Positions 1-64,000 of a stretch of 64,000 bases of DNA are shown piece after piece. Source of the DNA: Streptomyces sp. NBC_01551 (GTDB taxonomy: Bacteria; Actinomycetota; Actinomycetes; Streptomycetales; Streptomycetaceae); contig NZ_JAPEPX010000001.1 in assembly GCF_026339935.1 (NCBI RefSeq), positions 186,001 to 250,000 of the forward strand. The letters run 5' to 3'. The notes below the pieces were generated by a model. The model had not been told where the DNA came from. It worked only from the letters and a program-made list of their open reading frames with translations, and ran no database searches. The position numbers and the translations under genes are program-made. Position 1 is the stretch's first letter; every line of letters begins with the position of its first letter.

Positions 1-2654
1 GCCGCCGCCTCCTGGTTGCTGGCGCCCTGGCTGACGAGGAGCGCGAGCTTCGTCTCGGCCTCGGTCAGCGCCGCCACCCCGGGATGGTGGGCCGCGGCGG
101 CCTCGGGCGCGGTCTCGCGTGCCAGGTCCAGCCAGGGTTTCGCGCCGGCCCGGTCGAACACCTCGGCGGCCGCCCGCAGCGCGGCGCGTGCCGGGGCGCG
201 GCGGCGCCGGCGCCGCTCCACCCGGGCGAGCGCGAGCAGGGTGCGGCCGCGTTCCAACGGGAGCCCGAACGCCTCGAACCGCAGCGCGGTGGCCTCCAGC
301 AGGGCCACGGCCGCCTCCGCGTCGCCGAGCGCCGACAGACACAGGCCCTGGGCACGGTCGAGGGCGGCCAGGACGGTGGTACGGCCGAGCGCTTCGGCCG
401 TCGTACGGACTCCGTCGATCAGGCGGGCCGCCTCGTCGGGGGCGTCGGCGGCGACGAGGGCCTCGGCGAGCTCCCCGTGCCAGCGCAGCACGGACGGGTC
501 CACCACCTGCTGGGCGTCCTCCAGTTCCGCCACCCGGCGCAGGGTGGCGACCGCCTTCGCGGCCTCCCCCGTGGCCAGCTCGACCAGGCCCAGGGCGTAC
601 AGGCTCCGGGAGAGGAACACCTGGTCCTGTTCCTCCTCGGAGGCCTGGATGCCGCGCCGGGCGTATCCGGCGGCCCGGGCGAAACTGCCGCCCAGCGCCT
701 CGGCGGTGGCGGCGCAGTACCAGGCGGGGCCGGGCGAGAGGCCCGCCTCGATGGTCAGCTCCAGGGCGTGGCGGGCGTGCGTGGTCCCGGCGGCGCACCG
801 GCCGCCGCGCAGCTCGACCTCGGTGAGGCTGCGCAGCACCTCGAAGACGTCCTCGGCGGAGCCGGTGCGCCGGACGGCGGGCAGCAGCACTAGCAGCTGG
901 CGGCGGGCGTCGCCGAGCCGGTCGTCGAAGAGGGCGTGGCGGACGGCGAGGTACTGGGGTGCGTTGCGCATGCCGAGCGGCACCTCGGGGGCGGGCAGGG
1001 CGAGCGCCTCGGCGAGGATCTCCTCGGCGTCCCGGTCGCCGAGGATGCGGCCCATCCGGGCCCGTACGGTCAGGGCCATGGCCTCGGCGACCTGGTCCCC
1101 GCCGGTGGCGGCGAGGGCCCCGGCGGCGGCCGCCGCGTCGCGGGAGCGGACGGGGTCGCCGTCGCTGAGGTTGTGCTTCCAGGCCACCCGGAGCTGGACG
1201 GCGGCCTGCAGCGAGGGGTCTCCGGCTGCGTCGGCCATGGCGTGGGCGAAGGTCTCGTCGAGGTCGGCGAGGGCCTGCCCGGCGGCGTCGATCACGGCGA
1301 GCCGGGCCCGTACCCGGTCGGCGGGCGAGGCGTCGCGGGCCAGCACGGCGCGGGTGGCTCGGCGGGCGAGGTCGGCGCGGCCGGCCCAGCCGGCGTCCTC
1401 GGCGGCGGCGACGAGCCGGGCGAGTTCGTCCCCGGACAGGCGCAGCGGCGTGCGCTCGGCGGCGAGCAGGCCGAGTTCGGCGGCGAGGGCGCGCTGGCCG
1501 CGGCGCCGGCAGGCCGCGGCGGCCTCGGTGATCTCGGCGGCGAGCCACTCGTCGGGGGTGTCCACGGCCAGCGCGCGGTGCCGCACGGCCTGGACGGGGT
1601 CGTCCACGGCGGTGGCCAGCGCCGCGTGGGCGGCGGCGCGTTCGGGCCAGCCGGCGTCGGCGGCGAGGGCGGTCGGCAGGGCCCCGGCGGTGAACCGGAC
1701 CGCGCCGTCCTCTCCCACGGTGACCAGCGCGGCCCGTTCCGCCTCCGCGAGCTCGGCTTCGGCGTCGGGACGGCCGGCCCTGCGCAGCAGCGCCGTGGTG
1801 GGGCGGGCCGCGAGGGCGGCGAGCAGCAGGGTGCGGCGGGTCTGGGCGGGGGCTGGGGCGAGCAGCCGGCGGGCGACCTCGCGGGCCTGCCCGGAGACGG
1901 GCAGGGTGTCGGCGTGGTGGGCGCCGCCGTCGCGGGCCCCGGCGGCTTCGGCGAGGGAGCGCCCGAGGGCGAGTGCGAGCCGGGGGTTTCCGCCGCTGGC
2001 CTGGTGGATGCGGCCGGCGAGGCGGGCGGGCAGGCCGTGTCGGACGAGCAGTTCGGCGATCTCCTCGGCGCCGAGCGGGGGCACTCGGATCACGGGGGTG
2101 CCGGGGCCGCAGAGGGGTTCGGCGACGGGGGCGCCGCCCTGGACGCATTCGGCCACGAGGACCCGTACGCGGGGCGGGGTGAGGCGCAGGGCGAACCGGA
2201 GCAGATCGGTGCTCTCGGCGTCGAGCCACTGGGCGTTGTCGAGGACGATCAGCACGGGGGTGCGGGCGGCGAGGGTGCGCAGGACCTCGACGAGGGCGAG
2301 GCGCGGGGCGACGTGGTCGCGGCCGGCGCGGGGCTCGTCCGCCTCGCGGCGCAGCAGGGCGATGGCGGTGCGCTGCGGTCCGGCCAGGCGCTCCAGCGCG
2401 GTGCGCGGGACGGCGGAGAGCAGGGAGGCGGCCGCGGCCTCGGGTATCCACTGGTCGGCGGCCTCGGGGGCGAGCCGGAGCACCGTTTCGTGGCGCTCGG
2501 CGGCGGCCGCGACGGCGCGGACCACCTCGGTCTTGCCCGCGCCCGCGGGTCCGGTGAGGATGGCCCGGCCGTGCGTGGTCAGCGCACGGTCGACCGCCTC
2601 GATGATGTCGCCCTGTCCGACGGTCGTGTCAGCGTTCCCCGTCGCCGCCACCAC
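1..2654 (-). CDS. LAL-family LuxR transcriptional regulator (AAA ATPase), C-terminus cut by window edge
   Basis: Large ATP-binding LuxR-type activator. About 880 residues are visible. Near the N-terminus is a Walker A motif (GPAGAGKT), followed about 75 residues later by a Walker B-like stretch (LIVLDNAQW). The middle is a long helical, Ala/Leu/Arg-rich region of the TPR/MalT type. The last visible residues, LTEAETKLALLVSQGASNQE, look like the start of the LuxR helix-turn-helix, so only the end of the DNA-binding domain is missing. The start is uncertain: GTG codons at 2654 and 2651 are in frame, with AGGAG about 20 nt upstream. Such proteins usually activate adjacent catabolic or secondary-metabolite genes; the target lies outside the window or is unknown. 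Function assignment rests on domain order. Confidence 0.85.
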   Translation of the reverse strand, partial: MVAATGNADTTVGQGDIIEAVDRALTTHGRAILTGPAGAGKTEVVRAVAAAAERHETVLRLAPEAADQWIPEAAAASLLSAVPRTALERLAGPQRTAIALLRREADEPRAGRDHVAPRLALVEVLRTLAARTPVLIVLDNAQWLDAESTDLLRFALRLTPPRVRVLVAECVQGGAPVAEPLCGPGTPVIRVPPLGAEEIAELLVRHGLPARLAGRIHQASGGNPRLALALGRSLAEAAGARDGGAHHADTLPVSGQAREVARRLLAPAPAQTRRTLLLAALAARPTTALLRRAGRPDAEAELAEAERAALVTVGEDGAVRFTAGALPTALAADAGWPERAAAHAALATAVDDPVQAVRHRALAVDTPDEWLAAEITEAAAACRRRGQRALAAELGLLAAERTPLRLSGDELARLVAAAEDAGWAGRADLARRATRAVLARDASPADRVRARLAVIDAAGQALADLDETFAHAMADAAGDPSLQAAVQLRVAWKHNLSDGDPVRSRDAAAAAGALAATGGDQVAEAMALTVRARMGRILGDRDAEEILAEALALPAPEVPLGMRNAPQYLAVRHALFDDRLGDARRQLLVLLPAVRRTGSAEDVFEVLRSLTEVELRGGRCAAGTTHARHALELTIEAGLSPGPAWYCAATAEALGGSFARAAGYARRGIQASEEEQDQVFLSRSLYALGLVELATGEAAKAVATLRRVAELEDAQQVVDPSVLRWHGELAEALVAADAPDEAARLIDGVRTTAEALGRTTVLAALDRAQGLCLSALGDAEAAVALLEATALRFEAFGLPLERGRTLLALARVERRRRRRAPARAALRAAAEVFDRAGAKPWLDLARETAPEAAAAHHPGVAALTEAETKLALLVSQGASNQEAA

Positions 2655-2779
2655 GCACAGCCACCAGCCTCTCGGTCCCCAGCTCCTGTGCCTTTCCTGT
2701 GAGAGGCGACAATACGAGGTCGGGGGGCGAGTGGACCCTGATTGTGACGCAGAATTCAGTCGGATGCCGGGAAAGCCCG

Positions 2780-2816
2780 GCGGGCCTGCCGCTACGAGGT
2801 GTATCGGCAGGCCCGC
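2780..2816 (-). terminator. Intrinsic terminator hairpin downstream of the subtilase gene
   Basis: A perfect 12-bp inverted repeat, GCGGGCCTGCCG at 2780-2791 and its complement at 2805-2816, with a 13-nt loop. It lies about 60 nt past the subtilase stop codon. There is no long T-run, as is usual for actinobacterial terminators. The remaining bases between 2655 and 2877 hold nothing else that I can recognise. Confidence 0.75.
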
Positions 2817-2877
2817 GGACTCGGTTGGTCCGTACTATCGGCCCGTCAGTTCGGCCCGGCAGTACGGCGGCCTGGTG

Positions 2878-4686
2878 TCAGAAGCTGAGGCTCCAGGAGT
2901 CGATCTTTCCGGTGTCGCCGCCCGCGTTGTCGTTCACGCGGAGCTTCCAGGTGCCGTTCGCGGCCTCGGAGGAGGCGTTGACGGTGTAGACCTGGTTGAT
3001 GTTGGCGGTGCTGCCGCCGGCCCGGTTGTGGACGGTGTAGACCGTGCCGTCGGGGGCCACCAGGTCGACCTTGAGGTCGCCGATGTAGCTGTGGACGATG
3101 TTCACGCCGACCTTGAGGGTGGCCGGCGCGTTGCCGGTGACACCGCTGACGGTGATCGGGCTCTCCACGGTGGTGTTGTCACCGATGGCGAAGTCCGTGG
3201 TGTTCTCGAAGCTGCCGGCGGGCGGGGTCGTCGACGTCACGGCGGCGACGGCCGCGGCCGCGTCGGCGAGACCGGCGCCGCAGCCACCGGTGCAGGTACC
3301 GGCCAGCGGGCGGGCGCTGGACTTGATCGCCGACTCGATCTGGGCCGGGGTCAGCGAGCTCTTCGCCGACTTCAGCAGGGCGGCGAGACCCGCGACGTGC
3401 GGGGCGGCCATGCTGGTGCCCTGGTACGGCTTGTAGGTCTCGGCACCGGGGGTGGTGGTGCCGGCGTTCAGGGTGGAGAGGATCGCGTTCTCGGGGGTGG
3501 TGACGGTGCCGGGCGTGTCCGTGGCGCGGCGGGTCTCACCGCCCGGGGCGGCGATGTCGATGATCGTGCCGAAGTTGGAGTAGTACGAGCGGTCGCCGGC
3601 GCGGTTGGTCGACGCCACGTTGATCACGTTGTTGCAGCTGGCGGGCGAGAAGCCGGACGCGTTCGCGTTGCTGTTGCCGGCGGCGACGACGACGGTCGTA
3701 CCGCGGGCGACGGCGGCGTTGATGGCGTTCTGGTAGCTGGTGCCGCAGGCGCCCGAGCCGCCGAGGCTCATGTTGATGACCTTGGCCGGGGTGGCGTTGG
3801 CCGGCACGCCCGCGACGGAGCCGCCGGAGGCCCAGGTGATGGCGTCGACGATGTCCGAGGTGGCACCGCCGCACTTGCCGAGCACGCGGACGGGCTGGAT
3901 CTTCGCGCCGTACGCGATGCCGGCGACGCCCTTGGAGTTGTTGGTGGCCGCGGCGATGGTGCCCGCGACGTGGGTGCCGTGCCAGGAGGAGGTGCTGGCC
4001 TTGGAGCCGACACCGCACTCGCCGTCGGTGGCGTTCCAGTCGCCCTCGTCGGCGGGGTTGGCGTCACGGCCGTTGCCGTCGCGGGCCTCGGAGGAGGTCG
4101 AGATGAAGTCGTAGCCGGCGACGATGTTCGGGGCGACGTCCGAGTGGGCGACGTAGCCGGTGTCGATCACGGCGACGGTGACGCCGGAGCCGGTGGTCTT
4201 GTCCCAGGCGGCCGGAACGTTCATGCCGGCGGTGGGCTCGAAGAGGTCCCACTGCTTGGCGTACTCGGTGTCGTTCGGAGTGACGGCCATGGCGTAGGCG
4301 CGGGAGTCCGGCTCGACGTAGGCGACGTCCGGGTCGGCGCGGAACTGGGCCATCACGTTCGCCGCGTCGGCCGGGGCGGTCGCACCACCCAGGTTGACGA
4401 GGGCGGCTCCGGTACCGAGGCGGCGGTCGAACTTCGCCTTCTTGCCGGCCTTCTTGCCCTTGGCGGTGGCGTCGTCGGCGGCCGCGGTGTTGGAACTGGC
4501 CTCCGTGGCGGAGGACTTGTACCCGACGATGAGGTTCTCGACCGGCGCGTTGCCGGCGGGGACCGCGGCGGCCGGGGCCGGGGCGGGTGCCGGCTGGGTC
4601 AGGGCCACCGAAGCGGTGGCGGAACCGGCGAGGAGGGTGACGGACATGGCCACCACGGATATGAGCCGACGTCTCGATGCGTGCAC
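2878..4686 (-). CDS. Secreted subtilisin-like serine protease (S8) with C-terminal P-domain
   Basis: Extracellular protease of 602 residues. The chosen GTG start at 4686 has GAAGGGAA 6 nt upstream and begins a signal peptide (three Arg at residues 5-7, then a hydrophobic segment and ATASVA). A propeptide-inhibitor (I9-like) region follows. The catalytic triad is visible: Asp175 in AVIDTGY, His236 in HGTHVAG, Ser425 in GTSMAAPH. The oxyanion Asn lies in AAGNSN. From about residue 490 to the end (SFENTTDFAIGDN to KIDSWSLSF) there is a proprotein-convertase P-domain, a beta-sandwich that stabilises or targets such proteases. An upstream in-frame ATG at 4845 would put 53 non-signal residues in front of the signal peptide, so I reject it. 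The gene is monocistronic. Confidence 0.93.
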   Translation of the reverse strand: MHASRRRLISVVAMSVTLLAGSATASVALTQPAPAPAPAAAVPAGNAPVENLIVGYKSSATEASSNTAAADDATAKGKKAGKKAKFDRRLGTGAALVNLGGATAPADAANVMAQFRADPDVAYVEPDSRAYAMAVTPNDTEYAKQWDLFEPTAGMNVPAAWDKTTGSGVTVAVIDTGYVAHSDVAPNIVAGYDFISTSSEARDGNGRDANPADEGDWNATDGECGVGSKASTSSWHGTHVAGTIAAATNNSKGVAGIAYGAKIQPVRVLGKCGGATSDIVDAITWASGGSVAGVPANATPAKVINMSLGGSGACGTSYQNAINAAVARGTTVVVAAGNSNANASGFSPASCNNVINVASTNRAGDRSYYSNFGTIIDIAAPGGETRRATDTPGTVTTPENAILSTLNAGTTTPGAETYKPYQGTSMAAPHVAGLAALLKSAKSSLTPAQIESAIKSSARPLAGTCTGGCGAGLADAAAAVAAVTSTTPPAGSFENTTDFAIGDNTTVESPITVSGVTGNAPATLKVGVNIVHSYIGDLKVDLVAPDGTVYTVHNRAGGSTANINQVYTVNASSEAANGTWKLRVNDNAGGDTGKIDSWSLSF

Positions 4687-4998
4687 GGTGTTCCCTTCGC
4701 CGGCCGGTTCCGGGCAGGCCGGAGCGGCCGGTCTGAGCTGTGTGGGAGGTGAACCGGCGGCCGCGGAGCCTGGCGCGGGGTGGTCAATCCCGCGCCGGCA
4801 CCGCCGCGCGCCGCGTTGCCCGGCCGCGACGGCGGGGCTGGGCAACGGCGGTTACCGGCGATCCGCCCGGCCACTCGGCTTCACACCATGTGGGGTTGGT
4901 GCGGGGGCACGCGGGGCGGGGGAAGATCGCCGGTGGGCAGACAGTAGGCAACGCGGGGATGAACCCGATACGGGGAAAACCCTTGTCGAGCCCCTACG
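4687..4998. other. Intergenic region upstream of the subtilase; no gene seen
   Basis: This 312-base stretch carries the 5' region of the subtilase gene. It should hold that promoter, but I cannot point to a convincing -35/-10 pair. Short open frames here lack ribosome binding sites and family-like sequence. Confidence 0.6.
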
Positions 4999-5020
4999 GC
5001 ACCCCCCACGCGGGGGGTGC
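4999..5020 (-). terminator. Terminator hairpin downstream of the DUF1838 gene
   Basis: GCACCCCCC at 4999-5007 pairs perfectly with GGGGGGTGC at 5012-5020 around a 4-nt loop. It lies 17 nt beyond the stop codon of the minus-strand gene ending at 5037, which fits rho-independent termination. Confidence 0.75.
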
Positions 5021-5036
5021 GGGCCCTGAGCAGGGG

Positions 5037-5786
5037 CTATGCGGGCGGGTTGAGCTTGCGGAAGTAGGTCCAGCTGGTCTCGTTCGGCTCGGCCCACTTC
5101 TGCGGGGCGTGCGCGAACTCGGGGTGGTGCGCGGCGACGTACGCGCGGGTCCGCTCGGGGACCTCCTCGTAGGAGCCGAGCTTGCGGCCCCGGCAGTGGA
5201 AGGTGAGCCCGCCCGGCCGCGCGCCCTGTTCCATCCAGGGCAGCCAGGGGGACATCCGGGTCCACGACAGGGAGGCGGGGACGCCGGGCGCGTCGGTGGT
5301 GAGCACCGAGGCGGGTGCGTAGAACTGGAAGAGCTCCAGCGCCCGGTACGTGTCGTCGCCCGAATTGGCCGGATAGTCCGCGACGGGCAGCGGCGAGGGG
5401 TAGGCGAGCGGGATCTCCAGGCTGAAGCAGACCTGGTCGCCGAGGTGCGTCATGGGGACGGGGAAGGGCCGCCACCGCTGGTTCGCGGGGTCGTTCCAGA
5501 CGTGGACCACCTGCTTGCCCCGCCAGGTCTCCAGGATCTCGCGGCTGCCGGGGTCGAGGTAGAACGCGGCCTCCCGGCTGAGGAACCGGTACGCGTCGGG
5601 TCCGGCGCCCTCGTCCTCGTCGGGGACGAGCCGTGCGACGTTGACCCCCTCGAAGCCGAAGAGCCGCTCGTACGGCTCGCCCGGCGCCCAGGAGTAGACG
5701 TCACCGGTCCACCAGCAGGTCACCTCGCTCCCGTCCAGTGAGGCGCGGGTGCGGGCGAAGGCCTGGAAGAGTTCCGTGGGTGTCAT
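5037..5786 (-). CDS. DUF1838 domain protein
   Basis: A 249-residue soluble protein that resembles the DUF1838 family, whose biochemical role is not established. Trp/Tyr-rich blocks such as TCWWTGDVYSWAPGEPYERL near the N-terminus and WSMSPWLPW-like stretches near residue 180 fit that family. No signal peptide or membrane segment. ATG at 5786 is chosen because the family-like sequence (MTPTELFQAFARTRASLDG) begins there; the frame stays open to 6017, but that extension is Arg/Pro-rich shadow coding. It is transcribed divergently from the DUF1996 gene across about 190 bases. Confidence 0.7.
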   Translation of the reverse strand: MTPTELFQAFARTRASLDGSEVTCWWTGDVYSWAPGEPYERLFGFEGVNVARLVPDEDEGAGPDAYRFLSREAAFYLDPGSREILETWRGKQVVHVWNDPANQRWRPFPVPMTHLGDQVCFSLEIPLAYPSPLPVADYPANSGDDTYRALELFQFYAPASVLTTDAPGVPASLSWTRMSPWLPWMEQGARPGGLTFHCRGRKLGSYEEVPERTRAYVAAHHPEFAHAPQKWAEPNETSWTYFRKLNPPA

Positions 5787-5980
5787 ACCGCGTACTCTGC
5801 GTGATCTCCGTCGGGGACGGCAAGCGTCGGCCCGGCCAACCGGGCCGGTGCGGGGCGGAGTTCGAGGAGCGGCGGACGGCGCGGGCAAGGCCGGTTCGAG
5901 ACGTTCGGCGCACCGGGTTCTGGGCAGTCGTTCCCGGCATCCGGATCCCAGGTTGACGGGCATGGCGGACACCGGCAACC

Positions 5981-6988
5981 GTGACCGCCATGGGGAATGA
6001 ACACCGACTGCTGACACTGGTCGTCTGCCTGGTCCTGGGCGGCGGGCTGGTCGCCGCCGTGCTCGGGGCCTCGCGGGTGGCCGGGTCGCGGTCGCACGCC
6101 TCGGCCGGGTCCGGGACCGCAGTGGAGTACGTGGACATACGTGACGTACCGCCCGGGCCCGGCGAGCCGCGCCCCATCGGGCCCGACGCCTCGACGGGCA
6201 CGGTGACGGTGGAGTGCGGCCGCAACGAGGAGGGCCACTACAACGAGGACAACCTGGTGGTCTCGCCGGGTCTGAAGGCCGGCGCCCACCACACGCACGC
6301 GTACGTGGGGAACCTGTCCACGGACGCCCTGTCCACCGACGCCACGCTGGACACCGCAGCCACGAGCTGCCGCGGGGGCGACCGGTCCACGTACTACTGG
6401 CCCGTGCTGCGCCGTACGGACCGGCCGGGCAGCGGGGCGCACGAGAGTTCCGCCGGGCACGGCAACGCGGGCGCGATCCTGCCCGAGACCGCGGTGAGCG
6501 TGGAGTTCCGGGGCAACCCGGCCGGCAAGGTGGTGCCGATGCCGCGGTTCCTGCGCGGGATGACCGGGGACGCGGTGGCGTACACCGCGGGCGCCGACGC
6601 CGACGTCCGGGCCCGCTGGGGCTGTTCGGGCTCCCCCGACCGCTCGACGACCCGCTACCCGCGCTGCCCGGCGGGCGAGCGCGTGACCCGCACCCTGGTC
6701 TTCCCCAGCTGCTGGAACGGGCTGGACACGGCCGGCGCGGGACACCGCTCGCACCTGGCGTTCCCCGGCACGGGCGGGATCTGCCCGAAGGACACCTTCC
6801 CCGTGCCCGAACTGCGGCTGTCCCTCGCGTACGAGGTGCCGCGGGGCGCGCCGCTCGCGATGGACTCCTTCCCGGAGCAGCGGCACAGCCCGAAGACGGA
6901 CCACGCGATGTTCGTGAACGTGATGACCGACCGGCAGATGCGGGGGGTCGTCGACTGCCTCAACGAGGGCCGCCGCTGCCGGATCTGA
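5981..6988 (+). CDS. Secreted or membrane-anchored DUF1996 protein
   Basis: A 335-residue exported protein. An N-terminal hydrophobic segment (LLTLVVCLVLGGGLVAAVLG) acts as signal or anchor. The remainder carries DUF1996 features: HHTHAYVGN around residue 105, the conserved SCWNG motif near residue 245, HLAFP, and a C-terminal KTDHAMFVNV block. DUF1996 proteins are secreted and common in actinobacteria and fungi; a carbohydrate-related role has been suggested but not proven. GTG at 5981 or ATG at 5990 could be the start; neither has a strong ribosome site. It lies about 100 bases upstream of the ECF sigma gene, and the SigL-like promoter sits in that gap. Confidence 0.75.
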   Translation: MTAMGNEHRLLTLVVCLVLGGGLVAAVLGASRVAGSRSHASAGSGTAVEYVDIRDVPPGPGEPRPIGPDASTGTVTVECGRNEEGHYNEDNLVVSPGLKAGAHHTHAYVGNLSTDALSTDATLDTAATSCRGGDRSTYYWPVLRRTDRPGSGAHESSAGHGNAGAILPETAVSVEFRGNPAGKVVPMPRFLRGMTGDAVAYTAGADADVRARWGCSGSPDRSTTRYPRCPAGERVTRTLVFPSCWNGLDTAGAGHRSHLAFPGTGGICPKDTFPVPELRLSLAYEVPRGAPLAMDSFPEQRHSPKTDHAMFVNVMTDRQMRGVVDCLNEGRRCRI

Positions 6989-7003
6989 CGGCGCGCGGCG
7001 GGA

Positions 7004-7046
7004 GTGACGTACATCACGTGAACCGGTTCCGGGCGGGTGGCGTGTT
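7004..7046 (+). promoter_or_regulatory. SigL-like ECF promoter with overlapping palindromes
   Basis: TGAACC at 7019-7024 and CGTGTT at 7041-7046, spaced by 16 nt, match the published Mycobacterium tuberculosis SigL promoter consensus (TGAACC, 15-17 nt, CGTGTC). This predicts autoregulation of the sigma operon that starts at 7088. GAACCGGTTC at 7020-7029 is a perfect palindrome over the -35. GTGACGTACATCAC at 7004-7017 is a GTGA-N6-TCAC repeat like Crp-type sites. Confidence 0.6.
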
Positions 7047-7087
7047 CTGTCCGCACCACGGAACGCGAGGAAGACGGAGAGGGTGAG

Positions 7088-7684
7088 ATGGCCGGACCAC
7101 TGTGGCCCCGCACTCGGCGGGGCTCGACCGATGAAGCACTGATCAGGTCGGTGTACGAGGAGCACGGCCATGCCCTGCTCGCGTACGCCACCCGGCTGAC
7201 CGGGGACCGTGCCGCGGCCGAGGATGTCGTCCAGGAGACGCTCATCCGGGCCTGGCGGCACTCCGAGGTACTGGTGAACGGGAAGGGCTCGGTGCGCGGC
7301 TGGCTGCTCACGGTGGCCCGCAACATCATCACGGACCGGTACCGCGCCAAGGCCGCCCGGCCGGCGGAGGTCTCGGGCTCCGCGGCCACTCCCCCGGTGG
7401 AGGCGGACCACGCGGACGCGGTGGTGGACACCATGACCGTGCTCGGGGCGCTCGACCAGCTGTCACCGGAACACCGGGACGTGCTGACGGAGTTGTACTA
7501 CCGCCAGCTGAGCGTGACCGAGGCGGCCGACCGCCTCGGCATTCCGGCGGGCACGGTCAAATCGCGCTCGCACTACGCGCTCAAGGCCTTGCGCGAGGTC
7601 TTCCAGAACAGCGGCGGCAGGGACGACAGACGAAGGGGCAGGCCGCCGCAGAAGCCGGCAGGACTGCGGGAGGTGGTGGCATGA
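7088..7684 (+). CDS. ECF RNA polymerase sigma factor, SigL-like
   Basis: A 198-residue ECF sigma factor. Region 2 lies around residues 25-95 (YEEHGHALLAYATRLTGD, AEDVVQETLIRAWRH, GWLLTVARNIITDRYR). Region 4 lies around residues 120-175 (LSPEHRDVLTELYYRQLSVTEAADRLGIPAGTVKSR). The sequence is close in style to mycobacterial SigL. ATG at 7088 follows GGAGAGGG at a good distance; a GTG-type extension to 7037 would overlap the promoter. It overlaps the anti-sigma gene by 4 nt (ATGA), so the two are translationally coupled. Its predicted promoter lies directly upstream, so it probably drives its own operon. SigL in mycobacteria controls envelope functions and is restrained by RslA; whether the same holds here is inference. 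Confidence 0.92.
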   Translation: MAGPLWPRTRRGSTDEALIRSVYEEHGHALLAYATRLTGDRAAAEDVVQETLIRAWRHSEVLVNGKGSVRGWLLTVARNIITDRYRAKAARPAEVSGSAATPPVEADHADAVVDTMTVLGALDQLSPEHRDVLTELYYRQLSVTEAADRLGIPAGTVKSRSHYALKALREVFQNSGGRDDRRRGRPPQKPAGLREVVA

Positions 7685-8403
7685 ACCGGCAGCGGCACGA
7701 GGAGGAGCTGCTCGGACCATACGTTCTCGGCGTCCTCGACGACGAGGAGGTCCGCCGGCTCGAGGAACACATGACCGGCTGCGTGAGGTGCCGGGAGGAG
7801 GTGACGGCGTTGCGCGAGATGGAGGCGGTGCTCGGCGAGGTGCCCGAGGAGGCGTTCCTGGACGGACCGCCGCAGGGCGGCGATCTGCTGCTCCAGCGCA
7901 CGCTGAGGCAGGTGCGGGCCGAGAAGACGTCCGCGCGGCGCCGCGGCGGCGGCCTGGTGGGACTGGCGGCGGCGGCAGCGCTGGCCGCCGTGTTCTGGGC
8001 GGGCACGCAGCTGGGCACGGACGACGGGCGCAGCGTGGCGCAGACTCCCCCGCCGTCCCCGACGGTGTCGGCGGCGCCGACCCCGGTGCCGGGGACCAAG
8101 GTGGCCTCCGCGACCGACAACGTCACGGGCGCGCGGGCGACCGTCCAGGTGACGCCCGCCGCGAAGTGGGTGCGGGTGCACGCCGCGGTGACCGGGGTGC
8201 CGCCGGGTGAGCGGTGCCGGCTGGTCGTGATCTCCAAGGACGGCAAGCGGACCAGCGCGGGCAGCTGGGTCGTGGGCAGCCAGGAGAACGGCGAGGGCAA
8301 GGGCGCCGCCCTGGACGGCTCGGCGGCGGTCGACCCGGCCGACGTCAAGGAGGTCCTGGTCGAGAACGAGGCCGGCACCAAGTTCGTCTCCGTACGGGTG
8401 TAG
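7681..8403 (+). CDS. Zinc-binding anti-sigma factor (ZAS type), membrane-anchored
   Basis: A 240-residue partner of the upstream sigma factor. The N-terminal ZAS motif is visible as His30, Cys34 and Cys37 (EEHMTGCVRC), the HxxxCxxC pattern that binds zinc and often senses redox state. One transmembrane helix follows near residue 100 (GLVGLAAAAALAAVFWAG). The extracytoplasmic part (about residues 115-240) has the beta-rich RskA C-terminal type fold. It should hold the sigma factor inactive at the membrane until an envelope or redox signal arrives. It starts at ATG overlapping the sigma stop codon. Confidence 0.9.
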   Translation: MNRQRHEEELLGPYVLGVLDDEEVRRLEEHMTGCVRCREEVTALREMEAVLGEVPEEAFLDGPPQGGDLLLQRTLRQVRAEKTSARRRGGGLVGLAAAAALAAVFWAGTQLGTDDGRSVAQTPPPSPTVSAAPTPVPGTKVASATDNVTGARATVQVTPAAKWVRVHAAVTGVPPGERCRLVVISKDGKRTSAGSWVVGSQENGEGKGAALDGSAAVDPADVKEVLVENEAGTKFVSVRV

Positions 8404-8414
8404 CGGACGTGACA

Positions 8415-8445
8415 GGGCCCGGGAGCATGTCCAGCTCCCGGGCCC
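8415..8445 (+). terminator. Strong terminator hairpin after the anti-sigma gene
   Basis: GGGCCCGGGAGC at 8415-8426 pairs perfectly over 12 bp with 8434-8445 around a 7-nt loop, 12 nt after the stop codon. Because the RNA gene on the minus strand points toward it, it may also stop transcription from that side. Confidence 0.8.
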
Positions 8446-8483
8446 CTGCTTGCCACCCAATTGCGCACACCGGCGGCGTTTAA

Positions 8484-8591
8484 GAGTCGCGGATCATTCT
8501 CATACCGACGTGTTCTGCCTTTGAACTACCGCGCCACGAGAGAGGCGCAGAGGGGACTTGAACCCCCATCCGTCGGTGGCCGTCCGCGCTC
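8484..8591 (-). ncRNA. YrlA-type Y RNA-like RNA with a circularly permuted tRNA-like domain
   Basis: Read on the minus strand, the sequence folds as a tRNA with the order of its halves swapped. In transcript order: outer helix strand (8583-8591), 7-nt anticodon-stem strand (8571-8577), 3-nt variable region, T-arm (stem 8563-8567 with 8551-8555, loop UUCAAGU), acceptor 3' strand (8544-8550), an 8-nt closing loop (8536-8543), acceptor 5' strand (8529-8535), UA, D-arm (GUUC-AAAGGCA-GAAC, 8512-8526), A, the other 7-nt anticodon-stem strand (8504-8510), a 10-nt loop, and the closing outer strand (8484-8493). The acceptor pairs over 7 bp with one G-U. The anticodon stem pairs over 7 bp without mismatch. 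This is the architecture known for bacterial YrlA RNAs, where the anticodon stem continues into the Ro60-binding helix. Ends of the transcript are not determined. Confidence 0.75.
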
Positions 8592-8706
8592 GGTCGATCC
8601 GGTGATCGGCGGCGAATACTGAGACTGGAGCGAGAGTCTGAGATTGAAAGGGCTGACACCCCTTTTTCAGCTTCAACATCAGTTTCAGCTTGCGCTTTCG
8701 CGCCAC
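8592..8706 (-). other. Structured leader region upstream of the tRNA-like RNA domain
   Basis: On the minus strand this stretch has a run of small hairpins: GCGC-GAAA-GCGC (8692-8703), AAAGGG/CCCUUU with a 7-nt loop (about 8646-8666), AGACU/AGUCU, and CGAUC-ACCG-GAUCG (8595-8608). It could be the 5' part of the Y RNA-like transcript or its promoter region. An open frame starting with GTG at 8706 encodes a Lys/Leu-rich start (MARKRKLKLMLKLKKG) and runs into the RNA; I do not call it a gene. Confidence 0.45.
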
Positions 8707-8723
8707 CCCCTGCTCCCAGGGGG
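8706..8723 (-). terminator. Hairpin just after the DUF7873 gene
   Basis: CCCCCTG/CAGGGGG, 7 bp with a 4-nt loop, begins 12 nt past the DUF7873 stop codon. It may end that transcript or attenuate it, with some read-through into the RNA element. Confidence 0.5.
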
Positions 8724-8734
8724 CGATCGTGGGG

Positions 8735-9466
8735 CTACCGGAACAGGTAGCCGAACACCGCGTCCCCGACCCGCTGGTCGGTGACCTCGGCGCCGTTCGC
8801 CTCCTCGCGGGCGAACTTGACGGCCTGCTGGAGCTTCTCGACGCGGTCCAGCAGCTCGTTGACCCGGCGGGCGGGAAGTGCCCCCGAGAACTTCACCGTC
8901 GTCCAGTATCCGACGGCGACGTCCTCGTAGTACACCTCGACCTGGGCCGGGTGCTTCTCCGTGGCCTCGGCCTTGACGTGGTTGCGCGGCACCTTCTTGG
9001 TGCGGATGGTGCGCACCGGATCCGTCTTCCAGGCGTCCGTGGACGGGTCGAGGTTCCAGGACTCGGAGGCGTCCAGGACGGGCAGCTTGCGTACGAAGGT
9101 GTGCAGGTCGGTGAGCTGCTTCTCCAGGAAGAGCAGGTACGGGACCGGCACCTGCGCGAGCAGCGTGTTCCCGTCGACGACGACGTCGGCGGCCGCCGTG
9201 CGGTTCGCCCAGTCCTTGGTCGCCGTCACGTCGAACAGCCGCGTCAGCGTGGTCGCCGTCGCGCGCAGCACGTCCTCCGCCTGGACCTGGACCCGGGTGG
9301 ATTCGGGCGGCAGCTGCTCGCCCTCCTCGTCCTTGGGCTGGTACGTCCGCGAGATGCCGGCCAGCAGGGCGGGCTTCTGGACGTCGTGGTGAGCCTGGGT
9401 CAGCTCCTGGAGGGACTTGGACTTGACGCCCTTTTCGACTGCGATGATCTGATTCAGCTTCGGCAC
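8735..9466 (-). CDS. DUF7873 family protein, upstream of the Y RNA-like element
   Basis: A 243-residue soluble protein starting MPKLNQIIAVEKGVKSKSLQ, which I recognise as the DUF7873 type found in actinobacteria and in some actinobacteriophages. It has charged helical stretches at both ends (DRVEKLQQAVKFAREEANG near residue 210), a central beta-rich part (PVPYLLFLEKQLTDLHTFV) and ends in GYLFR. No membrane segment or known catalytic motif is seen. The molecular function is not known. It is transcribed toward the tRNA-like RNA, with only about 140 bases between its stop and the RNA core, so a functional link with that RNA is plausible but inferred. Start ATG at 9466 is the only good choice. 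Confidence 0.8.
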   Translation of the reverse strand: MPKLNQIIAVEKGVKSKSLQELTQAHHDVQKPALLAGISRTYQPKDEEGEQLPPESTRVQVQAEDVLRATATTLTRLFDVTATKDWANRTAAADVVVDGNTLLAQVPVPYLLFLEKQLTDLHTFVRKLPVLDASESWNLDPSTDAWKTDPVRTIRTKKVPRNHVKAEATEKHPAQVEVYYEDVAVGYWTTVKFSGALPARRVNELLDRVEKLQQAVKFAREEANGAEVTDQRVGDAVFGYLFR

Positions 9467-9542
9467 GTGACGAACCTATCCGCTCCGGTACGCAGGCACA
9501 TTCGATTTTCCGGGGGCCGTCAGGACAGCCGGACGGGGAGGG

Positions 9543-10781
9543 TCATCGGTGGGCTCCGAGGGCGGGGGTGGGGGTGTAGGACACCGGCAGTTCGCCGAGG
9601 CCGCGCAGCCAGGGCGAGGGGCGCCGCTTCAGCTCGTCGGCGGGCACCGCGAGGTCGACGTCGGGGAGCCGGTCGAGGAGCACCTCGATGCCGGTGCGGG
9701 CGATGACCTCGGCGATCTCCTGGGCCGGGAAGGGGCAGCGGTGTTCGCCGTGCCCGAAGGAGAAGAAGGCGCTGTTGCCGCCGGTGAGGGCGCCCGCGTC
9801 GGTGCGCACCTGGGGGTCGGAGTTGGCGGCGGCCAGGCCGAGCAGCACCAGGTCGCCGCGGCCGATGCGGCGACCGCCGAGGTGGGTGTCACGGGAGGCC
9901 CAGCGGCCGGCCACGTTCTGGGTGGGGGTGTCCTCCCAGAGGACCTCGTTCATGGCCTCGCCGACGCTGTGCCGGCCGCCCGCGAGGGAGGCCGCGAACC
10001 GGTCGTCGGTGAGCATGAGGCGCAGCGAGTTGCCGATCCAGTCGGCGGTGGGCTGGTGGCCGGCGGCCAGCATCACCATCAGGTCCTGGGCGATCTCGTC
10101 GACGGTGAGCCCGGTGCCGGCGGCGAGCATCCGGGAGGCGACGTCGGGGCCGGGCTCGGCCCGCTTGGCGGCGAGCAGCCCGTACATCGACTCGGCGACG
10201 TGGCGCTGGCCGTCCAGGGCGCCCTCCCGCCCGTTGACCATGTCGTTCATGGCGGTGACCAGGCCGGGGCCCTGCTCGTCGGAGAAGCCGTAGATCCGGG
10301 CGAGGACGCGCAGCGGCAGCAGCATCGCGTACTCGGCGACGATGTCACAGGCCCCCTTGCCGCACAGGGCGTCGATCAGCTCGTCGGCGAACCGCTCGGC
10401 GTGGCCCTTGAGTTCGAAGGGATCCACGGACTCCAGGGCATCGCAGATGAGCCCGGCCCGCTGCCGGTGGCGTTCGCCGACGGTGTAGAGGACCGACTTC
10501 TGCTCGCGGCTGATCACGGGGAGCAGGGGCCAGTCGGCCGGGATGCGGTCCCACTGGTTCCACAGGGCCGAGTCGCGGGAGAACAGCACGGGGTCGCCGG
10601 TGACCTGGTGCAGTTCGCGGTAGCCGAGGACCAGCCAGGCGGGCACGTCGCCGTCGAGGACGACGGGCGCGACGGCGCCGTGGTCGCGCCGCATCTCCCG
10701 GTACAGCTCGGCGGGTTCGGTCTGGAACCGGGGGCCGCCGAGGTAGACGGGCGGGGCTTCGTGGTCGGCGGGCGTGGTCAC
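9543..10781 (-). CDS. cvnE: Conservon cytochrome P450 (CYP157-like), CvnE
   Basis: A 412-residue P450, last gene of the conservon. The haem-binding loop is intact: FGHGEHRC with Cys349 as ligand. The I-helix has AAGHQPTADW, a divergent form of the usual A/G-G-x-D/E-T. The K-helix position that should read ExxR reads EVLW (residues 279-282), so the Arg is missing. Absence of ExxR is a known trait of the CYP157 family, which sits in Streptomyces conservons. The start is GTG at 10781, overlapping the GTPase stop by 4 nt; an in-frame extension to 11084 is shadow of the GTPase gene. Substrate is unknown. Redox partners are not in the window. Confidence 0.88.
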   Translation of the reverse strand: MTTPADHEAPPVYLGGPRFQTEPAELYREMRRDHGAVAPVVLDGDVPAWLVLGYRELHQVTGDPVLFSRDSALWNQWDRIPADWPLLPVISREQKSVLYTVGERHRQRAGLICDALESVDPFELKGHAERFADELIDALCGKGACDIVAEYAMLLPLRVLARIYGFSDEQGPGLVTAMNDMVNGREGALDGQRHVAESMYGLLAAKRAEPGPDVASRMLAAGTGLTVDEIAQDLMVMLAAGHQPTADWIGNSLRLMLTDDRFAASLAGGRHSVGEAMNEVLWEDTPTQNVAGRWASRDTHLGGRRIGRGDLVLLGLAAANSDPQVRTDAGALTGGNSAFFSFGHGEHRCPFPAQEIAEVIARTGIEVLLDRLPDVDLAVPADELKRRPSPWLRGLGELPVSYTPTPALGAHR

Positions 10782-11419
10782 GGGGCGGGCTCCGGGGTCG
10801 GTGGCACGAGGTGCGCTTGGAGGTGCTGGACGAGGGAGATCAGGACGTCCTTGGCGGACGCGCGCGAGCGGGCGTCGCAGAACACCAGCGGGACGTTCTC
10901 GGGCAGGTCGAGGGCCTGGCGGACCTGCTCGGCGGTGTGGGCGGGGCCGCCGAAGTCGTTGCAGGCCACGATGAAGGGCGTGCCGTGGTGTTCGAGCCGG
11001 TCGATGGCGTACCAGGAGTCGGCGAGCCGGCGGGTGTCGACGAGGACGACCGCGCCGAGGGTGCCGGAGAACAGCCGGTCCCACAGGAACCAGAACCGCT
11101 CCTGACCCGGGGCGCCGAACAGGTAGAGGACGTTGTGCGCGTCGAGGGTGATGCGGCCGAAGTCGAAGGCGACGGTGGTCGCGGTCTTCGTCGCGACACC
11201 GGCGGTGTCGTCGACGGCCTCGCCGGCCTGGGTCATGGTCTCTTCGGTGTTCAGCGGGCGGATCTCGCTGACGGAGCGGACCATGGTCGTCTTGCCGACG
11301 CCGAAACCACCCACGATGACGATCTTCAGCCCGTTGTCGGCGGTGCTCCGCAGCGCCGGGGTCCGGCGCCGGTCGTCGTCGGGCCGGTCTGCGCCCTGGT
11401 CAGAGATCGCGGAGTCCAA
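10778..11419 (-). CDS. cvnD: Conservon Ras-like GTPase, CvnD
   Basis: A 213-residue small GTPase. G1/P-loop GGFGVGKTT lies near residue 38, the G3-like segment is LFGAPGQERF near residue 105 (DxxG replaced by GAPG, as in other conservon GTPases), and the G4-like segment is ACNDF in place of NKxD. Conservon GTPases work with the sensor-like CvnA, the roadblock protein and the DUF742 protein in a membrane complex likened to a eukaryotic G-protein system. It overlaps the DUF742 gene by 20 nt and the P450 gene by 4 nt. Confidence 0.93.
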   Translation of the reverse strand: MDSAISDQGADRPDDDRRRTPALRSTADNGLKIVIVGGFGVGKTTMVRSVSEIRPLNTEETMTQAGEAVDDTAGVATKTATTVAFDFGRITLDAHNVLYLFGAPGQERFWFLWDRLFSGTLGAVVLVDTRRLADSWYAIDRLEHHGTPFIVACNDFGGPAHTAEQVRQALDLPENVPLVFCDARSRASAKDVLISLVQHLQAHLVPPTPEPAP

Positions 11420-11798
11420 CGAGCACCTGCTCCAGGATGGCGGGATCGGGAAGTCGGTACGAGGGGTACGCCGAGCCGGGTTCCGTGCGGGGTCCTCTGC
11501 CGGGAGCCGTGCGCGGGTGGCGGGCGCTGATGCGGCCGGTGCCGAGCAGGTCGTCGAGGAGGATCCGGACGATCGACACCGGCAGTTCCAGCTCGGCGGC
11601 GATCTCCACGACCGCGGTCGGGAACCGGCACATCCGCAGGATCGCCGCGTGCTCCGACTGCATGCCCGCCACCGGGTCGCACTCGGCGACGATCAGGGTG
11701 ACCAGGTCGAACGCGTCGGAGCCGGAGCGGCTGCGGCCCCCGGTGAGGGTGTACAGCCGGTCCGGGGAGTCGTCCCGGCCCGGCCTCTTGCGGCTCAA
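11400..11798 (-). CDS. cvnC: Conservon DUF742 protein, CvnC
   Basis: A 132-residue DUF742 protein. Recognisable blocks are DRLYTLTGGRSRSGSDAFDL, EHAAILRMCRFPTAVVEIAA and the helix-turn-helix-like PVSIVRILLDDLLGTGRI. It is part of the conservon membrane complex. Start ATG at 11798 overlaps the stop of the roadblock gene. Confidence 0.93.
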   Translation of the reverse strand: MSRKRPGRDDSPDRLYTLTGGRSRSGSDAFDLVTLIVAECDPVAGMQSEHAAILRMCRFPTAVVEIAAELELPVSIVRILLDDLLGTGRISARHPRTAPGRGPRTEPGSAYPSYRLPDPAILEQVLVGLRDL

Positions 11799-12196
11799 CC
11801 CCGTGGCCTGGCGATCAGATGCTCGCTCAGCTGCTCCACCAGTTCGGACATGTTGTGACCGACGAGCCCGGCGTCCGCGTCGTCGGCGGCGACCAGCGCG
11901 AGGTGCGCGCCCTCACCGGCTTCGACGATGAACAGGATTCCGCCGTGGAACTCGGCCATCGCGGAGCGGACGCCGCCGGTGCCGTCGCCGAACTCGATGG
12001 ACGCGCCGTGCGACAGGCTCTGGATGCCGGCGGCTATCGCGGCGAGCTGGTCGGCCTGGTCAACGGAGAGCTCGGGGGTGCGGCACAGCTTGAGGCCGTC
12101 CCGGGAGAGGACGAGGGCGTGCCGGGCGCCGGGGGTGCGTTCCAGGAGGCCTTCCAGGAGCCAGTTGAGCGTCTCGTCGGTGGTGGTGCCGGTCAT
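11795..12196 (-). CDS. cvnB: Conservon roadblock/LC7 protein, CvnB
   Basis: A 133-residue roadblock/LC7 domain protein (LNWLLEGLLERTPGARHALVLSRDGL, then QLAAIAAGIQSLSHGASIEF). In bacteria these partner with small GTPases as activators or adaptors. Overlaps both neighbours (ATGA junction with the kinase-like gene), so the operon is tightly coupled. Confidence 0.94.
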   Translation of the reverse strand: MTGTTTDETLNWLLEGLLERTPGARHALVLSRDGLKLCRTPELSVDQADQLAAIAAGIQSLSHGASIEFGDGTGGVRSAMAEFHGGILFIVEAGEGAHLALVAADDADAGLVGHNMSELVEQLSEHLIARPRG

Positions 12197-13725
12197 TTTT
12201 CCGTTTCGCCTTCCGGGTGCGGGGGGTTCGAGGGCTGCGTCGGCGCGGCCGCGGCGCGTACGGCCTGGCGGAAGCTGCCGAAGCGGGCGGCCGAGCGGGA
12301 CGCTCCGCCAGGCGGGGGCGCGGTACGGGGCGCGGCGTCGGGCCCCTCGGGGTGAGCGGCGGCCAGCGTCCGCCCCCGCCGCCGCTGCGGCAGCCCGCCG
12401 GGGCCGGTCGCCGGCTCCTCGCCGCCGGGGCGCGCGCCCGGGCCGTCCTCTCCCCGGGACTCGACGCCGCGCGCCGCCACCGCGGCGGGGCCCACCGGGT
12501 CGGCCGGAGTGCCGTGGGCAGCCTCGGGCTCGGCGGCGTCGGCCGTCGTCCGGGCCGGGGCGCGGCCCTCGGCAGACGCCGGGCCGGCGGCGGGCGGAAG
12601 GTCGATCGGGAGGGGGGCCACCGGCGGATCCGACGGCGTGCGGCTGAGGAGGTCGTGCGGGAGGAGCATCAGGGCGCCCGTGCCGCCGCGGGCGGAGGGG
12701 CGGAAGGAGACGGTGAGGCCGTGCTTGCGGGCGAGGCGGCCGACGACGGCGAGGCCGAGGCGGGTTCCGGAGAGCCCGGCGAGGTCGAGGGACTCGGCGG
12801 TCACGGCGCGTTCGGCGCGCCGCAGCTGCACGTCGCTCATCACCAGCCCGCTGTCCTCGACGGTGATGACGATCCCGGCCGGCACCTCCTCCACGTACAC
12901 GTGGACCTCGGCGGTCGGCGGGGAGAAGTTCGCGGCGTTGTCGAGGAGTTCGGCCAGCGCGTGCATGACGCCCTCGGCGGCGTGCCCGGCGACGGCGGCG
13001 TCGCTGGTGGAGTGCAGCCGGACCCGCTGGTAGGCGCCGATCCGGCCCATGGCGCCGCGCAGGATGGACTCCATGACGATCGGCTTCGCCCAGCGGCGGC
13101 CCGAGCGGGCTCCGGTGAGGACGGCGATGGAGTCGGCCATGCGCCCGGCCTGGGCGGTGCGGTGGTCGAGGTGGAGCAGGTCCCCGAGGACGTCCTCGTC
13201 GGCGTGCCGGTGCTCCATCTCGCGCAGGTCGGCCAGCATGCCGGTGGCGAGCGCCTGCATCCGCCCGGCCGTGTTGGCGGCGGCGGCCATCGCGGCGGCA
13301 CGGCCGGACTCGGCGCGGCGCAGTTCCTCGCCGAGCCGCTCGCGGGTGGCGGCGTGGGCGGCGTTCGCGGCGCCGAGTTCGGCGGCGTGCGCGGAGGCAC
13401 GGCGCGCCAGTTCGTCGGCGTGGATCCCGGTGAGCCGGTCGAGTTCGGCGGTGCGGGCGGCCGTCTCGGAGGTCAGCCGTGCGATCCGCGCCTCACCGTC
13501 GCCGATCCGGCGGCGGAGCACCCGGGCCGTCTGGGCCAGCCAGGTCACGGCGAAGGCGGCGACGCTGAGCAGCAGGGCGCCGGAGCCGGCGAACCAGGCC
13601 AGGGGAACCTGGACGGACGAGGGGGCCGCTGCCACCGCCGCCGTGCAGAACGCGCCCGAGGCCAGCGTGGTGACCAGCATGGCGAGGGCGGAGGGGCGAA
13701 GGGGGGAAGGCGACGCCGACATCAA
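12193..13725 (-). CDS. cvnA: Conservon sensor histidine kinase-like protein, CvnA
   Basis: A 510-residue membrane protein and first gene of the conservon. Two hydrophobic helices (about residues 14-35 and 43-63) are followed by a long coiled-coil segment (ARIARLTSETAARTAELDRL onward). The ATPase domain has the N-box ELLDNAANFSPP and a G-box-like VEDSGLVM, where the usual DxGxGM is degenerate. No classical H-box histidine motif is evident, typical of nitrate-sensor-like conservon kinases. The last 130 residues are a disordered Pro/Ala/Gly-rich tail ending over the next gene's start. Start: two consecutive ATGs at 13725/13722; I take the first. Confidence 0.9.
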   Translation of the reverse strand: MMSASPSPLRPSALAMLVTTLASGAFCTAAVAAAPSSVQVPLAWFAGSGALLLSVAAFAVTWLAQTARVLRRRIGDGEARIARLTSETAARTAELDRLTGIHADELARRASAHAAELGAANAAHAATRERLGEELRRAESGRAAAMAAAANTAGRMQALATGMLADLREMEHRHADEDVLGDLLHLDHRTAQAGRMADSIAVLTGARSGRRWAKPIVMESILRGAMGRIGAYQRVRLHSTSDAAVAGHAAEGVMHALAELLDNAANFSPPTAEVHVYVEEVPAGIVITVEDSGLVMSDVQLRRAERAVTAESLDLAGLSGTRLGLAVVGRLARKHGLTVSFRPSARGGTGALMLLPHDLLSRTPSDPPVAPLPIDLPPAAGPASAEGRAPARTTADAAEPEAAHGTPADPVGPAAVAARGVESRGEDGPGARPGGEEPATGPGGLPQRRRGRTLAAAHPEGPDAAPRTAPPPGGASRSAARFGSFRQAVRAAAAPTQPSNPPHPEGETEK

Positions 13726-14034
13726 TCAAAGCCTCAAACCGGGGCGAAAATGGAAGAACGGGTTCCTGTGGCAACGAGGCCCAACTATAGGAGGCTCCCT
13801 GATCGTTTCGGCTAGCCCCTGGCTGAAATCTCCCCCTCCGCAGACCGGTTGCGCACGATCTGCGACCATTTCTGAGCGCCGCCCGTTCCGCCCACCGGAC
13901 GCCGGAAGGAGTCGGCGCGCCGCCGACGACGCGGATGCGGAGCGATCACCACATTGCGGTCCATGACATCCTGTGACGTCACAACTCGCCGGACGGGATC
14001 GGCGGACGTCCGGGGAATGTGGGGGGATAGGTCG
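13726..14034. promoter_or_regulatory. Divergent promoter region between conservon and ATP-grasp operon
   Basis: Holds the promoters of cvnA (minus) and of the ATP-grasp gene (plus). A perfect 12-bp palindrome TGTGACGTCACA lies at 13972-13983, about 52 nt before the ATP-grasp start, and is the best operator candidate. No gene is seen in this gap. Confidence 0.5.
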
Positions 14035-15015
14035 ATGAGGCTCTGCTTCCTGGTGGAGGAGCACTACCGTCACGACGGCATGCCCAACGAGGTCGTCCGG
14101 CAGCTGACGGCCTGGGGCCACCAGGTCGACGTGGTGCGGCCGGGCGGATCGTTGCTGCGCATGACCGAGGTCGTGGGCGCGGGCACGCACGACGCGTGGG
14201 TGCTCAAGACAGTGTCCGGCGGACCGGGACTGACCCTGCTCGAAGCGGCCGCCGCGGCCGGCCTGACCACCGTCAACGACGCGCGCTCCATCCGGGGCGT
14301 ACGGGACAAGGCGCTGGCCGCCGCCATCGGCCGCACCCGGGGGCTGCCGATGCCGGCGACGTACGCCGTGGCCCGGCCGGAGCTGCTGCGGGAGATCCCG
14401 GCCACCGAGTACCCCCTCGTCGTCAAGCCCGCCGACGGCAGTTCGGGGCGGGCGGTGCACCTGGTGTCCTCGCCGCGGCAGCTCGAACCGCTGCTCCCGG
14501 AGCTGGCGGGCGAGGGCCTGCTCATCGCCCAGCCGTACGTGCCCAACTCGGGCACCGACATCAAGGTGTACGCCGTCGGCGGGGAGCTGTTCGCGACCGA
14601 GCGCTGCTCGCCGCTGCACCCGGATCCGGCGGTACGGGAGCGCCGGGTGCCGCTGTCGGCGGAAGTCGCCGCGATCGCCGCGCAGGTGGGGGCGGTGTAC
14701 GGGCTGGACCTGTACGGGGTGGACGTCCTGCTGGGCCCGGACGGGCCGATGGTCGTCGACGTGAACGACTTCCCGAGTTTCCGTCAGGTCCCGGACGCGG
14801 CGGCCCGGGTGGCCCGGGCGGTACTGGACCTGGCCCGGGCGGGCGGTGCGTCCGCGGCCCCGGCAGCCGCCCCGACGGCCTCCGTCCCAGCGGCCTCCGC
14901 CCCGGCCGTGAACCCCCTCCCGCCCACGGCGGCCCCCGTACCGCGCTCCCGGGCGCAGGCGCTGCCCGTGTCGATCCCGGCGCAGGTCTCGGTGCGGGTC
15001 GGTGAGTCGCTGTGA
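14035..15015 (+). CDS. ATP-grasp enzyme (RimK-like), first of a tandem pair
   Basis: A 326-residue ATP-grasp ligase-like protein. The ATP-binding segment is visible (TEYPLVVKPADGSSGRAVHLV at about residues 123-143), and metal-binding residues sit in YGVDVLLGPDGPMVVDVNDFPSF (about 235-260, the D-x-N motif). The C-terminal 70 residues are a low-complexity Ala/Pro tail. Such enzymes join a carboxylate, activated by ATP, to an amine or thiol; RimK-type members add amino acids to peptides. The substrate is not deducible. ATG at 14035 follows GGGGGGATAG; an upstream ATG at 13954 is too far from a ribosome site. It overlaps the second ATP-grasp gene by 4 nt. Confidence 0.85.
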   Translation: MRLCFLVEEHYRHDGMPNEVVRQLTAWGHQVDVVRPGGSLLRMTEVVGAGTHDAWVLKTVSGGPGLTLLEAAAAAGLTTVNDARSIRGVRDKALAAAIGRTRGLPMPATYAVARPELLREIPATEYPLVVKPADGSSGRAVHLVSSPRQLEPLLPELAGEGLLIAQPYVPNSGTDIKVYAVGGELFATERCSPLHPDPAVRERRVPLSAEVAAIAAQVGAVYGLDLYGVDVLLGPDGPMVVDVNDFPSFRQVPDAAARVARAVLDLARAGGASAAPAAAPTASVPAASAPAVNPLPPTAAPVPRSRAQALPVSIPAQVSVRVGESL

Positions 15016-15839
15016 GGATCGGCCTCATCACGCCGGAGCCCGGGCATCCGCTGCTGGCGGGCATGGCCGCGCTGCTCGCCCCCGGGCACCGGGTGGAGGT
15101 GCTGGACCCGGGGGCGGGGGCCGACGCCGCGCCCCCCGGCTCGCCGGCCGACCTGTATCTGCTGAAGTCGGGCACGCCGCGGGCCCTGGAGCTCGCGCGG
15201 GAGCTGGAGCGGCGGGGAGCGCCCGTGGTGAACTCCGCCGCGGCGACCGCGTTGTGCCAGGACCGGACGGAGATGGCGGAGCTGGCCGTGCGGGCGGGCC
15301 TGCCGTTCGCGGCCACCCGTACGCACGAGGCGCTGTCGGCCTGGGCCGCCGGGGTGTCGCTGGCCTCCCCCGTGGTGGTCAAGAGCCGGCGCAACCGCCG
15401 GGGCGATCTGGTCGCCCGCGTGGACACCCCGGCGGAGCTGCGTGAGCTGGCCCGGGCGTGGCCGGGCGAGCCGGTGGTGGTGCAGGAGTTCGCGCCCAAC
15501 AGCGGCTGGGACCACAAGCTCTGGGCGATCGGGGACCGGATCTTCGCGGCCCGGCGCCGCTCCGAACTCTCGCCGCAGGGGCGGGGTCCCAACCTGCCGC
15601 TCGCGCGGCTGCCGTCCGGCTGGGCGGATCTGACGCTCCGCGTCGGCGAGGTGTTCGGGCTGGACGTGTACGGCGTGGACATCATCGACGTGGGCGACGG
15701 CGCCCCGCTGATCGTGGACGTCAACGCTTTCCCCGGGGTCCGCGGCCAGGCCGGCGCCCCCGAGGCCCTGGCCGCGCTGGCCCTGCGCCGGGCCGGATCC
15801 CCCTCGGTCCCGGCCCCTCGTGACGGGAGCGACACGTGA
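15012..15839 (+). CDS. ATP-grasp enzyme, second of a tandem pair
   Basis: A 275-residue ATP-grasp protein, paralogous to its upstream neighbour. Matching blocks are SPVVVKSRRNRRGDLVARVD (ATP-binding lysine region), QEFAPNSGWDHKLWAIGDRI, and YGVDIIDVGDGAPLIVDVNAFPGV near residue 225, which supplies the metal-binding Asp/Asn. It starts with GTG in a GTGA overlap with the first gene. Two ATP-grasp enzymes in tandem suggest two successive amide-forming steps or a heteromeric ligase; no peptide precursor or carrier protein is visible here. Confidence 0.85.
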   Translation: MRIGLITPEPGHPLLAGMAALLAPGHRVEVLDPGAGADAAPPGSPADLYLLKSGTPRALELARELERRGAPVVNSAAATALCQDRTEMAELAVRAGLPFAATRTHEALSAWAAGVSLASPVVVKSRRNRRGDLVARVDTPAELRELARAWPGEPVVVQEFAPNSGWDHKLWAIGDRIFAARRRSELSPQGRGPNLPLARLPSGWADLTLRVGEVFGLDVYGVDIIDVGDGAPLIVDVNAFPGVRGQAGAPEALAALALRRAGSPSVPAPRDGSDT

Positions 15840-16366
15840 ACCCCGATCTGCGCGCGGCCCGCGAACTCGTCTACGTCCCGTGCGGCTTCGCCTGCTCCGA
15901 GCCCGTGCCCGAGGCGGAGAGCGCCGAGTACGCCGCCCACACGTTCACCCTCGACGGCCGCTCCGTCCGGTTCCGGGCGGCGCGGACGACGCCCACCAAG
16001 GCCGGCCAGTTCGTCACGGTGTGGCAGAGGTCCCCCGGCGGGCCCATCCGGCCCTTCGACGCGGCGGATCCCGTGGACCTCTTCGTCGTCAGCTGCCGCG
16101 ACCGGGGCCGCTTCGGCCAGTTCGTCTTCTCCGTGGACGCGTTCCGCCGGCACGGGGTCGTCTCCGTGGACGGCGCCGGGGGCAAGCGGGCCCTGCGCGT
16201 GTACCCGCCCTGGGTGACGACGACCAGCCGCCAGGCCGCCCGTACCCAAGCCTGGCAGCTGGAGCACTTCCTGGACCTGAGCGTGCCCGCCGCCGTCGAC
16301 CTCGGCCGGGCCCGGGAGCTCTACGGGCCTCCGGCGGCCGCCCCGCCCGACGTCAGCCGCGGCTGA
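15836..16366 (+). CDS. MepB-family protein
   Basis: A 176-residue MepB-like protein. The family blocks are clear: RFRAARTTPTKAGQFVTVWQ near residue 45, GPIRPFDAADPVDLFVV, FGQFVFSVDAFRRHGVVS and RVYPPWVTTTSRQAARTQAW near residue 120. MepB proteins are small, of unknown function, first noted beside a multidrug efflux pump in Staphylococcus. The GTG start overlaps the ATP-grasp stop, so it is the third gene of this operon. It overlaps tail-to-tail with the minus-strand membrane protein gene inside a palindrome. Confidence 0.85.
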   Translation: MNPDLRAARELVYVPCGFACSEPVPEAESAEYAAHTFTLDGRSVRFRAARTTPTKAGQFVTVWQRSPGGPIRPFDAADPVDLFVVSCRDRGRFGQFVFSVDAFRRHGVVSVDGAGGKRALRVYPPWVTTTSRQAARTQAWQLEHFLDLSVPAAVDLGRARELYGPPAAAPPDVSRG

Positions 16367-16367
16367 C
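16352..16367. repeat. 16-bp perfect palindrome holding two convergent stop codons
   Basis: GTCAGCCGCGGCTGAC is self-complementary and gives both the MepB gene (plus) and the membrane protein gene (minus) the same coding end, Val-Ser-Arg-Gly-stop. The two genes overlap by 14 nt here. Confidence 0.85.
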
Positions 16368-17126
16368 CGTCGCGGCGGGCAGGGAGCGCAGCCGGATGCC
16401 GTGCCGGCTGCGCAGGCGCATCAGTTCGAAGGCCGCGATGGCAGTGGTCGTGGTGGCGCCGCCGACGGGGAGCAGGAGGGTGTCCTGCGGCCAGTCCCCG
16501 AAGGGGAAGAAGGCGTCCTGGAGGACGAACTCCCAGGCGAGCACCACGGTGATCAGGGCGGGCAGCGCCTGGTGGACCTCGACCGTACGGAACATGTGCC
16601 GGGAGACGGCCGGAAAGGCGTAGAGGACGAACCCGATCCCGCGGGCCAGGCCGTAGACGCCGAGCACGATCGCGAGGAACGTCGTCACGGTGAACCCGTA
16701 GCGGTCGAACAGCCACCACGGCACCAGGGCGGAGAGCGCCGCGAGCAGGACGTGCCCGAGGAAGGCCCCGACGGCCTTCAGGGGGCCCGGTAATCGCCCG
16801 ATCATGCGGCGGCGCGACCCCGGCCGGGCGGCCGCGACGTATCCGGCGACCACCACGGGGACGGTGACCAGCAGGAGCACCGGCGTCAGCAGGACGCGCA
16901 GAGCCCCGTCCAGCGCCCAGGCGGCCGCCCAGTCGCCCTTGTGCATCGCGGTCGGCCCCTTCACCAGGACCGCGATCCCCAGCCCGCCCCAGAACCGGAT
17001 CTCCTGGAGCACCCGGATGGGCCGGTCGTCCAGGACCGCCTCCCGCGGCGGCTCCATGAAACGCCCGACCAGCGAGCGGTCCTTGTTCTCCGGTTCCCTG
17101 CGCTGTGCGTAGTCCCCCACGGTCAT
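16353..17126 (-). CDS. Polytopic membrane protein of unknown function
   Basis: A 257-residue integral membrane protein with about six hydrophobic helices (for example LLTPVLLLVTVPVVVAGYVA, VLLAALSALVPWWLF, TTFLAIVLGVYGLA, ITVVLAWEFVLQDAFF). The N-terminus is polar (MTVGDYAQRREPENKDRSLV). I do not recognise the family. ATG at 17126 is chosen because the frame upstream is Arg/Pro-rich shadow coding with no membrane-protein character. Confidence 0.7.
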   Translation of the reverse strand: MTVGDYAQRREPENKDRSLVGRFMEPPREAVLDDRPIRVLQEIRFWGGLGIAVLVKGPTAMHKGDWAAAWALDGALRVLLTPVLLLVTVPVVVAGYVAAARPGSRRRMIGRLPGPLKAVGAFLGHVLLAALSALVPWWLFDRYGFTVTTFLAIVLGVYGLARGIGFVLYAFPAVSRHMFRTVEVHQALPALITVVLAWEFVLQDAFFPFGDWPQDTLLLPVGGATTTTAIAAFELMRLRSRHGIRLRSLPAATVSRG

Positions 17127-17247
17127 GCGGCGATGGTGGCACCGGAGGGCCGCCGGAGGACAGGGCTCCGCCGCCCGGACGGGGGAATGCGGGCCGCCCG
17201 GCGTGTCGGCGGGCCGGGCGGGCGGCGGGCGCCGTGAGGATCGCGGG

Positions 17248-18111
17248 ATGGGCGTCGTCCTGCCGGTCCTCCTCGCGCTGTTCGCGGCGCTCAGCAACGC
17301 GTTCGCCACCGTCCTCCAGCGGCGGGCGGCCCTCACCGTGCCGCAGAGCGCCGGGTTCCGGTTCAGCCTGATCCTCGATCTGCTGCGGCGGCCGGTGTGG
17401 GTGGCCGGGATCATCGCCGTGATCGCCGCCGGGGCCGGGCAGGCCGCGGCGCTGGCGACGGGCCCGCTGGCCCTCGTACAGCCGCTGTTCGTGCTGGAGT
17501 TGCCGCTCGCGCTGCTGATCGCCTCGCTGCTGGCCCGGCGGCGGCTGCCGGGGGCGCTGTGGCTGGCCGTGGCGGCGGTGGTCGGCGGGCTGGGGCTGGC
17601 CCTGGCAGGGGCCTCGCCCGAGGGGAATCTGACGGACGTGCCCGCCGATCGCTGGATCCCGACCCTGGCGGGGTGCGCGGTGGCCGTCGCGGCCCTGGCC
17701 GTGGCCGGGCTGCGCCGCCCGCCCGGGCGGGCCCGGGCCGGCTGCCTCGGGGCCGCCACGGCCGTCTGCTACGCGCTCACCGCCGCGCTGATGAAGTCGG
17801 CCGTGGTCCGCCTCGGCGACGGCGGCGGCATCGTGGCGTTCCTGACCGCCTGGCAGACGTACGCCTTCGTGGTGACCGGCATCTGCGCGCTGCTGCTGCT
17901 CGAACACGCCATGCAGGGCGGGCCGCTGGTCGCCTCGCAGCCCGCGCTGACGCTGGGCGACGCCATGCTCGGCATCGCGCTGGGCGTCCTGTTGTACGAG
18001 GAGCACGTCCGGGCGGGGTGGTGGCTGCTCCCCCAGCTGCTGGGCGTCGCCCTGATCGCGGCCGGCATCCGCGCCCTGTCCCGCCCGGAGGTCGGGGACG
18101 GGGCACCGTAA
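17248..18111 (+). CDS. DMT-superfamily (EamA/NIPA-like) membrane transporter
   Basis: A 287-residue protein with about nine membrane helices, two related halves and short loops, typical of drug/metabolite transporters. Helix-rich start MGVVLPVLLALFAALSNAFA; GPLALVQPLFVLELPLALLI near residue 75 resembles the DMT consensus; LLYEEHVRAGWWLLPQLLGV lies at the end. ATG at 17248 follows GTGAGGA. Substrate unknown. A hairpin follows the gene. Confidence 0.82.
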   Translation: MGVVLPVLLALFAALSNAFATVLQRRAALTVPQSAGFRFSLILDLLRRPVWVAGIIAVIAAGAGQAAALATGPLALVQPLFVLELPLALLIASLLARRRLPGALWLAVAAVVGGLGLALAGASPEGNLTDVPADRWIPTLAGCAVAVAALAVAGLRRPPGRARAGCLGAATAVCYALTAALMKSAVVRLGDGGGIVAFLTAWQTYAFVVTGICALLLLEHAMQGGPLVASQPALTLGDAMLGIALGVLLYEEHVRAGWWLLPQLLGVALIAAGIRALSRPEVGDGAP

Positions 18112-18113
18112 CG

Positions 18114-18138
18114 CCCGCCGGGAGGCGCAGGCGGCGGG
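18114..18138 (+). terminator. Probable terminator after the DMT transporter gene
   Basis: CCCGCCG/CGGCGGG, 7 bp around an 11-nt loop, starts 3 nt after the stop codon and lies before the separately transcribed dehydrogenase gene. Confidence 0.5.
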
Positions 18139-18174
18139 TAGCGTGCGGGGCAGTCGAACGGAGGGCGGAGTGCC

Positions 18175-19227
18175 ATGCGCGCGGTGGTGTTCGAGCGGTA
18201 CGGCGAGCCGGCCGAGGTCCGGGAGGTGCCCGAGCCGGGCCCGGCCGCGGGCGGGGTCGTGGTCCGCGTCGAGGCGACGGGGCTGTGCCGCAGCGACTGG
18301 CACGGGTGGATGGGGCACGACCCGGACATCGTGCTGCCGCACGTGCCGGGGCACGAACTGGCCGGGGTGGTGGAGGCGGTGGGCACGGGCGTGACCCGCT
18401 GGCGGGTCGGCGACCGGGTCACGGCGCCGTTCGTCTGCGCCTGCGGGAGCTGCGCGGACTGCGCGGCCGGCGACCACCAGGTGTGCGCCCGGCAGACGCA
18501 GCCCGGTTTCACGCACTGGGGGTCCTTCGCCGAGTACGTGGCGCTGGACCACGCCGACGTGAACCTGGTGGCGGTGCCCGAGGAGCTCTCGTACGCGACG
18601 GCCGCCTCGCTGGGCTGCCGGTTCGCGACGGCGTTCCGGGCCGTGGTCGCGCAGGGGCGGGTGGCGCCGGGCGAGTGGGTCGCCGTCCACGGCTGCGGCG
18701 GGGTGGGCCTGTCCGCGGTGATGATCGCGGCGGCGGCCGGGGCAAGGGTGGTGGCGGTGGACACCGCGCCGGGGGCGCTGGAGCTGGCGCGCGAGTTCGG
18801 GGCGGCGCACTGCGTGGACGCGGGGCGCGGCGACGTGGCCGAGGCCGTCCGGGAGGCGACGGGGGGCGGGGCGCAGCTGTCGCTGGACGCCCTGGGGTCC
18901 CCGGCGACGGCGGCGGCCTCGGTGTCGGGGCTGCGCAGGCGCGGACGGCACGTACAGGTCGGGCTGCTGCCGGCGGCGGCCGGGGCAACGGCCTTGCCGA
19001 TGGAGCGGGTGATCGGCTGGGAGCTGGAGATCCTCGGCAGCCACGGGATGGCGGCGCACGCGTACCCGCCGATGATGGAGCTGGTCAGGTCCGGGATCCT
19101 GCGCCCGGACCTGCTGGTCACCTCGGTGATCCCCCTCGCCGGGGCCCCGGCGGCCCTCGCCGCGATGGGCACGTCCCCGGGCCGCGGGGTCAGCGTGATC
19201 CTGCCGGGCGGGCCCTCCCGCGCCTGA
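18175..19227 (+). CDS. Zinc-dependent medium-chain alcohol dehydrogenase
   Basis: A 350-residue MDR-superfamily oxidoreductase. Catalytic zinc ligands: Cys and His in [11 protein letters not shown] and GHELAG (residues about 38 and 62). Structural zinc cysteines: [17 protein letters not shown] (residues about 89-105). NAD(P)-binding motif: [11 protein letters not shown] near residue 170. It probably oxidises an alcohol or reduces an aldehyde with NAD(P); the substrate cannot be read from sequence. GGAGGG precedes the ATG at 18175. Confidence 0.92.
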
Positions 19228-19257
19228 CACCACGATCACGGCGCGGCCCGGCCCTGG

Positions 19258-20226
19258 CTACGGCAACGTCCAGATCTGTCGCGTCACGAGGTAGAACACC
19301 GCGACCCAGAACAGGTTGAGCGCGACGACGAGGCCGATGCCGACGAGGTTGTTCTTCCTCGGCGATTCGTCCCGTGGCGGGCGCAGCCACCGTCCCAGCA
19401 AGGGGTTCACGTAGAACGGCATCGTGAAGAAGCTCATGACGAGGCTCGACAGCAGGTTGCCCACGAGCAGGCCGATCCAGATCGGCAGCTGCAACGGGGA
19501 CAGGGCGAGCGCAAGCAACACGACCGTCGGGTACAGGCCGACCCAGACCGCGATGGCCGTCTTGGTCACCGACGGCGGTGGCGCTTCCTTGCCGTTCTCC
19601 TCGAAGGCGAACCAGCTGCCGAACGAGTTGTCGATGGTGCGCATCCTGTAGTCGTCGAACTTCTCGCCCTCGGCGAGGACTTCCTGGCGCTCGGCGGAGG
19701 TCAGCCACGCATCGAGGTGTTCGGCGCTGTCGAAGCGGTACAGCGTCGTCCAGTCGTCCTGGAGTCCCTCGACCGGGCGGAAGATCTCCGTACCGCGGAA
19801 CCCCTCGAACTTGCTCTCCTCCTCGCTCATGTGGCGCTGCCACTTGAGGAAGTCCTCGACGGAGTGCGGGTGGACGCGATGGGTGACGACCACGGTCACC
19901 AGTGGGTCCGTGGGGCGCGTGCCGCCGCTGACCACCTGCTGGGTCGCGGGGCCGTCGAAGTACTTGCCGCCCGCGTCGAGCAGCCGCTGCCGGGTCGCGC
20001 TGTTGATCCACGCCTGCAGATGGGCGATCGAGTCGAACCGGTACACGGTCACCCAGTCGGGTTGCAGCGGTGTCGGCGGGGAGACCTCGGAACCGAGAGA
20101 TCCGGGATAGCCGGCCGCCGCGGCGTTGACGTCCTCCTGCCAGGAGGCGTATTCGCGCTCCAGCCCGGGCACGACCTTCTGGCCGATGATGGCCGTCGCG
20201 GCCTCTTCGTGATCGTGGGTGTTCAT
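19258..20226 (-). CDS. Membrane protein with two antibiotic-biosynthesis-monooxygenase (ABM) domains
   Basis: A 322-residue protein. Two repeated ABM-like alpha/beta barrels cover about residues 10-95 and 105-200; each has a WxTxYRFDSxxHLxAW block (DWVTVYRFDSIAHLQAWINS and DWTTLYRFDSAEHLDAWLTS). The last 110 residues carry three or so membrane helices (AVWVGLYPTVVLLALALSPL, WIGLLVGNLLSSLVMSFF, GLVVALNLFWVAVFYLV). It starts 7 nt after the molybdenum hydroxylase gene, so it is the last gene of that operon and may handle a reactive quinone or hydroxylated product at the membrane. That role is inference. Confidence 0.85.
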   Translation of the reverse strand: MNTHDHEEAATAIIGQKVVPGLEREYASWQEDVNAAAAGYPGSLGSEVSPPTPLQPDWVTVYRFDSIAHLQAWINSATRQRLLDAGGKYFDGPATQQVVSGGTRPTDPLVTVVVTHRVHPHSVEDFLKWQRHMSEEESKFEGFRGTEIFRPVEGLQDDWTTLYRFDSAEHLDAWLTSAERQEVLAEGEKFDDYRMRTIDNSFGSWFAFEENGKEAPPPSVTKTAIAVWVGLYPTVVLLALALSPLQLPIWIGLLVGNLLSSLVMSFFTMPFYVNPLLGRWLRPPRDESPRKNNLVGIGLVVALNLFWVAVFYLVTRQIWTLP

Positions 20227-20233
20227 GGTGGCC

Positions 20234-22951
20234 TCAGGCCGTCCGTACCGGCTTGCTCTCGCCCAGTCGGCTGTAGATTCGTTCCGGGGTCAGGGGCAGC
20301 TCGCGGTAGCGGACGCCCGTGGCGTCCTGGAGGGCGTTCGCCAGAGCGGGGGCCACCGGGTTGATGCAGCATTCCGCCATGCCCTTCGCGCGCATGGGCC
20401 CGACGGAATCGGCCGACTTCACCAGGAGCACCTCGGTGCGGGGGACGTCGGCGTAGGTGGGGATGCGGTAGTTGCGGAAGTTCGGGTTCAGCATTACGCC
20501 GCCCGCATCGACCTGGTAGTTCTCGGTCAGCGTGAAGCCGAGGCCCTGGGCGACACCGCCCTCCACCTGGCCCCGTACCTGGGCCGGGTTGATGACGACG
20601 GCGGCGTCGGTCGCCTGGACGCTGTGCAGGACGCGGATCTCACCCGTCACCCGGTGGACGGCGATGCGGAACCCCTGCGTGTTGGAGACCAGGCTCCGGG
20701 GCGAGCCGTAGGCCTTGCGTGCGGCGGTGAACCGGATGCCGCGCGCCCGCGCCAGTGCGACGAGCTCCGCCAGCGATACGCGGTGGTCGCCGCAGAGGAC
20801 GCCGTCGTCGTCCATGGAGCACATCACGAGGTGGACGCCGGTGTGGGCGGCGGCGAATTCGAGGATCCGGTCGCGCACGGCGTTGGCCGCGCGCAAGACC
20901 GCGTTTCCGGCGACGAAGAGTCCCGCGCTCGCGAACGCGCCGGTGTCGAACCCCGTGCGGTCGGTGTCGGACTGCACGAGGCGTATCCGCGCCGGCGTCG
21001 TGCCCAGCTGGTTGGCCGCGATCTGGACGTGCGCGGTCGAGGTGCCCTCGCCGAACTCGACCGTCCCGACGGCCAGTTCGTAGACGAGGTCGTTTCCGAG
21101 GGTGACCCAGGCCTCCGAGATGTGCTCGGTCGGGGGTGCGGTCTCGTGCAGGGAGCTCGCGACGCCGACCCCGACGAGCCACCCGGGACCGGGGGGAGAC
21201 GCGTCGGCCGAGCGGGCCATGGCCCGTTCCACCTCGTCGATGCACTTCGCGAGCCCGTCCTCGGTGAAGATGACGTCGTCGGGGCCGTCGTGCGTCGAGA
21301 CGAGCGGATCGCCCGGCCTCACGATGTTGCGCCGCCGCAGTTCGAGCGGATCCATGTGCAGGGCGACAGCGAGTTCGTGCATCGCCGATTCGACGGCGAA
21401 CGCCGGCTGTGTCATCCCGTACCCGCGCAGCGCGCCGCTGGGGACGGTGTTCGTGTAGACGGAGAACGCGTCGTACTTCTTGTTGGGGCAGCGGTAGATC
21501 ATGACGGCCGCGCCGCCCGCGTAGAGCGTCTCACCGCCGTGGTTGCCGTAGGCGCCCGTGTTGGACACGTTGCGCACCTGGAACGCCGTGAGCGTCCCGT
21601 CCGCCTTCGCGCCCAGCTTGACCGTCAGCTTCATCGGGTGCCGGGGCGAGGCCGTGGTGAACTCCTCCTCGCGGGTGTACTCGAAGCAGACGGGCCGACC
21701 GGTGTCGAGGGTGGCGAGGGCGACGAGATCCTCCGAGATCACCTCCTGTTTGCCGCCGAACCCGCCCCCGACGCGCTCGCAGAACACGCGCAGCTGGTCC
21801 GGGCGCAGCGCGAACAGGTAGGAGAGCTTCACCTTGGCGATCGACGGCGACTGCGAGCTGGTGCGGACGTTGAGGCGGCCGTTGTCCATCCACGCGATCG
21901 AGCCGTGCGTCTCCAGGTGCGCGTGCTGCACGCGCGGGGAGACGTACGTGCCCTCGTGGATCACGTCGGCCGCGGCGAAGCCCTCCTCGACGTCGCCGAT
22001 GTGCGAATGGATCTCAAGCAGGACGTTGCGGACGGGGTCACGGACAAACGGGTCGTCCGCGCCGTGGATCTGCGGGGCGCCCTCGGCCATTGCCTCCTCC
22101 GGGTCGAACACCGCGGGCAGCAGCTCGTATGCGACGGCAACCTTGCGGCAGCCCTCCTCCGCCGCCCCGGGGGTGTCGGCCAGGACGGCGACGACGCGCT
22201 GTCCGACGAAGCGCACCGTCCGGTCGAGGATGAAGGTGTCGTCGGGGTCGACGAGATGATCGGTGTGGATCGCGGTGGTGAAGCGTCTGCGCGGCACGTC
22301 TTCCCAGGTGTAGACCCGGTGCACGCCGGGAACGGCGAGCGCGGCGGTCTTGTCGACCGAGACGATCCGGGCATGCGCGTGGGGCGAGTGCAGCACCTTG
22401 AGGTGCAGCATCCCGTCGATGTGGGTGTCCATCGTGAACCTGGCGCGGCCGGTGACGACGTCGTTGGCCGCCGGCGCGCCGACGCTCGTCCCCACGGCCT
22501 TGCCGGGCGCGGCCGTCTCCACGCCGACGACGCCCCGCACCGCGTCCTCGATCGCCCTGTAGCCGGTGCACCGGCACAGATTGCCCTTCAGCGCCCGCGG
22601 CAGGTCCGCCTTCTGGCCCTCGGTGAACGTCGCCGCCGTCATGATCATCCCTGCGGTGCAGAAGCCGCACTGGAACCCGGGGGCGTCACGGAAGCGCCGC
22701 TGCACAGGATGCAGGTCGCCGGGTGAGCCGAGGCCCTCGATCGTGGTCACCTCCCGGCCTTCCGCACGGAATGCGGGGGTGACGCAGCTGTGGACCGGGA
22801 TCCCGTCGAGCCACACCGTGCACGCGCCGCAATCGCCGGCGTCACAGCCCTTCTTGACTCCGAAGTGACCGAGGGAGCGGAGGAAGGTACGCAGGCACTG
22901 GCCGGGGGCGGGTTCCCCGTCGAGGTTCCTGCCGTTCACGCGGTACGTCAT
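20234..22951 (-). CDS. Molybdenum hydroxylase: fused [2Fe-2S] and molybdopterin-binding subunit (xanthine dehydrogenase family)
   Basis: A 905-residue fusion. Residues 1-160 form the two-cluster iron-sulfur part: GCDAGDCGACTVW for the plant-type cluster and CGFCTAGM plus NLCRCTGYR for the second cluster. The rest is the molybdopterin-binding part with GGGFGGKQ near residue 390, ALRGYGMTQPAFAVE, and KGMAECCINP near the end, where the Glu matches the catalytic base of the family. It would hydroxylate an aromatic heterocycle or oxidise an aldehyde, passing electrons to the FAD subunit encoded just upstream. ATG at 22951 overlaps the FAD gene stop (ATGA). Fusion of the small and large subunits, with FAD kept separate, is less usual than three separate genes. 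Substrate unknown. Confidence 0.92.
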   Translation of the reverse strand: MTYRVNGRNLDGEPAPGQCLRTFLRSLGHFGVKKGCDAGDCGACTVWLDGIPVHSCVTPAFRAEGREVTTIEGLGSPGDLHPVQRRFRDAPGFQCGFCTAGMIMTAATFTEGQKADLPRALKGNLCRCTGYRAIEDAVRGVVGVETAAPGKAVGTSVGAPAANDVVTGRARFTMDTHIDGMLHLKVLHSPHAHARIVSVDKTAALAVPGVHRVYTWEDVPRRRFTTAIHTDHLVDPDDTFILDRTVRFVGQRVVAVLADTPGAAEEGCRKVAVAYELLPAVFDPEEAMAEGAPQIHGADDPFVRDPVRNVLLEIHSHIGDVEEGFAAADVIHEGTYVSPRVQHAHLETHGSIAWMDNGRLNVRTSSQSPSIAKVKLSYLFALRPDQLRVFCERVGGGFGGKQEVISEDLVALATLDTGRPVCFEYTREEEFTTASPRHPMKLTVKLGAKADGTLTAFQVRNVSNTGAYGNHGGETLYAGGAAVMIYRCPNKKYDAFSVYTNTVPSGALRGYGMTQPAFAVESAMHELAVALHMDPLELRRRNIVRPGDPLVSTHDGPDDVIFTEDGLAKCIDEVERAMARSADASPPGPGWLVGVGVASSLHETAPPTEHISEAWVTLGNDLVYELAVGTVEFGEGTSTAHVQIAANQLGTTPARIRLVQSDTDRTGFDTGAFASAGLFVAGNAVLRAANAVRDRILEFAAAHTGVHLVMCSMDDDGVLCGDHRVSLAELVALARARGIRFTAARKAYGSPRSLVSNTQGFRIAVHRVTGEIRVLHSVQATDAAVVINPAQVRGQVEGGVAQGLGFTLTENYQVDAGGVMLNPNFRNYRIPTYADVPRTEVLLVKSADSVGPMRAKGMAECCINPVAPALANALQDATGVRYRELPLTPERIYSRLGESKPVRTA

Positions 22952-23775
22952 GCCGGTCCTCCAGCCGCGAGTTCGCGCCGCATCTCCTCGACGAAGTGCT
23001 TCGTCAGGTGGCGGCGGTGTTCGGGGGTTCCGTTGGGATCCGCGAACCACACGTCGACGGGTATGACGTCGAGGCTCTGCTGCAGGGTCCCCGCATCGGG
23101 CATGGTGTCGAAAACCATGCGCACGGGCCGGGTGGTGCCCGCGGTGACGGTGAGCAGCAGGTCGCTCGTGCCCGGCGTCTGGGTGGCGATGAGGAAGACC
23201 GTCGAGCGGCCGAGGCGGGTCAGCGAGAAGCGGCGGTGCGTGGTGCGCTTGCGCAGGGCGTGCGCGGGGATCCGCACGCGCCGCAGGAGTTCGCCGGGCG
23301 TGAGCACGTTCCGGTGGTCGCCGGTCACGAAGTCGAGGGCGTCGACGGTGCGCGTGGACCCGTCGGGGGCCCACAGCTCGTACGTGGCCTCCAGGGCGAC
23401 GGTCAGCGTGATCATCGGCCCGGCGGGCAGGGACATGCAGATGTTGCCTCCGACGGTCGCCGCGTTCCAGATCTTGAACGAGGAGAGGAACGCCTCGCAG
23501 CTCGTCGCGAACAGGGGGCCCGCGGACCAGTGCGTCGGCGGCCGGAACGCGTACAGCTCACCGATGGTGCAGGTGGCACCGATCTCGAGGCCGTCGTCGC
23601 TCGGGACGAGGGCGTCCCACCGCAGTGAGGTCAGGTCGACGAGCCGGCGCAGGTCCGGCTGCTCCGCGGAGTACAGCCACGTTCCGCCCGCCAGCCACGC
23701 ATCACCCTCGCGCCAGTCGGCACCTGGCCGGTCGGCCGGGCGGCGGACGACATCGGCGATCGTGTTGAGGTCCAT
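22948..23775 (-). CDS. FAD-binding subunit of the molybdenum hydroxylase
   Basis: A 275-residue FAD-binding protein of the CoxM/XdhB type. The flavin motifs are AGGTWLYSAEQPD near residue 30 and TVGGNICMSLPAGP near residue 110. ATG at 23775 follows GGGAGGG at 8 nt. First gene of a three-gene unit (FAD subunit, FeS/Mo subunit, ABM membrane protein). TCACGTGA at 23802-23809 is a palindrome in its 5' region and a possible operator. Confidence 0.9.
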   Translation of the reverse strand: MDLNTIADVVRRPADRPGADWREGDAWLAGGTWLYSAEQPDLRRLVDLTSLRWDALVPSDDGLEIGATCTIGELYAFRPPTHWSAGPLFATSCEAFLSSFKIWNAATVGGNICMSLPAGPMITLTVALEATYELWAPDGSTRTVDALDFVTGDHRNVLTPGELLRRVRIPAHALRKRTTHRRFSLTRLGRSTVFLIATQTPGTSDLLLTVTAGTTRPVRMVFDTMPDAGTLQQSLDVIPVDVWFADPNGTPEHRRHLTKHFVEEMRRELAAGGPA

Positions 23776-23992
23776 GGATACGCCCTCCCTCACGGCGACG
23801 ATCACGTGACGGACTGGGGGAATCCCTTTCAGGATATGCCCGGACGGACGGGGCAGCCCGCCCGGCGAGTGCCCTCCCGGGCAGCGCTTCGCCCGTCACC
23901 GCTCCCGCCCGGTCGCGGCGCACCGCGCGGCGGATCGCGCCGACCCGGCCGGGAGCAGGCGCCCCGGCGGGTGCGGCGCGGGCCCGGCGCCG

Positions 23993-24820
23993 TCAGGCCC
24001 GCAGGCCCGTGATCTCGCCGACGTGGCGCAGGCTCGGGTCGAGGAGGATCCCGTGCAGGCGCTGGAAGACCTGGCGGGCCGCCACCGCGTTCCAGTCCGC
24101 CGGGAGCAGTTCGGTGGGCAGGCCCGGGTCCAGGTAGGGCAGGCGTCGCCACTGGGTGAGCAGCGGGACGTAGTGCCGGAACGCCTCGGCTGGGTCGGGT
24201 TCCGCCTCGGCCCGCGCCAGTCGCTCCGCCACCGGCGCGTAGGTGTCGGTGAACGCCGCGTACTGCGTCTGGATCGCCGGGAAGTCCCACCACGAGCTGA
24301 CGGTGCCCGGCAGATCGCTGAAAGCGGCGTATTCGGCGGCGAAGAGGTGCACGTAGTCGCTGAGGCCGAGCCGGACGAGCATGCTGCGCGCGTCCTCCAG
24401 CAGCCGCCCCGGCGCCAGCCACACGCCCGGAGCGATGTTGCCGAAGCCGAGCCAGCTCAACCGGGTGCGCAGCTGGTAGCGGTGGGAGCGTTCCGACTCG
24501 GGTACGGAGAACACCGCCATGGCCCAGCCGTCCGCGAGGTCGGCGGGTTCGAGGCTGGCGAAGATGCGGCGGTCGCCCTCGTCGAAGACGGGCAGGACGG
24601 CGGGGCTGAGGCGGTAGCCGGTGGCGCCGCGGCGCTCCGGTTCGAGGACTCCGCGCTTCTTGAGCCGGGAGATCGCCGAGCGCACCGCCGGGCCGTCGAC
24701 GTCCAGCTCCCCCATCAGCGTGATCAGGTCGGCGATGGAGATCCAGCCACCGAGGCGGCGCAGGAACGCCCCGTAGACCGTGTTGATCAACGAGCTGGGC
24801 CTGAGGGGGCTGTCCGACAT
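23993..24820 (-). CDS. PaaX-family transcriptional regulator
   Basis: A 275-residue regulator. N-terminal winged HTH (SSLINTVYGAFLRRLGGWIS to RSAISRLKKRGVLEPERRGATGYRLSP) is followed by the PaaX central domain and a C-terminal domain (YVPLLTQWRRLPYLDPGLPTELLPADW) characteristic of the family. PaaX of E. coli represses phenylacetate genes and responds to an aryl-CoA; here the adjacent operon makes salicylyl-CoA, so an aryl-CoA effector is a reasonable guess. It lies 71 nt after maleate isomerase, probably cotranscribed and also with its own promoter. ATG at 24820 has GGAAGG upstream. Confidence 0.9.
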   Translation of the reverse strand: MSDSPLRPSSLINTVYGAFLRRLGGWISIADLITLMGELDVDGPAVRSAISRLKKRGVLEPERRGATGYRLSPAVLPVFDEGDRRIFASLEPADLADGWAMAVFSVPESERSHRYQLRTRLSWLGFGNIAPGVWLAPGRLLEDARSMLVRLGLSDYVHLFAAEYAAFSDLPGTVSSWWDFPAIQTQYAAFTDTYAPVAERLARAEAEPDPAEAFRHYVPLLTQWRRLPYLDPGLPTELLPADWNAVAARQVFQRLHGILLDPSLRHVGEITGLRA

Positions 24821-24855
24821 GATCGCCTTCCGTTGTACGCGGTCGCGATCATATC
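24819..24855 (-). promoter_or_regulatory. Candidate PaaX autoregulatory site over the paaX start
   Basis: ATGATCGC (24819-24826) and GCGATCAT (24845-24852) form an 8-bp perfect inverted repeat with an 18-nt spacer that covers the start codon region. The element TCGCGAT at 24843-24849 recurs at the carboxylesterase promoter, and CGCGAT at the ligase promoter. Confidence 0.45.
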
Positions 24856-24891
24856 GGGGCCCCCTCAGGGCCTCGCCGGCCAGGCGGCCGG

Positions 24892-25653
24892 TCAGGCATA
24901 GGCCCCCGACAGCAGGTGCCCGGCCCCGGGGGCCACGGCCGGGAGGTCCAGGGCGCGCAGCATCTGGTGGGCGGTGCACACGGCCGCCGACACGACCGGC
25001 TTGCCCAGGAGCTGTTCGGCCTCCTCGATGACGCCGAGCGAGGGCATCTGCACACACGCGGACAGGACGACGGCGTCCGCCTCGGCGTACTCCAGCGCGC
25101 GGGCCAGGCCGGGCAGCCGGGCCGGGTCGTGGGCGGCCACGTCCAGGTTGTCCGGGATCTCCAGGGCCCGGTAGTCGAGGACCTCGATGCCCTCCCGGCC
25201 GAGGTAGTCCACGACGGTCCGCGTGAGGGGCCGCATGTACGGGGCGAGCAGGGCGATCTTCTTGGCGCCGATGGTGTTCAGCCCGTGTACGAGGGCGCCC
25301 GCGCTGGTGACGACGGGCGCGGGGGCGCCGTTCTCCACCGTGCGCAGGTGCAGCCGCTCCTGCGAGACGCGGTGGTAGCCGGGGCCCATGCTCATGATGG
25401 CGACGAGGCAGGCGTAGCCGAGTACGTCGACCCGCGCGTCGGAGAGTTCCACGGCGCAGCGGTCGGAGTCGGCGTCCATGGCCTTGAGCTGCTCCGGGGT
25501 CACATGGGTCATGCGCATCCGGCTGGAGTGGAAGGTGAACCGCTCGTCCGGCGCGAGGGCCGCGCGGGAGCGCAGGATCGCGGGGACCTCGGTTTCCATG
25601 GTGACGTTGGAGCTCGGCACGATCTGGCCGATGCGGTAGGTGCGGGGCGGCAC
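24892..25653 (-). CDS. maiA: Maleate cis-trans isomerase
   Basis: A 253-residue Asp/Glu-racemase superfamily enzyme. PSSNVTMETE near residue 14 and the two catalytic cysteines, Cys82 in GYACLVA and Cys200 in LSACVQMPS, match maleate isomerase. The reaction converts maleate to fumarate for the TCA cycle. Beside a gentisate dioxygenase and a fumarylacetoacetate-hydrolase family enzyme, this suggests that maleylpyruvate is hydrolysed to maleate and then isomerised. GTG start at 25653 with GAGGAG 7 nt upstream. Confidence 0.88.
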   Translation of the reverse strand: MPPRTYRIGQIVPSSNVTMETEVPAILRSRAALAPDERFTFHSSRMRMTHVTPEQLKAMDADSDRCAVELSDARVDVLGYACLVAIMSMGPGYHRVSQERLHLRTVENGAPAPVVTSAGALVHGLNTIGAKKIALLAPYMRPLTRTVVDYLGREGIEVLDYRALEIPDNLDVAAHDPARLPGLARALEYAEADAVVLSACVQMPSLGVIEEAEQLLGKPVVSAAVCTAHQMLRALDLPAVAPGAGHLLSGAYA

Positions 25654-25687
25654 GGGTACTCCTCGGTTCTCGGGGCGGCGCAGGGGA

Positions 25688-26599
25688 TCAGCGGGATCGG
25701 CGCGAGTCGACGACGGGGTTGGCCAGGGTGCCGATCAGCTCCACCGTGGCCTCCACCGTGTCACCGGGCCGGAGGAACTCGGGCGGGACCATGCCGGCCC
25801 CGACCCCGGAGGGCGAACCGGTCGCGATGACGTCTCCGGGCTCCAGGGTCACGCCGGAGCTGATGTCGGCGATGAGGCGGGCGATGGGGAAGAGCATGTG
25901 CCGGGTGTTCGACTTCTGCTTGGTGACGCCGTTGACCCGCAGTGACAGGTCCAGCGCCATGGGGTCCGGGATCTCGTCGGCGGTGACGACGACCGGCCCG
26001 AAGGGCGCGTACGAGTCCTGCCCCTTGGAGAAGAACCACTGGCCGGAGCGGCGCTGGTCGCGGGCGCTGATGTCGTTGACGATGCTGAAGCCGAAGACGT
26101 GGTCGTACGCGTCCTCCTCGCTCACCCGGAACGCGGTGCGGCCGATCACGACGGCGAGTTCGCACTCCCAGTCCAGCTGGGTGGTGAGGTCGGCGTTGTG
26201 CAGGATGGGCGCGCCGGGGCCGGTGACGGCGGTGGCGGGCTTGCTGAACAGCACGGGGCGGGGCGGGAGTTCCTTGTCGGTGTCGAGACTGCGGCTGGAC
26301 TCCTCGACGTGTTCCACGTAGTTGAGCCCGACCCCGATGATCTTGCCGGGTCGCAGGGGGGCGCTCAGTCGGACGTCCTCGGTCCGGTGGACGGCGTGGG
26401 CGGGCCGGTCGCCGTCGAGCAGTCGGCGCACCGCGTCCAGCGCGTCGGGGCCGGCCTGCACGAGGCCGAGCAGGTCGTGCGGGAGCGCGGCGCCCGCGTG
26501 CTCGGCGAGCGCGGCGAGGTCGAGGACGTGGCCGTCGGTCTCGATGCCGAGCCGCGGTGCGGCGCCGGGGGCGGTGGTGGTGAAGGTCAGCAAACGCAT
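25688..26599 (-). CDS. Fumarylacetoacetate hydrolase family enzyme (maleylpyruvate or fumarylpyruvate hydrolase)
   Basis: A 303-residue FAH-fold hydrolase. The N-terminal cap (MRLLTFTTTAPGAAPRLGIE) precedes the core with IIGVGLNYVEHVEES, the metal-binding acids in DWECELAVVIGR, and GFSIVNDISARD, QWFFSKGQDSYAPFGP and ITTGSPSG-like IATGSPSGVG. It cleaves the C-C bond of the ring-fission product to release pyruvate. No maleylpyruvate isomerase gene lies nearby, and maleate isomerase follows 34 nt downstream, so direct hydrolysis of maleylpyruvate is likely. ATG at 26599 with GAGGAG upstream; the frame extends far upstream as shadow of the dioxygenase gene. Confidence 0.87.
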   Translation of the reverse strand: MRLLTFTTTAPGAAPRLGIETDGHVLDLAALAEHAGAALPHDLLGLVQAGPDALDAVRRLLDGDRPAHAVHRTEDVRLSAPLRPGKIIGVGLNYVEHVEESSRSLDTDKELPPRPVLFSKPATAVTGPGAPILHNADLTTQLDWECELAVVIGRTAFRVSEEDAYDHVFGFSIVNDISARDQRRSGQWFFSKGQDSYAPFGPVVVTADEIPDPMALDLSLRVNGVTKQKSNTRHMLFPIARLIADISSGVTLEPGDVIATGSPSGVGAGMVPPEFLRPGDTVEATVELIGTLANPVVDSRRSR

Positions 26600-26616
26600 G
26601 AGGGGCTCCTCGTGGG

Positions 26617-27744
26617 TCAGGCGGCGGGTTCGGCGGTGACGGGCTGGTGGCCGCCGTGGTCGGGGTAGGCCTCTTCGCGGTGGAAGCCGAGCGAGCGCAT
26701 GACCGGGAAGTCGTTGAAGGAGAACAGGCAGGCGTCCTCGGACGGGTCGAGGTTGTGGTGCTCGTGCCAGGCCCAGGACGGGACGCAGAAGATGTCCCCT
26801 TCCCGCCACTCGAAGCGCCGGCCGGCGATCACCGATGCGCCCCGGCCCTTGGCGACCGTGTAGATCACCGAGCCGGTGTGCCGGTGGGCCGCGGTGGCCT
26901 GCCCGGGGCGCAGCAGCTGCATGTGGGCGCCCATGGTCGGCATCACCGAGCCGCCCGTCACCGGGTTGGTGTACTCGGCGATGACCCCGTCGTACGGGGA
27001 GCCCTCGGTCGCCTTGGCGAGGCCGCGCAGGGCCTCGTACGTCGGCTCCCACGGGTAGGCGAGGAGCGGCGAGTAGGGCCGGGTCCACTTCTGCGCCCCG
27101 TACGGCAGCAGGGTGCCCGAGTAGGTGAGGACGGAGGAGTTGACCACCCTCCCGGGGGTCTGGTGGAGCTCGGGGTGCACCTCGTAGAACCCGGCGTCCA
27201 GGGCGTTGACGAGGGGGATGTCCAGGCCGTCCTGCCAGATCACCGGGGCGTCGGTCCCGTCGTTGCCGTGTTCGTGCCAGGTGCCGTTCGGGGTGATGGC
27301 GAAGTCGCGCGGGCCGACCTTGAGCTTCTGGCCGTCGACGATCGTCCAGGCGCCGGTGCCCTCGTGGACGAAGCGCAGCGCGGCGGCCTGGTGGCGGTGG
27401 GCGGTCATGGCCTCGCCGGGGCCCATGATCTGGAGGCCGGTGTAGAGGAGTCCGGCGGCGGCGCTGACGTCCTTGCGGCCGGGGTTGACGAGCATGACGA
27501 CGCGGCGGCCGGCGTCGTCGGCCTTGACGAGGCCGAGGGCCTTGTGGACGAGGGGCCGCAGTTCCTCGTAACGCCACAGCACGGGAACGGACTTGGGCTG
27601 GGGGTACCAGGGCTCGATGTCGTTGGCGACGGTCCACAGGGCGCCGGCGTCCAGGGCCTCGAGTTCGCCGTAGTAGGCGGTGAGTTCGGGGGTGTCGAAG
27701 ACCCGGGCGCGGCCGAGCATGGTGTCGTCCTGCTCGATGGTCAT
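26617..27744 (-). CDS. Gentisate 1,2-dioxygenase
   Basis: A 375-residue two-cupin ring-cleavage dioxygenase. The first cupin has the iron ligands in AMTAHRHQAAALRFVHEG (about residues 113-130) and TWHEHGN; the second has TAAHRHTGSVIYTVAKG near residue 290 and WAWHEHHN near residue 330. It opens gentisate to maleylpyruvate with Fe(II) and O2. It overlaps the nitrilase stop codon (ATGA), so the two are coupled. Equivalent to SdgD of the Streptomyces salicylate pathway. Confidence 0.93.
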   Translation of the reverse strand: MTIEQDDTMLGRARVFDTPELTAYYGELEALDAGALWTVANDIEPWYPQPKSVPVLWRYEELRPLVHKALGLVKADDAGRRVVMLVNPGRKDVSAAAGLLYTGLQIMGPGEAMTAHRHQAAALRFVHEGTGAWTIVDGQKLKVGPRDFAITPNGTWHEHGNDGTDAPVIWQDGLDIPLVNALDAGFYEVHPELHQTPGRVVNSSVLTYSGTLLPYGAQKWTRPYSPLLAYPWEPTYEALRGLAKATEGSPYDGVIAEYTNPVTGGSVMPTMGAHMQLLRPGQATAAHRHTGSVIYTVAKGRGASVIAGRRFEWREGDIFCVPSWAWHEHHNLDPSEDACLFSFNDFPVMRSLGFHREEAYPDHGGHQPVTAEPAA

Positions 27745-28763
27745 GCGTCCTCCTCGGACGTGGTGGTCAGCGGGCCCGCCTGCGCCGCGGTGAAGGTCAC
27801 GGGCGGGCGCGGGGTGTTGTCGACTTCGAGGCGGAAGATGTCGAAGCGGTTGTAGTGGCCGGTGATGTCGTGCATCTGCTTGGGCTGGATGCAGCGGCCG
27901 AGGTCGATCTCGCCGTAGACGATGCCCTCGTCGTCGACGAGCGGTTCGGTGACGGGGCGGCCGTCCGGGCCGAAGATGCCGGACAGGGCGCTGCGCGGCC
28001 GCTGGAACAGGGCGCGCAGCTCCTCGTCGTCACCGGCGAGGGTGTCGACGATCTCCGGGGAGACGGTGGAGCAGGCGACGACGGAGAAGACCTTGCCCTC
28101 GAAGCTGTGGGCGGCGGTCCGCACGGCGATCGCGTCGGCCATGTCGTAGTCGGCCGGGGCGACGGGCAGTGCGATGTAGCAGGAGGCGTGGACGAGTTCG
28201 CCCTGTGCGAGGAGGGTGAACCGGGCCAGGGTGTTGGTGTTCTCGCCACAGGCGAGGGCGCCGAGCGGGCCGACCGGGGTCCGGTGGACGCGCAGCGAGC
28301 TGCCGTCGCCGCCGGTCCAGGTGAGCTTCTCGGCCCAGGTGGGGACCAGCTTGCGGTGCACGCCCAGGAGTTCGCCGTCGGGGCCGATGGTGAGCAGGGT
28401 GTTGTAGAGGACGCCGAGGCTGTGGGCGGCGCGCTCGTTGACGCCGATGACGAGGACCACGCCGTGCTGGCGGGCCGCCGCACGCAGGGCGTCGACGTGC
28501 GGGCCGGGGATGTCGACGGAGGCGCGCTGGAGGCGCTCGAACCAGGGCGAGCCCTGGACCGGGTTCATCGTCCAGTTCCAGTACGGGTATCCGGGGACGA
28601 ACACCTCGGGGAAGACGACCAGTTCGGCTCCGTTCCCGGCGGCCTCGGCGATCAGGGCGACGGCCTTGTCGACGGTCGCGGCGGGGTCGAGGTAGACGGG
28701 CGCGGCCTGGACGGCGGCGGCCGTGAAGCGGGGCAGGGTGTCGAGGGACGGCGGCGGTGGCAC
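27741..28763 (-). CDS. Nitrilase
   Basis: A 340-residue carbon-nitrogen hydrolase of the nitrilase branch. The catalytic triad is visible: Glu53 (FPEVFVPGYPYWNW), Lys138 (HRKLVPTWAEK) and Cys172 (LACGENTN). It converts a nitrile to the acid and ammonia. Its place inside the salicylate/gentisate operon suggests an aromatic nitrile, perhaps 2-hydroxybenzonitrile, as an extra entry to the pathway; this is inference. GTG at 28763 follows GGGGAGC at 6 nt. Confidence 0.92.
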   Translation of the reverse strand: MPPPPSLDTLPRFTAAAVQAAPVYLDPAATVDKAVALIAEAAGNGAELVVFPEVFVPGYPYWNWTMNPVQGSPWFERLQRASVDIPGPHVDALRAAARQHGVVLVIGVNERAAHSLGVLYNTLLTIGPDGELLGVHRKLVPTWAEKLTWTGGDGSSLRVHRTPVGPLGALACGENTNTLARFTLLAQGELVHASCYIALPVAPADYDMADAIAVRTAAHSFEGKVFSVVACSTVSPEIVDTLAGDDEELRALFQRPRSALSGIFGPDGRPVTEPLVDDEGIVYGEIDLGRCIQPKQMHDITGHYNRFDIFRLEVDNTPRPPVTFTAAQAGPLTTTSEEDA

Positions 28764-28777
28764 GGGATGCTCCCCTT

Positions 28778-31078
28778 TCAGCGGGCGCGGGAGGCGGCGG
28801 CCACGCGTGGCCGCCAGCGCTGGTGCACGGGCGCGGCGGGCTGCCGCAGGAGTTCCAGGCGCGGCGGCACCCGGTCGGTGCGGCCGGCGGGCGGCCGGCC
28901 GCTTCCCGCCCGCCAGGACGGCGCCCAGGGCGCGGCCGGGCCGCGGTAGTCCTGGGCGGCGGCCGCGTGCAGGGTCCACAGCGGGTCGTGGAGCTGGGCG
29001 CGGCCCACGCCGCACAGGTCGGCGCGGCCGGCCAGGATGATCGAGTTGACGTCGTCGTACGTGGAGATGGCGCCGACGGCAATCGTCGGGATCCCGGTGG
29101 CGTTGCGGATCAGGTCGGCGTACGGGGTCTGGTAGCTGCGGCCGTAGCGGGGCTTCTCGTACGGGACGACCTCGCCGGTGGAGACGTCGATGGCGTCGGC
29201 GCCCGCCTCGGCCAGCGCCCGGGCGATGCCCACGGCGTCGGCCTCGCTCAGCCCGCCCTGCGCCCAGTCGGCGGCTGAGATCCGCACCAGCAGCGCCTTG
29301 CCGGCGGGCCAGACCTCCCGTACGGCGCGCAGCACTTCGAGCGGGAAGCGCAGCCGCCCGGCGAGGTCGCCGCCGTAGTCGTCGGTGCGCAGGTTGGTCA
29401 GCGGCGAGAGGAACCCGGAGAGCAGGTGGCCGTGCCCGTACTGGAGTTCCAGGACGTCGAAGCCCGCCCGGTCGGCGCGTTCGGCCGCGCGCGTGAAGTC
29501 CCGTACGACGAGGTCCATGTCGGCGCGGGTGGCCTCGCGCGGCGCCGGGCCGTGCTCGTCCCAGGGCAGTGCGGAGGCGGCGATCGGCGCTCCGGCGGCC
29601 GCGCGTCGGCCGGCGTGGGTGAGCTGGATGCCGAGGCAGGTGTCGCTCTGGCCGTGCACGAAGCCGGTGATGCGGCGCCAGGCCGCCTCCTGGTCGTCGT
29701 TCCACAGTCCGGGGCAGCCGGGGTCCGGGCGGGCGTCGGCGGCGACGGCGGTCATGCCGGCGATGACCAGGCCGGCCCCGCCGAGGGCCTGCGTGCCCAG
29801 GTGGACGAGGTCGAAGTCGCCCGGGATGCCGCCCTGGGCCGTGGCGAGGGCGGTGGGCGGGACGACGACCCGGTTGCGCAGCCGCAGCCCGCCGATCCGC
29901 AGCGGCCGGAACATGGGCGGGACGGGCGCGGTGGTGTTGACGGCGGTGGTGAAGGCCTCGTCGCGCACGCGCAGGTTGTCGTAGGTGACGCGGCGGCTGC
30001 GGGTCAGCAGGTTGAAGGCGAACTGGTGTGGGTCCTGGCCGGTGTAGCGGTCGATGTTCTCGAACCATTCGAGGCTCGCCTGGGCGGCCCGCTGGGTGGA
30101 CTCCACGACCGGCCGGCGCTCGTCCTCGTACGAGGCGAGCGCGCCCGGGATGTCGTCCGGGTGCTCGTGCAGGCAGGCCGCGAGGGCGAGAGCGTCCTCC
30201 ATGGCCAGCTTGGTGCCGGAGCCGATGGAGAAGTGCGCGGTGTGCGCGGCGTCCCCGAGCAGGACCACGTTCTCGTGGCGCCAGGTGCGGTTGCGTACCG
30301 TCGTGAAGCGCAGCCACTTGGAGTTGTTGGGCAGCAGCCGGTGACCGTCCAGGTGCCCGGCGAGGATCTCCTCGCAGCGCCGGATGCCCTCCTCGTCGCT
30401 GGCGCCGGGCGGGTACGGACGGCCTGCGGACTCCGCGAACCCGGCGCGCCGCCAGCTCTCCTCGTCCAGTTCGACGATGAAGGTGGAGCGGGTGTCGTCG
30501 TACGGATAGGCGTGCACCTGGAGGGTGCCGAAGTCGCACTCCTCCACGATGAAGGTGAAGGCCTCGAAGACCTTGTCGGTGCCGAGCCACATGTAGCGGC
30601 CGGAGCGCTCGTCGAGGTCGGGGCCGAAGGTGTCGGCGTAACCGGCGCGGGTGGCCGAACGGACGCCGTCGCACGCCACCACCAGGTCGTACTCGGCGGC
30701 GAGTTGGGCTGCCGGCGGAGCCTGGGTGCGGTAGCGGACGTCCACGGCTAGGGCGGCGCAGCGGTCCTGGAGGATCCGCAGCAGGCTCCGGCGGCCCAGG
30801 GCGGCGAAGCCGTGGCCGCCGGAGGTCAGCGTCTGGCCCCGGTAGCGGACGTCGATGTCGCTCCAGCGGGCGAACTCCGCCGACATGGCGGCGTGGATGA
30901 CGGGGTCGGCGGTCGCGATGCCGTCGAGGGTCTCGTCGGAGAAGACGACCCCGAAGCCGAACGTGTCGTCGGGGGCGTTGCGCTCCCAGACCGTGACCTC
31001 CCAGTCCGGGGAGAGCTGTTTGGCCAGGGCCGCGAAGTACAGGCCGCCGGGCCCTCCTCCGATGACTGCTACGCGCAC
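28778..31078 (-). CDS. Bifunctional salicylyl-CoA 5-hydroxylase / FMN oxidoreductase (SdgC-like)
   Basis: A 766-residue two-domain flavoprotein. The first half (residues 1-about 370) is an FAD aromatic hydroxylase: GGGPGGLYFAALAK at the N-terminus, DLVVACDGVRSATR near residue 150, and VVLLGDAAHTAHFSIGSGTK near residue 275. The second half is an Old Yellow Enzyme-like FMN domain (MFRPLRIGGLRLRNRVVVPP, LQYGHGHLLSGFLSPLTNLR, IDVSTGEVV). The same fusion occurs in 2-aminobenzoyl-CoA monooxygenase/reductase and in salicylyl-CoA 5-hydroxylase; gentisate dioxygenase next door favours the latter, giving gentisyl-CoA. The extreme C-terminus is Arg/Pro-rich. GTG start at 31078 with GGAGG upstream; overlaps the ligase by 10 nt. 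Confidence 0.9.
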   Translation of the reverse strand: MRVAVIGGGPGGLYFAALAKQLSPDWEVTVWERNAPDDTFGFGVVFSDETLDGIATADPVIHAAMSAEFARWSDIDVRYRGQTLTSGGHGFAALGRRSLLRILQDRCAALAVDVRYRTQAPPAAQLAAEYDLVVACDGVRSATRAGYADTFGPDLDERSGRYMWLGTDKVFEAFTFIVEECDFGTLQVHAYPYDDTRSTFIVELDEESWRRAGFAESAGRPYPPGASDEEGIRRCEEILAGHLDGHRLLPNNSKWLRFTTVRNRTWRHENVVLLGDAAHTAHFSIGSGTKLAMEDALALAACLHEHPDDIPGALASYEDERRPVVESTQRAAQASLEWFENIDRYTGQDPHQFAFNLLTRSRRVTYDNLRVRDEAFTTAVNTTAPVPPMFRPLRIGGLRLRNRVVVPPTALATAQGGIPGDFDLVHLGTQALGGAGLVIAGMTAVAADARPDPGCPGLWNDDQEAAWRRITGFVHGQSDTCLGIQLTHAGRRAAAGAPIAASALPWDEHGPAPREATRADMDLVVRDFTRAAERADRAGFDVLELQYGHGHLLSGFLSPLTNLRTDDYGGDLAGRLRFPLEVLRAVREVWPAGKALLVRISAADWAQGGLSEADAVGIARALAEAGADAIDVSTGEVVPYEKPRYGRSYQTPYADLIRNATGIPTIAVGAISTYDDVNSIILAGRADLCGVGRAQLHDPLWTLHAAAAQDYRGPAAPWAPSWRAGSGRPPAGRTDRVPPRLELLRQPAAPVHQRWRPRVAAASRAR

Positions 31079-33288
31079 GGGGTACCTCCTGTGGTTCGGG
31101 TGATCAGCTCGGGGGCCTGCGGGCCCGCCTTGGTGAGGACCTCGCGTACGTCGGCGGGCCAGGGCGTGGAGCCGGTGGCGCGGGCCGCCGAGTGGGCGAT
31201 GACCATGCGGCCGGTGGCGGCCTGCCCGCCCTCCTCGCCGAGGACCGTGAAGGCGTAGTGCAGGGAGCTCGCGCCGACCTTGGTGACGCGCAGCTCGGTG
31301 CGGACGGCCTCGCCGAACCAGAGCCGGGCGCGGTAGTCGGCCTCGAAGTGGACGCGGGGCGTACTGCCGAAGAGGTGGGACAGGCCCAGGCGGCGCAGCA
31401 GCACGGCCTCGGCCGCCTCGACCCAGCGGACGACGGTCGAGTGGTGGTAGTGCCCGGCCGCGTCGGTGTCGGGCCACTCGACGCGGCGTTCGACGACGAC
31501 GCTGGGCAGGCGCGGGGCGAGCGCCCCGGGGGCTCCGGCGGCGCAGCCGACCTCGGTGGCGTCGGCGGCCACCGCGTCGGCCTCCACGGCATCGGTGTCC
31601 ACCGATTCGGCGTCCACCGCCTCGGTGCGGGCGCCGGCGGCGCCGTTGTCCTCGGCGCGGGCCTCGGCCCGGGCCCGCCCGCGCAGTTCGGCGCGCTGGA
31701 GCTTGCCGTTGGCGGTCTTCGGAAGTTCCGCGACGAACTCGACGGCCCTCGGGTACTTGTACGGGGCGATGGCCTGCTTGACGTGGGCCTGGAGCTCGCG
31801 GACGGTGGCCCCGTCCGCCGGGACGCCGTCGCGCAGGACGACGTATGCCTTGACGAGCATGCCGCGCCGCTCGTCGGGGGCGCCGACGACCCCGCAGTCC
31901 TCGACGTACGGGTGGGCGCCGAGGGCCTTCTCGACCTCCGGGCCCGCGATGTTGTAGCCGGAGGAGACGATCATGTCGTCGCTGCGGGCCACGTACCAGA
32001 AGTACCCGTCGGCGTCCCGGATGTAGGTGTCGCCGGTGATGTTCCAGCCGTTCCGGACGTACGTGGTCTGGCGCGGGTCGGCGAGGTAGCGGCAACCGGT
32101 GGGGCCGGTGACGGCCAGCAGGCCGGGCTGCCCGTCGGGGACGGGATCACCCCGCTCGTCGACCACGGCCGCGCGGTATCCGGGGACGGGGCGGCCCGTG
32201 GAACCGGGCCGGATGTCCTCGTCCGCGGCGGAGATGAACACGTGCAGCATCTCGGTGGCGCCGATGCCGTCGATGATCCGCAGGCCGGTGGCGGCGTGGA
32301 ACTCCTCCCACACGGCGGCGGGCAGGGGCTCCCCGGCGGACACGCACCGGCGCAGGCCGGACAGCCGCCCGGTCGCCCCGGCGGCCATGATCGCCCGGTA
32401 GGCGGTGGGCGCGGTGAACAGGACGCTCACCCCGTGCTCGGCGACCAGGTCGGCCAGCTGCTCGGGGGTGGCCTGCTCGATCAGCAGGGTCGCGGCCCCC
32501 ACGGAGAGGGGGAAGACCACGAGCCCGCCGAGGCCGAAGGTGAAGGCGAGCGGCGGGGTGCCGGTGAAGACGTCCTCGGGGCGGGGCCTCAGGACGTGCC
32601 GGGAGAACGTGTCGGCGTTGGCGAGGACGTCCCGGTGGAAGTGCAGGGTCGCCTTGGGGCGCCCGGTCGTACCGGAGGTGAAGGCGATCAGCGCCACGTC
32701 GTCGGCGGCCGTCTCGACGGCGGTGAACCGGCCGGCCTTCGCGGCGCACCGGGCGGTCAGATCGGCCGCGCCGGCGCCCCCGTACGGGATGACGGGCAGG
32801 CCGGGGAGGCCCGGCGGGTCGGCCGCCTCGAGTTCCGCGACGTAGCGGTGGTCGCACACCGCGACCGTCGGGCGGCTGATCTCGCGCAGCTCGGCCAGTT
32901 CGGCGGAGCGCAGCAGCGGCATCGTGGTGACGGCCACGCCGCCGGCCTTGAGCACGCCGAACCACGCGGCGACGAGCCAGGGATTGTTCGGGCCGCGCAG
33001 CAGGACGCGGTTCCCGGGCCGGAGCCCGTGGTCCTCGGTGAGCACCTGGGCGACCTGGTCGGCGCGCCGCTGGAGCTCGCCGTAGGTCCAGCGCTCGGTC
33101 GGGGTCAGAAGACAGGGACGGTCGGGGCCCCAGCGCTCGACGGCGTCGTCGAGCAGGCGGCGGGCGCAGTTGAGCCGGTCGGGATAGTCCAACTCCGGTA
33201 GCTCGAAGTGGAGTTCGGGCCAGAGGGAGAAGTCGGGCAGCCGGTCGCGGCAGAAGGAATCGGCATGTGCCGAGGGGGAGAGCTCCAT
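31069..33288 (-). CDS. Aryl-CoA ligase fused to a hotdog thioesterase
   Basis: A 739-residue fusion. Residues 1-about 545 form a benzoate-CoA-ligase type AMP-forming enzyme with FTSGTTGRPKATLHFHRD near residue 205, GIGATEMLHVF, and KTANGKLQR as the catalytic-lysine end. A linker of about 50 residues with DAVEADAVAADATEV-like repeats follows. The last 145 residues are a 4HBT thioesterase (VEWPDTDAAGHYHHSTVVRW, where the D-x-x-G-H part is the catalytic region). Together they would activate salicylate to salicylyl-CoA and later release gentisate from gentisyl-CoA. ATG at 33288 has GAGGTG 7 nt upstream; the alternative at 33303 lacks one. First gene of the six-enzyme operon. Confidence 0.9.
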   Translation of the reverse strand: MELSPSAHADSFCRDRLPDFSLWPELHFELPELDYPDRLNCARRLLDDAVERWGPDRPCLLTPTERWTYGELQRRADQVAQVLTEDHGLRPGNRVLLRGPNNPWLVAAWFGVLKAGGVAVTTMPLLRSAELAELREISRPTVAVCDHRYVAELEAADPPGLPGLPVIPYGGAGAADLTARCAAKAGRFTAVETAADDVALIAFTSGTTGRPKATLHFHRDVLANADTFSRHVLRPRPEDVFTGTPPLAFTFGLGGLVVFPLSVGAATLLIEQATPEQLADLVAEHGVSVLFTAPTAYRAIMAAGATGRLSGLRRCVSAGEPLPAAVWEEFHAATGLRIIDGIGATEMLHVFISAADEDIRPGSTGRPVPGYRAAVVDERGDPVPDGQPGLLAVTGPTGCRYLADPRQTTYVRNGWNITGDTYIRDADGYFWYVARSDDMIVSSGYNIAGPEVEKALGAHPYVEDCGVVGAPDERRGMLVKAYVVLRDGVPADGATVRELQAHVKQAIAPYKYPRAVEFVAELPKTANGKLQRAELRGRARAEARAEDNGAAGARTEAVDAESVDTDAVEADAVAADATEVGCAAGAPGALAPRLPSVVVERRVEWPDTDAAGHYHHSTVVRWVEAAEAVLLRRLGLSHLFGSTPRVHFEADYRARLWFGEAVRTELRVTKVGASSLHYAFTVLGEEGGQAATGRMVIAHSAARATGSTPWPADVREVLTKAGPQAPELITRTTGGTPCA

Positions 33289-33329
33289 GGGGCGGCACCT
33301 CATTCAGGGAGCAGCGGGGAGATGGGGCA

Positions 33330-33370
33330 AGTATCTCGATAATTTGGCGGCCGTCAACTTTCCGCGATAT
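33330..33370 (-). promoter_or_regulatory. Promoter and operator of the salicylate operon
   Basis: On the minus strand: ATATCGCG (33363-33370), 5 nt, TTGACG as -35 (33352-33357), 16 nt, GATACT as -10 (33330-33335). The start codon is 42 nt further on. The same arrangement occurs at the carboxylesterase promoter at 38680-38721. Confidence 0.6.
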
Positions 33371-33411
33371 ATCCATGGCGCCCAGAGCCCCCGCGGCGCC
33401 ACCGGAACCCC

Positions 33412-33843
33412 TCAGGCGATGGGGACGCGCACCCGCACCGACTTGCCGAACTCGTGTACCAGCACGGCGAGTTCACCGCCCGCCTCGGCGGCCAGCAGCT
33501 GGACCAGCAACAGACCCCGCCCACCCTCGGCGTCCAGCTCGACCTGCACCGCCGGATCGGGCAGCCGGGGCAGTTCGGCTGCCCCGTCGGCCACCTCCAG
33601 GCGCAGCCATCCCCCGCCGCACGAGACGCCGACGCGCATCCGGCCGGTCTGGGCGGCGGCGTGCTGGACGACGTTGCCGACCAGTTCACTGACGGCCAGC
33701 AGCAGGGTGTCCGCGACATCGCCGGCGATCCGCCAGCCGTCGAGCACGGCGCGGACCCGGGTCCGGACCAGGGGGACGCTCGCGGGGGTGGGGGCGCAGA
33801 CCCAGTGGACGAAGGTCCGGGCGGGAGTGGGGGCGGTGAGCAT
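33412..33843 (-). CDS. HATPase-type anti-sigma-factor-like protein (RsbW/SpoIIAB fold)
   Basis: A 143-residue ATP-binding protein of the kinase-like kind that streptomycetes have in large numbers. The N-box is LLLAVSELVGNVVQHA (residues about 50-65) and the G2-like loop is AEGGRGLLLVQLL. No membrane segment. Such proteins bind or phosphorylate anti-anti-sigma factors; none is encoded nearby. ATG at 33843 has GGGAGC upstream; the frame extends to 33945 but without a ribosome site. Confidence 0.85.
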   Translation of the reverse strand: MLTAPTPARTFVHWVCAPTPASVPLVRTRVRAVLDGWRIAGDVADTLLLAVSELVGNVVQHAAAQTGRMRVGVSCGGGWLRLEVADGAAELPRLPDPAVQVELDAEGGRGLLLVQLLAAEAGGELAVLVHEFGKSVRVRVPIA

Positions 33844-33959
33844 GACGTGCTCCCAGAGGGGGTGAGCGAAGACACCGCCGGGGCGACTCGTGTAACTGCT
33901 TCGAGAATCACACAGCCGATGGGCTTGTCCTCGGCGGAAATGCATCGCTAGTGTCTTGA

Positions 33960-33978
33960 TTACACGTGTAACACGTTA
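33960..33978 (+). promoter_or_regulatory. LacI-type operator upstream of the alpha/beta hydrolase gene
   Basis: TTACACGTGTAA at 33960-33971 is a perfect 12-bp palindrome, overlapped by TAACACGTTA at 33969-33978. It is 80 nt before the hydrolase start. Related sites occur at the lacI-type gene and at the MFS gene. Confidence 0.5.
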
Positions 33979-34051
33979 AGACCCCCCGGGCGCCACGCGC
34001 AAGCATTTCGGACAAAGCGTTACGAAGCCCGGGGCCGGCAGAAGGGCCGCA

Positions 34052-35005
34052 ATGACGCAATCCCACCCGGCCGAGTTCGATCTGGCCGACATGACCTGGC
34101 CGCCCCCGCCCTACCAGCCCCCGGTGCCGCCCGTGACGGACGAGCACGGGGTGCGGCACTTCGACGGGGTCACGTACGCCACCACACCCGGCTACCGCCC
34201 CCGGCTCCTCGATGTCCGGCTCCCGGCCGGCGAGGGCCCCTTCCCGGTGGTCGTCTGGATCCACGGCGGCGGCTGGCTGGACGGCGACCGGCGCTACCCG
34301 CCGCCGACCGTGCCCGCCGCCCTGCTGCACGGCTCGGTCCTGGCCGCGGGTCTCGCGCTCGTCTCCATCGACTACCGGCACAGCCTCGAAGCCCCCTTCC
34401 CGGCGCAGCTGCACGACGTGAAGGCCGCGATCCGCTACGTCCGCCACTTCGCCGACGCCCTCGGCATCGACCCGGACCGGATGGCGGTCTGGGGCGAGTC
34501 GGCGGGCGGCCATCTGGCGGCGCTGGCCGGCCTCGTCGGCCCGCACAGCGCGGACGCCGAGGCGCTGGAGGGCGCGCACGGGGTGGGCGCCGGGGACACC
34601 GGGGTCCGGGCCGTCGTCGACTGGTACGGGGTCTCCGACCTCGTCGCCCTGGCCGGGCACCCCATGCCGGCGATGCCCTCGGGCGCCGACTTCCCCGACC
34701 CGTACGAGGCGCTGCTCGGCGGAACCGAGGCGGAGCGCCCGGCGCTGGCCCTGGCCGCCAGCCCGGTGACGTACGCGGCGGGCGCGACCCCGCCGCCGTT
34801 CCTGCTGGTCCACGGCACGCGGGACGGCCTGGTGCCGTTCAGTCAGAGCGAGGTGCTCGCCGAGGCCCTGACGGGCGCGGGCGGCAAGGTGACCCTGCGG
34901 CCCGTCGACGGCGCCGACCACATCTTCCTGGGCTCGCCCGACATCCCGGAGATCGTCGCCGAGAGCGTCGCGTTCCTGGCCGGGCACCTGGGCGCGGGGG
35001 CCTGA
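34052..35005 (+). CDS. Alpha/beta hydrolase (HSL-like esterase)
   Basis: A 317-residue esterase of the hormone-sensitive-lipase group. Oxyanion-hole motif VWIHGGGW near residue 70, nucleophile elbow GESAGG near residue 150, Asp in VHGTRDGLVPF near residue 255 and His in DGADHIFLG near residue 290. Cytoplasmic, as no signal peptide is present. It has a LacI-type palindrome in its promoter, which suggests control by the regulator at 35941. Confidence 0.9.
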   Translation: MTQSHPAEFDLADMTWPPPPYQPPVPPVTDEHGVRHFDGVTYATTPGYRPRLLDVRLPAGEGPFPVVVWIHGGGWLDGDRRYPPPTVPAALLHGSVLAAGLALVSIDYRHSLEAPFPAQLHDVKAAIRYVRHFADALGIDPDRMAVWGESAGGHLAALAGLVGPHSADAEALEGAHGVGAGDTGVRAVVDWYGVSDLVALAGHPMPAMPSGADFPDPYEALLGGTEAERPALALAASPVTYAAGATPPPFLLVHGTRDGLVPFSQSEVLAEALTGAGGKVTLRPVDGADHIFLGSPDIPEIVAESVAFLAGHLGAGA

Positions 35006-35165
35006 GCCCGGGAGCCCGCTCCCACTCTCCCCCTCCCCCGACCCCTTCCCCTTCTCCCGCTTCCGTCGCAGTCCTGTTCCGCCGCGGGGCCCGGTCCGGC
35101 CGGGCCCCGCGGGTACGTCGATCACCAAGGGCCGCGCCTACGTGCCGCGGTCGCGAGAGGCACTC

Positions 35166-35894
35166 ATGTCCCGGAATCCGGTCGCCCCGGTCCTGTCCCC
35201 CGTCACCGCGAGAGCGCCCGAGGCGGTGGTCGCCCGGCGCCCTCCCGGTGTCCTCGCGGCAGGACTCCTGCTGCTGGGCGGCGCCGCGCTGCCGGCCCTC
35301 GCCGTCCGGCCGGACCCGGCGAACCCGCCGTTCCAGGAGCTGGACGACCGCTGGCTGACCTGGATGGGCGGCCCGCACGACGGGCCGTACGCCGCGCTCG
35401 CCGCGGCCCTGAACTGGTTCGGCGGCCCGCTGGGGGTCGTCGTACCGCTGGGCCTGCTGTTCTTCCTGCTCTTGCGCAGGCGCTGGACCTCGGCCGGGTT
35501 CCTGCTCGGGGTCTACCTGGCCGGCAGTCTGCTCGTCGTCCAGGGGCTCAAGCACCTGGTGGACCGGCCGCGGCCGGCGAACCCGCTGGTCCGGGTCGAC
35601 CACGGCTCCTACCCGTCCGGCCACGCGGCCGGGGCGGCGCTGCTGGTCGTACTCGTCGGGGTGCTGCTGGTCCCGGCGGCGCGCCGGCGGGCCTGGTGGC
35701 TCGGGGGCGCGGTGTTCACGCTGGCCATGATGTGGAGCCGTACCTGGCTGCACGCGCACTGGCTCACCGACACGGCGGCGGGCGCGGCCGCCGGCGCGGG
35801 CGCGGGCCTGCTGGCCTGGTGGCTCTTCGCCCCCGCCCTCACCCGGGAGTCCGGTCGCGACCGCCGGGGGGCGGCCGCGACCGCGGTTCCGTAG
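35166..35894 (+). CDS. PAP2-family phosphatase, intact active site
   Basis: A 242-residue membrane phosphatase with about five or six helices. All three PAP2 motifs are intact: KHLVDRPRP, YPSGHAAG and SRTWLHAHWLTD, giving both catalytic histidines. Such enzymes dephosphorylate lipid phosphates such as undecaprenyl diphosphate or phosphatidate. ATG at 35166 follows GAGAGG; the GTG at 35142 has no ribosome site. A paralogue lies at 38728. Confidence 0.9.
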   Translation: MSRNPVAPVLSPVTARAPEAVVARRPPGVLAAGLLLLGGAALPALAVRPDPANPPFQELDDRWLTWMGGPHDGPYAALAAALNWFGGPLGVVVPLGLLFFLLLRRRWTSAGFLLGVYLAGSLLVVQGLKHLVDRPRPANPLVRVDHGSYPSGHAAGAALLVVLVGVLLVPAARRRAWWLGGAVFTLAMMWSRTWLHAHWLTDTAAGAAAGAGAGLLAWWLFAPALTRESGRDRRGAAATAVP

Positions 35895-35940
35895 CGGAGG
35901 GTGACGCGGACGCGGGGGGATTCGGGAAGGGGAAAGGGGC

Positions 35941-36948
35941 TCAGGACGTCTGGCGCGGGACCAGGACGGCCTCTATCGCCGGGAGCGGCGGGGTCGACCC
36001 GGTCTCCAGCAGTTCGTGCACGGCGTCCGCGACCCGCGCGGGCGAGGCCAGGTCCAGGCGGATCGTGGTGAGCGCGGGCTGCTGGAGACCCGAGAGGACG
36101 AGGTCGTCGGAGCCAACGATCGCGACCTCGTCCGGTACGGCGATCCCCTCGGCCTGGAGCGCGTGCAGGAGCAACGCGGCGTACTCGTCGTTGTAGGCGA
36201 AGACGGAGTCCAGCTCCAGGCCGGCCCAGCGCCGGGCGAGCGCGGTCGCGGACTCCCGGGTGTAGGCCAGCTCCACCGGTGTGACGGTGGCCATGTGACG
36301 GGCGGCGACCGACTCGGCTCCCGCGAGGCGCGGCCGGGCGAGGGTACCGAGGCCGCGCTCCTGGGGCATGACGACGCCGATCCGGGTCCGGCCGCGGGAG
36401 ATCAGGTGCTCGGCGGCGGCGGCGCCGATCCGGGCGTGGTCGAAGCCGATGGTGTGGACGCCGGGCACGGGGCGGGCGGCGAACGCCAGCAGTCCGCGCA
36501 CCCCGGCGCGGCGCAGCAACTCGGCCGCCTGCGCGGTGAGGCGGTCGCCGTCGAGGGCGATCACCGCCGCCGGGCGCAGTTCCGCCCAGGCCCGGGCGGC
36601 GTCCACGGGGTCGGCGAAGCGGCCCGCGTGCAGCACTGCCGTGTAGCCGTGGCGGTCGAGTTCGCTGTGCAGGTCGTCGACCCAGTCGCTGACGAGCCGG
36701 CCGATCGCGGAGATCGACGCGGGCATCAGGACGAGGTTGCTGCGGCCGGCGCGCAGGGAGCGGGCGGCGGCGTGCGGGACGTAGCCCAGCTGGCGGGCCG
36801 CGTCCAGGACACGGGCGCGGGTGGCCTCGCTGACCCGGTGGCCCTGCGTGTCGTTGAGGACGAAGGAGACGGTGGCGCGCGACACTCCGGCGAGGCGTGC
36901 CACGTCGGCGCTGGTGATCGACGCGGGGACGGGGGTTTCTTCGGCCAT
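35941..36948 (-). CDS. LacI-family transcriptional regulator
   Basis: A 335-residue repressor. HTH: ITSADVARLAGVSRATVSFVLND (residues 11-33), hinge helix ARSLRAGRSN, then a periplasmic-binding-like effector domain (TIGFDHARIGAAAAEHLISR, IVGSDDLVLSGLQQPALTTI). TTACACGAGTTA lies 55 nt upstream of its start, and close relatives of this sequence are at the promoters of the alpha/beta hydrolase (33960) and the MFS transporter (40207 and 40318), so these are its probable targets. The inducer is unknown. Confidence 0.93.
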   Translation of the reverse strand: MAEETPVPASITSADVARLAGVSRATVSFVLNDTQGHRVSEATRARVLDAARQLGYVPHAAARSLRAGRSNLVLMPASISAIGRLVSDWVDDLHSELDRHGYTAVLHAGRFADPVDAARAWAELRPAAVIALDGDRLTAQAAELLRRAGVRGLLAFAARPVPGVHTIGFDHARIGAAAAEHLISRGRTRIGVVMPQERGLGTLARPRLAGAESVAARHMATVTPVELAYTRESATALARRWAGLELDSVFAYNDEYAALLLHALQAEGIAVPDEVAIVGSDDLVLSGLQQPALTTIRLDLASPARVADAVHELLETGSTPPLPAIEAVLVPRQTS

Positions 36949-37002
36949 GACGTCCCTCGGCTGTGTGCGTACCTGCTGTTGCTACCACTCTCTCCTTCGA
37001 GG

Positions 37003-37014
37003 TTACACGAGTTA
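37003..37014 (-). promoter_or_regulatory. Candidate autoregulatory operator of the LacI-type gene
   Basis: TTACACGAGTTA differs at two positions from the palindrome TTACACGTGTAA at 33960 and lies 55 nt upstream of the regulator's start codon. Confidence 0.45.
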
Positions 37015-37023
37015 GACGGCGGG

Positions 37024-37056
37024 ATCGGGGGCGCGCGGCCGTGCGCGGCCCCCGAT
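37024..37056 (-). terminator. Terminator hairpin after carboxylesterase 1
   Basis: ATCGGGGGC (37024-37032) pairs with GCCCCCGAT (37048-37056); inside, GCGC pairs with GCGC around a 6-nt loop, with one bulged G. It begins 19 nt past the stop codon at 37076. Confidence 0.7.
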
Positions 37057-37075
37057 GCGGCCCGTCGGCCGTCTC

Positions 37076-38629
37076 CTACGCCGGGAGGGGGCCCGCCGCC
37101 TGCGCGTGCAGGCGGCGCGCGTCACCGGCGAGGTCGCCGAGGGCGGTCACCACCGAGTCGAAGCGCATCGTGGTGCGCGTGTCCGCGCCGTACGGGTCCC
37201 ACGTCGGCATCGCCGGGTGGTTGGGGTCACCGGTGCGGGCGAAGGCGATCCAGGCCTGGTGCATGGTGTGCGCGAGCCCGTCGCGGACCGCGGGGTCGAG
37301 CCCGGCCAGGAACGGCGCGTGCGCCCACTGGTCGAAGTTGGCGAACACGAAGGGGAGTTCCAGGCAGTGCGCGGCGCCGAGCCGGCCCTCGTACGCGGGC
37401 GTGGGGAGATCGAACTGGTAGGCCCAGACGGGACGCCCCGAGGCCGCCCTGGCCTCGGCCAGCCGCACGGCGGGCACCCGGAAGAGCTCGTCCGTGATCA
37501 GGTCCATCAGCACGTCGGCGGGGCGCGCCCCGGGCCGGGCCCGTTCGTACGCCGCGTACACCTCGGGCGCGGCCTCGGCGCCGAAGGTGTCGGCGATCCG
37601 GGCGATCACCCGGTCCTGGCCCGCGGCCGCGTACCCCGGGTCGAGGGCGAAGCCGAAGTTGGCCTCCTCGCGGGTCCAGCCGATCATCACGTCGATGCCG
37701 GTCGCGGCTCCGTGCAGCAGGGCCTCCACCGGGTGGCGCGTGAGGGTGACCCCGTCGATGACGGGCAGGAACGGGGTCGGCCAATAGCCCCAGCGCACGG
37801 TCCGGGCGAAGAGCCCGCCGGTCGCGCCGATCAGCGCGGGCCAGGGCAGCTCGCGCAGCTCCTCGACGGTCTTGACGCCGGCCAGCTCCAGATAGGCGGC
37901 GGTCCGCTCCAGGTAGGCGTCCGGGCCGGGGAGGTCGAGGCCGAAGGGCGGGCTCTGCAGGATCACGCGCCGGATCAGCCCCTGGGCCTCGGGGAGTCCG
38001 GCGAGGGCGGCGGTGGAGACCGCGCCGCCCGACTGCCCGGCGACGGTGATGTTCTGCGGGTCGCCGCCGAAGGAGGCGATGTGGGCGGCGATCCAGCGCA
38101 GGGCGGCGAGCTGGTCGCTGAGCCAGGGGTTCCCGGCGCCGTCGGGGTTGCCCTCCTCGGGGCCGGAGTAGAGGTAACCCAGCGGTCCGATGCGGTAGTT
38201 GATGCCGACCACGACGAGGTCGCCGTTCCGGGCGAAGGTCTCGCCGGAGTAGTTGGGCAGCGATCCGGAGCCCGAGACGAAGCCGCCTCCGTGGATCCAG
38301 ACGAGCACCGGGCGCCGGGCGCCGTCGGCCGCGGGGGTCCAGATGTTCAGGGTCAGGCTGTCCTCGTCGAAGGGCGGCGAGCCGTGGCCGCCGAGGACCG
38401 GGTCCCCGCCTTCCGTGTACGGCTGAGGCGCGCTGGGCCCGTCGGTGGTGGCGTCCCGGGTGCCGCTCCAGCCCGGGTGCGGTCGCGCGGGGCGCCAGCG
38501 CAGGTCGCCGACGGGGGGTGCGGCGTAGGGCACGGCCCGGAACACGGCCACCCCGCCTTCGATCGCGCCGCGGAGGCGTCCTGCGGGGAGGTCCACCAGC
38601 GTGTGGTCCCGGGCCGGGGTCAGAGCCAT
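37076..38629 (-). CDS. Type-B carboxylesterase (cytoplasmic)
   Basis: A 517-residue carboxylesterase. Motifs: YAAPPVGDLRWRPARP near the N-terminus, EDSLTLNIWTP, oxyanion hole WIHGGGF, nucleophile Ser in VAGQSGGAVS near residue 195, and the His region CLELPFVFANFD near residue 420. No signal peptide. Its promoter shares the CGCGATAT-N5-TTGACG arrangement with the salicylate operon, so it may release salicylate from an ester such as methyl salicylate; the shared element is visible, the substrate is inferred. Confidence 0.92.
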   Translation of the reverse strand: MALTPARDHTLVDLPAGRLRGAIEGGVAVFRAVPYAAPPVGDLRWRPARPHPGWSGTRDATTDGPSAPQPYTEGGDPVLGGHGSPPFDEDSLTLNIWTPAADGARRPVLVWIHGGGFVSGSGSLPNYSGETFARNGDLVVVGINYRIGPLGYLYSGPEEGNPDGAGNPWLSDQLAALRWIAAHIASFGGDPQNITVAGQSGGAVSTAALAGLPEAQGLIRRVILQSPPFGLDLPGPDAYLERTAAYLELAGVKTVEELRELPWPALIGATGGLFARTVRWGYWPTPFLPVIDGVTLTRHPVEALLHGAATGIDVMIGWTREEANFGFALDPGYAAAGQDRVIARIADTFGAEAAPEVYAAYERARPGARPADVLMDLITDELFRVPAVRLAEARAASGRPVWAYQFDLPTPAYEGRLGAAHCLELPFVFANFDQWAHAPFLAGLDPAVRDGLAHTMHQAWIAFARTGDPNHPAMPTWDPYGADTRTTMRFDSVVTALGDLAGDARRLHAQAAGPLPA

Positions 38630-38679
38630 GAGCCAAATCCTTCCTGGTCCGCACGCCGAGCACGCGCCGACCCGTCGAG

Positions 38680-38721
38680 GGTATTGCGGAAATTCATCGA
38701 CCGTCAATGATTCGCGATATC
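38680..38721 (-). promoter_or_regulatory. Promoter and PaaX-like operator of carboxylesterase 1
   Basis: Minus strand: ATATCGCG (38713-38720), 5 nt, TTGACG (38702-38707), 16 nt, AATACC (38680-38685). Read on the plus strand, TGATTCGCGAT at 38708-38718 matches the core of the E. coli PaaX operator consensus (TGATTCGYGWT) at all 11 positions. Confidence 0.6.
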
Positions 38722-38727
38722 GACTCT

Positions 38728-39462
38728 TCAGAGCCAGAGGCTGTTGGACGCCACCCGCTCCGCCTCCGTCTCCAGCAGGGGCGCGAACGCCCGCCACAGC
38801 ACCAGGCCGGCTCCGGCCCCGGCGAGCGCGCCGGCCAGCGTGTCGGTGAACCACTGGGCGTGCAGCCAGGTGCGGCTCCACATCATGGCGCCGACGTACA
38901 CGGCCGCGAACAGCCACCACCAGCGTCGCGCACGCGGCGGGAACAGCACCACCGCGGCCACGACCATCAAGGTCACGGCGCTGAAGACCTGGCCGGAGGG
39001 GTACGAGCCGTCGTTGACGAGGACCCAGGTGTGCGGCGGGCGCGGGCGGTCGACGAGCTGCTTGAGGGGCATCACGACGAACATGCTGGTGAGGACGGCG
39101 GCGACGAACACGTAGAGCGCGGAGCGCCAGCGGCCGTAGACGCAGAGGCAGCCGATCAGCATCAGCGGCAGCACCAGGCCGAGGGGGCCGCCGAGCCGGT
39201 CGAGGACGGTGGCGAAGCCGGTGGCCGCGTCGGCGGGCGAGCCGTCCATGGAGGCGGCCCAGCGGTCGTCGAACCCCTGGAAGAAGGGGCGGTCGACGAT
39301 GCGCAGCAGCAGCCCGATCAGCAGCGCCGCGACGAGCAGCCCGACCCCGGAGGCGAGCGCGTGACGCGGGGGCGCGGCCGGGAGCGGGGCGCGGGGTGCG
39401 CGCGGAGGGCGCGGGGGACGCGGGGGACGCGGGGTCGGAGCGGCGTCAGGGGAAAGCGGCAT
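38728..39462 (-). CDS. PAP2-family membrane protein lacking both catalytic histidines
   Basis: A 244-residue membrane protein, paralogous to the PAP2 phosphatase at 35166. KQLVDRPRP is kept, but PSGH reads PSGQ and the last motif reads SRTWLHAQWFTD instead of SRTWLHAHWLTD. Both changes are His to Gln (CAG codons), so hydrolysis by the usual mechanism should be lost. It may bind a phospholipid, act as a transporter-like or regulatory protein, or be inactive. ATG at 39462 is chosen because the family-like sequence begins shortly after it; the N-terminal 35 residues are Pro/Arg-rich. Confidence 0.85.
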   Translation of the reverse strand: MPLSPDAAPTPRPPRPPRPPRAPRAPLPAAPPRHALASGVGLLVAALLIGLLLRIVDRPFFQGFDDRWAASMDGSPADAATGFATVLDRLGGPLGLVLPLMLIGCLCVYGRWRSALYVFVAAVLTSMFVVMPLKQLVDRPRPPHTWVLVNDGSYPSGQVFSAVTLMVVAAVVLFPPRARRWWWLFAAVYVGAMMWSRTWLHAQWFTDTLAGALAGAGAGLVLWRAFAPLLETEAERVASNSLWL

Positions 39463-39595
39463 GTCGGACCTTTCAGGGTCGCCACCCGAGGCGAAACGAT
39501 GCGCTGCGACGGGCGGGCGGGGGTATGCGGAACTGGGGTACCGACCCCGGGAAACCCGGAGCGGGGGCGGAGCGGAGCGACGCCGGAGCCGGGAA

Positions 39596-39970
39596 CCCGG
39601 AACGGGCGACCCGGAACGGGCGACCCGGAACAGGGGCCCGGAACAGGGGCCCGGAACAGGCCCCTTGGGGCAGACGGCCCGAGGCACACAGCCCGACGCA
39701 GGGCCGGAAACAGAACCCCGAGCCGAGGCTTGAGCGGGTGGCCGAGAGCCGGGCGGAAACGGAGACGCGAGAGCGGGAACTCGGGAGCGGATCGCGGAAG
39801 CGGGGACGCGGAAGCGGGGACGCGGAAGCGTGGAGTTGGCCCCAGCGGGACAGGTGCGAGCGGGAACGGCCGGCGGCCCGGGGTCGCGTGGGGGCGGCCG
39901 GGACGGGGCGCGTGGGGGGCGGCCGGGGCGGTGGGGCGTGGGGGCGGCCGGGACGGGGGCGCGTGGGGGT
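39596..39970. repeat. Three blocks of short G/C-rich tandem repeats in a long intergenic region
   Basis: 39596-39664: two copies of a 14-nt unit (CCCGGAACGGGCGA), then about three copies of CCCGGAACAGGGG. 39794-39833: nearly three copies of GCGGAAGCGGGGAC. 39886-39970: about 3.5 imperfect copies of a 23-28-nt unit built on CGTGGGGGCGGCCGGGACGG. The whole interval 39463-40506 holds no convincing gene apart from operators near its right end. Confidence 0.8.
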
Positions 39971-40206
39971 GATGCGGCTGCCGGGTTGGGTGGCCGCGAC
40001 CCCGCGGGGTGGGCCGGCGGATCGCGCACGGTGGTGCGGTCGCCGCCGCGGCTCGGTGGCCGCGAGGGGGTGCCGGGGGTGGACCGCGGGGCCGGGGACG
40101 GAGCCGTCGCGGTGCGGCACGGAGTATTGCGGATGCGTGACCACCGCCACAAGGGCAAGAGGGTTTCGAGACACGATCGGCCTGGTCAGCACCACCCACA
40201 GGCTGG

Positions 40207-40329
40207 TTACACGTGCTCCACCGGCGAATCCCCTCTCGGTCACGATCTGCGCAACGACGCGCCGCAGGCTCTAGCGGGGCCCGGAAATGGGTGCTACACA
40301 GTGTCCAAGCGCTCCGGTGACACGTGTAA
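40207..40329 (+). promoter_or_regulatory. Two LacI-type half-palindromic operators upstream of the MFS gene
   Basis: TTACACGTGCTC at 40207-40218 and TGACACGTGTAA at 40318-40329, centres 111 bp apart, each share at least eight or nine positions with TTACACGTGTAA at 33960. A weaker ACACAGTGT lies between them. The MFS start codon is at 40507. Confidence 0.45.
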
Positions 40330-40506
40330 CAACATCACGTGAATCCCAGCCGGCCGCGACGGCTTCCGGTGACTCCACCGCCCCCGCGACCGCTCGCGCG
40401 GCGGAGCGTCTCCCTCACCCCCGTACCGCCCACCCGCGGACCGGAACCGGCGCACCACAGCCACCGCACCACGCCACCTCCCCGCTCCGTCCCCCGAGGA
40501 GTCGTC

Positions 40507-41787
40507 ATGGCCACGAACGAGCTCACCGATCCGATCGAGCAGCCGCCCGCCGGCAGCACGACCGCCACCACCTCCGCACCGGAACATGCGGCTCCGCGCC
40601 AGCGCGGCCTCATGCTGCTCCTCCTGATCGCGAACTCCGCCATGATGGCGGTCTACATGGGCGTCGGCTCCGTCCTCCTGCCCACGCAGGTCGCCGCGAT
40701 CGCGCCCGACGACAAGGTCGCCGTCCTCGGCCTGATCGGCGGCATCAGCGCCATCTTCGCGACCGCCTTCAACCCGATCGCCGGCGCCCTCTCCGACCGC
40801 AGCGGCCGCCGCAACCCCTGGATCCTCGGCGGCGCCCTCGCCTCGCTGCTCGGCCTGGCCTTCCTCGGCAGCGTCTCCACCGCCCTGCTCGTCGGCATCG
40901 GCTGGTGCCTCGTCCAGGCGACGATGAACACCTACCAGGCGGCGGTCACCGCGATCGTGCCCGACCGCATCCCCGCCACCCGCCGCGGCACCGCGTCCGC
41001 GCTGGTGGGGCTGGGCCTGCCGATCGGCGGCACGGTCGGCGTCCTGATCGCCTCCCAGACCGCGGCGCACGTGCGCACCGGATACCTGGTCTTCGGCGCC
41101 ATCGTCGCCGGGGCCGCCCTGCTGCTCTCCGTCTTCTGCCGCGACACGCCCCGCACCGAGCCCGCGCCGAAAGCCGTCAAGGGCTCCCAAATCGCGGCGT
41201 TCCTCTCCTCGTTGGCCAACCACGACTTCCGCTGGGCCTTCATCGGCCGCGCCCTGATGGTGCTGGGCTACTTCTCCGTCGTCGGCTACCAGCTGTACAT
41301 CCTGGACGACCACATCGCGCTGCCCGCCGGACTGACCCCGCCCGAGGCGATCGCGGTCCTGACCCCGGTGTCGATGGTCGCGGTGGCGCTGTCGACCGTC
41401 GTCGGCGGCCTGCTGTCCGACCGCTGGAACCGCCGCAAGGTGTTCGTCGGCGTATCGGCCGCCCTCGCCGGGATCGTCATGGTGGTCCCCGTCATCAGCC
41501 CGACCTGGACCGGCATGCTCGTCTTCAGCGCGCTCAACGGACTCGCCTTCGGCTGCTTCATGGCCGTCGACACCGCGCTCGTGACGCTGGTCCTCCCCCG
41601 GGCCGAGGACGCCGCCCGCGACATGGGCGTACTCAACGTCGCGAACGCCGGGCCGCAGATCGTCGCCCCGTTCGTCGCCTCCGCCATCGTCACCGCCCTG
41701 GGCGGGTACACCCCGCTGTTCCTGGCCGGCGGCGCCCTGTCGCTGATCGGCGCGCTCGCCATCCTCCCGATCCGCAGCGTGCGCTGA
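40507..41787 (+). CDS. MFS transporter
   Basis: A 426-residue, 12-helix major facilitator. Motif A copies: GALSDRSGRRNPWILGG after helix 2 and GGLLSDRWNRRKVFVG in the second half. The N-terminal 35 residues are cytoplasmic and low in complexity. ATG at 40507 follows GAGGAG; the open frame upstream to 40339 is Arg/Pro-rich and lacks a ribosome site. The probable LacI control and the downstream secreted nucleotidase and esterase suggest uptake or export of a product of extracellular hydrolysis; the substrate is unknown. Confidence 0.9.
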   Translation: MATNELTDPIEQPPAGSTTATTSAPEHAAPRQRGLMLLLLIANSAMMAVYMGVGSVLLPTQVAAIAPDDKVAVLGLIGGISAIFATAFNPIAGALSDRSGRRNPWILGGALASLLGLAFLGSVSTALLVGIGWCLVQATMNTYQAAVTAIVPDRIPATRRGTASALVGLGLPIGGTVGVLIASQTAAHVRTGYLVFGAIVAGAALLLSVFCRDTPRTEPAPKAVKGSQIAAFLSSLANHDFRWAFIGRALMVLGYFSVVGYQLYILDDHIALPAGLTPPEAIAVLTPVSMVAVALSTVVGGLLSDRWNRRKVFVGVSAALAGIVMVVPVISPTWTGMLVFSALNGLAFGCFMAVDTALVTLVLPRAEDAARDMGVLNVANAGPQIVAPFVASAIVTALGGYTPLFLAGGALSLIGALAILPIRSVR

Positions 41788-41792
41788 TCCCC

Positions 41793-41825
41793 GCCGGGCC
41801 GCCTCCCACGCCGACGCGGCCCGGC
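41793..41825 (+). terminator. Terminator hairpin after the MFS gene
   Basis: GCCGGGCCGC (41793-41802) pairs perfectly over 10 bp with GCGGCCCGGC (41816-41825), loop 13 nt, starting 6 nt after the stop codon. Confidence 0.7.
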
Positions 41826-41930
41826 CCGTGCTCCGGCGGGCGCATGCCGAGGGTCACGCGCCCGCCGGTCCCGTACCGAAACCCCCACCGCACCCTCGTT
41901 CCCCCTCCCTCCCCTTCCAAGGAGCCTTCT

Positions 41931-42842
41931 GTGCGACGCACGCGAGTCCTGCCGCCCGCCCTCCTGATGCTGTGCACCGCGGCCCTCGCCGGCACCGCCC
42001 CCGCGGTCGCCTCGCCGCAGGCCGCGCCGGCGCCCACCGCCCCGCTGCGGATCCTGCTCACGAACGACGACGGCTACAACGCGCCGGGCATCCGCAAGGC
42101 GTTCGAGCGGCTCACCGCCGCCGGGCACGACGTCACCATCGTCGCCCCGCTCACCAACCAGAGCGGCACCGGTACGAAGATGATGAGCGCCCCCACGATC
42201 ACGGTGAAGCACCCCGAACCCAAGGTGTGGGCCGTGGACGGCACGCCCGGCGACTCGGTGGCCTTCGGCCTCTCCGAGGTGTTCGAGGGGCGCGCCCCCG
42301 ACCTGGTGGTGTCCGGCACCAACTTCGGGCCGAACGTCGCCGGTCTCGCCACCCACTCCGGTACGGTCGGCGGCGCCGTCGCCGCGCTGGAGTCGGGCGT
42401 GCCGGCCATCGCGCTCAGCACGGGCGGCGTCGGGGCGCCGGATCCGGTCACCACCGTCAACGCGATGGGCCCGACGGTCGATTTCGCCGTCAAGCTCATC
42501 GACCGGCTCCGGGCGCGGGCGGGGTCCGGGCCGCTCCTGCCCAAGGGCGTCGGCCTGAACGTGAACCACCCGGTGGTCGGCGCCGACGGCAAGGGCACCG
42601 CCGCCGGTGTGGCGGCCACGTTCCAGGACCCGCAGACGATCCTCGAACCGGACTTCACCGACTCCGGTGACGGCACCTGGAAGGTGACCGTTTCGGTGGA
42701 CCTCCGCCCGGCGGCCCGGGGCGGCGACGTGGAGGCCGTCAGCGCCGGCCGGATCGCCGTCAGCCCGATGAACGCCAACTGGAACACCGGCCCCGCCGAC
42801 CAGGCCACGACCGCGGCCCTGATCGCCGGCCTCCGCCCGTGA
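41931..42842 (+). CDS. Secreted SurE-like 5'/3'-nucleotidase
   Basis: A 303-residue SurE-fold phosphatase with an export signal. The N-terminus (two Arg, then VLPPALLMLCTAALAGTAPAVA) is a signal peptide. The metal-binding motif LLTNDDGYNAPG lies near residue 48, and VSGTNFGPNV near residue 130 gives further metal ligands. SurE proteins remove phosphate from nucleotides or polyphosphate and are usually cytoplasmic, so the secreted form suggests scavenging of extracellular nucleotides. GTG at 41931 has AAGGAG 9 nt upstream. Confidence 0.88.
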   Translation: MRRTRVLPPALLMLCTAALAGTAPAVASPQAAPAPTAPLRILLTNDDGYNAPGIRKAFERLTAAGHDVTIVAPLTNQSGTGTKMMSAPTITVKHPEPKVWAVDGTPGDSVAFGLSEVFEGRAPDLVVSGTNFGPNVAGLATHSGTVGGAVAALESGVPAIALSTGGVGAPDPVTTVNAMGPTVDFAVKLIDRLRARAGSGPLLPKGVGLNVNHPVVGADGKGTAAGVAATFQDPQTILEPDFTDSGDGTWKVTVSVDLRPAARGGDVEAVSAGRIAVSPMNANWNTGPADQATTAALIAGLRP

Positions 42843-42921
42843 CGCCCGCTTCGCACCAGCCACATCGGCCGCATCGGCCACACCGGCCCACGCGGCCCAC
42901 CCAGCCCACCCAGGAGGACGG

Positions 42922-44529
42922 ATGAAGCGGCCCGGCAACCGGCTCACTTCGGCAAGACCCCTGCTCGGTACGGCCCTCGCGCTGCTGGCCCTGCTCGCGA
43001 CGGCGGGCCCCGCCACGGCCGCGGCGGCGAGCGCGCCGCCGCGACCGGTGGTCACCGTCGCGCAGGGGCAGCTGCGGGGACAGAACCACGACGGGGCGCA
43101 GGAGTTCCTCGGCGTCCCCTACGCCGCTCCCCCTGTGGGGGAGGCCCGGCTGCGGGCGCCGCGGGAGCCGCGTCGCTGGAGCGGGGTGCGCGAGGCGGAC
43201 CGGCAGGCGCCGGCGTGCGTGCAGTTCTCGCCCTTCGGCCTGGCGGACCCGGCGGCCGTCGCCGAGGACTGCCTCTACTTGGACGTGTACCGGCCCGCGG
43301 GCGCCCGGACGGGCGCCCGGCTGCCGGTGATCCTGTGGATGCACGGGGGTGCGTACAGCCAGGGCACGGGTACCCAGTTCGGCGGCCGCACGATGGCCGA
43401 GCTCACGAACAGCGTCGTGGTCAGCATCAACTACCGGCTGGGCCAGCTGGGTTATCTGGCGCTGCCGGAGCTCGCGCGGGAGAACGCCCGGCGTTCCGGC
43501 TCGTTCGGTCTGATGGACCAGGTCGAGGCGCTGCGCTGGACGCGCGAGAACATCGCGGCGTTCGGCGGGAACCCCGGCAACGTGACGGTCTCGGGGCAGT
43601 CCGCGGGCAGCGGTTCGGTCTGCGCGCTGCTGGCGACGCCGTCGGCGGCCGGGCTGTTCCACCGCGCCGTGCTGCAGAGCGGGCCGTGCACGCTGCTGCG
43701 TACGCCCGACGGCGCGCGGGCCGCTTCGCAGGCCCGGGCGTACGCCGAGAAGGCGGGCTGCGCCGATCCGGCCGGGGTCGCGGCGTGCCTGCGCGCCTCT
43801 CCCGCCGCGGCGCTGGTCGAGGCCGCGCGCACGCTGGCGACCTCCGGACCGGCCTCGGGTGACGGGCTGTTGCCGGTGGATCCGGCCGACGCGATCGGGA
43901 GCGGGCGCTGGAACAAGGTGCCGGTGCTGATCGGGAGCACCCGGTCGGAGTCACGGCTGTTCGTGGCGCTGACGCAGCCGCGGCTGACGGCTCAGGAGTA
44001 CACGGCTCAGGTGCTGGCCGGGTACGGGGCGGCGGGCCCGGAGGTGCTGGCGCGCTATCCGCTCTCGGCGTACGGTTCGCCGTACCTGGCGCTGTCGGCG
44101 GTGACGACCGACTCCTCCTTCGCCTGTCACACGGCGTGGACGGCGCAGCTGTTCGCCGCTCAAGTGCCCACGTACACGTACGAGTTCGACGACCCTGACT
44201 CCCCGACCCTGGCGGGCGCGCAGGTTCCGGGCCTGGACGAGTCGAACGCGCACAGCGCGGAGCTGGCGTACCTGCACGACTTCACGATGGGCGACCGGCC
44301 GCTGGCCCCGGCGCAGGTGGCGCTGGCGACCCGGATGAAGCGCTACTGGGGCGCCTTCGCCCGCTCCGGGTCGCCGGCCGTCCCGGGGCAGACCGCCTGG
44401 CCCGCGACCGGGACCGGGACGGGTACGGTGCTGACGCTCAACCCCCGTACGACGAGCCCGAGTTCGTCGTTCACGGCGGACCACCAGTGCGCGTTCTGGC
44501 GGACCCTGCCGACCCGGCCGCCGCTGTAG
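42922..44529 (+). CDS. Secreted type-B carboxylesterase
   Basis: A 535-residue exported carboxylesterase. Signal peptide: KRPGNRLTSARPLLGTALAL... ending ATAAAA near residue 36. Motifs: YAAPPVGEARLRAP, EDCLYLDVYRPA, WMHGGAYSQG, nucleophile in VSGQSAGSGS near residue 230, and ESNAHSAELAYLHDF near residue 445 with the active His. It hydrolyses esters outside the cell. It follows the SurE gene by 79 bases of GGCC-rich repeated sequence and has AGGAGG 6 nt upstream of its ATG. A 17-bp inverted repeat ends the unit. Confidence 0.92.
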   Translation: MKRPGNRLTSARPLLGTALALLALLATAGPATAAAASAPPRPVVTVAQGQLRGQNHDGAQEFLGVPYAAPPVGEARLRAPREPRRWSGVREADRQAPACVQFSPFGLADPAAVAEDCLYLDVYRPAGARTGARLPVILWMHGGAYSQGTGTQFGGRTMAELTNSVVVSINYRLGQLGYLALPELARENARRSGSFGLMDQVEALRWTRENIAAFGGNPGNVTVSGQSAGSGSVCALLATPSAAGLFHRAVLQSGPCTLLRTPDGARAASQARAYAEKAGCADPAGVAACLRASPAAALVEAARTLATSGPASGDGLLPVDPADAIGSGRWNKVPVLIGSTRSESRLFVALTQPRLTAQEYTAQVLAGYGAAGPEVLARYPLSAYGSPYLALSAVTTDSSFACHTAWTAQLFAAQVPTYTYEFDDPDSPTLAGAQVPGLDESNAHSAELAYLHDFTMGDRPLAPAQVALATRMKRYWGAFARSGSPAVPGQTAWPATGTGTGTVLTLNPRTTSPSSSFTADHQCAFWRTLPTRPPL

Positions 44530-44537
44530 GCGCTGAC

Positions 44538-44590
44538 GGGGCGTCCGGCGCGCCGCGGCCGCGGTCAGGCCGTGGCGCGCCGGACGCCCC
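44538..44590. terminator. Perfect 17-bp inverted repeat between convergent genes
   Basis: GGGGCGTCCGGCGCGCC (44538-44554) pairs without mismatch with 44574-44590, loop 19 nt. It begins 9 nt after the carboxylesterase stop codon. Its right arm lies inside the last codons of the minus-strand DUF2330 gene, so it can act as terminator for the plus strand and partly for the minus strand. Confidence 0.8.
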
Positions 44591-45644
44591 GCGCCCGGCG
44601 GACGCGCAGGCCCACGGCGGCGGCCACGGCCAGCAGGCCGCCGCCGGCGGTCAGGAGCCAGACCGGGATGTCGTCCCCGACGGTGAGCAGCCTGTCGCGG
44701 TAGACGACCCGGCGGTAGGGGGTGTCTGCGGCGGTCGCGCGCAGTTCGTGGTCGCCGTCGATGCGCCCCGGATCGGGGAACCGCTGGTCGATGGCGGTGA
44801 GGAACGCGGGCTTGCCGCCGGTGAGTTCGGCGAGCCCGTCCCTCGGGGTGATGCGCCCGGCGAAGGTCACCTCGGGCGTGTTCCCGCCGATCGGGGAGCT
44901 GGGTTCCATCCGGTGGTCGGCCAGTACGTACAGCCCGAGGGACTGGGCGGTCTTGGCCATCCGGGACAGCCGCATCGGGTAGACGAGCCGGTCGCTCTCG
45001 AAGCGGATCCGCAGCGGGTCGAGGGTGCCGAGCAGCGGCTTGCCCGGCCGGCGGGGCGCGAGGCGGACGGCGACGTACTCCCACTTCTGGTCGACGTAGG
45101 GCCGCAGCTCGGTGGCGAGGCGGTCCGGGAGCGTGAAGCCGTTGGACTCCAGCCAGTCGCGCAGGGCGTCGGGGTCGGTGGCGGTGAGCCGGGCCACGTC
45201 GAAGTCGCCGAGCTGTTCGCGGCCGACGACGTCGACGGAGGGGGCCCCGGCGCCGGGCAGCGCGGCCGTGGCCCCGTCCCCGATGTCACTGGAGAAGGGC
45301 CAGTCGCCGCCGCGCGGCCAGAAGTGGGTGCGGGTCCTGCGCTCGGGCCGGGTCATCTCGGTGAGCTGGTCGAAGACGGTCGGGTCGCCGAGTTCCACCG
45401 TGGCGCGGTGCGGCACGGGCATGACCCAAGCCGCCCGCTTGGCGTCACCGCCGACGGTGAAGCGCATGACGATCTGCTCCGTGGCACCGTCCCAGCGCAC
45501 GACCGACGTCTCCCGGTCGACGCCGATCCGCGACATCCGGTCGGGGATCATCGCGCCGCAGCCGCACGCGTACGCCGGGCTGACGAGCGACCCCACCTGC
45601 GTCGCGAGCAGGGCGAACAGCAGCGCCAGAATTCTTCGTTTCAT
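44565..45644 (-). CDS. DUF2330 membrane protein
   Basis: A 359-residue exported, membrane-anchored protein. Signal peptide (MKRRILALLFALLATQVGSL) followed by YACGCGAMIPD, the Cys-containing start typical of DUF2330. A C-terminal helix (IPVWLLTAGGGLLAVAAAVGL) and basic tail anchor it. Function of the family is unknown. The start is ATG 45644 or GTG 45650; I prefer ATG because it begins the signal peptide directly. Confidence 0.87.
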   Translation of the reverse strand: MKRRILALLFALLATQVGSLVSPAYACGCGAMIPDRMSRIGVDRETSVVRWDGATEQIVMRFTVGGDAKRAAWVMPVPHRATVELGDPTVFDQLTEMTRPERRTRTHFWPRGGDWPFSSDIGDGATAALPGAGAPSVDVVGREQLGDFDVARLTATDPDALRDWLESNGFTLPDRLATELRPYVDQKWEYVAVRLAPRRPGKPLLGTLDPLRIRFESDRLVYPMRLSRMAKTAQSLGLYVLADHRMEPSSPIGGNTPEVTFAGRITPRDGLAELTGGKPAFLTAIDQRFPDPGRIDGDHELRATAADTPYRRVVYRDRLLTVGDDIPVWLLTAGGGLLAVAAAVGLRVRRARGVRRATA

Positions 45645-45797
45645 CCACACGGGATCTCAGACGGCCCCTCCCGGGATACGGTTCCGGCCACTTGGGGACC
45701 AGGGCGGGGCCCGGTCCGGGGCCGGCTCCGGGCCACGATCCGGAACCCGGCCGACCACCCTCGCGGGCCGGCCGCCGCGGCCCTCATACTGTGCGCC

Positions 45798-46304
45798 ATG
45801 TGGGGAAACGACATGCCGCAGCGGACGGGGAAGCGCCGTTCCGCGCCGCCGCCCAGTCCGCTGATTCCGGATTCCGTGGAGGCGGAGCTCGCCCGGCACG
45901 ACTGGGACGCGATCCCGTGCGGCTGCGGGCATTCCGCGGGCCATCTGGTGGGCACCGTGCGGGACGCGGCCGAGGGCCATCCGTCCGCGTTCCGGGCCTT
46001 CCAGGGCCACGTCTTCTTCCAGGAGGCCCTGATGCCGCCCGCCCCCGCGGTCTGCGGCGTGCTGATGGCGGTGTGGGCCGCGGGGCCGCCCCGGCGGGAC
46101 ACCCGCGAGGCCCTGCTGTGGACGCTGCTGAGCCTGCTGTGCTGCGTGGACGACGGGAGCAGCCACGAGGCCGGGCTGTACGGCCAGTGCGCCGCGTTCA
46201 TCCGGACCGGGACGGCCGGGTTCCGCCGGGAGGCGGCGGGCGGCCCGGCCTGCGGGGACGGCGAGTACGCCCGGGCCGTCCTGGACGTCCTCGGCATGAC
46301 CTGA
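45798..46304 (+). CDS. Hypothetical protein with a Cys/His-rich motif
   Basis: A 168-residue protein that I do not recognise. It has IPCGCGHSAGHLVG near residue 42, a hydrophobic middle (ALLWTLLSLLCCVDDGSS) and a total of about eight cysteines. The codon use is typical and an ATG at 45798 is available, though the upstream region has no strong ribosome site. It could be a regulatory or metal-binding protein. Confidence 0.6.
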   Translation: MWGNDMPQRTGKRRSAPPPSPLIPDSVEAELARHDWDAIPCGCGHSAGHLVGTVRDAAEGHPSAFRAFQGHVFFQEALMPPAPAVCGVLMAVWAAGPPRRDTREALLWTLLSLLCCVDDGSSHEAGLYGQCAAFIRTGTAGFRREAAGGPACGDGEYARAVLDVLGMT

Positions 46305-46315
46305 CCCGCGCGGCG

Positions 46316-46349
46316 GGCCGGGCGACCGGCATCGGCAGGCCGCCCGGCC
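46316..46349. terminator. Bidirectional terminator between convergent genes
   Basis: GGCCGGGCG (46316-46324) pairs perfectly with CGCCCGGCC (46341-46349), loop 16 nt, between the unknown protein (plus) and the HAD gene (minus). Confidence 0.6.
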
Positions 46350-46391
46350 GCCCGCCCTCGGGCCCGGCCATCCGCCCTGCGGCGGGCCCGG

Positions 46392-47057
46392 TTATCGCGC
46401 CTGGGCCGCCGCCAGGCAGCGGCGCAGCAGCCCCGTGTCCGCCTCCTCCAGCGAGCGGGCGAACACCCGCCGCGGGGACGGCACGACCGGCAGCAGCGAG
46501 GGCACGACGAGCACCCCGCACCCGGCGGCCTCGGCCGAGGCCGCCCCGTCCGGGGAGTCCTCGACGGCGACGCACACGTGCGGCTCCAGGCCCAGTCTCC
46601 CGGCGGCCGCCCGGTAGGGGTCCGGGTGCGGCTTGGTGCGCGGGGTGTCGTCGGCGGACATCGTGAACGCGAACGGCACCCGGGCCAGCGAGCCGCCGAC
46701 CACCGAGTCGACGACCACCCGCGGGGAGGCGCTGACCAGGGCGAACGGCACGCCCTGGGCCTCCAGCTCGGTCAGCAGCCGCTCGGCGCCGGGCCGCATC
46801 GGCGCCCCGGCCTCCACCTTGCGGAAGAAGTTCGCGGTGAGCTCCGCCGCCACCGCGGCGGGGTCTCCCGCGCGGGCCACCCGTACCAGGTGGGCGGCGG
46901 TGTCCTCCACCGCGCGGCCCACCACCTCGGGCGCGTCGGCATCGGAGAGTCCGTACCCCAGGCCGTCCGCGATCTCCTCGGTGGTGCGCCACCACAGCAC
47001 CTCGGTGTCGACGAGGGTGCCGTCCATGTCGAACAGGACGGCTCCGAGCTCGTTCAC
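46392..47057 (-). CDS. HAD-superfamily phosphatase (beta-phosphoglucomutase-like)
   Basis: A 221-residue HAD hydrolase. Motif I FDMDGTLVDTE (Asp10 and Asp12), motif II VSASPR, Lys in RTKPHPDPY and motif IV VAVEDSPDG are all present. It dephosphorylates a small phosphate ester. GTG start at 47057 overlaps the ABC ATPase stop (GTGA), so it is the last gene of the transporter operon and may act on the imported compound. Confidence 0.9.
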   Translation of the reverse strand: MNELGAVLFDMDGTLVDTEVLWWRTTEEIADGLGYGLSDADAPEVVGRAVEDTAAHLVRVARAGDPAAVAAELTANFFRKVEAGAPMRPGAERLLTELEAQGVPFALVSASPRVVVDSVVGGSLARVPFAFTMSADDTPRTKPHPDPYRAAAGRLGLEPHVCVAVEDSPDGAASAEAAGCGVLVVPSLLPVVPSPRRVFARSLEEADTGLLRRCLAAAQAR

Positions 47058-48157
47058 TCGGTCCTCGCCACGACGAGTACGGGCCGCTCGGTCAGGCCCA
47101 CGGTCGCCCGCGCGCCCGGGACCAGCTCGCCCGCGTCGCGCGACGGCAGGTCGGCCTTGACGGAGGTGCCGCCGGGCAGGTCCAGGTGGAGCCGGGTCAC
47201 GGAGCCGAGGAAGGAGGCGGAGACCACGGTGGCCGTGCCGTCCGCGTCGGCGCGGACGGTGACGTTCTCGGGGCGTACGAGGACCTCCACGTCCCGCGTC
47301 GCCGGCACCGGGCCGTCCACGGGGAGCCGGGCGCCGGCGACTTCCACCAGCCCGGAGTCGGCGAGCCGCCCCGGCAGCCGGTTCATGGTGCCGACGAACT
47401 CGGCGACGAACGGCGTGGCGGGACGCTCGTACAGCTCGGCGGGGGCCGCGCACTGCTCCAGGCGGCCGGCGTTCAGCACGGCGACCCGGTCGGCCATGGA
47501 CAGGGCCTCCTCCTGGTCGTGCGTGACGAACACGGTGGTGATGCCGAGGGAGAGCTGGAGGCGGCGGATCTCCTCCCGCAGGCTGGCCCGGACCTTGGCG
47601 TCCAGCGCGGAGAGCGGTTCGTCGAGCAGCAGCACGCGCGGTCGCAGCGCCAGGGCGCGGGCGAGCGCGACGCGCTGCTGCTGGCCGCCGGACATCTGGT
47701 GCGGGTAGCGGTCGCCGTGGTCGGGGAGGCCGACCAGGTCGAGGAGTTCGGCGGCCCGCTCCCGGCGCTCGGCCGCGCCGACCTTGCGGACGCGCAGGCC
47801 GAAGGCCACGTTGTCGCGGGCGCTGAGGTTCGGGAAGAGGCTGTACGACTGGAACACCATGCCGGCGTCGCGGCGGTTGGCCGGGACCCGGGTGATGTCC
47901 TGCCCGTCGACGAGGACTTCACCGGAGTCGGGCTGCTCGAAGCCGGCGACGACGCGCAGGGCGGTGGTCTTGCCGCAGCCGGACGGGCCGAGGAGTGCGA
48001 CGAGTTCGCCGGGCTCGATGGTCAGGTCGAGGCCGTCGAGGGCGACGGTGGAGCCGAACGCCCGGCGCAGGCCGCGGAATTCGACGCGCGCTCCCGCCGG
48101 GCTGTCCGTGTCGCCGGCGTCTCCCGGCTTCCGCGCCGCGGGAAGGGTGGTGGACAT
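47054..48157 (-). CDS. ABC transporter ATP-binding protein (POPT/CUT1-like, with TOBE domain)
   Basis: A 367-residue import ATPase. Walker A GPSGCGKTTALR, Q-loop MVFQSYSLFPNLSARDNVAFG, signature MSGGQQQRVALARAL and Walker B RVLLLDEPLSALD lie in residues 30-190. The C-terminal 120 residues are a TOBE-type domain (VLVRPENVTVRADADG). It powers uptake with the two permeases upstream. Family resembles iron(III), polyamine and 2-aminoethylphosphonate importers. Confidence 0.94.
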   Translation of the reverse strand: MSTTLPAARKPGDAGDTDSPAGARVEFRGLRRAFGSTVALDGLDLTIEPGELVALLGPSGCGKTTALRVVAGFEQPDSGEVLVDGQDITRVPANRRDAGMVFQSYSLFPNLSARDNVAFGLRVRKVGAAERRERAAELLDLVGLPDHGDRYPHQMSGGQQQRVALARALALRPRVLLLDEPLSALDAKVRASLREEIRRLQLSLGITTVFVTHDQEEALSMADRVAVLNAGRLEQCAAPAELYERPATPFVAEFVGTMNRLPGRLADSGLVEVAGARLPVDGPVPATRDVEVLVRPENVTVRADADGTATVVSASFLGSVTRLHLDLPGGTSVKADLPSRDAGELVPGARATVGLTERPVLVVARTE

Positions 48158-48163
48158 GAGGGT

Positions 48164-49078
48164 TCAGGACTCCTTGCGGGAGGTGGCGGGGGCGGAGGAC
48201 ACGGTGGCTGGGTTGGTTCCGGCCCGCGACAGGAGGAGGAGCAGCAGCCAGGTGATGAGCAGGCTGAGGATGGAGACGGCGACCGACATCCGGGCCTGGG
48301 CGCCGGAGATGGAGACGATCCACACGGCGAAGGGCTGGAAGCCGAGGAGCGAGGCGATGGTGAACTCGCCGAGTACGAGCGCCAGCGTGAGGAAGGCGGC
48401 TCCGGCGAGCGAGGCCCGCAGGTTCGGCAGCAGCACGCGCAGGACGACGTGGGGCCAGCTCGCCCCGCAGCTGCGGGCGGCCTCGACCAGCGTCGGCACG
48501 TCGACGGCGCGCAGCCCGGCGTCGAGCGAGCGGTAGACGAACGGCAGCGCCAGCACGGTGTAGGCGAGGACCAGGACGACGGGGAAGTCCTCGTTCTGGA
48601 CGGCCAGGAACGTCTGGTAGAGCGGGGTCCGCGAGAGGTGCTCCGGTCCCCAGCGCAGCACCGTGGTGATGCCGGTGACCAGGGCGATCGGCGGCACCAC
48701 CAGGGGCAGCATGCACATCACCTCGACGACGGGCCGCAGCCGCGGCGAGCCGATCCGTACGGCGACCAGTGCCGGGACGGCCAGCAGCAGCGACAGTGCG
48801 ATGGTCGCGGCGGCCAGGCCGAGGGAGAGCAGCAGGCTCTCGGTGAATCCGTCGGCGGCGAGCAGCTCGGTGTACGCCTCGAAGGTGATCCCCTGGCCGG
48901 GCACGTGCACGGTGAAGACGAAGGAGGCGATGAGCGGGGTGAGGAAGTACGCGCCGGCCAGCGCGAGGACGGCTCCGCGCCAGACGCGGGGGCGGGCGCG
49001 CGGGCGGTGGGCGCTCGCGTGCGGTGCGGCGTCGGGGGTCCGGGCCGGTTCGGCCGTGTCCGCGGCCGTCGGGGTCAT
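48164..49078 (-). CDS. ABC transporter permease (second)
   Basis: A 304-residue binding-protein-dependent permease with six helices. The EAA loop is EAARSCGASWPHVVLRVLLP near residue 195. ATG at 49078 overlaps the stop of the first permease (ATGA). Six nt separate it from the ATPase gene. Confidence 0.92.
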   Translation of the reverse strand: MTPTAADTAEPARTPDAAPHASAHRPRARPRVWRGAVLALAGAYFLTPLIASFVFTVHVPGQGITFEAYTELLAADGFTESLLLSLGLAAATIALSLLLAVPALVAVRIGSPRLRPVVEVMCMLPLVVPPIALVTGITTVLRWGPEHLSRTPLYQTFLAVQNEDFPVVLVLAYTVLALPFVYRSLDAGLRAVDVPTLVEAARSCGASWPHVVLRVLLPNLRASLAGAAFLTLALVLGEFTIASLLGFQPFAVWIVSISGAQARMSVAVSILSLLITWLLLLLLSRAGTNPATVSSAPATSRKES

Positions 49079-49974
49079 CGCAGCCATCGGGCGCTCCGTC
49101 GCTGGAGGGGCAGGTAGACCGCCATGACCAGGCCGGCGATCAGGATCATGTCGAGGCCGAGGGCCAGCGCCACGTTCTCCTGGCCGGTCAGCACGTTGCC
49201 GGACAGCGCGTCCGCGATCTTGAGGGTGACCAGCGGGACGGAGCCGCCGACCAGGGCTGCGGCCGTGGCGTGCGCGGCGAAGGCGGTGCCGAAGAGCAGC
49301 ACGAAACCGCCGAGCAGGGAGGGGGCGAGGACCGGCAGGCCGACGTGGCGCCAGAACTGGCCCGCGGTGGCGCCGTTGTTCTGGGCGGCCTCGCGCCACT
49401 GGGGACGCAGTCCGTCCAGCGCCGGGGCGATCACCAGCACCATCAGCGGGATCAGGAAGTACAGGTACACCACGGTGAGGCCGGTGAAGGAGTACAGGCT
49501 CCAGCCGAGGCTGCCGAGGTCGGCGAGCTGGGTGACGACTCCGGAGATGCCGACGGTCGCGATGAACGCGAACGCGAGCGGGACGCCGCCGAAGTTGGCG
49601 AGGACGCCCGAGGCGGTCAGCGTGGCGTTGCGCAGGGCGGTGGAGCGGGAGGTGACCACGGCCTGGGCGATCAGGACGCCGAGCAGTCCGCCGACGAGTG
49701 CGGTGAGGGCGGAGAGCTGCACGCTGCCGATGAGCGAGCCGAGGTAGGGGCCCTGGAGCGAGCGCGCCAGGTGTTCACCGGTCGGCTGGACGGCGCCGGT
49801 CACCGGGTCGGTGCGGGTGACCGCCCCGAAGGCGATGGCGCCGAGCGGGATGCCGAAGCAGAGCCCGGTGAAGACGAGGAGGGGGAGGGCGGCGAGCCAG
49901 GTGCGCGGGCCGCGCCGCCGGCGGCGGTTGCCGCCGGCGGTCCCCTTCGGGTGAGGGGTGGTGGTTGCGGACAT
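49075..49974 (-). CDS. ABC transporter permease (first)
   Basis: A 299-residue permease with six helices; EAA loop REAAQNNGATAGQFWRHVGLP near residue 200. The basic N-terminus (GGNRRRRRGPRTWLAALP) precedes helix 1. Its ATG at 49974 overlaps the binding-protein stop by one nucleotide (TGATG). Confidence 0.92.
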   Translation of the reverse strand: MSATTTPHPKGTAGGNRRRRRGPRTWLAALPLLVFTGLCFGIPLGAIAFGAVTRTDPVTGAVQPTGEHLARSLQGPYLGSLIGSVQLSALTALVGGLLGVLIAQAVVTSRSTALRNATLTASGVLANFGGVPLAFAFIATVGISGVVTQLADLGSLGWSLYSFTGLTVVYLYFLIPLMVLVIAPALDGLRPQWREAAQNNGATAGQFWRHVGLPVLAPSLLGGFVLLFGTAFAAHATAAALVGGSVPLVTLKIADALSGNVLTGQENVALALGLDMILIAGLVMAVYLPLQRRSARWLR

Positions 49975-51143
49975 CAGCTGACGGCCTTGTCCCACTTCTG
50001 GGCGAGGGCGGCCTTGGCCTTGTCCAGCTCCTCGGAGGCCGGGAAGGACGGGGTGCCCTCGACCTTGGGGAGCTTGGTGACGGCGTCCTTGTCGGCGGTG
50101 CCGTCCTGGGTCATGCCGGGGAGCAGGACCGGGCGGGCGTACCCCTTGAGCCAGAGGTTCTGGCCCTCGGCGCTGTAGAGGAACTCCATCCACAGGCGGG
50201 CGGCCGCCGGGTTCGGGGCCTCCTTGTTGATGGCCTGCGAGTAGTACTGGGCGTAGACGCCGTCGGTGGGAACGGCGACCTTCCAGTCGACGCCCTTGCC
50301 CTTGAACTGGTCGGCGTAGCCGGCGTTCAGGTAGTCCCAGTCGATCGAGATGGGCGTCTCGCCCTTCTCGACGGTGGCCGGGGTGGACTCGACCGGGATG
50401 AAGTTCCCGTTCTTCTTCAGCTGGCCGAAGAAGTCGATGCCGGGCTGGATGTCGGCGAAGGAGCCCTTGTTGGCGAGGGCGGCCGCGTAGACGCCGCCGA
50501 AGGCGGAACCCGACTTGGTGGGGTTGCCGTTGAGGGCGACCTTGCCCTTGTACTCGGGCTTGAGCAGGTCCGCGAAGGTCTGCGGGCAGTTCGGGATGCG
50601 GGCGGCGTCGCAGCCGATGGAGACGTAGCCGCCGTAGTCGTTGTACCAGCGGCCGTCCGCGTCCTTCTGGGCGGCGGGGATCTTGTCCCAGGCGGTGACC
50701 TTGTACGGGGCGAACAGGTTCTCGGCGGCGCCGCTGCGCGCGAAGGCGATGCCGAGGTCCAGGACGTCGGGGGCGCGCTTTTGGCCCTTGCGGGACTTCA
50801 CGGCGGCGATCTCGTCGGCGCTGGCGGCGTCCGGGTTCTCGCTGTTGATCTTGATCTTGGGATACTTGGCCTGGAAGGCCTTGACGATCTCGCCGTAGTT
50901 CGCCCAGTCCGGCGGCAGCGCGATCACATTGAGCTGGCCCTCCTTCTCGGCGGCCGCGACCAGGGCTTCCATGCCGCCCAGGTCGGCCACCGAGGCGGCG
51001 GCGCCCGGCTGGACCTTGGCCTTGCCGTCGGCAGAGGTGCCGGCGGACTTCTGGTCGGGTGCCGCACCACACGCGCTGAGCGTGGTGAGAACGGCGGCGC
51101 TGAGCAGTACGGCCGCACCGCGACGGGCGGAGGAACTGAGCAC
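49974..51143 (-). CDS. ABC transporter substrate-binding lipoprotein
   Basis: A 389-residue extracellular solute-binding protein (family 1/Pot-like). Lipobox LSAC at residues about 22-25 gives a lipid-anchored Cys. The mature part has the ligand-binding style of iron or phosphonate or polyamine binders (LNVIALPPDWANYGEIVKAF, PISIDWDYLNAGYADQFKGK, GVYAQYYSQAINKEAPNPAA). First gene of the operon; a candidate GntR operator lies 30 nt upstream. Ligand is not determined; gene order recalls phnSTUV, but the pathway genes phnW/phnX are absent. Confidence 0.92.
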   Translation of the reverse strand: MLSSSARRGAAVLLSAAVLTTLSACGAAPDQKSAGTSADGKAKVQPGAAASVADLGGMEALVAAAEKEGQLNVIALPPDWANYGEIVKAFQAKYPKIKINSENPDAASADEIAAVKSRKGQKRAPDVLDLGIAFARSGAAENLFAPYKVTAWDKIPAAQKDADGRWYNDYGGYVSIGCDAARIPNCPQTFADLLKPEYKGKVALNGNPTKSGSAFGGVYAAALANKGSFADIQPGIDFFGQLKKNGNFIPVESTPATVEKGETPISIDWDYLNAGYADQFKGKGVDWKVAVPTDGVYAQYYSQAINKEAPNPAAARLWMEFLYSAEGQNLWLKGYARPVLLPGMTQDGTADKDAVTKLPKVEGTPSFPASEELDKAKAALAQKWDKAVS

Positions 51144-51172
51144 GGTCTCTCCCGGAGACTAAGGGGGCAATC

Positions 51173-51188
51173 ACTTGTCTGAACAAGT
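51173..51188 (-). promoter_or_regulatory. Candidate GntR/HutC operator
   Basis: ACTTGT-CTGA-ACAAGT, a perfect 6-bp inverted repeat with a 4-nt spacer, in the divergent gap between the binding-protein gene (start 51143) and the GntR gene (start 51388). It resembles HutC-type sites such as TTGTCTAGACAA. Confidence 0.55.
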
Positions 51189-51387
51189 TGGCTCCAGTTC
51201 GCCCGGGCTCGCTGTACGGACGGTGAACGGCGACTGGACCGCGGAGCACGGCTCGACGAAGAGATGCGATTGACCGAAAGAAGTCGTGACAGAGCAGCGT
51301 TAATGATCAAGGGCAGCGCCGCGGCGGGCGCGCTGCGCCATGCTGGCCAGGGTGGCCGGACACGACGACGATCAAGGGGCACAGCTG

Positions 51388-52134
51388 ATGGGCACGGTCC
51401 GCTATCTGGAGATCGCCGAGGCGCTGCGCGCCGCGATCCTCTCCGGCGAGTACCCGGTGGGCGCCCAGCTGCCCTCCGAGAGCGACCTGGCCGCGCGCTG
51501 GTCCGCCTCGCGCGGCACCGTCCGGCAGGCGGTGGCCACCCTCGCGTCCGAGGGGCTGATCGGCTCCCGGCAGGGTGCCCGGCGGATCGTGCTGCGCCAG
51601 GAGCGCCGGCACAGCTTCGGCGAGCTGAACAGCTTCGCCCAGTGGGCCGAGGGCGTCGGGCACGAGGTCCGCAGCCGGTTCCTGTCCCGGACCCGGCGGC
51701 CGGCCACGCCGGAGGAGGCGGAGCGCCTCGCGCTGGCGCCGGGCACGGAGATCCTGGCCGCGCTGCGACTGCGCCTGCTCGACGGGGAACCGACCATGGT
51801 GGAGCGGACCGCGTACGCCGACTGGGTCGCGGCGGCGGTCGAGGCGATGCCGCTGGACTGCCGCTCGGTGATGGACGGCCTGGCGGGCGACTCCGGGATC
51901 GTCGCGCACTACGGCGAGCACCTGATCGACGCGCTCGCGGCCGGCAGCGAGGACGCCCGGCTGCTGGGGATCCGGCGCGGCAGCCCTCTGCTGCGCCAGC
52001 GGCATGTTTCGGCCACCAACACGGGGCGCCCGATCGAGTGGTCGGACGACCGCTACCTCGCCGGAAGCGTCACGTTCAGTGTGAGCAACTCGGCGGTAGC
52101 AACCCCGCTGGAACGGCACGCCGGCGATCGTTAG
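51388..52134 (+). CDS. GntR-family regulator with UTRA domain (HutC subfamily)
   Basis: A 248-residue regulator. N-terminal winged HTH (YLEIAEALRAAILSGEYPVG, PSESDLAARWSASRGTVRQA) and UTRA effector domain from about residue 90 (FLSRTRRPATPEEAERLALA to GRPIEWSDDRYLAGSVTF). Divergent from the ABC importer operon, which it very likely controls in response to the imported compound or its phosphate. The ATG at 51388 begins the HTH domain; an ATG at 51340 is too early. Its stop overlaps the convergent epimerase gene by 4 nt. Confidence 0.92.
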   Translation: MGTVRYLEIAEALRAAILSGEYPVGAQLPSESDLAARWSASRGTVRQAVATLASEGLIGSRQGARRIVLRQERRHSFGELNSFAQWAEGVGHEVRSRFLSRTRRPATPEEAERLALAPGTEILAALRLRLLDGEPTMVERTAYADWVAAAVEAMPLDCRSVMDGLAGDSGIVAHYGEHLIDALAAGSEDARLLGIRRGSPLLRQRHVSATNTGRPIEWSDDRYLAGSVTFSVSNSAVATPLERHAGDR

Positions 52135-52973
52135 CCGGAGGCCGGGGCGGCGTTCACCGTCTCGTCGACGGCCCGCGGCAGCCAGTGCGCGACCCGGCCG
52201 AAGCGGAAACCGAGGGCGGTGGCCCGGGAGTTGTCCAGGGCGTACGCGCGGTCGAAGGAGAACGGCGAGGCCGTGGCGCCCCGGGGGACGACCCGGTAGC
52301 GCACCGGCCGGCCCGTCCGCTCGCCGATCAGCGCGCACAGGTCGCGGACGTCCAGCGCGCCGTGGGAGGCCGCGTCGACCGGGCCGGTGAAGCCGCCCAC
52401 CGCCGCCCAGCCCAGGAACTCCGCGATCTCGCGGTGGTGGATGAACGAGGTGGCGTACGGGGCCTCGTGCACCTCGACCGGGGTTCCGGCGCCGATCCGC
52501 CCGACGTAGTGGGCCAGCCGCCCGGTGAACTCCTCGCGGCCGCCGCCGAGGACGTGGGCGGTGCGGACGGTGACGAAGGCGAAGGGGACCGGCTCCGCCA
52601 GGAACACCGCTTCGGCAAGCCGCTTGCCCTCGGCGTAGTCGAGGGCCTCGGGGGTGGGCGGCGCGGGGTCGTACACCTCCATCGTCGAGGTCATCACGTA
52701 CCGCGCGGTCCGGCCGGCGAAGACGCGGCGGGCGACGGCCGCTTGGGCTGGCGTGTAGCAGACCTGGTCGACGACGGTGTCGAAGGTGCGCCCGCCGAGC
52801 GCGGCGAGCAGCTGCCCCTCGTCGTCGCGGTCGGCGACGAGGTGGCCGACGCCCCGGGGCGGGACGCCGGAGCCCCGGTTGAGGACGGTCACCTCGTGCC
52901 CGGCGTCCGCGAGCAGGGCGACCAGGTGCCTGCCGAAGTACCGGCTGCCGCCGATCACAAGAATTCGCTTCAT
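52131..52973 (-). CDS. NAD-dependent epimerase/dehydratase-like protein (atypical SDR)
   Basis: A 280-residue extended SDR. Rossmann motif GGSRYFGRHL at residues 8-17, and Y-x-x-x-K as DYAEGKR near residue 115, with STMEVYDP before it. It binds NAD(P) and probably acts on a sugar nucleotide or a related metabolite. No sugar genes adjoin it, so its role is open. Confidence 0.87.
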   Translation of the reverse strand: MKRILVIGGSRYFGRHLVALLADAGHEVTVLNRGSGVPPRGVGHLVADRDDEGQLLAALGGRTFDTVVDQVCYTPAQAAVARRVFAGRTARYVMTSTMEVYDPAPPTPEALDYAEGKRLAEAVFLAEPVPFAFVTVRTAHVLGGGREEFTGRLAHYVGRIGAGTPVEVHEAPYATSFIHHREIAEFLGWAAVGGFTGPVDAASHGALDVRDLCALIGERTGRPVRYRVVPRGATASPFSFDRAYALDNSRATALGFRFGRVAHWLPRAVDETVNAAPASG

Positions 52974-53044
52974 GGGTCCGACTCTGCCGCTGTAGGGTCC
53001 CCAGCGGAACTGGCCACTTGCTGAACGGGCGTTAAGGAAAACTG

Positions 53045-53224
53045 TTGACTGTCTCCCGCGAGATCGACCGGCAGGCGGCGCGGCCGCGCTACGCCGAGGC
53101 CCGCGTCGCGGCCCTCATCGAGTCGGGCGACGGTCCGGACGCGGGCACGGATGGCTCTGCGGGGGCCGGGCGCGCCTCTACGGGGGCCGGGGGCGCCTCG
53201 GGGGCCGGGGAGGGGGTCGGGTGA
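53045..53224 (+). CDS. Small protein (59 aa), translationally coupled to the LRV-protein gene
   Basis: TTG start at 53045 with AAGGAAA 6 nt upstream. The N-terminal half is ordered and charged (LTVSREIDRQAARPRYAEAR); the second half is a Gly/Ala repeat (GAGRASTGAGGASGAGEGVG). The TGA overlaps the GTG of the next gene, which favours translation. No family recognised; a TTG-started reading frame remains uncertain. Confidence 0.5.
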   Translation: MTVSREIDRQAARPRYAEARVAALIESGDGPDAGTDGSAGAGRASTGAGGASGAGEGVG

Positions 53225-54747
53225 ACCACGTCCTCGAAGGGCTCGCTGCCAACCCCGCGCTGCCGTCCCGGCTGGTGGACCGGCTGATCCCGGTCGCGGA
53301 GGAGTGGGTGGCCCTCGCGCTCGGCGAGCGCACCGACCTCGCTCCCGCTCAGGTCCTCGCGCTCGCCGCCCGCGACGAGGACGCCGCGACCAGGCTGGCG
53401 CGCACGGGCCTGCTGGCCGCCGGGGACATCGACCCGGTGGCGCGGCCGGAGGCCGCGCTCGCTCTGCTCGACGAGCGCGGCGGACCGCCCGAATGGGCCC
53501 GCCTGTTCGCGGCCGACCCGGACCCCTACACCCGGCAGCGCCTCGCCGCCTGCCCCGGTCTGCCGCCCGAGGTGGTCGAGACGCTGGCCGCCGACCGGGC
53601 GGTCTCCGTGGTCGCCGAACTCGCCCTGGAGGCCCCGCCCGAGCTGGCCGGGCGCCTCGCGCGCCATCCGCACGCCGAGGTGCGCCGCGCGGTGGCGGCC
53701 AACGAGACGGCCCCGCCGGCCGTGCTCGCCGCGCTGGTCACCGGCGCCGGGCTGCCACCCGCGACGTCGTGTCTGGTCTGCGGCGCCGAGTCGACGCCGT
53801 CCGAGCGCGAGCAGTACCAGCCGTACGGGCCGGGGCACGGGGACGGCTGTGACGGCGTCCACGCCCTCACGCTCGTCGCGACGCTGTACGCCGCCGCGGG
53901 GAACCCGGCCACGCCGCCCGAGGTGCTCGCCGGGTTCGCCGGCCACCCCTCTTCGGGGGTGCGCTGGGCGCTCGCCGAACGGGTCGATCTGCCGCCCGAG
54001 GTGTACACCCGGCTCGCCGGGGATCCGGTACCCGGGGTACGGGCGGCCCTCGCCCGGAATCCCGCGATCGGGGAGGCGCTGGTCCGGGCCATGGCCGCCG
54101 ACCAGGACAGCGACGTCCGGCGGGCCCTGGCGCACCATCCCCGGGTGCCGCTGGACGTCCTCGCTGAGCTGGCCGAGAGGACGCGGATCGGGGCGATCCC
54201 GCTGCCCCGGATCGCCGCCGCCTCGCCGGGCGAACTCGCGGAGCTGGTCGCGTCGGCTCCCGCGACCGTACGGGCGCTGGTGGGCGAACGCCATGACCTG
54301 CCGCCTGGGATACGCGACGCCCTCGCCGCCGATCCGGACACGAAGGTGGCCAAGGCCGTCGCCCCGCACCCCGGGCTGAGCGAGGCCCGGTTGCGCGGCA
54401 TGGTCGCGCGGCACGGCGTGGCCGTCCACGCGCGGGTGGCGGCCAACCCGGACGCCCCGCCCGCCCTGTTGGCGCGGCTGGCCCGGCACGAGCCGCCGGT
54501 GCGGGGGGCGCTGCGCGCGATCGCGGGGCACCCGCGCGCGACGGCCGAGGCGCTGCTCCCCTGCCTGGACGACGAGCGGGCCGCCCGCCACGCCGCGGCC
54601 CATCCGGCGCTGCCCCCGCAGACCCTCGTGGCCTTGCTGACCCACCTGGACCCCCGGGGCGCGGAGGCCGCGGCCGCCCATCCGGCGCTGCCGCCCGAGG
54701 CGATGGAGGAGCTGCTGACGCAGCAGTTGGCGGCGTTGTCGCCCTGA
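53221..54747 (+). CDS. Leucine-rich-repeat-variant (LRV/HEAT-like) repeat protein
   Basis: A 508-residue alpha-helical repeat protein. About a dozen units of the type HPxLPPEVLxxLAxDPxxxVRxAxAxNP occur (for example GHPSSGVRWALAERVDLPPE, HPRVPLDVLAELAERTRIGA, HPGLSEARLRGMVARHGVAV). Near residue 185 the repeats are interrupted by a Cys/His segment (SCLVCGAESTPSE, GHGDGCDGVH) that may bind zinc. LRV proteins are structural scaffolds; one LRV protein is linked to nitrogen fixation in Azotobacter and carries an Fe-S cluster. Function here is unknown. Confidence 0.8.
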   Translation: MNHVLEGLAANPALPSRLVDRLIPVAEEWVALALGERTDLAPAQVLALAARDEDAATRLARTGLLAAGDIDPVARPEAALALLDERGGPPEWARLFAADPDPYTRQRLAACPGLPPEVVETLAADRAVSVVAELALEAPPELAGRLARHPHAEVRRAVAANETAPPAVLAALVTGAGLPPATSCLVCGAESTPSEREQYQPYGPGHGDGCDGVHALTLVATLYAAAGNPATPPEVLAGFAGHPSSGVRWALAERVDLPPEVYTRLAGDPVPGVRAALARNPAIGEALVRAMAADQDSDVRRALAHHPRVPLDVLAELAERTRIGAIPLPRIAAASPGELAELVASAPATVRALVGERHDLPPGIRDALAADPDTKVAKAVAPHPGLSEARLRGMVARHGVAVHARVAANPDAPPALLARLARHEPPVRGALRAIAGHPRATAEALLPCLDDERAARHAAAHPALPPQTLVALLTHLDPRGAEAAAAHPALPPEAMEELLTQQLAALSP

Positions 54748-54781
54748 GGGATACACACATGCCCACCGCCGCGTTCCGGCA

Positions 54782-54807
54782 GCCGTCCTCGCGCCCCGGC
54801 GGACGGC
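54782..54807. terminator. Possible bidirectional terminator between convergent genes
   Basis: GCCGTCC/GGACGGC, 7 bp with a 12-nt loop, in the gap between the LRV gene (plus) and the response regulator (minus). Confidence 0.45.
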
Positions 54808-54812
54808 CCGGG

Positions 54813-55577
54813 TCATGCTCCAGGCACCGGACGGCGTACTGAACCGGCCGAAGGGCTGACCGACCCCGGGGTGACCGACCCGGGGGTGACCGACCCGGGG
54901 GTGACCGACCCGGGGGTGACCAGGCCCGTCTCATAGGCGAGGACCACGGCCTGGGCACGGTCACGGAGGCCGAGTTTGGCGAAGATCCGGGCCACATGGG
55001 TCTTCACCGTCGCCTCGCTGAGCGTCAGCTCCCCCGCCAGCTCCGTGTTGGAGAGGCCCTGCCCCATCAGGGTCAGCACCTCCCGCTCGCGCGGGGTCAG
55101 CGCGTCGAGGCCGCGGTACGCGCCCTCCCCCGCCCCCCGGTCCGCCGCCGGGCCGGCGGGGGCGCAGCGCTCCACCAGTCGGCGCGTGATGGACGGCGCG
55201 AGCAGCGCGTCCCCGGTGTCGACGAGGCGGACGGCGGCCGCGAGGTGTGCGGGGGTGACGTCCTTGAGCAGGAACCCGCTGGCCCCGGCGGCGAGGGCGG
55301 CGTAGACGTACTGGTCGAGGTCGAAGGTGGTCAGCATGACGACCCGGCAGTGCGCGTTCTCGGCGAGGATGCGGCGGGCGGCCTCCAGGCCGTCCATGTT
55401 CGGCATCCGGATGTCGAGCAGGACCACGTCCGGCCGCAGCCGGCGCGCCATCGAGACGGCTTCCACCCCGTCGGCGGCCACCCCCACCACATCGATCCCC
55501 CGGGCCGTCAGGATCAGCCGGAACCCGGTGCGTACGAGCTCCTGGTCATCGGCGATCAGCACCCGCGGCGCCGTCAC
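54813..55577 (-). CDS. NarL-type two-component response regulator
   Basis: A 254-residue response regulator. Receiver domain with Asp10, Asp11, the phospho-acceptor Asp55 (VVLLDIRMPNMDG) and Lys near residue 105. LuxR-type HTH: LTPREREVLTLMGQGLSNTELAGELTLSEATVKTHV at about residues 158-193. The C-terminus carries four copies of VTPGS/VSPS encoded by 15-nt tandem repeats. GTG start overlaps the kinase stop by 4 nt (GTGA). It likely controls the ABC exporter divergently encoded at 56649. Confidence 0.94.
   Translation of the reverse strand: MTAPRVLIADDQELVRTGFRLILTARGIDVVGVAADGVEAVSMARRLRPDVVLLDIRMPNMDGLEAARRILAENAHCRVVMLTTFDLDQYVYAALAAGASGFLLKDVTPAHLAAAVRLVDTGDALLAPSITRRLVERCAPAGPAADRGAGEGAYRGLDALTPREREVLTLMGQGLSNTELAGELTLSEATVKTHVARIFAKLGLRDRAQAVVLAYETGLVTPGSVTPGSVTPGSVTPGSVSPSAGSVRRPVPGA
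54860..54921. repeat. 15-bp tandem repeat inside the response regulator C-terminus
   Basis: Four near-identical 15-nt units (plus-strand GTGACCGACCCGGGG) run in frame and encode Val-Thr-Pro-Gly-Ser repeats after the DNA-binding domain. Confidence 0.85.
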
Positions 55578-56476
55578 GGCCGGTCCAGGGGCAGCTTGGC
55601 GCGGACCCGGTAGCCGCCGCCGATGCGGCGCCGGGCGTCGAGGTCGCCCCCGTAGACGGCGACCCGCTCGCGCAGGCCGATCAGCCCCCGCCCGGCTCCC
55701 TCGGCCTTCGGTATCGAACGCCGCCGCTCCCCCGCCCCGTGAGCGGGATCCGCACCCGCACCCGCCAGCACGCTCGGGCCGCTGTTGAGCACCTCCACCC
55801 GCAGCGCGTGGTCCGCGTATCTCACCGTCACCTCCGCCTTCACCCCGTCCCCGTGTTTGAGCGCGTTGGTCAGCGCTTCCTGGATGATCCGGTACGCCGT
55901 CACGTCGATGCCCGCCGGCAGCGGCCGCGGCTCGCCGGAAATCCGGACCTCAACGGGCAGCCCCGCGAAGGCGATCCGGTCGACCAGCCGGCTGAGCCCG
56001 CTCAGGCTCGGCTGCGGCGTCAGCGGGGTCACCGCCGTGAGCCGGGTGTCCGCGCCGCCGCCCCCGTACGCCGCGAGCGGCTCGTCCGTGCCGTCCTGCG
56101 CGGGCGCGAGCAGGCCCAGCAGGTGGCGCAGCTCGGTCATCGTGTTCCGGCCGGCGCTCTCGACGGCGCCCATCGCGGCCGCCGCCTCCTGCGGCATGGT
56201 GGCCAGCACCTCCCGGGCCGCCCCGGCCTGGACCACCATGAGGCTCACGTTGTGGCTGACTATGTCGTGGAGTTCGGCCGCGAGCCTGGCCCGCTCGGCG
56301 TCGACGGCGGTACGGGCCGCGCTCTCGCGCTCCCGCTCCAGCAGCCACCCGCGCTCCCCCATCGCCTCCCGGTGCGCACACCGTGCCCGCCGCAGCGCCA
56401 CTCCCAGCAAGCCGGCCGCCCCGCACACCGCGGCCAAGGCGGCCCACAGCCATCCCACCCCGCCCGACCCGAACAC
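55574..56476 (-). CDS. Sensor histidine kinase (HisKA_3), short N-terminus
   Basis: A 300-residue kinase. The only membrane segment is at residues about 7-28 (VGWLWAALAAVCGAAGLLGVAL). Phospho-acceptor His70 lies in LAAELHDIVSHNVSLMVVQA, and the ATPase domain has IIQEALTNALKHGDG and GRGLIGLRERVAVYGG. GTG at 56476 follows GGAGAGG and no longer credible start exists upstream, so it lacks the usual multi-helix sensor part. The signal may come from its ABC partner or from the membrane. Confidence 0.92.
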   Translation of the reverse strand: MFGSGGVGWLWAALAAVCGAAGLLGVALRRARCAHREAMGERGWLLERERESAARTAVDAERARLAAELHDIVSHNVSLMVVQAGAAREVLATMPQEAAAAMGAVESAGRNTMTELRHLLGLLAPAQDGTDEPLAAYGGGGADTRLTAVTPLTPQPSLSGLSRLVDRIAFAGLPVEVRISGEPRPLPAGIDVTAYRIIQEALTNALKHGDGVKAEVTVRYADHALRVEVLNSGPSVLAGAGADPAHGAGERRRSIPKAEGAGRGLIGLRERVAVYGGDLDARRRIGGGYRVRAKLPLDRP

Positions 56477-56567
56477 CGCCCCGCCCCCTCTCCCGCAAGA
56501 TCATCGACCTGGACAAGCCTCGCAGGCAAGGCCCGTAGTCCGCATCCCTCCCCCGAGCCAGCCCGCG

Positions 56568-56614
56568 TACATCCCCAGGATGACCTCGCCGACCGCTTAC
56601 ATCCGGGGGGTGAC
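56568..56614 (+). promoter_or_regulatory. Two direct repeats upstream of the ABC exporter operon
   Basis: TACATCCCCAGGATGAC (56568-56584) and TACATCCGGGGGGTGAC (56598-56614) agree at 13 of 17 positions and start 30 bp apart, about three helical turns. They are candidate binding sites for the response regulator, 34 nt before the ATPase start. Confidence 0.45.
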
Positions 56615-56648
56615 GCAGCCGCCCCGGGCGCCCTTCTACGTTCGTGCC

Positions 56649-57377
56649 ATGACAACTGATCACGGCAGTGACCGGCAGGTCGTCGTACGGCTCGACGGGG
56701 TGCACAAGGAGTACGGCGACGCGAAGGCCCTGGACGGGCTGTCCCTGGAGATCCGCAAGGGCGACGCGGTCGCCGTGATGGGCCCCTCCGGTTGCGGCAA
56801 GTCGACCCTCCTCAACATGGTGGCCGGCCTGGACCGCCCCGACGCGGGGACCGTCGAGGTGCACGGCCAGGACCTGGGAACGCTCAACGAGACCGGCCTG
56901 GCACTGTTCCGGCGGCGCGGCGTCGGCATGATCTTCCAGTTCTTCAACCTCATCGACGACCTCCCGGCCCTCGACAACGTGGCCCTGGCCGCCCAGTTGA
57001 CCGGCACCCCCGCCAAGCAGGCCCGCCGCCGCGCCCTGGAACTCCTCGACGAGCTCGGGGTGGCCGACCGCCGCGACAACTACCCGGCCACCCTCAGCGG
57101 TGGCGAGCGCCAACGCGTCGCCGTGGCCCGCGCACTGATGAACCGTCCGGCCCTGCTGCTGGCCGACGAGCCGACCGGCGCCCTCGACAGCCGCTCCGGC
57201 GAACAGGTGATGGACCTGCTGATCGACCTCAACCAGATCGGCCAGACCCTGCTGATCGTCACCCACGACCCGCACCTGGCCACCCGGTGCGCGAGCCGCC
57301 TGGTCGAGATGGCCGACGGCCGGGTGGCCCGCGAGCGCGCGATCGACGACAACGCCTCGCTGGGAGCGGCCGTATGA
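56649..57377 (+). CDS. ABC exporter ATP-binding protein (LolD/MacB-like)
   Basis: A 242-residue ATPase: Walker A GPSGCGKSTLLNMVAG, Q-loop FQFFNLIDDLPALDNVALAA, signature LSGGERQRVAVARAL, Walker B LLLADEPTGALD. Works with the FtsX-type permease next to it, overlapping by 4 nt. The start ATG at 56649 matches the domain beginning. Confidence 0.95.
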   Translation: MTTDHGSDRQVVVRLDGVHKEYGDAKALDGLSLEIRKGDAVAVMGPSGCGKSTLLNMVAGLDRPDAGTVEVHGQDLGTLNETGLALFRRRGVGMIFQFFNLIDDLPALDNVALAAQLTGTPAKQARRRALELLDELGVADRRDNYPATLSGGERQRVAVARALMNRPALLLADEPTGALDSRSGEQVMDLLIDLNQIGQTLLIVTHDPHLATRCASRLVEMADGRVARERAIDDNASLGAAV

Positions 57378-59683
57378 GCGCCGTGTGGCGGGCCTCGCGC
57401 GCGGCCGTCAAGCGCCGCCGGCTCCAGACGTTCGTCATCGGGCTCGTGGTCCTGTGCTCCACCACGACCGTCGTCCTCGCGCTGGGGCTGCTCGCCTCCG
57501 CCTCCGGCCCCTTCGACACGGCGTACGCCGCACAGCGCGGGGCGCACGCGGTGGCGACCTTCGACTCCTCGAAGGCGTCGCCGGAGCAGCTCGCCGCCAC
57601 CGCCCGGCGCCCCGGGGTGACGGCGGCCGCCGGGCCGTTCGGGCAGGCCGTCCTCGACGTGCCCGAGGACTGGCTCTGGATGCCGGCCGGCCCCCTGACC
57701 GTGGTGGGCCGGGCCGATCCGGGCGGCCCGGTGGACCGGATCGAGCTGCTGGACGGGCGCTGGGCGACGGCTCCCGGGGAGATCGTCGTCAACTGGGGCG
57801 TGGACGGCGCGCCGTACAGCGAGCTGCTGGGTACGCGACTGGAGGCCCGCGGGGCCCCGCCGCTCACGGTGGTCGGATTCGCCACCAGCATGAGCAAGTC
57901 GGCGGCCGCCTGGGTGACTCCCGAGCAGCTGTCGGCGCTGCACCCGACGTCCGCCCAGATGCTGTACCGGTTCGCGGACGCGTCGACGGGCGCGGCGCTG
58001 CGCTCCTCGCTGGCCGGCGCCACCGCCGAGCTGCCCGCGCGGTCGCTGGCCGCCTCGCAGTCCTACCTCACCCTGAAGAAGGCCTTCTCCTCCCGGGCCG
58101 ACGCGTACCTGCCGTTCATGACCCTCTTCGGCGTCCTCGGTCTCCTCGTCTCCGTCCTGATCGTCGGGAACGTGGTCAGCGGCGCCGTGGTCTCCGGACA
58201 CCGGCACATCGGGGTCCTCAAGGCGCTCGGCTTCACCCCGAACCAGGTGGTGGCCGTCTACCTGACGATGGTCTCGGTCCCCGCCGTCGCGGGGACCGTC
58301 CTCGGCACGGCGCTCGGCTCCGCGCTGACCGGACCGATCCTCAAAGTCGCCTTCTCCGGGGTCGAGACCGGCCTGGCCGAGGTCGGACCCGTGTCTTCCT
58401 GGGTCCCCGCCGTCTGCCTCGCGGGGATGCCCGCCCTCGTCCTGCTCGCGGCGCTGCTCCCGGCCCTGCGGGCGCACCGGCTGTCGGCCGCCGTCGCCAT
58501 CAGCGCGGGCGGCGCGCCCCGGACCGGGCGCGGACGGCGCGTCCAGCGGCGCCTCGCGGCCACCCGGCTGCCGCGCCCCGTCAGCCTGGGCCTGGGCCAG
58601 CCGTTCGCCCGTCCGGCGCGGACGCTGCTGACCCTCGCCGCCGTGGTCCTCGGCGTCACCACCGTCACCCTGGCCACCGGTCTGACCGGCACGATGCTCG
58701 CGTTCGGGGAAGCCGCCCGGGGCGACGGAGGCCCGCGGATCGCCGTGTACACCGGTGGTCTCGGCAGCGAGCCCGGCCCGCCGCGCCTGAGCGACGCGCG
58801 GATCGAGGAACGGCTGCGGGCCCTGCCGGGCGCGCGGACGGTGGTGGCGCGCGGTCTGTCCCAGGTGACGGTGGTCGGGTACACCCAGCCGGCGTTCGCA
58901 AACTTCCACCGCGGGGACCTCGCCGGGTTCGCGTCCCACCTCGTGGAGGGGCGGCCGCCGACCGCACCCGGCGAGGTCGTCGCCGGACCCGGGTTCCTGA
59001 CCGAGCGCGGACTCGCGCTCGGCGACCGGATCACCCTCGGGCTGGGCGGCCGGCAGGTCACCGGAAGAATCGTCGGCGAGCTCGTCGACGGCGACGCCCG
59101 CGCCCTGGACACCACTTGGGAGACCCTCACCCTGCTCGCCCCGGACGCGCGCGCCGTCGACTACGGCGTACAGCTGGCCCCCGGCACGGACGCCCGGGCC
59201 TCCGCGGACGCGGTCAACGCCCTCGACCCGGGGCTGCGCGCCGAGGTGGCGGAGTCCGGCAACGCGGCGACCACCACCGTCGTCGGGTTCTCCTCCGTCT
59301 TCACCCTGCTGCTGACGGTCGTCGCGGCGCTCGGCGTCTTCAACACGGTGCTGCTCAACACCCGTGAGCGCCGCCGGGACCTGGGCATGCTCAAGTCGAT
59401 CGGGATGACCCCGCGGCAGGTTGTGGTGATGACGGTGACCTCGGTGGCGGGTCTGGGAGCGGTCGGCGGGCTGCTCGGGATCCCGCTCGGGATGGTGGCG
59501 CACCGGCTGGTCGTCGACAACGTCGGGGTGGTCGCCTTCCCGGAGTCCATGAAGGACGTATGGCACGCCCCGCAGCTGACGGGGCTGCTGTTGGCCGGGG
59601 TCGCGATCGCCGTCCTGGGCGCGCTGGTACCGGCCCGTTCGGCGGCCCGCATGACGATCGCAACGGTGCTGCACACCGAGTAG
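57374..59683 (+). CDS. FtsX-type ABC permease (two FtsX domains)
   Basis: A 769-residue permease with a first helix at residues about 18-40, a large extracytoplasmic domain, then FtsX-type helices (LFGVLGLLVSVLIVGNVVSG, and AGTVLGTALGSALTGPIL), a second extracytoplasmic domain, and a last block of three helices (SSVFTLLLTVVAALGVFNTV, MTVTSVAGLGAVGGLLGIPL, GLLLAGVAIAVLGALVPARS). Two-domain permeases with a LolD-like ATPase and adjacent two-component system often export or resist antimicrobial peptides. Substrate unknown. Confidence 0.93.
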   Translation: MSAVWRASRAAVKRRRLQTFVIGLVVLCSTTTVVLALGLLASASGPFDTAYAAQRGAHAVATFDSSKASPEQLAATARRPGVTAAAGPFGQAVLDVPEDWLWMPAGPLTVVGRADPGGPVDRIELLDGRWATAPGEIVVNWGVDGAPYSELLGTRLEARGAPPLTVVGFATSMSKSAAAWVTPEQLSALHPTSAQMLYRFADASTGAALRSSLAGATAELPARSLAASQSYLTLKKAFSSRADAYLPFMTLFGVLGLLVSVLIVGNVVSGAVVSGHRHIGVLKALGFTPNQVVAVYLTMVSVPAVAGTVLGTALGSALTGPILKVAFSGVETGLAEVGPVSSWVPAVCLAGMPALVLLAALLPALRAHRLSAAVAISAGGAPRTGRGRRVQRRLAATRLPRPVSLGLGQPFARPARTLLTLAAVVLGVTTVTLATGLTGTMLAFGEAARGDGGPRIAVYTGGLGSEPGPPRLSDARIEERLRALPGARTVVARGLSQVTVVGYTQPAFANFHRGDLAGFASHLVEGRPPTAPGEVVAGPGFLTERGLALGDRITLGLGGRQVTGRIVGELVDGDARALDTTWETLTLLAPDARAVDYGVQLAPGTDARASADAVNALDPGLRAEVAESGNAATTTVVGFSSVFTLLLTVVAALGVFNTVLLNTRERRRDLGMLKSIGMTPRQVVVMTVTSVAGLGAVGGLLGIPLGMVAHRLVVDNVGVVAFPESMKDVWHAPQLTGLLLAGVAIAVLGALVPARSAARMTIATVLHTE

Positions 59684-59691
59684 CGGAACCC

Positions 59692-59724
59692 GCCCGGCCG
59701 CTCCCCGGCGTCCGCGGGCCGGGC
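59692..59724 (+). terminator. Terminator hairpin after the ABC permease gene
   Basis: GCCCGGCC (59692-59699) pairs with GGCCGGGC (59717-59724), loop 17 nt, followed by a short T-rich stretch, 9 nt beyond the stop codon. Confidence 0.6.
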
Positions 59725-59767
59725 TCGGTTTCACAACTCCCCGGCGCGACGGCTAGGTTCGTCCGCT

Positions 59768-62700
59768 ATGCAACGACGGCCCCTCGCACTGGTACTCGAC
59801 GTCCTCCTGATGTTGCTGGGAGCCCTCCTCGGGATCGCCACCAACTACGCGACGAGCGTGGAGGGCGAGGTGCCGCTGCCGCTGCGCGTGCTGCGCCAGT
59901 GGTCGATCCCCCTGGTCGGGCTGACGCTCCTCGCCCTGGCCGTCGGCCAGTTGTGGCTGCGCTGGCTGGAGCGGCGCCCGCTGCCCGCGCCCCCGACGTG
60001 GACGGCCGGGCAGCCCCCGTACCCGGGCCTGGAGGCGTTCGGGGAGCAGGACGCGGCCGTGTTCTTCGGCCGCGAGCGGGAGACCGCGGAGCTGGTGGCG
60101 CGGCTGCACCCGCCGGTGCCGGCCCAGGCCCGGCGGTTCGTGACCGTGGTCGGCCCCTCCGGTTCGGGCAAGTCCTCCCTGGTGCGGGCCGGGTTGCTGC
60201 CCGCCCTGACCGCCCGGCGCTCCCGGTGGAACGCGGGAGGGGCGTTCACCCCCGGGACCGACCCGGTCGGCGCGCTCCGGCAGGCCTTCGCCGAGGCCGG
60301 ACACGCGCGCCCGCTCGCGCTGGTGGTGGACCAGCTGGAGGAGCTGCTGACGCTGTCGGGGCCCCGGGAGCGGACGGCGTTCGCCGAGGAGGTACGGGAA
60401 CTGCTGCGCCGGGAGCCGAAGGTGTGGCTGATCGGCACGCTGCGGTCGGACTTCCTGACCGGCTTCCTGGAGGCCGACCTCGCCGCCCTCGCCCGCGAAC
60501 CGGTGGTGATCGGGCCGCTCGGCCGGGACGCCCTGCACGAGGTGGTGGCCCGGCCCGCCGCCGCGGCCGGGGTCGGGTTCGAACCGGGCCTGGTCTCCCG
60601 GATCGTCGACGACTGCGGCGGTGGCGACGCCCTGCCGCTGCTCGCGTACACCCTCCAGGAGCTGTACGGACGCGCCGGCGGCGCGGGGTCCACGATCACG
60701 CACGCCCACTACGGGGAGGTCGGCGGGGTCGCGGGGGCGCTGGTCGGGCAAGCCGACCGGATCCACGCGGCGCTCCTGGGGCCGGGCCCCCGGACGGACG
60801 CCGACCCGGTCGTGGCGATGCTGCTGCGGATGGTCACCGTGGAGCGCGACGAGCCGACGCGGCGGCGGGTGGCCCGGGAGGAACTGGGGCCCGCCGAGCG
60901 GGAGATGGCCGACGCGTTCGTCGCCGGTCGGCTGCTCACCTCCGACGCCGGGATGCTCGACGTCGCGCACGAGGCGCTGCTGCGGCAGTGGCGGCCGCTG
61001 CGGTTGGCGGTGGCGGACCGGCTCGACCAGCTGCGCCGCCGGGCCGAGTTGGAGCGCTGGGCTCAGGAGTGGGAGTTCGCGGGCCGCGCGGAGGCGTACC
61101 TGCTGACCGGCGAGCGCCTCCAGGCGGCCCTGGCGTGGCCGGCGGCGGCAGGCCCGGCGCTGTCCGCGCTCGCGGCGGAGTTCGCCCGGGCCTCCGCCCG
61201 GTCCGACGGCGACGCAAGGGCCCGCACGGCGGACGCGGTGGCGGCGCGGGTGCTGGAGAACGTCGAGCGGGAGCCGGAGACCGCGATCGGCATCGCGCAC
61301 GCGGCGGTCACCGAGTACGCCCCGACACCGGCCGCCGTCCAGGCCCTGCGCTCGGCGGTCGACGCCTCCCGGCTGCGCGCCGTCCACCACGACTTCGACC
61401 GCCCCGTGACGGACGCCGCCTGGTCCCCCGACGGAAGCCGCCTCGCGGCATGCTCGGGCGACGGACGCATCCGCGTGTGGTCGCAGGCGGGCCTGCAAGC
61501 CCGGCCGGTCCCCGACGCCGCACCCGGACCCGCACCTGCTCCCGGGTCCGGGTCCGCGGCGGGGCCCGTCGAGATCCGGGTCCCGGGGGACTGGCCGCGG
61601 GCCGTCGCCTGGTCCCCCGACGGGAGCCGGCTTGCGTGCGTGACGCGCGACGCCCACCTCACGCTCTGGTCCACCACCACCTGGCGGCCGCTCAACACCG
61701 TGAGCCAGCCCGACATGCGCGGCGGGGGCGGCGGCGCCGGTCTCGCCGTCGTGGCGTTCTCCCCGGACGGCCGCCTCCTCGTCACGGGCGGCGCCGGCCC
61801 GCTGCGGCTCTGGCACACCGACAGCCTCACCCTGGCCGGGACCCTCGTCGGCCACGCCCGCATGCTCTGGAACGCCGTCTGGTCCCCCGACGGAACGCTG
61901 CTGGCCGCCTCCGGCAAGGACCGCCGGGTCCGGATCTGGCGGGTGGCGGACGGCCGGGTGGTCCGCGTACTGCGGCACCAGGACACCGTCGCCGCGCTGG
62001 CCTGGTCCCCGGACGGCACCCGGCTGGCCTCCGGATCGTCGGACCGGACGGCCGTGCTCTGGGACCCGTACACCGGCGAGAACCTGCGCACGCTGCGCAG
62101 CATGGACGGCATCAACTGCCTGGCCTGGTCTCCGGACGGCACCCGGCTCGCCGCCGGGGACCAGGACCGGGGCGCCCGGATCTGGGACCTGGACGCGCCC
62201 GACCCGGAGGACGCCGCCGCCGTCTGGCTGGCCGGGCACACCGACACCCTGTACGCCGTGGCCTGGTCCCCCGACGGGACCCGGCTCGCGACGGCCTCCC
62301 GGGACCGGACCGTCGCCGTGTGGGACGCGGGCGCCCCGCGCGCGGTGCTGCGCGGGCACACCGAATCCGTGTGGCAGACCGCCTGGTCTCCGGACGGCAC
62401 CCGGCTCGCGAGCGCCTCGCAGGACGGCACCGTACGGCTGTGGGACCCGGCCGACGGGACGCCCGCCGGAGTCCTGCCCACCGGGCAGTGCGGGGACCTG
62501 GCCTGGTCCCCCGACGGCACGCGGATCGCCGTGGGGCGCCGCGACGGCACCGCGGCCGTCTTCGGCCCGGACGGTACGGAGCACGCCGCCTTCCACGGGC
62601 ACGGCGAGGAGCTGTCGGCGGTGTGCTGGTCCCCGGACGGCACCCGGATCGCGACCACCTCGCGCGACAGCACCGTACGGATCTGGGACGCGGCCGAAGC

Positions 62701-63349
62701 CCGGGCGCCGCGGGTCCTTTCGGGGCACGCCGACTGGGTGACGGGGGCTGCCTGGTCCCCGGGCGGGGCGTGGCTGGCGACCTGCGGAACCGACCGTACG
62801 GTCATCGTCTGGGACACCGAGACCGGGCGGGCCGTCGCCACCCTGCGGGGCCACACCGACCACGTGTGGAAGGTCGCCTGGTCCCCGGACGGCACCCGGC
62901 TGGCCACCGGATCACGGGACCGGACCCTGCGCGTGTGGGAGTTCCCCGGGACGAGCGGAACACCCGGGACACCGGGGGCGGCCGACGCGGTCGACGCGGT
63001 CGACGCGGCCGTCGTGCTGTCGGGGCACGACGAGCGGATCCAGGACCTCGCCTGGTCCCCCGACGGAACGCGGCTCGCGTCCGTCTCCCGGGACCGGACG
63101 GTGCGGCTGTGGGACCCCGTGCACGGTACGGCCGTCTCCGTCCTCGGCGTGCACGCCGACTGGGTCAACGGGCTGTGCTGGTCCCCGGACGGCACCCGGA
63201 TCGCCACCGCCTCGCGCGACCGGACCGTACGGCTGTGGACCCCGGCCGGCGCGGACGCGGAGCCGCTGCTGCGGCTGGCCGCCGCCCGGATCCTCCATCC
63301 GCCGACCCCGGAGGAGCGGCGGGCCTATCAACTGCCCGCGCCGTCCTGA
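59768..63349 (+). CDS. Membrane-anchored STAND-type NTPase with 14 WD40 repeats
   Basis: A 1193-residue protein. Two membrane helices lie in residues 8-25 and 46-65. The nSTAND1-like ATPase follows: YPGLEAFGEQDAAVFFGRE near residue 85, Walker A VVGPSGSGKSSLVRAG near residue 130, and a Walker B-like segment LALVVDQLEELLTLSG near residue 185. After about residue 535, 14 copies of the block W-S-P-D-G (for example AVAWSPDGTR and DLAWSPDGTR) give two seven-bladed propellers. Such NTPases are signal-transducing, and several STAND proteins are involved in antiviral defence or cell death. No effector domain is visible, so its job is open. Very high repeat identity suggests recent blade duplication. 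Confidence 0.88.
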   Translation: MQRRPLALVLDVLLMLLGALLGIATNYATSVEGEVPLPLRVLRQWSIPLVGLTLLALAVGQLWLRWLERRPLPAPPTWTAGQPPYPGLEAFGEQDAAVFFGRERETAELVARLHPPVPAQARRFVTVVGPSGSGKSSLVRAGLLPALTARRSRWNAGGAFTPGTDPVGALRQAFAEAGHARPLALVVDQLEELLTLSGPRERTAFAEEVRELLRREPKVWLIGTLRSDFLTGFLEADLAALAREPVVIGPLGRDALHEVVARPAAAAGVGFEPGLVSRIVDDCGGGDALPLLAYTLQELYGRAGGAGSTITHAHYGEVGGVAGALVGQADRIHAALLGPGPRTDADPVVAMLLRMVTVERDEPTRRRVAREELGPAEREMADAFVAGRLLTSDAGMLDVAHEALLRQWRPLRLAVADRLDQLRRRAELERWAQEWEFAGRAEAYLLTGERLQAALAWPAAAGPALSALAAEFARASARSDGDARARTADAVAARVLENVEREPETAIGIAHAAVTEYAPTPAAVQALRSAVDASRLRAVHHDFDRPVTDAAWSPDGSRLAACSGDGRIRVWSQAGLQARPVPDAAPGPAPAPGSGSAAGPVEIRVPGDWPRAVAWSPDGSRLACVTRDAHLTLWSTTTWRPLNTVSQPDMRGGGGGAGLAVVAFSPDGRLLVTGGAGPLRLWHTDSLTLAGTLVGHARMLWNAVWSPDGTLLAASGKDRRVRIWRVADGRVVRVLRHQDTVAALAWSPDGTRLASGSSDRTAVLWDPYTGENLRTLRSMDGINCLAWSPDGTRLAAGDQDRGARIWDLDAPDPEDAAAVWLAGHTDTLYAVAWSPDGTRLATASRDRTVAVWDAGAPRAVLRGHTESVWQTAWSPDGTRLASASQDGTVRLWDPADGTPAGVLPTGQCGDLAWSPDGTRIAVGRRDGTAAVFGPDGTEHAAFHGHGEELSAVCWSPDGTRIATTSRDSTVRIWDAAEARAPRVLSGHADWVTGAAWSPGGAWLATCGTDRTVIVWDTETGRAVATLRGHTDHVWKVAWSPDGTRLATGSRDRTLRVWEFPGTSGTPGTPGAADAVDAVDAAVVLSGHDERIQDLAWSPDGTRLASVSRDRTVRLWDPVHGTAVSVLGVHADWVNGLCWSPDGTRIATASRDRTVRLWTPAGADAEPLLRLAAARILHPPTPEERRAYQLPAPS

Positions 63350-64000
63350 GGCCCCTCCAGTTCACGCAGCCGGCGCTCGGCGGCCGTCGCTGCCCGGGCG
63401 GCCCGGCGCGCCGCCTCCCGCGCCGCGCGGTGGCGTTCCCCGGCCTCGGTCGCGGCGGCGTGCGCCAGGTCCCGGGCGGCGTCCGCGGCGGCGGCGTCGG
63501 CCTTGGCCCGGTCACGGGCCTCCTCGGCCAGGCGCCGCTCCTCCTCCCGGGCGGCGGCCTCCCGCGCAGCTTCCCGGGCGGCGGCGCGGGCCGCCTGAAG
63601 ACGCGCGTCACGCGGCCCGGGCGCGGCCTCCGGCGCAGGCTCGGACGCAGGCCCGGACTCCGGCTCGGGCCCGGACTCCGGCTCGGGCCCCGGCGTATGC
63701 CCGGGCTCCGACCCCGGCGCAGGCCCCGGCTTCCGCTGCCCTGAAGGCCGCTCCGAATCCCGTACCGCCTGCCGCCCCGGAGGCCTTGCGGAGGCCACCG
63801 CCCCCGGGTCCACCGCCGGGAACTCCGCCACCAGCGCCGGGGCCTTCGCCAGCCGCCCGGAAGCCCACTCCGCGGCGACCTCCGGATCGGCGAGGACGGC
63901 GTGCAGGATCTGCTCGACCTCCCGCACCACCGCCTCCGAAACCGGCGTCCCCGCCTCCCCCGTCAGCCGCCCGGCCTCCCGGGCGAGCGCCCCGATCACC
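63328..64000 (-). CDS. Hypothetical coiled-coil protein, cut by the window edge
   Basis: At least 223 residues visible; a methionine codon lies at 63999 but the gene may start beyond the window. N-terminal half: PVSEAVVREVEQILHAVLAD then a Pro/Gly/Glu-rich linker with PEPESG repeats. C-terminal half: Ala/Arg/Glu-rich heptads (AREEERRLAEEARDRAKADA) typical of a coiled coil. It overlaps the 3' end of the WD40 gene by 22 nt. I do not recognise the family. Confidence 0.65.
   Translation of the reverse strand, partial: VIGALAREAGRLTGEAGTPVSEAVVREVEQILHAVLADPEVAAEWASGRLAKAPALVAEFPAVDPGAVASARPPGRQAVRDSERPSGQRKPGPAPGSEPGHTPGPEPESGPEPESGPASEPAPEAAPGPRDARLQAARAAAREAAREAAAREEERRLAEEARDRAKADAAAADAARDLAHAAATEAGERHRAAREAARRAARAATAAERRLRELEGPQDGAGS

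Follow-up and report, generated by a model that had tools for sequence, protein, structure and literature searches.

The minus strand of a 64,000-nucleotide stretch of DNA from Streptomyces sp. NBC_01551 (the whole stretch analysed, hereafter the window) carries an element that looks like a tRNA with its two halves swapped, and the question raised by this locus is what kind of RNA this is and which protein it serves. Y RNAs are described as the RNAs of Ro60, which is their usual carrier protein, and an earlier note on this DNA had proposed a Ro60-bound Y RNA of the YrlA type at 8484..8591. The permuted fold described for 8591-8484 on the minus strand was recovered element by element: the tRNA-like core (8504..8577) consists of a T-arm (8567-8551), a 7-bp acceptor stem (8550-8544/8535-8529) closed by an 8-nt linker (8543-8536), and a D-arm (8526-8512), all resting on a 7-bp equivalent of the anticodon stem (8577-8571/8510-8504), beyond which a 5x10 internal loop separates it from an outer helix that joins the two ends (8591-8583/8493-8484). 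The RNA thus lies where it had been placed, but the range given was too narrow. Consensus folding of 26 loci with RNAalifold, pair counts and the match of a covariance model (R1) put the full conserved structure at 8452..8613, since two further helices, 8604-8599/8473-8468 and 8613-8608/8457-8452, enclose 8591-8484. Between the first of these and the outer helix lies a conserved internal loop of the basal stem, with ATCGACC unpaired on the 5' side (8592..8598) and TTAAACG on the 3' side (8477..8483), all on the minus strand. A gene of the DUF7873 family is directly followed by a tandem pair of tRNA mimics, CP1 and CP2, of which this RNA is the second (CP2); the range given also left out the related first element at 8694-8619.

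The permuted module is the only one detected in the window. When the 64 kb were scanned for the pattern on both strands, this module alone was returned, with the maximum score of 42, a value never reached by 30 dinucleotide shuffles per strand, which gave eight matches at 36 and nothing above. RNAfold of 8591-8484 returned the described structure at -46.7 kcal/mol (z -2.58), with 2 of 200 shuffles equally stable, and R1 matched 8471-8610 with 128.3 bits, the window being a member of its training set. The Rfam YrlA model, suggested in the earlier note as a check, did give a full-length match to 8589-8484, although its 32.6 bits (E 1.9e-5, 361 nt searched) fall below the gathering score of 69; a scan of the whole window at gathering scores gave no Rfam match, tmRNA included. 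This cut-off alone decides little, because the two YrlA-like RNAs directly upstream of the Ro60 gene of the same genome also fail it (48.8 and 38.8 bits), which suggests that Streptomyces Y RNAs may be under-annotated. A YrlA score alone proves equally little, since a tandem tRNA-Asn pair in the same genome (L119; G000 C1:1902606-1902718) scores 40.7 bits. Tandem tRNAs are therefore an artefact class in searches for permuted tRNA-like RNAs; the artefact is real at L119, and was rejected for CP2 because ARAGORN finds no tRNA anywhere in the window, so that CP2 does not arise where two neighbouring tRNA genes meet.

Covariation was assessed solely on an alignment (A3) of 26 loci, comprising the window and loci from Streptomyces, Kitasatospora, Actinacidiphila and one Nonomuraea, each starting where the upstream gene stops; the covariance models were built without the anticodon stem (R1) or any basal pairs (R2), which RNAalifold missed in mixed alignments. 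For A3, RNAalifold predicted 95 pairs, 44 of them with at least one double-sided change, and the 71 pairs lying in CP1 and CP2 were counted. Their cells are paired in 98.0% of cases against 41-49% after sliding one strand, a control that flatters the structure because the structure came from the same alignment. The stronger part of the case is the shuffle control together with the double-sided changes of CP2. Over both RNAs, double-sided changes occur in 33 of the 71 pairs (shuffled mean 14.9) and in 156 cells (shuffled mean 38.6), and 0 of 500 shuffles were as high. The covariation for which the earlier note had proposed a test in the acceptor, anticodon-stem and outer helices is indeed present, with double-sided changes in 5/7, 7/7 and 7/9 pairs, respectively, and is accompanied by changes in 4/5 pairs of the T-stem, 2/4 of the D-stem and 2/6 of the helix 8604-8599/8473-8468; the outermost helix (8613-8608/8457-8452) shows none. 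In CP1, the head covaries (acceptor 4/7, T-stem 2/5), and the D-stem and basal stem show no double-sided change; as the latter is nearly invariant, it is backed by conservation and fold, not by covariation. On the 3' side of CP2, a GC-rich hairpin (8415..8445, minus strand; 12 predicted pairs in A3, eight with double-sided changes) is the probable end of transcription, devoid of a U tract and shared with the convergent anti-sigma gene; a terminator scan that requires a T run found no terminator.

The first mimic, CP1 (8619..8694, minus strand), has a long basal stem (5' strand 8689-8667, 3' strand 8642-8619), both strands of which show a periodicity of about six bases. In the window, a short hairpin caps this stem where the tRNA-like head would be, and the covariance model R2 gives a full-length match to 8694-8619 (47.5 bits) in which the head is lacking. 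Among the A3 loci, the head is present in 21/26 and absent in five (the window, L038, L050, L065 and L113), in which the caps partly differ and the stem is kept; this exchange of the head for hairpins on a retained stem is as expected if the stem is a protein site. Where the head exists, its D-arm is strongly conserved (TAGCCCAA..GGnAGAGGC). An attempt to match the D-arms to one specific tRNA of the genome was dropped, as the CP2 D-arm pattern is present there solely at CP2 itself and the CP1 pattern nowhere. In most relatives, CP1 lies between DUF7873 and CP2. Eighty named loci out of at least 542 relatives were scanned, and at least one module was found downstream in 80/80; six further loci gave four positives, the two negatives (L033 and L036) both lying in an orientation which that scan ignored. 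A second count, restricted to the 67 of 80 loci in which the gene end could be placed, found both modules in 60 and CP2 alone in seven, the 13 loci left out having had two modules each in the first scan. RNAalifold of the 26 loci also predicts two more small hairpins at 8734-8690, between the DUF7873 stop codon and CP1.

The gene preceding the two RNAs (8735..9466, minus strand) encodes a 243-residue protein matched over its whole length by the Pfam family DUF7873 (PF25283; E 3.4e-121), the only Pfam match at E 0.001, the TROVE profile that detects Ro60 being unmatched. Neither NCBIfam nor PHROGs gave a match, and an assignment to known anti-phage defence genes was rejected, as no PADLOC defence family matched at E up to 1. 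The AlphaFold2 model (pLDDT 91.5, pTM 0.75) predicts long helices and a long two-stranded hairpin. Foldseek with this model found nothing at E ≤0.001 in the PDB or BFVD: one BFVD row was an uncultured phage protein (probability 1.00, TM 0.43/0.56, E 0.016), and weak Cas7 rows with TM-scores of 0.08-0.14 were disregarded; a sequence search of the PDB gave no match better than E 0.1. Residues invariant across 18 sequences include K116, K127, W137, K158, H172, W188 and R220, and no active site is apparent by inspection. The simplest guess is a structural RNA-binding protein, RNA binding being inferred from linkage in view of the lack of a confident structural relative. No paper on DUF7873 was found in the open-licence literature, although it may have been described earlier in papers on bacterial Y RNAs.

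In a survey of 150 Streptomyces genomes, all 70 carriers of DUF7873 have CP2 downstream of the gene and on its strand, at a distance of 131-345 nt; because R1 was trained partly on such loci, this is less telling than the finding that none of the 80 genomes without DUF7873 (0/80) has an R1 match of at least 60 bits. R1 gives some match in 139/150 genomes, and the matches separate by location: behind DUF7873, 68 of the 70 score 61-132 bits and two about 51, and away from it, among the matches listed (down to about 47 bits), the scores are at most 56, with Ro60-adjacent Y RNAs and the tandem tRNA-Asn pair as the examples inspected. Laboratory strains with the cassette include S. lavendulae CCM 3239 and S. 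virginiae NRRL ISP-5094. A conserved operon neighbour was sought and rejected, as no flanking gene is common to more than 14 of the 69 Streptomyces loci with full flanks, so the DUF7873 unit stands alone. Upstream of DUF7873 in the window (9543-13725) are Roadblock and ATP-binding genes, identified by Pfam, and P450-like and histidine-kinase-like genes, recognized by eye, which together resemble a Streptomyces conservon; the conservon-like members tested are common to only 8-9 of 80 loci.

The same unit occurs in viruses. A search of 50,697 phage records yielded 73 with DUF7873, and 363 IMG/VR contigs were confirmed to contain it, 80 of which were kept. In 76 of these 80, some of them near-duplicates, the sequence runs on for 400 nt or more downstream of the gene; 67 of the 76 carry a same-strand module no more than 900 nt away, and 29 of the 67 carry two, against none in shuffled sequence, three upstream (one of them representing real RNAs located upstream of the gene, L265) and one on the reverse strand. 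Six of the nine contigs missed by the pattern were recovered by R1 or R2 (L219, L233, L237, L257, L261 and L265), bringing the contigs with an RNA nearby to 73/76; L209, L211 and L243 are without a module by pattern, R1 and R2. Since both models were trained partly on IMG/VR rows, the Gordonia phage Phendrix and similar close kin are no independent test; cyanophage Pam2 (66 and 54 bits), Racecar and Ziko lie further from the training rows. The unit of DUF7873 and RNA is found in phages of Actinobacteria, Cyanobacteria and Klebsiella. Eleven named phages were read. Racecar, Phendrix, NiceHouse, Pam2 and KpLz-2_45 have two modules each, and the covariance models add Ziko with two and PA-SR01 with two of weaker score. 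The distant Vibrio phage D517 and two likewise distant Rhizobium phages (L186-L188) have a single mimic, whose linker contains G-CCA, and an ordinary tRNA stands next to it where other phages have their second mimic; in a Microcoleus phage both models match only about 1.8 kb downstream of DUF7873. In large phages, the unit lies in several cases among tRNA genes; of the 18 viral loci of the first round, nine contain tRNA genes called by ARAGORN, the call at L130 overlapping the mimic itself. Two observations made in passing concern neighbouring viral RNAs: the tRNA array of Phendrix contains a tmRNA match (L180:2072-2600; 89 bits, cut-off 47) that is missing from the feature table, and a group I intron-like match (L128:2689-2908; 44.7 bits, cut-off 50) lies upstream of a viral DUF7873.

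We consider it probable, on the strength of sequence comparison, that DUF7873, CP1 and CP2 form one self-contained cassette making a Y-RNA-like ribonucleoprotein independent of Ro60, with DUF7873 as the putative protein partner. In this cassette, the two RNAs would be made as such, DUF7873 would bind the conserved basal stems, that is, the periodic stem of CP1 and the ATCGACC/TTAAACG loop of CP2, and the tRNA-shaped heads would be presented to proteins recognizing the tRNA body, such as tRNA-modifying enzymes, PNPase or a tRNA-cleaving nuclease. This division of labour follows the plan of Ro60, with the protein on the basal stem and a partner on the tRNA-like head (PMC8394870). The most likely use of such a cassette would be to tether, occupy or decoy a tRNA-recognizing factor, and its presence in large phages, in several cases among their tRNA genes, would then make sense; the role of competitive inhibitor of an anticodon nuclease suggested for YrlA (PMC7790460) would by analogy fit a phage-carried unit. 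Besides the linkage, the viral occurrences and the covariation, it speaks for the cassette reading that the Ro60 loci of the genus share the plan of a protein gene beside tandem mimics with a stem motif of their own. In 20 Ro60-flanking stretches, 26 modules were found, often in tandem, and, like CP1 and CP2, the Ro60-linked Y RNAs (L278 and L280, for example) are permuted mimics beside one protein gene, yet their basal motif is GCGAAGGCAGGACCTACTTCC / GTCGGTTCCGCC..GATCTCTGGAC instead of ATCGACC/TTAAACG. The CP2 motifs occur in 0/26 of these modules and are largely kept in CP2 from both chromosomes and viruses. Two tandem tRNA-mimic families, each tied to its own protein gene, thus coexist in one genus.

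The alternative that survives best, though it is unlikely, regards the RNAs as a cis element, namely the 3' untranslated region of the DUF7873 mRNA, which would control the mRNA or be bound by its product in autoregulation; the tRNA-like shape would then attract RNase P or tRNA enzymes that process the transcript. The constant closeness of the RNAs downstream of DUF7873 on the same strand speaks for it, as does a scan for sigma-70-type promoters, the only type within its reach, which detected no promoter-like site in 8200-9000. On the other hand, in the two viral contigs mentioned above the RNAs lie upstream of the gene (L265) or on the opposite strand (L261), which suits a free RNA better, and two divergent mimics with different stems would seem to exceed the needs of a processing signal.

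We regard as more doubtful still the reading closest to the earlier note, in which CP2 is an ordinary YrlA RNA bound in trans by the host Ro60 (Rsr) and DUF7873 is a mere neighbour. Its order of T-arm, closed acceptor and D-arm on a basal stem made from the two predicted ends of the RNA is that of YrlA (RF02553), the YrlA match is full-length, and the source genome does encode a Ro60 (C1:4919120-4921160; L001, L292) with a long open frame and a DRSGSM motif. However, this gene is the only TROVE match in the genome and has its own Y RNAs, with a different basal motif, directly upstream (the two YrlA matches given above); it lies at C1:4.92 Mb, and CP2 at C1:0.19 Mb, with DUF7873 as its nearest gene. 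By the TROVE profile, Ro60 is present in 81/150 Streptomyces genomes and DUF7873 in 70/150, with both in 42; their occurrence is independent (Fisher p 0.19), and 28/70 DUF7873 carriers have no TROVE match. As this profile covers only about 60 residues of the Streptomyces Ro60, the survey was redone with the Ro60 of the source genome, which matched in 84/150, the three extra genomes (G283, G337 and G344) having short pieces; 26/70 carriers have no match and two (G337 and G344) have fragments only. In 15 of the 28 TROVE-negative carriers the locus was scanned, and the module was seen in 15/15. Likewise, TROVE is unmatched in 31 of 34 virus records (3/34 match), the set comprising 11 named phages (0/11) and 23 IMG/VR records, many of which may be fragments. 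A co-dependence on Ro60 was therefore rejected, although Ro60 could bind CP2 in trans in the 42 genomes that have both. Some Ro60 operons are linked to tRNA repair; RtcB occurs in only 1 of 30 DUF7873 virus records, so this link is not carried over to the DUF7873 viruses, and a tie to RtcB RNA repair was rejected. In several Streptomyces genomes (G258, G327, G030, G005 and others), the Ro60 gene has internal stops or is fragmented, so that some lineages appear to be losing Ro60. Deinobacterium chartae is the only one of 14 control genomes matching TROVE or DUF7873, and it matches both. Altogether, the Y-RNA-like part of the earlier proposal, a permuted mimic with covariation, stands, and its identity as a Ro60-bound YrlA is not supported: CP2 differs from YrlA in its sub-threshold score, in adjoining DUF7873 instead of Ro60 (70/70 carriers), in its conserved basal-stem motifs and in its occurrence in genomes without detected Ro60, and is likely, judging from these sequence features, a Y-RNA-like RNA outside YrlA proper, with DUF7873 as its probable partner.

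It is more improbable again that the RNAs come from genuine tRNA genes of a circularly permuted or a two-piece (tmRNA-like) kind, in which the linker would be cut, CCA exposed or added, and the molecule aminoacylated. Permuted tRNA genes of archaea and algae and the two-piece permuted tmRNA have swapped halves with a linker between the acceptor strands, as have the CP RNAs, and in non-redundant sets the linker begins with N-CCA in 19/29 viral CP1 and 20/26 viral CP2 (UCCA in 19 of these 20), where composition predicts 3-4%. The chromosomal sets read differently, with N-CCA in 7/16 CP1 and 0/14 CP2 (1-5% expected from composition across sets), and the Ro60-linked modules have it in 6/26; N-CCA is common in phage copies, a difference from YrlA, but in view of these counts it is not a mark of charging, and its value for setting the CP RNAs apart is weakened. 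The linker CCA may be a feature of the tRNA body read by some tRNA-binding enzyme, or a processing signal. The CP RNAs differ from permuted tRNA genes and tmRNA in that neither an anticodon nor its loop is conserved, inspection by eye reveals no splice motif, and Rfam at gathering scores matches nothing in the window; the 7-bp stem continues into the outer helix, and the CP1 head is absent in 5/26 loci. The GCC anticodon that the earlier note had considered would lie in a stretch not conserved among homologues, for which reason this reading was rejected, and by eye the junction does not have the form of a bulge-helix-bulge motif. Finally, a chance alignment of two unrelated tRNA remnants has a negligible probability, because, although tandem tRNA genes such as the tRNA-Asn pair do mimic the pattern, the window is without tRNA, the covariation including the outer helix was judged already excluding, and the module recurs in phages of distant hosts.

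With the Ro60-independent cassette as the preferred reading, a broader and more tentative proposal, which we put at somewhat below an even chance, is that DUF7873 and its twin RNAs represent a second class of Y-RNA-like particle that evolved on its own and is both spread by phages and shared with them, and whose two mimics on protein-specific stems would act in the struggle between phage and host over tRNA, where they would serve as a decoy or gate for, or an inhibitor of, some tRNA nuclease or other tRNA-handling enzyme. A widespread cassette that keeps the mimic heads beside a different protein gene would suggest that tRNA mimicry, and not Ro60, is the constant part of such particles, and it would provide a lead to the function of DUF7873, a family so far named only for its unknown function, its phage versions included.
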